Below are positions 1 through 13,302 of a stretch of 13,302 nt of DNA, piece by piece. Made by a program: the position numbers and the translations under genes. A model generated the notes under the pieces. That model searched no databases. It was not told the origin of the DNA and saw only the letters and a program-made list of their open reading frames with translations. This DNA is from an uncultured Eubacteriales bacterium (GTDB lineage Bacteria > Bacillota > Clostridia > Lachnospirales > Lachnospiraceae): positions 1 to 13,302 of the forward strand of contig OMSN01000041.1 of assembly GCA_900313765.1 (NCBI GenBank), in the 5' to 3' direction. Within the stretch, counting starts at the first letter, position 1. Each line of letters begins with the position of its first letter.

Positions 1-603
1 GTACAGACTTTGGCTTCGGCGGCACAGTCATTGCCGGAGAATGGTGATGCTGCGGGTTCAACCTTCCATATTCTTCAGCTTAAGATGAAGAAGGCAAAAA
101 AGACCTCTGTCAAGATTGCCTGGAAGCCGGTGAACGGGGCGGCAGGGTATGTGATCTATGGTGCACCATGTGGATCCCGATACACCGAGCTGACCGACAT
201 AAAAGCGACCTCATTTACACAGGTGAAGCTGAACAAAGGGAAATACTACAAATACTTTGTTGCAGCTTATGACAGATACGGCAATATTCTGGCGACCTCG
301 AAGTCTGTCCACATCGCAACGAGCGGTGGCAAGAATGGAAACACGAAGTCTGTCAAACTGAACAAGAAGAAAGTCGCTCTTACAGAAGGAAAGACATTCA
401 AACTGAAGGCGACATTGAACAATGGCAGTGCAAAAGTAAGTAAACACCGCAAAGTTGCGTATGAGAGTGATAATCCTGCAGTTGCAACCGTGTCGAAGAG
501 CGGTAAGATCAAGGCGGCAAGTGTAGGAACCTGTCATGTATATGCATATGCGCAGGATGGTGTGACTGCGAAATGCACAGTGAAGGTAAGCAAGAAGAAG
601 TAA
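1..603 (+). CDS. C-terminal part of a surface protein with fibronectin-like and bacterial Ig-like domains (5' end outside window)
   Basis: The frame is open from base 1, so the true start lies upstream; the first in-window TTG at 10 is not preceded by a ribosome binding site and is not a credible start. About 200 residues are visible. Roughly the first half is a fibronectin type III-like beta-sandwich (the pattern IAWKPVNGAAGYVIYG, then YYKYFVAAYD). The second half is a bacterial Ig-like (Big_2-type) domain: KSVKLNKKKVALTEGKTFKL, then YESDNPAVATVSKSGKIKA and a closing CTVKVSKKK. Such domain pairs are common at the C-terminal ends of secreted, wall-associated or carbohydrate-binding proteins of clostridia, where they act as spacers or adhesion modules. 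The protein is very rich in lysine. No LPXTG motif or membrane anchor is present at the C-terminus, so it ends in the Ig-like fold. The catalytic or binding part, if any, is upstream and unseen. A hairpin terminator directly follows, so it is not part of the next operon. Confidence 0.8.
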   Translation, partial: VQTLASAAQSLPENGDAAGSTFHILQLKMKKAKKTSVKIAWKPVNGAAGYVIYGAPCGSRYTELTDIKATSFTQVKLNKGKYYKYFVAAYDRYGNILATSKSVHIATSGGKNGNTKSVKLNKKKVALTEGKTFKLKATLNNGSAKVSKHRKVAYESDNPAVATVSKSGKIKAASVGTCHVYAYAQDGVTAKCTVKVSKKK

Positions 604-611
604 TATACGGT

Positions 612-643
612 CCGCATCCGGCTGACCTGCCGGATGCGGTTTA
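612..643 (+). terminator. Rho-independent terminator after the surface-protein gene
   Basis: A perfect 11-bp stem (CCGCATCCGGC at 612-622 paired with GCCGGATGCGG at 629-639) with a 6-base loop starts 8 bases after the stop codon. The T-run after it is short (TTTAT), so termination may be incomplete, but stem strength and position fit a terminator that separates the upstream gene from the acyl-ligase operon. Confidence 0.72.
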
Positions 644-682
644 TCGATATAAGAAGTTTTCTGCCATATTCTTCTAAAACGA

Positions 683-712
683 TTGCGTTTCCCGCTTGTT
701 ATGGATTATTAT
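683..712 (+). promoter_or_regulatory. Possible SigA-type promoter of the acyl-ligase/partner-switching operon
   Basis: TTGCGT at 683-688 and TATTAT at 707-712 are separated by 18 bases, resembling a vegetative -35/-10 pair about 100 bases before the ligase start codon. The -10 lies inside an inverted repeat (ATTATT at 705-710, AATAAT at 719-724), and a second dyad AAGAC-aa-GTCTT lies at 746-757. The match is by eye only. I saw no convincing SigB-like GTTT...GGGTAT pair here. Confidence 0.35.
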
Positions 713-800
713 AGAAGCAATAATGCAGCCTGAAACTGCCCGAATAAGACAAGTCTTCGGATAGAAAACCAAAATGATTGGAGTATTCAGGAAACTGAAA

Positions 801-806
801 AGGAGG
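801..806 (+). promoter_or_regulatory. Strong ribosome binding site for the acyl-ligase gene
   Basis: AGGAGG ends 5 bases before the ATG at 812. This is a near-perfect Shine-Dalgarno sequence and fixes the start of the ligase gene. Confidence 0.85.
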
Positions 807-811
807 ATAAT

Positions 812-2818
812 ATGCAAATTGAACCGAAACTTTTTTCACAGACCCTTATACAGGGAGCAATGAAATATCCCGATAAACCCGCCCTCACATGCCGTGGCAA
901 TACAGTCACCTATGGACAGCTGAAACTGGCAGCGGACAACTGCAGTCTGAAACTGCTCAAGTGCGGCTTTAAGAAAGGGGACAAGGCAGTCCTGTGGGGA
1001 TTCAACGGAATTGAATGGATGGTTGCCTTTTTTGGTATCACCCAGATCGGAGGTGTCGCCTCCCTGATGAACTATGGCCTGAAGAGCCCGGATGTCAGTG
1101 CGCTCTCAAAGATGGTGCATGCATCCTGGGGCGTCATCGGAGGTAATACGATCAGTATCGTGGATCCGAATGCTGCCGCAAAGACGCTCATGGAAGGCGG
1201 TGTACCGGCAGATCATATCTTCCCGGCAACAGCCTTTGTCGGCATGGATGCGTTTGCACCGATTCCGGAAGAGGGAAGAAAAGCACTTACAGATGCGTAT
1301 GCTGCGGTAGATCCGAAAGACTCTCAGGTTATTATCTATACGACCGGAACGACCTCTATTCCGAAGGCTGTTCTCCAGTCTTCCTACTCGGTCCTGAGCA
1401 ACTGTGAAGGTGCCATGACCATGCTGGAAAAGAATATAGGTCCCACGCTGTGCCTTGCGCTTCCGACATTCCACAGCTATGGACTCATGGTCGTGAATGC
1501 GTATCTGGGCTTGGGACGCCATATCATCCTGACGCCTCTTCTGAAGCCGGATACACTGCTTACGTTGATCTATGATAATAAAGTTACGGATATGTGTTCG
1601 GTCGGAGCTATCTATGGCATGTTGACATCGATGCCGGAGTTCGAGCAGAAGCTCTCCGGACAGCTGCAGCTGTGCATTGTTGGCGGCGGATTTACGACAC
1701 CGGTAGAGATGATGCGCTTTGAGAAACTCCTGGGCGGCGGCAAACTGCTGTGCGGCTACGGACAGACGGAGTGCTCTCCGGTTATCACGGTTGAGACACC
1801 CGATGATCCGCTGGAGAAGAGGGCGGTCTCTGTCGGACGCAGCCTCCCGAACCATGAGGTACGCATCTGGAATGCCGATACCGGATTCGCGCCGCAGGGT
1901 GAAGTCGGTGAGATCGTTGTCAAGGGTCCCAGTCTTATGAACGGATACTACGGCCTTCCGCAGGATAAGCAGGCGATCGATCAGGATGGATGGCTGCATA
2001 CCGGTGATCTGGGCCGCTTTGATGAGGACGGCATGCTGCAGTTCTCGGGACGTATCAAGGATATCATCATCCGCAGTGGAGAAAACATTTCCCCGGTGGA
2101 GATCGAAAGAGTCCTTCTGGAGCAGCCGGAGGTGCGAGAAGCCAAGGTGCTCGGCGCTGCACACCCGATCTGGGGTGAGAGCGTGGAGTGCTGCCTGGTT
2201 CTTCGCAGCGGCTCACTGGACGAGGAGAGTTTCCGGGCAAGACTGAAACAGAAACTTGCATCGTTTAAGGTTCCGTCTCATTTCTTCCTCTATGACGCAT
2301 TCCCGCTCAATGAGAACGGAAAACTCAATCAGAGAGCCCTGCATGCGGATATGGTTCGTAAACTGTATGAGGCGAACCTGACGGCGGCGGTGAACGAGGG
2401 GTTAAGGATCCTTGATCTGAGGCTGAAAAACCGCAACTACACCATCGTGCCTTCCTGTTCCATGATCCAGCAGCTGGCAGACCAGATCGGATTCGATGAA
2501 GAGAAGGCCGGACAGATCCGCCTGAGCGTCGAGGAGATGCTGACAGACCGTATCAACAATGCCTTCGAAGAGAATGGCGAGATCCGTATGGAAGTTCTGC
2601 TCATGCCACAGTGGATGCGCTTGAGATTCACGGACACTGGAAGAAAGTATTCGCTCGAGGCAGAGGACGCTTCGATCAGTGCACGTATCATCCTCGCGAA
2701 TGTGGACGCCTATGCTTCCGGTGAAAATGAGAAGGGCGAGACGCAGTACAGCCTGGACTATCAGTATAACGATGATTTCAACGTTAAAGACTATCTGATG
2801 CGATATAAGGAGAAATGA
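812..2818 (+). CDS. Acyl-CoA/acyl-acid ligase (AMP-binding enzyme) fused to a C-terminal degenerate RsbW-like GHKL domain
   Basis: A 668-residue class I adenylate-forming enzyme, predicted to activate a carboxylic acid with ATP to an acyl-adenylate and pass it to CoA or a carrier thiol. Motifs appear in family order: the phosphate loop YTTGTTSIPKAV (176-187), GYGQTECSP (315-323), HTGDLGRFDEDG with Asp399, the hinge GRIKDIIIRSGENISPVEIE (413-432), and the catalytic lysine Lys504 in NENGKLNQ. The phosphate loop departs from the usual TSGTTGxPKG (Ser and Ala at two glycine positions). A normal enzyme ends near residue 515. Here about 145 more residues resemble an RsbW/HATPase_c_2 fold: LSVEEMLTDRINNAF (571-585) matches the N-box, but with Asp579 for the usual Asn; FTDTG (606-610) resembles the G1 box; the glycine-rich G2 box is replaced by ISARIILANVD. 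This domain is therefore probably not an active kinase and may bind the STAS protein encoded downstream. The substrate is unknown. The stop codon overlaps the next start, suggesting translational coupling. Confidence 0.88.
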   Translation: MQIEPKLFSQTLIQGAMKYPDKPALTCRGNTVTYGQLKLAADNCSLKLLKCGFKKGDKAVLWGFNGIEWMVAFFGITQIGGVASLMNYGLKSPDVSALSKMVHASWGVIGGNTISIVDPNAAAKTLMEGGVPADHIFPATAFVGMDAFAPIPEEGRKALTDAYAAVDPKDSQVIIYTTGTTSIPKAVLQSSYSVLSNCEGAMTMLEKNIGPTLCLALPTFHSYGLMVVNAYLGLGRHIILTPLLKPDTLLTLIYDNKVTDMCSVGAIYGMLTSMPEFEQKLSGQLQLCIVGGGFTTPVEMMRFEKLLGGGKLLCGYGQTECSPVITVETPDDPLEKRAVSVGRSLPNHEVRIWNADTGFAPQGEVGEIVVKGPSLMNGYYGLPQDKQAIDQDGWLHTGDLGRFDEDGMLQFSGRIKDIIIRSGENISPVEIERVLLEQPEVREAKVLGAAHPIWGESVECCLVLRSGSLDEESFRARLKQKLASFKVPSHFFLYDAFPLNENGKLNQRALHADMVRKLYEANLTAAVNEGLRILDLRLKNRNYTIVPSCSMIQQLADQIGFDEEKAGQIRLSVEEMLTDRINNAFEENGEIRMEVLLMPQWMRLRFTDTGRKYSLEAEDASISARIILANVDAYASGENEKGETQYSLDYQYNDDFNVKDYLMRYKEK

Positions 2819-3042
2819 TGAATTCACGATATTTCTCAGATGAAAAGGTAAATACAGGGCGTCAGCCGGAACTGGATCTTCTGAAGGCGCTCTGTGTAGT
2901 CGGTATGATCTTTGTCCATGTCTTTCTTGACCTGGGCGATCATGTCATGCCGGGTGTTGTAGATGACTATCTGACAGAGTTTTTCGGAGCTGCGACATTT
3001 ATGATCTGCATGGGTATCGGGATGCGCTATATGCACAGATGA
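2818..3042 (+). CDS. N-terminal fragment of a DUF1624/HGSNAT-type membrane acyltransferase (split gene)
   Basis: About 74 residues. The start at 2818 is preferred over 2815 because AAGGAG (2807-2812) is better spaced from it; the A of this ATG is the last base of the ligase stop, indicating tight coupling. A short polar N-terminus leads to QPELDLLKALCVVGMIFVHV, then a second hydrophobic stretch FFGAATFMICMGIGM. The pattern of a basic/polar 'R..ELDLLKAL' segment running into a first membrane helix with a His (His34) is typical of the first two helices of heparan-alpha-glucosaminide N-acetyltransferase-like (DUF1624) and acyltransferase_3 proteins. The frame stops at TGA 3040-3042 after MGIGMRYMHR, and the rest of the fold continues in another frame from 3039. 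Alone the fragment would lack most of the transmembrane core. It is either a broken gene, a sequencing or assembly artefact, or half of a two-polypeptide enzyme. Confidence 0.55.
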   Translation: MNSRYFSDEKVNTGRQPELDLLKALCVVGMIFVHVFLDLGDHVMPGVVDDYLTEFFGAATFMICMGIGMRYMHR

Positions 3043-3959
3043 GGAACTCTATTCCGAATCTGATTGCCTGGTGGATCACGGGAAAGCAGTTTTTCATTGC
3101 AAACAGTCTGCTGGTTCTGCAGTCGGATATTCTCACATTTGCGGGTCTTGCCTTCCTGCTGATGGCACTCCTGAAAATACTGCGGCTTAAGCCTGCTGCA
3201 ATCTTTGGAGTTGGTGTGCTCCTGAGCCTGGTGGCGCTGATCCTGTGGAACACGACTTCGTCTCCGAAGAATTATCTGGTAGCCCAGTTTGTGGGATTCT
3301 TCATCATTACGAAGGCAGAGGCTTATTTTCCGCTGCTGTGCTACTTCATCTTCGCAGCATTCGGATACTTTGTCGGGAGCTATTACCCGCGGATCCTGAA
3401 TAAGGAAGCACTTGCGAACCGGACCATGCTGATCTGTTTCCCGCTGGCTGCCCTCTATTATATTCCGCGATTTATCTTTGAGTTCCCGTTTATGCCGGAA
3501 CTGGGATCCGATATGCAGTACAACATGAAACCCACTCCGGACGCGATCGCGACATGTCTCTTCACGCTCGGCTTCCTGGCTCTGCTTGCCAGGTTCGTAC
3601 AGGCGATCGGCGGCAAACTGCCTGGGATCGTTACTCATTTTTCAAAGTATATCAACAATTATTACTGCCTGAGCTATATGTTCATTCTGCCGGTACAGAC
3701 GATCCTGATCGCCACTACAGGCGCTCTGTTCCCGGGGAAGGTAATCCCGATCCTGTATGGGTTCTTTGTGACAGCGGCCTGCTACGTACTGATCGAACTG
3801 AATGAAAGATACTGGCATATTCATTTTGCGACTCTGAAGGGAACGAAAGCACTGATATTCATCGCAGCAGTCTGGATCGCAACGATTGCGATCGTGGTAT
3901 ATGCATATCCGAGGATCGAGGTCTTTGCGAATATCTGGAATGACTATCTGCTGCCGTAA
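3039..3959 (+). CDS. C-terminal part of the split DUF1624/HGSNAT-type membrane acyltransferase
   Basis: 306 residues with about eight hydrophobic helices (for example DILTFAGLAFLLMALLKI, VLLSLVALILW, FPLLCYFIFAAFGYFVG, YCLSYMFILPVQTILIA and a final IAAVWIATIAIVVYAY). It continues the fold begun by the preceding fragment: the family normally reads from 'GMRY..R' through a basic loop and one more helix into '...SDILTFAGLAF'. The ATG at 3039 overlaps the fragment's stop (ATGA) and has no clear ribosome binding site, so it would depend on re-initiation. Members of this family take acyl groups from acyl-CoA on the cytosolic side and transfer them to sugars or glycans across the membrane, which fits the acyl-activating enzyme just upstream. 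About 20-30 residues expected between the two parts seem to be missing, which argues for a deletion with frameshift rather than a single-base error. The family call rests on pattern recognition; an acyltransferase_3 relative is the alternative. Confidence 0.6.
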   Translation: MRNSIPNLIAWWITGKQFFIANSLLVLQSDILTFAGLAFLLMALLKILRLKPAAIFGVGVLLSLVALILWNTTSSPKNYLVAQFVGFFIITKAEAYFPLLCYFIFAAFGYFVGSYYPRILNKEALANRTMLICFPLAALYYIPRFIFEFPFMPELGSDMQYNMKPTPDAIATCLFTLGFLALLARFVQAIGGKLPGIVTHFSKYINNYYCLSYMFILPVQTILIATTGALFPGKVIPILYGFFVTAACYVLIELNERYWHIHFATLKGTKALIFIAAVWIATIAIVVYAYPRIEVFANIWNDYLLP

Positions 3960-3973
3960 AGATTTATACTTAC

Positions 3974-3980
3974 AGGAGGA
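3974..3980 (+). promoter_or_regulatory. Ribosome binding site for the STAS gene
   Basis: AGGAGGA ends 7 bases before ATG 3988. The strong site supports 3988 rather than the second ATG at 3994. Confidence 0.8.
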
Positions 3981-3987
3981 TTAAACC

Positions 3988-4287
3988 ATGACAATGAACA
4001 ACCAACTGGATGGAACCAGCCTGACAATCGCCATCGAGGGACGGATCGACACACAGACCGCACCGCAGCTGGAAGAGAATATCAAGAACTCCATTGATGG
4101 AGTGACCAGCCTGGTCCTTGATTTCACACAGGTTGGATATATCTCATCCGCAGGACTTCGTGCGGTTCTGGCGGCTCAGAACTGGATGGACGCTAAAGGA
4201 GGGTCCATGGTGATCCGCGGCGCGGCCAAGAACATTGTAGGCGTATTTAAAGTAACGGGATTTGACACTTTCCTCACACTGGAATGA
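3988..4287 (+). CDS. STAS-domain anti-sigma factor antagonist (RsbV/SpoIIAA-like)
   Basis: A 99-residue single STAS domain, the usual length for anti-anti-sigma factors. Visible signatures are the opening IAIEGRIDTQTAPQLEE (14-30), the central strand LVLDFTQVGYISSAGLRAVL (42-61) and the ending KVTGFDTFLTLE. Serines 53/54 in ISSAGLR sit at the loop and helix start where the regulatory phosphorylation site lies in RsbV/SpoIIAA. In known partner switches this residue is phosphorylated by an RsbW-type kinase and dephosphorylated by a PP2C (RsbU/SpoIIE) phosphatase. Both kinds of domain are encoded beside it: the phosphatase 4 bases downstream carries PP2C plus GHKL domains, and the acyl-ligase carries a GHKL-like tail. 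It lies in the cytoplasm and lacks any extra domain. No sigma factor is nearby, so its target may be an enzyme or membrane protein rather than a sigma factor. Confidence 0.93.
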   Translation: MTMNNQLDGTSLTIAIEGRIDTQTAPQLEENIKNSIDGVTSLVLDFTQVGYISSAGLRAVLAAQNWMDAKGGSMVIRGAAKNIVGVFKVTGFDTFLTLE

Positions 4288-4291
4288 TTGG

Positions 4292-6571
4292 ATGAGAACA
4301 AAAAAGCACTTAAGGAATGGATTTGGTCTGTTTCGTAATTTCGGCTGGAAGAAAAACCTGCTCGCTGTAGTAGTCAGCTTTTTTATCGTGCTGGCACTGG
4401 AATACTTCGTCCATACATTTGCCGATAACCAGATGCTGCGCCGGTTTGATCCGGGTATTGCGACAGTCCCACTGATCGGATTTCTTCTTGGAATCTGGGG
4501 TGTGATCGGAGTGCTGCTCGAGTCGATGGTTACATCTCTCCAGTTTTTCCTCAGTTTGGGGAAGTATGGACACAGTATCCACTGGCTCTATTTCGTCGGC
4601 ACATTTGTGTCGGTGTTTCTTCACTGCGCGCTGCCATCCATGCTCTGGTACGCATTCCCGGGCAAAGGGGAAGAAAGAGCCAGTTATCCCAGACTGGATA
4701 CTTCGGGGCATGTCGTCAAATACTATCTGATCATGGTGGTAAACTGTGCTATTTTTGTGCTGTTGAACAATATCTGGATTGTGGATTCATCCTTTCAGAT
4801 CGAATGGCTGGAAACCCTGGCCATGTTTACACAGTATCTGAATGTGACATTGATCATAGGGATGCCGCTGGTGATTGTGGTGTCCGTAATGCGGAACCGG
4901 ACCTTCACAATCAATGAGAGAATGGTGCTTACATTCCTTGCAGTATGTGTGATTGCATCTCTGCTTTGTGCCGGTATCCTGTACCGGACGATATGGCATC
5001 TGGAACCGGAAGTGATCCAGGAGTATAACTATCTCATGAGGCCGGAGGTTATGGATTGGGCAGAGGAGGATCTGGCCATAGTCAACCGGTACAATGATTT
5101 CTGGAACTGGTACTATATCGTGCTGGCGATCATGCTCAACGTTCTCCTGATTATTGAGATGATGCTTATGCGGCTGATCGAGAGCAAGGTGACGATGCCG
5201 ATCGTGCATCTGTCGGATGTGCTGGAAGAGTATAAAGCGCATGAGGAAGGTGACCTTGATCCGGAAACTGTTACAAAGAGATGCAAGCCTTACCGGTATG
5301 GGTACGGCGAAGTCAGCAGTCTGACACGCACCTGCGTGGAACTGGTCAATGAGATTGACAGTTATACGGAGAATCTGCGTGAGGTGACAGCGGAGAAGCA
5401 GAGGATCGGAACAGAGCTGGATGTTGCGTCAAAGATCCAGAGAGATATGCTTCCCCGTATCTTTCCGCCGTTTCCGGGGCGGCATGAGATGGACTTGTTT
5501 GCCAGCATGACACCTGCCAAGGAAGTCGGCGGCGACTTCTATGATTTTTATTTCATCGATCATGACCATCTGGTACTGACCATTGCAGACGTTTCAGGCA
5601 AAGGAGTCCCGGCTTCGCTGTTCATGGTGATCTCCAAGACTCTTCTGAAAAATTATGCGCAGGGGGGAGGTTCTCCGAAGGAGATCCTGACCTATGTGAA
5701 TCATCAGCTGTGCCAGAACAATGATTCTTTCATGTTCTGCACGGTCTGGCTGGGAATTCTGAATCTTAGGACAGGAAAACTGAAGGTGTCCAATGCCGGT
5801 CATGAATACCCGGCGATCCGGAGAAAGGATGGGAGCTTTGAACTGCTGGAAGATCAGCACAATGCTCCGCTTGGGGTCAGGGACGGCCTTCGGTACCGGC
5901 AGTATGAACTCACGCTGCAGCCGGGAGACTGTCTGTTTGAGTATACGGATGGCGTAACGGAAGCAACAGACTCTTCGTATGAGCTGTTTGGCGAAGAGCG
6001 GATGATACAGGTGCTGAATGAGAATCCTGCTGCGTCGCCGGAGAATCTCATTGAACGGATTCATGGATCCATCCAGACCTTTGTCGGAGAAGCACCGCAG
6101 TTTGATGATATCACCATGCTGTGCCTGGAATATCTTGGAACTGGAAATGATGAAGGTGAACAGGAAACCAGGCTTATAGTCCCGGCGAGGACAGACAGTC
6201 TCGATACGGTGATGGAGTTTGTGCAGAAGCAGCTGGAGGGTGCCGGCTGCCAGGAGGAGAATCTGTTCAACTTCTCCCTTGCGGCGGAGGAGATCTTTGT
6301 AAACATAGCGGAATATGCGTATGAAGGATCAGAAGGAGATGCAGAGATTACATTTACTTTTGATCAGGATGACCGTATTGCAGAGTTTATATTCACAGAC
6401 AGTGGTATGCCGTTTGATCCGACCTGCCGTCCGGCCCCGGATACGACACTGCAGCCGGGAGAGAGACAGATCGGAGGACTTGGCATTCATATTGTGAAGA
6501 AGACAATGGATCAGGTGCTCTACCGCTATGAAGGCGGTCAGAATCATCTGACGATCCGCAAGCAGATCTGA
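4292..6571 (+). CDS. SpoIIE-type membrane serine phosphatase (PP2C) with a C-terminal RsbW-like kinase domain
   Basis: 759 residues from ATG 4292, which lies 4 bases after the STAS stop. A TTG at 4262 would extend it by 10 residues inside the STAS gene and has no ribosome binding site. The N-terminal half has about seven hydrophobic segments (roughly 22-42, 58-78, 99-119, 143-163, 181-200, 212-232, 273-295), with a probable extracytoplasmic loop at 233-272. A HAMP/coiled-coil-like linker follows (296-375, TMPIVHLSDVLEEY). The PP2C domain covers about 376-615 and has the metal-binding acids in GGDFYD (413-418), ADVSGKG (432-438), YTDGVTEA (551-558) and FDDIT (604-608). A complete HATPase_c_2/RsbW domain follows (about 625-759): N-box AAEEIFVNIAEYAY with Asn671, G1 DSGMPFDP (703-710), G2 GGLGIHI (728-734). 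One protein thus appears able both to dephosphorylate and to phosphorylate the STAS protein, in response to a membrane signal. SypE-like response regulators also combine opposing kinase and phosphatase activities, but without this membrane part. Confidence 0.92.
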   Translation: MRTKKHLRNGFGLFRNFGWKKNLLAVVVSFFIVLALEYFVHTFADNQMLRRFDPGIATVPLIGFLLGIWGVIGVLLESMVTSLQFFLSLGKYGHSIHWLYFVGTFVSVFLHCALPSMLWYAFPGKGEERASYPRLDTSGHVVKYYLIMVVNCAIFVLLNNIWIVDSSFQIEWLETLAMFTQYLNVTLIIGMPLVIVVSVMRNRTFTINERMVLTFLAVCVIASLLCAGILYRTIWHLEPEVIQEYNYLMRPEVMDWAEEDLAIVNRYNDFWNWYYIVLAIMLNVLLIIEMMLMRLIESKVTMPIVHLSDVLEEYKAHEEGDLDPETVTKRCKPYRYGYGEVSSLTRTCVELVNEIDSYTENLREVTAEKQRIGTELDVASKIQRDMLPRIFPPFPGRHEMDLFASMTPAKEVGGDFYDFYFIDHDHLVLTIADVSGKGVPASLFMVISKTLLKNYAQGGGSPKEILTYVNHQLCQNNDSFMFCTVWLGILNLRTGKLKVSNAGHEYPAIRRKDGSFELLEDQHNAPLGVRDGLRYRQYELTLQPGDCLFEYTDGVTEATDSSYELFGEERMIQVLNENPAASPENLIERIHGSIQTFVGEAPQFDDITMLCLEYLGTGNDEGEQETRLIVPARTDSLDTVMEFVQKQLEGAGCQEENLFNFSLAAEEIFVNIAEYAYEGSEGDAEITFTFDQDDRIAEFIFTDSGMPFDPTCRPAPDTTLQPGERQIGGLGIHIVKKTMDQVLYRYEGGQNHLTIRKQI

Positions 6572-6618
6572 AGACAGGATACGATTGTAACAGGAGCAGT
6601 CAGAAGCGGAGAGAAGCG

Positions 6619-8235
6619 ATGCTGAAAGTATTGATTGCCGATGATGAACAATTGATCTGCAGCATGATCAATAAGATGATTGACTGGGAAGGACGAGGCC
6701 TTGCACTCGCCGGCATGGCGAACAACGGGCTGGATGTCCTTACCCAGATCAGGGAACTTCATCCCGATATCGTCATAACCGACATCAGGATGCCAGGCCT
6801 GACCGGCCTGGAACTGATTGAGGAAGCGATGAAGATCGATGCATCACTGGATTTTGTCATCATCAGTGGCTATAAGAACTTTGATTATGCCCATCAGGCA
6901 CTGACGATGGGCGTGCGTCATTACCTGCTTAAACCTATTGACCGTACAGAACTCATGGAGACGCTGGACCGCATTATCGAGGAGCGGAGAAAGACAGCTG
7001 CAAGCCGCAGGGAAAATGAAGCCTTTGCCAAGCAGCAGGAGTCCTACCGTCAGGAAGCGAGACAGCATTTCCTTAATTCCATTCTGCAGGACAGCGGGAT
7101 GGAAACCGCGGAAGGTACAGTGCAGAATTCCGGCAGTGAAGAAAAGCGCCTTGCATTCCATAAAGGAGGGTACAGGGCGTTTTTTGTTAAGCTTGATTCG
7201 ACAGAGGAAGGGGAAGTGGAACCCGGACTTCTTGAGATCCTTCGCACTCTTGTGGAGAAGGAAGAGACAGATCACTGGCACTGTGAACATATTACGACAC
7301 TTGTGAAGAGCGGCATCATCTCCGTGATCAATGCACCTGCCGGCGCAAAGCAGGAGCATCCCAAAGATATGGAAACCCTCTTCACGAAATGCCGTAGGGA
7401 AACGGACAAGTTTACAGGCTACAGTGTGACCATCGGGGTTGGCGCAGAGAAATACCGGATTCAGGACACACGCATCACCATCGATGAAGCTACCATCGCA
7501 GTGAAGTACCGAATTCGTGCCGGGCTTGCCAGAGTGATCCATTACGAGGACCTGAAGCGTGTGGATGACGATATCACCAGTGTGTTCGGGCAGGATCACA
7601 GAAACGGCAACAGACGCGCTGTAGAAGCACTTGACGCTGCAGCAGTGCAGGATGATGTACAGATCCTCTATGAACAGCTCTGCAGGCAGCCCGATTATTC
7701 CCCTCTGAAACTGTTTCGGCTGATCAAAACATTCACAGAGATTATCCGGGAAACATGGGAAGAGAATGCTGTCGAGGGCCAGATCATCTCAGAGTTTGAA
7801 TATGCTGTGGAGGAACTCATGGACCGCAGCACGACTGAAGCACGCCTGATCCAGCGGTTCCAGGACGCAGTGGAGTATTCTTTCCGCAAAGTGCTGGAGA
7901 CGCGCAGGCAGAGCGGGTCTGCATCAATCCGGGAAGCAAAGCAGTATCTGGCAGAGCACTACAGGGAGAACCCGTCACTGGAAGATGTTGCGGACCGGGT
8001 GGGCATGAGTCCGACTTATCTCAGCGCCATGTTTAAGAAAGAAGTTGGTATCGGATTCAGTGATTACCTGATCCAGCTTCGCTGTGAAGAAGCCAAGAGA
8101 CTGATCCGCACCACACAGGAGCCGCTTGCATCGGTTGCGGAAGCAGTCGGATATCAGGATGCGAAGTACTTCAGCAGGATCTTTCGCAAGACTGTAGGAA
8201 TTAAGCCCAGCGAATACAGGAAACTGTATCAGTAA
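6619..8235 (+). CDS. YesN-type response regulator with AraC-family DNA-binding domain
   Basis: 538 residues, the usual size for YesN-type regulators. The receiver domain (1-120) has the acidic pair DDE (8-10), the phospho-acceptor Asp55 in IVITDIRMPG and Lys105 in YLLKPID. The middle region (about 125-430) includes a stretch (SVTIGVGAEKYRIQD, then ITIDEATIAVKYRIRAG, then VIHYEDLKRV) resembling the degenerate GGDEF-like domain found in many regulators of this class; it lacks a GGDEF signature. The C-terminal AraC domain (about 440-538) has two helix-turn-helix motifs: LEDVADRVGMSPTYLSAMFK and LASVAEAVGYQDAKYFSRIF, ending KPSEYRKLY. It is predicted to be phosphorylated by the histidine kinase encoded 12 bases downstream and to control sugar transport genes such as the binding-protein operon from 10771. 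The ribosome binding site (GGAGA, 6608-6612) is moderate. The 47-base gap to the phosphatase gene shows no terminator, so co-transcription with the upstream operon is possible. Confidence 0.93.
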   Translation: MLKVLIADDEQLICSMINKMIDWEGRGLALAGMANNGLDVLTQIRELHPDIVITDIRMPGLTGLELIEEAMKIDASLDFVIISGYKNFDYAHQALTMGVRHYLLKPIDRTELMETLDRIIEERRKTAASRRENEAFAKQQESYRQEARQHFLNSILQDSGMETAEGTVQNSGSEEKRLAFHKGGYRAFFVKLDSTEEGEVEPGLLEILRTLVEKEETDHWHCEHITTLVKSGIISVINAPAGAKQEHPKDMETLFTKCRRETDKFTGYSVTIGVGAEKYRIQDTRITIDEATIAVKYRIRAGLARVIHYEDLKRVDDDITSVFGQDHRNGNRRAVEALDAAAVQDDVQILYEQLCRQPDYSPLKLFRLIKTFTEIIRETWEENAVEGQIISEFEYAVEELMDRSTTEARLIQRFQDAVEYSFRKVLETRRQSGSASIREAKQYLAEHYRENPSLEDVADRVGMSPTYLSAMFKKEVGIGFSDYLIQLRCEEAKRLIRTTQEPLASVAEAVGYQDAKYFSRIFRKTVGIKPSEYRKLYQ

Positions 8236-8247
8236 GAAGGAGCGAAC

Positions 8248-9180
8248 ATGGTTTATGTTCTTGCAGCGGCTCTGATCCTTGTAATTGCCGCATTGCTGTC
8301 GAGCCTGTTCTATATTCAGAAGACACAGAAGATCCTGCACCTGATGGATCCACACAGGACAGGGAAATGTTCTCTTGTTTCACTGAATAAACTGGATCTC
8401 CTGTATCGGGAACTGGAATCTGTGTACGGCGCTGCCCAGAAGCTGGACGATGAGACACGGGACCGTGAACTCATGGAAACGCGCATGAAATTTGCCCAGC
8501 TTCAGAATCAGATCAATCCCCATTTTCTTTACAATACACTTGAGAATATTCGTGCCAGGGCGATTCTCGATGACAATGAAGTCATTGCCGATATGACCGA
8601 GGCACTGTCCCGTTTCTTCCGCTACAACATCAGTAAACGTGCGGATATTGTGAAACTCTCGGAAGAACTGGACAATATCCGCACCTATATGCATATCCAG
8701 CAGTATCGTTTCTCCAACAAGTTTGACTTTCAGGTCTTTATCCATGATGAACGCAGCGATGTGATGAATGCCCGGATTCCCAAGATGACGCTGCAGCCGA
8801 TCGTCGAAAATGCAATCTTCCATGGAATGGAAAATAAGCTGGGCAAGGGACATATCGAGATTCACATCGAATATAACGAACGGAATATCTTTATCATCGT
8901 AGAAGATGATGGAGTGGGAATGAATGAAAAGGATCTTGCCGCACTGCGCGAAAAACTTTCCGCAAGAGCAGACGGCCACTGGGACACCGGCCATGAGAGC
9001 AGCGGAATCGCAATGCGCAATATCAATAACCGCCTGAAACTCCTGTATGGGGAAGACTGTGGGATCACCGTCTCGAGTACGGAGGGAGTCGGAACTGAAG
9101 TCGAGCTGACGCTTCCAAGACACTTCCAGGAGGATGAGAACACCGGTACAGATCAGACGAATGCGGGGGGTGCAGCGTGA
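8248..9180 (+). CDS. YesM/LytS-type sensor histidine kinase lacking an extracellular sensor domain
   Basis: 310 residues. AAGGAG (8237-8242) is well placed before ATG 8248. A single N-terminal membrane helix (about 3-22) is followed almost directly by a coiled linker (50-85) and the His_kinase domain: QLQNQINPHFLYNTLENIRA with phospho-acceptor His92. The HATPase domain shows QPIVENAIFHG with Asn188 (N-box), VEDDGVGM (218-225, G1) and SSGIAMRNINNRL (251-263, G2). The usual YesM kinase is nearly twice as long, with two membrane helices flanking a large extracellular sensor and a HAMP domain; both are absent here. The signal must therefore arrive through a partner, and the degenerate ABC protein whose GTG start overlaps this gene's stop is the obvious candidate. 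The kinase core itself looks intact. It pairs with the response regulator immediately upstream. Confidence 0.92.
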   Translation: MVYVLAAALILVIAALLSSLFYIQKTQKILHLMDPHRTGKCSLVSLNKLDLLYRELESVYGAAQKLDDETRDRELMETRMKFAQLQNQINPHFLYNTLENIRARAILDDNEVIADMTEALSRFFRYNISKRADIVKLSEELDNIRTYMHIQQYRFSNKFDFQVFIHDERSDVMNARIPKMTLQPIVENAIFHGMENKLGKGHIEIHIEYNERNIFIIVEDDGVGMNEKDLAALREKLSARADGHWDTGHESSGIAMRNINNRLKLLYGEDCGITVSSTEGVGTEVELTLPRHFQEDENTGTDQTNAGGAA

Positions 9181-10646
9181 AGCAGGAATATCTCTCGATC
9201 CGAAACCTGATCGCAGGAGAGGAAGGAACACAGCTGGACCGGTTTCATCTTCGGATATCGCAGGGTGAGTTTGTCGAACTGATGGGAATCGAGGGTTCCG
9301 GCAAGGCACAGCTGACAGGAGTTCTCACGGGAAACGTGCGGATACGCAGCGGCAGGGTATGCATTGCCGGACACACTTACGGACCCGGGGATATCCTGCG
9401 CAGCACGAATATTCTCCATATCGGAAGTACACCGTCGCTGGCAGGGAGCCTTACGGTGGCTGAGAATGTGGCCCTGCTTACAAGAAGCAGAAAGCTGCGT
9501 ATTCTGGTCCACCGGCGGGAGATTATTGACCGTGTCAATTTCCTGCTGTCGGAATTCGGCCTTGCGATCCGAGCCGAGACACGGGCGGATGAACTGGGAG
9601 AGGGAGAGAAGCGAGCGGTGGAACTTCTGCGCGCCGTGGAAAATGATATTCCATTCATCCTGATCAGTGATATCTTTCAGACAACCGGTCAGGCGGATCT
9701 GCAGATGATTGAATCCCTGCTTCGGAAGATGAAGGCACGCCATTATACCATCCTGGTGCTTGGAAGCGGTTTTCCGCGTTTTATCGATCTGGATGACCGT
9801 ATCGAGGTGATCCGGAGAGGACGCCACGTGCGGACATTCTACCATAATAACTATGATCGGGAAGCATATGTAAGGTGGAGTCTGGGAATACAGGATCCTG
9901 CACTGGCGCGTGCGGAGGCTACCGGGCATGCTGGGATCTCTTCCTTCCACGGTACTGCTTTACCGGCATCCGGGAAGCGGAACTCTTCCGGTGTGCAGCG
10001 GCTGACAATCCGTGATCTGGAACTGCCCGGAATCCATAACATCCATCTGGAAGCAGAAGCCGGAGAGATCATCGGCCTCTATGACATGAATAATCGTGGA
10101 AACCACGAGCTTCTGCAATGTCTGACCGGAGAGAACAGGCCTCTTGGCGGAGAGATGTTTCTGGACGGGGTTCCCTATGCGCCGGATTCTCCTGACGATA
10201 TCAGCAGAAAGGGCGTTGACTTCCTGCCGCATAACATTCTCAGCTGCTCTGTAGTAGAGGGGATGAGCTACAGTGAGAATCTGGAACTGTCCACCATGAG
10301 AAAACACAGTCTGCTTGGCATTTTTGTCAAGAAGCGGGTGCAGGATTATCTTGCAGATGAATATGGGAAAGAGCTGGAAGCGGAAGATCCCGGACATATA
10401 AAAGGAAGGGATCTGAACATCAATGATCGGATGCGGGTTGCGCTTCAGAGGATCCTGCTGCATCATCCGAGACTGCTTCTTATCGAAGATGTATTGAGCG
10501 ATATGAATATCGAACTGCTGCGGATCGAGACAGAGTACTTCAGCAGACTGACGGAATCAGGATGTACGATTCTTATCTCCTCACCGAACCTGACCGTGCT
10601 CCGGCAGGTGACAGACCGTATCATAGTTCTTGGAACAAACACATAA
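9177..10646 (+). CDS. Degenerate tandem ABC ATPase (RbsA/MglA-like fold), probable non-catalytic regulator
   Basis: 489 residues from GTG 9177, overlapping the kinase stop (GTGA), with a purine-rich GGGGGG tract just upstream as ribosome binding site. The size and two-repeat layout match sugar ABC ATPases of the RbsA/MglA kind, but the motifs are eroded. Repeat 1: Walker A GIEGSGKA (37-44) has Ala for Ser/Thr after the Lys; the Q-loop region (81-97, HIGSTPS...LTVAEN) lacks its Gln; the signature reads LGEGEKRA (140-147) instead of LSGGQ; Walker B is ILISDIF with no catalytic Glu; no H-loop His is seen (VLGSGFP). Repeat 2: GLYDMNNRGNHEL (300-312) replaces the Walker A; LNINDRMRVAL (413-423) replaces LSGGNQQ; LLLIEDVLSDMN (433-444) replaces LDEPTRGID; ISSPNL replaces the SS-x-E switch. 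ATP hydrolysis is unlikely. Its place in the two-component operon, with an intact ATPase encoded downstream, suggests a scaffold or transporter-state sensor that talks to the sensorless kinase. An alternative is a decaying paralogue, but the frame is fully open. Confidence 0.85.
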   Translation: MKQEYLSIRNLIAGEEGTQLDRFHLRISQGEFVELMGIEGSGKAQLTGVLTGNVRIRSGRVCIAGHTYGPGDILRSTNILHIGSTPSLAGSLTVAENVALLTRSRKLRILVHRREIIDRVNFLLSEFGLAIRAETRADELGEGEKRAVELLRAVENDIPFILISDIFQTTGQADLQMIESLLRKMKARHYTILVLGSGFPRFIDLDDRIEVIRRGRHVRTFYHNNYDREAYVRWSLGIQDPALARAEATGHAGISSFHGTALPASGKRNSSGVQRLTIRDLELPGIHNIHLEAEAGEIIGLYDMNNRGNHELLQCLTGENRPLGGEMFLDGVPYAPDSPDDISRKGVDFLPHNILSCSVVEGMSYSENLELSTMRKHSLLGIFVKKRVQDYLADEYGKELEAEDPGHIKGRDLNINDRMRVALQRILLHHPRLLLIEDVLSDMNIELLRIETEYFSRLTESGCTILISSPNLTVLRQVTDRIIVLGTNT

Positions 10647-10650
10647 GATT

Positions 10651-10697
10651 GTCCACCTTTTCGCAAACAAGCCTCATTGTGAAAGGTGGACTTTTTT
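10651..10697 (+). terminator. Strong Rho-independent terminator after the two-component/pseudo-ABC operon
   Basis: GTCCACCTTT (10651-10660) pairs perfectly with AAAGGTGGAC (10682-10691), with further partial pairing inside the loop (CGCAA with TTGTG). It is followed at once by six Ts (10692-10697). It lies 4 bases after the stop codon and separates the regulatory genes from the sugar transport operon. Confidence 0.9.
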
Positions 10698-10770
10698 ATT
10701 ATCATAAACCCAGCAAAGGAACACGTTGTGACGGTATGCAACGGTTAAAGTGAAAGGAGATACAAGAGGA

Positions 10771-11778
10771 ATGAAGAAGCAGATCGTAAGTGCAGTACTT
10801 ACAGCAGCGATGACCATGAGCCTTATGGCAGGCACCGCAGTGTCCGTAAACGCAGAAGAGGCAGGCGCAAAGCGTGAAGGCATCAAGATCGGTATGACGG
10901 TTCCGTCAGTCAGCAATGATTTCATGGTAGCACTTACCGGAATGCTGCAGGGTTATCTGACAGAACAGGGCTACGAAGTACAGTTTGACTCCGCAGACGG
11001 AGATGTCACCAAGCAGCAGAACCAGATCGAGAATGATATCCAGATGGGATGTGACGCACTGGTCGTATGGCCGGTAAACGGTGAAGGCCTCTCCAACGTA
11101 GTCACTCAGGCTGTGGATCAGGGCATTCAGGTTCTCGCATTTGCCAATGCGATCCCGGGCGCATCTGCTAACCAGGTTGCAGCGGATGATAAGGAAATGG
11201 GTACAGCACAGGCAGAACTTGCCAGCGACTGGATCGATAAGGCATTCCCGGATGCAGGAGACGGTGAAGTGAAGGTCTTCGTTATCACATCTTCCAATAC
11301 ACCGCAGGCAGTTGACAGAAGTGAAGGCATGCTGACCATCGCTGACATGAACAGCAAGGTCAATATGATCACATCGGATGTTGACTGGGACAGCCCCAAT
11401 GCAACCAGCTCCCTTGTTGAGAATACTCTGATGACAGATCCGGACATCAAGGTTATCATGACTCCGGGTGGAACTCCTGGTGTTATGGCGAACAACTTTG
11501 TCATGAGCGCAAACTCCAATGTTGAGGATAAAGCACACTTTGCAATCTTCACCGTTGATGAGACTGAAGAGATCGATGCAGCGATCGCTGCTTCTGCCAA
11601 TGACGAAGCAGTCCTTCGCGGAACGATTTCCATGGGTACTCTGGATGATACCATCCATGACTTCGCCAAGGCGATCCAGCCGTACCTCGATGGCGGCGAC
11701 ATGCAGCAGGTCGACGGAACAGCATTCAAAGTAACCCCTGAGTCTCTGGCAGGCGCTGCTGAGACCGAAGCAGAGTAA
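10771..11778 (+). CDS. Sugar ABC transporter substrate-binding protein (type I periplasmic-binding fold)
   Basis: 335 residues from ATG 10771. An in-frame GTG at 10750 would add 7 residues, but the ribosome binding site AAGGAGA (10754-10760) lies inside that extension, so ATG is chosen. A clear signal peptide MKKQIVSAVLTAAMTMSLMA...SVNA is predicted to be cut near residue 28. The mature protein has the Peripla_BP_4 (RbsB-like) layout: IKIGMTVPSVSNDFMVALTG near the start, NQIENDIQMGCDALVVWPVN (84-103), a hinge around VLAFANAIPG, and VIMTPGGTPGVM in the second lobe. It should bind a sugar or related small molecule outside the cell for the ABC transporter whose ATPase follows. There is no lipobox cysteine at the signal peptide end (the only nearby Cys is residue 94), unusual for a Gram-positive binding protein. 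The C-terminus is acidic (AAETEAE). The hairpin after it may keep its mRNA more abundant than the downstream genes. Confidence 0.92.
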   Translation: MKKQIVSAVLTAAMTMSLMAGTAVSVNAEEAGAKREGIKIGMTVPSVSNDFMVALTGMLQGYLTEQGYEVQFDSADGDVTKQQNQIENDIQMGCDALVVWPVNGEGLSNVVTQAVDQGIQVLAFANAIPGASANQVAADDKEMGTAQAELASDWIDKAFPDAGDGEVKVFVITSSNTPQAVDRSEGMLTIADMNSKVNMITSDVDWDSPNATSSLVENTLMTDPDIKVIMTPGGTPGVMANNFVMSANSNVEDKAHFAIFTVDETEEIDAAIAASANDEAVLRGTISMGTLDDTIHDFAKAIQPYLDGGDMQQVDGTAFKVTPESLAGAAETEAE

Positions 11779-11804
11779 GAAGAAAAACAGCTGAAGATCA
11801 TAAG

Positions 11805-11836
11805 GCTCCTGTGGGGTATCACCACGGGAGCTTTTT
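11805..11836 (+). terminator. Intergenic hairpin terminator/attenuator between binding protein and ABC ATPase
   Basis: GCTCCTGTGG (11805-11814) pairs with CCACGGGAGC (11822-11831), a 10-bp stem with one G-T pair and a 7-base loop, followed by five Ts. The T-run leads directly into the AAAAGGAG ribosome binding site of the ATPase gene. As the transport genes should be one operon, it probably acts as a partial terminator or 3' stabiliser that raises binding-protein levels over the transporter core. Confidence 0.8.
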
Positions 11837-11844
11837 AAAAGGAG
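11837..11844 (+). promoter_or_regulatory. Ribosome binding site of the sugar ABC ATPase gene
   Basis: AAAAGGAG lies 6 bases before ATG 11851 and immediately after the terminator's T-run. An in-frame ATG at 11845 directly abuts the GGAG and is too close to use, so 11851 is the likely start. Confidence 0.75.
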
Positions 11845-11850
11845 ATGCGT

Positions 11851-13302
11851 ATGGAACAGAAAGTCGTACTGAAGATGCGCGGCATCTCAAAGTTCTACCC
11901 GGGTGTTGTCGCACTCGATAAGGTAGATCTCGATGTGCTGGAGGGTGAGGTGCACGCCCTTCTCGGCGAGAACGGCGCGGGCAAGTCCACACTGATCAAG
12001 GTTCTGTCCGGAGCTGTGAAGAACGACGAGGGCACGATTGAAATAAACGGAAAGACCTTCGAACATATGACGCCTCTCGAATCCAGAGAGAATGGGGTAG
12101 AGGTCATTTACCAGGAATATAATCTGATTCCCGGCCTGACAGTCGCGGAGAATGTATGCCTGGGATCCCAGATGCATGGGATTGTCGATATGCGCCAGCA
12201 GGTCGCGAAGACGAAAGAGATCTTTGATCGCTACAATATCCATCTGAATCCGGTTGCGCTGGTAGGTTCTCTTCCTCCCGCAAAACAGCAGCTGGTGGAG
12301 ATTACGAAAGCCATCGCCAAGGATCCTAAGATCATTGTCATGGATGAACCTACGGCACAGCTGACGATGGCAGAGGTTGAGAATCTGTACAAGATTATTG
12401 AGACACTGAAGAGCAAGGGGACGTCCATCATCTTCATCTCACACCGCATGGAGGAACTGTTTGCCGTTACGGACCGTGTCACCATCATGCGTGACGGGCA
12501 GTATATCACGACGGTCAACACATCCGAGACGGACCGCGACAGCCTGATCACACTGATGGTCGGACGTGAGCTGAAGTCAGGCGGCCCGCGCAGCTGTTCT
12601 GCTACGGATGAAGTCGTCCTCAAGGTCAGCAATGTCAGCGGCTATGTGAATGAGGATTGTTCCTTCGAATTGAAGAAGGGTGAGATCCTCGGCGTGGCAG
12701 GACTGGTCGGCGCCGGCAGAACAGAACTGATGCGTGTGATCTTCGGAGCAGATAAGAAACTCTCAGGTACCGTGGAAATCAACGGAAAACCTGTTACGAT
12801 CCGCCAGCCTGAGGATGCCATCAAGGCAGGCATCGGACTCATACCGGAAGACAGGAAGATGCAGGGATGCTTCCTCAACCAGACGATTGAATGGAATATC
12901 AGCATGGGCAATATCCGTTCGCTGACCACAGGACGTCTGGTAGATGAGAAGAAGATTGCCAAAGCGGCCGAGCAGTACAGGGAGACGTTGAACATCAAGA
13001 CTCCTTCCGTACAGCAGCTTGTCCGGAACCTTTCCGGCGGCAATCAGCAGAAGGTCGTTCTTGCCAAGGTGCTGCTCGCGGATACGGACATTATTATCTT
13101 TGACGAGCCGACACGCGGCATCGATGTAGGCGCAAGAGCAGAGATCTATGCGCTTATGGACAGTCTTGCGAACTCCGGCAAGTCTCTGATCATGGTCAGT
13201 TCCGACATGGAAGAGCTGCTGAATATGTCAGATCGTATTATCGTACTGGCAGAGGGCAGGATCACAGGTGAACTGATGAGACCGGAATTCTCTCAGGAGA
13301 AG
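11851..13302 (+). CDS. Sugar ABC transporter ATP-binding protein (RbsA/MglA-like, two ABC domains; 3' end outside window)
   Basis: 484 codons are visible with no stop before the window edge. The family is usually about 500 residues, so only a short tail is missing. Repeat 1: Walker A GENGAGKST (39-47), Q-loop VIYQEYNLIPGLTVAEN, a relaxed signature LPPAKQQLVEI (141-151), Walker B IIVMDEPTAQLT with Glu166, and His198 in ISHRMEEL. Repeat 2: Walker A variant GLVGAGRTE (284-292), with Arg replacing Lys as is normal for CUT2 sugar ATPases; GLIPEDRKMQGC; signature LSGGNQQKV (394-402); Walker B IIIFDEPTRGIDVGA (414-428); switch VSSDMEEL. Repeat 1 therefore appears catalytically complete, and repeat 2 shows the specialised form expected of the family. 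It powers import of the sugar captured by the binding protein encoded upstream; a permease gene is expected just after the window. The contrast with the eroded paralogue at 9177-10646 is striking. The particular sugar cannot be told from sequence. Confidence 0.95.
   Translation, partial: MEQKVVLKMRGISKFYPGVVALDKVDLDVLEGEVHALLGENGAGKSTLIKVLSGAVKNDEGTIEINGKTFEHMTPLESRENGVEVIYQEYNLIPGLTVAENVCLGSQMHGIVDMRQQVAKTKEIFDRYNIHLNPVALVGSLPPAKQQLVEITKAIAKDPKIIVMDEPTAQLTMAEVENLYKIIETLKSKGTSIIFISHRMEELFAVTDRVTIMRDGQYITTVNTSETDRDSLITLMVGRELKSGGPRSCSATDEVVLKVSNVSGYVNEDCSFELKKGEILGVAGLVGAGRTELMRVIFGADKKLSGTVEINGKPVTIRQPEDAIKAGIGLIPEDRKMQGCFLNQTIEWNISMGNIRSLTTGRLVDEKKIAKAAEQYRETLNIKTPSVQQLVRNLSGGNQQKVVLAKVLLADTDIIIFDEPTRGIDVGARAEIYALMDSLANSGKSLIMVSSDMEELLNMSDRIIVLAEGRITGELMRPEFSQEK

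Follow-up and report, generated by a model that had tools for sequence, protein, structure and literature searches.

A degenerate RsbW-like domain on a predicted acyl-activating ligase suggests a sigma-free partner switch with an enzyme as its output

We analysed a 13,302-nt stretch of DNA, hereafter the window, from an uncultured Eubacteriales bacterium of the Lachnospiraceae (assembly GCA_900313765.1, contig OMSN01000041.1, forward strand). It encodes an acyl-activating ligase that we regard, with moderate confidence, as the output of a partner switch lacking a sigma factor, and the C-terminal domain of this ligase would be a dead RsbW serving as a regulatory docking module. The switch probably serves acylation of a surface or exported product. 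The ligase is favoured as the output because of its anatomy, its conservation, its linkage to switch genes and the existence of STAS-ligase fusions in another lineage, taken together. A circuit best known for the control of gene expression is suggested here to control an enzyme directly.

The ligase is encoded by an ATG-start open reading frame of 668 aa. A protein search returned 75 sequences with the same tail, one of which (P0002) is the window's own, thus leaving 74 homologues. The features of the gene are as follows.

812..2818, + strand: ANL (acyl-activating) ligase with a C-terminal pseudo-RsbW domain
857..1951, + strand: AMP-binding domain PF00501, residues 16-380 (219.4 bits, above cut-off; P-loop and TGD conserved)
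2099..2323, + strand: AMP-binding_C domain PF13193, residues 430-504, ending at catalytic Lys504 (50.7 bits, above cut-off)
2402..2764, + strand: RsbW/SpoIIAB-like fold, residues 531-651, about 120 residues (by fold comparison)
2498..2557, + strand: degenerate N-box helix, residues 563-582 (Asp579 in place of Asn; Arg570, Glu574, Glu575 and Arg580 conserved)
2633..2641, + strand: G1 box DTG, residues 608-610 (Asp608 and Gly610 in 75/75 rows)
2669..2683, + strand: ASISA at the position of the G2 glycines, residues 620-624 (Ser623 and Ala624 in 75/75 rows)

Both ligase domains scored above their curated cut-offs and the catalytic Lys of the C-terminal domain is present, which places the product among the ANL enzymes and bears out the claim of the first-pass annotation that the core is complete through Lys504. 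In the alignment of the window with its 74 homologues, Lys504, Glu320, Thr397-Gly398-Asp399, Arg414 and Lys416 are each found in 75/75 rows, and Lys185 in 74/75, the remaining row having a gap. Precomputed domains placed PF00501 on 75/75 of the tail-bearing proteins. Judged from its sequence, the product is predicted to be an ATP-dependent ligase that activates a carboxylate. NCBIfam comparison grouped the core sequence with fatty-acyl and aryl-CoA ligases, and the protein fell below every NCBIfam cut-off among the matches listed (25 of 107).

A helix (residues 507-529) extends out of AMP-binding_C to the tail domain. Fold comparison decided the class of the tail and was specific to RsbW/SpoIIAB, the RsbW subclass of the Bergerat fold, whereas a PDB sequence search with the tail gave matches at chance level only (best E 0.25). 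The HATPase_c_2 model matched residues 549-616 with 24.0 bits against a cut-off of 27.4 when the protein was taken alone, and with 28.3 bits, called above cut-off, in the genome search "with its neighbours in the frame". The N-box Asn of the RsbW family serves Mg-ATP, and the G2 glycines belong to the ATP lid. The tail keeps neither: position 579 is Asp in 64, Glu in 10 and Asn in 1 of the 75 rows, and at the G2 glycines Ala620 occupies 70/75, Ser621 71/75 and Ser623 all 75. Glu or Asp also stands at the N-box Asn position in the distant tail fragments examined. P0026 is the sole row with Asn at 579, yet it too is without G2 glycines, and no convincing kinase-competent ligase tail was found among the 75 rows and the fragments examined. 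Nevertheless, in 61 of the 72 homologues of full length, the tail (524-650) shows stronger conservation than the core (1-510), mean identity being 76.6% for the tail vs 72.6% for the core. A GHKL/RsbW-like tail with Asp579 in its N-box and no G2 glycines is what the first-pass annotation had read from the letters, leaving it to structure comparison whether the tail folds as RsbW/SpoIIAB; it folds so, an unrelated fold was not seen in the fold comparison, and the domain of about 120 residues retains the DxG loop (Asp608 and Gly610).

Stand-alone tails were sought with the tail profile, which gave 39 matches, 21 of which were examined. Most of these 21 are the ends of tailed ligases on short contigs; P0080, P0106, P0114 and P0115 look chimeric, and P0093 looks frameshifted. 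Two matches whose contigs measure about 8 kb, P0086 (153 aa) and P0091 (133 aa), could be stand-alone forms of the tail.

After the tailed ligase, the operon encodes a membrane acyltransferase, a STAS protein and a SpoIIE phosphatase that ends in an intact kinase domain. The STAS gene therefore lies two genes downstream of the ligase (3988-4287), just where it had first been placed.

2819..3959, + strand: membrane acyltransferase (HGSNAT_cat / Acyl_transf_3; tblastn with homologue L019 and Pfam of three homologues)
3988..4287, + strand: STAS protein (RsbV/SpoIIAA-like), 99 aa (PF01740, 52.3 bits; TIGR00377 above cut-off)
4292..6571, + strand: SpoIIE-type membrane phosphatase with a fused RsbW-like kinase domain whose motifs are intact (domains by Pfam)
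5561..6130, + strand: SpoIIE PP2C phosphatase domain (PF07228, 177.2 bits)
6179..6562, + strand: kinase domain of the HATPase_c_2 type, its N-box Asn, DxG and GGLG all preserved (PF13581, 80.1 bits)

The start of the SpoIIE gene was set by eye at the in-frame ATG 4292; the ORF list begins this frame at TTG 4262. These genes supply what a partner switch comprises, namely a STAS protein with a phospho-serine motif, and a SpoIIE/PP2C phosphatase and an RsbW-type kinase with intact motifs. The phospho-site equivalent, Ser54, lies within the STAS motif YISSAGLR, which is invariant in 11/11 operon STAS proteins, and the kinase domain retains the N-box Asn, DxG and GGLG or GGMG in 9/9 aligned copies. 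Because the motifs are intact in this copy and degenerate yet conserved in the other, the operon kinase looks active and the ligase tail dead but constrained. No sigma factor gene was found among the operon genes. The frame of the acyltransferase, a gene that the first-pass annotation did not identify, is broken near 3039: residues 1-74 and 97-402 of the L019 homologue match in two frames, about 67 bases short, and Pfam recognises nothing in the 306-aa piece encoded by the window itself. The break is either a real lesion or an assembly error of a draft genome, and since the acyltransferase is disrupted there, the window's copy of the operon may be impaired.

The remainder of the window holds unrelated neighbours: upstream, the end of a Big_2/fn3-like surface protein (1-603), and downstream (6619-13302), genes for a response regulator and a histidine kinase (Pfam) and for a sugar-type ABC transporter (by eye). 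Elsewhere in the same genome (L149, contig C135) we observed a second partner-switch set of SpoIIE, STAS and RsbW-like genes; that contig also carries an ECF-like sigma gene, assigned by eye, and a pair of ABC exporters, of which one has a C39 peptidase.

The genome scan identified 16 window-type loci besides the window. The acyltransferase is next to the ligase in 15/15 loci with a whole ligase gene (window and L006-L019); the contigs of L015 and L016 end within it, and the window's copy is disrupted. In L020, which has no STAS gene, truncated ligase and acyltransferase genes run into one another, leaving an acyltransferase remnant, and the L021 contig ends inside the ligase. A STAS gene lies downstream in 11 of the 13 testable loci (window, L006-L010, L012-L014, L018 and L019) and is absent from L017 and L020; L011, L015, L016 and L021 end too early for this test. 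SpoIIE comes next in 10/10 loci whose contig continues past STAS (that of L014 ends after it), with the fused kinase domain in all 9 loci reaching it, the L012 contig ending before this domain. By arithmetic from the 3 STAS matches in the window's 2.2-Mb genome, a STAS gene would fall within 5 kb of any one gene by chance in about 1.4% of cases. Co-occurrence of tailed ligases with STAS/SpoIIE genes, on which the earlier proposal had been made to depend, was thus observed in these 11 of 13 loci. A stricter rule, by which STAS stands beside every tailed ligase, was rejected on account of L017, L020 and two distant loci described below (G534 and G410).

In L017, the tailed ligase and acyltransferase are present but no STAS or SpoIIE gene follows within the next 7.8 kb. 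That genome has no full-length match to the operon SpoIIE (the best by E-value shows 46% over residues 295-645), and at L017 the operon appears to have been partly eroded. Elsewhere, the same genome contains a STAS gene, assigned by eye, and behind it a gene (L139:5678-7264) for a 529-aa protein of STAS, APH phosphotransferase and HATPase_c_2 domains. A COesterase-type esterase gene lies upstream in 8/17 loci, two of the 8 being partial, and L017:1694-2212 is a remnant of this upstream esterase gene (E 3e-6). Assembly UBA4348 carries two different tailed-ligase copies, L008 and L015, about 80% and 73% identical to the window.

We further examined the face of the tail that corresponds to the STAS-binding surface of RsbW. 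According to the part of PMC7340262 available, RsbW residues Arg23, Asp42, Lys44/Ser48, Glu49 and Tyr118 bond RsbV residues Asp23, Arg84/Arg87, Tyr53, Ser56 and Ile91, with Glu49 touching the phospho-acceptor serine of RsbV. The residues were mapped through an HHalign match (probability 97.1, ungapped over the stretch), with Tyr118 placed by hand. Glu49 corresponds to tail Glu575, retained in 74/75 rows; Lys44 and Ser48 correspond to Arg570 and Glu574, each in 75/75 rows; Asp42 corresponds to Gln568, variable among the 75 rows; and Tyr118 corresponds, by the match made by hand, to Arg625 (Lys or Arg in 71/75). Arg23 is replaced by Cys549 (71/75 rows), a loss that is non-discriminating because the operon's own kinase domain also lacks an equivalent of Arg23. 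On the partner's side, STAS Asp21, Tyr51 and Ser54, matched by eye to RsbV Asp23, Tyr53 and Ser56, are found in 11/11 operon STAS proteins.

The following circuit can be proposed. From its intact domains and what is known of their families, the membrane SpoIIE protein would sense a signal; its PP2C domain would dephosphorylate STAS Ser54 and its own RsbW-like domain would phosphorylate it. The ligase tail would bind unphosphorylated STAS through its N-box face, in the way RsbW binds RsbV. With neither the Asn that binds Mg nor the G2 glycines that bind phosphate, the tail should be unable to release STAS by phosphorylating it, so that the complex would persist until the kinase domain recaptures STAS. 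Docking may alter the activity or the position of the ligase and hence how many activated acyl groups reach the neighbouring membrane acyltransferase, an enzyme that would then acylate a surface or exported product. By analogy with SiaC acting on SiaD, we favour a version in which docking would switch the ligase on rather than off.

A second connection between STAS domains and acyl ligases came from the fifth best core match (31%), a STAS domain (residues 10-102) fused to an acyl ligase. Such fusions occurred in 4/79 genomes of one genus, two being identical, one 90% and one 44% (3 distinct sequences), and Y[IV]SSAGLRE is retained in 3/3 aligned fusions. An Acyl_transf_3-type gene lies on the strand of the STAS-ligase in 3/3 loci examined: that of L146, which encodes a membrane acyltransferase, directly follows the STAS-ligase and overlaps it by 8 bases; that of L137 is found about 5 kb upstream; and L147 carries an 87% homologue of the L137 gene. 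No RsbW-like kinase was detected in the 19-20 kb around the three STAS-ligase loci with a profile that does find the operon kinases. In the tree, tail ligases and STAS ligases form two separate groups, 99/98 each, and partner-switch domains therefore joined acyl ligases at least twice, through opposite halves of the switch. The STAS-ligases were also considered as sisters of the tailed ligases, an arrangement unsupported by the tree, in which the STAS rows join plain and barrel-fused ligases (94/99; this node is not starred, long branches were noted and the barrel was assigned by eye).

The tail was found in 3/299 family genomes sampled, counting the window's own; a fourth match (G160) is an RsbW-like protein. 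Searching the order gave 13 matched genomes of 392, with intact tailed ligases in 4, own included. The others comprise a deleted remnant (G431), a match with stops (G347), proteins RsbW-like by sequence (G314 and G252), MATE fusions (G450 and G557), a histidine kinase by Pfam (G428) and unannotated ORFs equal in length to that of G428 (G332 and G399). At phylum level, 16/398 genomes matched, own included, with no further tailed ligase by ORF length; one ORF of 638 aa is a SpoIIE-kinase. The ligase core, searched in 344 genomes of the order, matched in 10 genomes at E <= 1e-60, and 4/4 core matches with E < 1e-90 carry the tail (at most 4 candidates per genome scored). The 190-aa ORF of G431 (L036:1492-2064), from another family, has a ligase core running straight into the last tail residues, and is either an internally deleted tailed ligase or the product of a chimeric contig.

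The distant tailed ligases have other neighbours. Those of G534 and G566 (about 50% identity) are each followed by a MATE transporter gene. The G534 MATE is fused to HATPase_c_2 (43.5 bits), with the N-box Asn and G2 present and G1 reading DNC; the G566 contig ends inside MatE and is too short for the STAS test. The G410 tail has diverged far and gave no match to HATPase models even at E = 1; the gene beside this ligase (431 aa) showed transferase and condensation matches below threshold only. STAS is absent from the contigs of G534 and G410 (0/2 testable). The earlier proposal that the ligase is the target of the switch was accordingly strengthened by the RsbW/SpoIIAB fold, the linkage to STAS/SpoIIE in 11/13 loci and the STAS-ligase fusions, and weakened by the STAS-less G534 and G410.

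Searching with the C-terminal region of MATE-HATPase proteins gave 3 homologues. MATE proteins with a C-terminal HATPase_c_2 (RsbW-like) domain were seen at L056:4215-5966, L061:1183-2934, L140:7701-9479 and L141:7584-9449, with MatE assigned by Pfam in the first three and by eye in L141; that of L061 stands behind STAS and RsbW genes, and those of L140 and L141 have no nearby STAS. The G566 genome also contains L150:2-11385, where a gene ending in HATPase_c_2 and cut by the contig start is followed by STAS, a 2433-aa nonribosomal peptide synthetase and a 1035-aa module.

The main rival to STAS docking accounts for much of the same evidence. The tail may be a dimerisation module whose beta1/alpha1 face contacts the intact RsbW-like domain of SpoIIE or MATE; pairing would bring the ligase to the membrane or block the kinase, and the target of STAS would be the heterodimer rather than the tail by itself. 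RsbW forms dimers by way of alpha1 and beta1 (PMC7340262, available part), and M. smegmatis RsbW3, which did not phosphorylate RsfB, binds RsbW1, a heterodimer being assumed by the authors (PMC7693655, available part). Such pairing fits the MATE-linked lineage better, given the tailed ligase of G534 followed by a MATE-HATPase_c_2 gene with no STAS on the contig, and that of G566 followed by MatE cut by the contig end. However, few parts of the tail are as conserved as the N-box face, which contacts STAS in RsbW and which dimerisation alone would not require; moreover, no HATPase-bearing neighbour was found in the stretches examined around L017 and G410. We consider heterodimer formation rather unlikely.

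Two further explanations appear improbable to us, to a similar degree. The tail might sense ATP, ADP or AMP and tune the ligase to the energy state, with STAS and SpoIIE serving another target, and retention of the adenine-binding DxG loop (Asp608 and Gly610 in 75/75) agrees with such a role. Against this stand the loss of the N-box Asn in 74/75 rows and of the G2 glycines, as well as the further divergence of the G410 tail, and a sensor would leave both the STAS/SpoIIE linkage and the STAS-ligase fusions unexplained. Alternatively, the tail could be purely structural, contributing to ligase stability or oligomerisation since an old fusion, and the linkage would reflect shared regulation of expression. 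Its constancy in the subfamily, where 4/4 core matches with E < 1e-90 carry it (at most 4 candidates per genome scored), would suit this view, but a structural role does not call for conservation above the catalytic core, for a fixed pseudo-active-site motif or for STAS fused to another ligase lineage.

Beyond STAS docking on the window's ligase, a broader reading can be offered tentatively: in gut and rumen Lachnospiraceae and relatives, sigma-free partner switches may be hard-wired by fusion onto enzymes and transporters, with the window operon as the clearest case. The fusions concerned would be dead RsbW with acyl ligases, STAS with the other ligase lineage, RsbW-like domains with MATE, and STAS plus RsbW with a phosphotransferase. 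If this were true, it would amount to broad post-translational control of acylation and export chemistry. If the STAS protein indeed switches the acyl-activating enzyme, gut bacteria would have transcription-free control of acylation, and dead RsbW or fused STAS domains on enzymes would provide a fold-based rule for finding other outputs.

Among the matches listed in the open-access literature (titles and abstract starts), no acyl ligase controlled by STAS or RsbW was reported. We also know of no RsbW fold on the target of the STAS protein MlaB. The available part of a review describes partner switches as best known for regulating sigma factors and the targets of several STAS proteins as still unknown (PMC8256260); in the window, the likely target is visible in sequence because it carries a presumed docking domain. 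A non-sigma output as such is not new, since SiaABCD and CapK/CapS are precedents. In SiaABCD of Pseudomonas aeruginosa, the phosphatase SiaA, the kinase SiaB and the phospho-protein SiaC control the enzyme SiaD by direct binding (PMC8457831 and PMC7647112, available parts), and the window is proposed to resemble it in having a phosphatase, a kinase and a small phospho-protein that acts directly on an enzyme. SiaD, however, is a diguanylate cyclase bound by way of a stalk rather than a pseudo-RsbW domain, whereas the window's output candidate is an ANL ligase, its small protein matches STAS families above cut-off and the SiaA model scored 64.6 bits against a cut-off of 700. CapK/CapS (PMC13373217, abstract) likewise combines an RsbW-like kinase, a STAS-like substrate and a non-sigma output; there the output is a DNA-binding repressor or a VapC-like nuclease, and the abstract mentions no enzyme-fused pseudokinase.

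Single components also have counterparts. RsbW3 of Mycobacterium smegmatis is an RsbW homologue that did not phosphorylate RsfB in vitro and acts by protein binding (PMC7693655, available part); it is stand-alone and acts on an anti-sigma factor, whereas the window's copy is fused to an enzyme. MlaB is a STAS protein within a non-sigma target complex, MlaFEDB, whose target is an ABC transporter (PMC7367683, available part) and not, as the window's candidate, a ligase. The window's core resembles fatty-acyl-CoA ligases of the PRK06187, FadD13 and MenE class (NF004837, 322 bits; FadD13 3r44 by sequence), but the enzyme stays under the NCBIfam cut-off (476) and bears the extra tail. Compared with the RsbW/SpoIIAB-RsbV/SpoIIAA switches of SigB and SigF (PMC7340262, available part), the operon is without a sigma factor and has two RsbW-like copies, an intact one on the phosphatase and an apparently dead one on the enzyme, and its output would be catalysis, not transcription.
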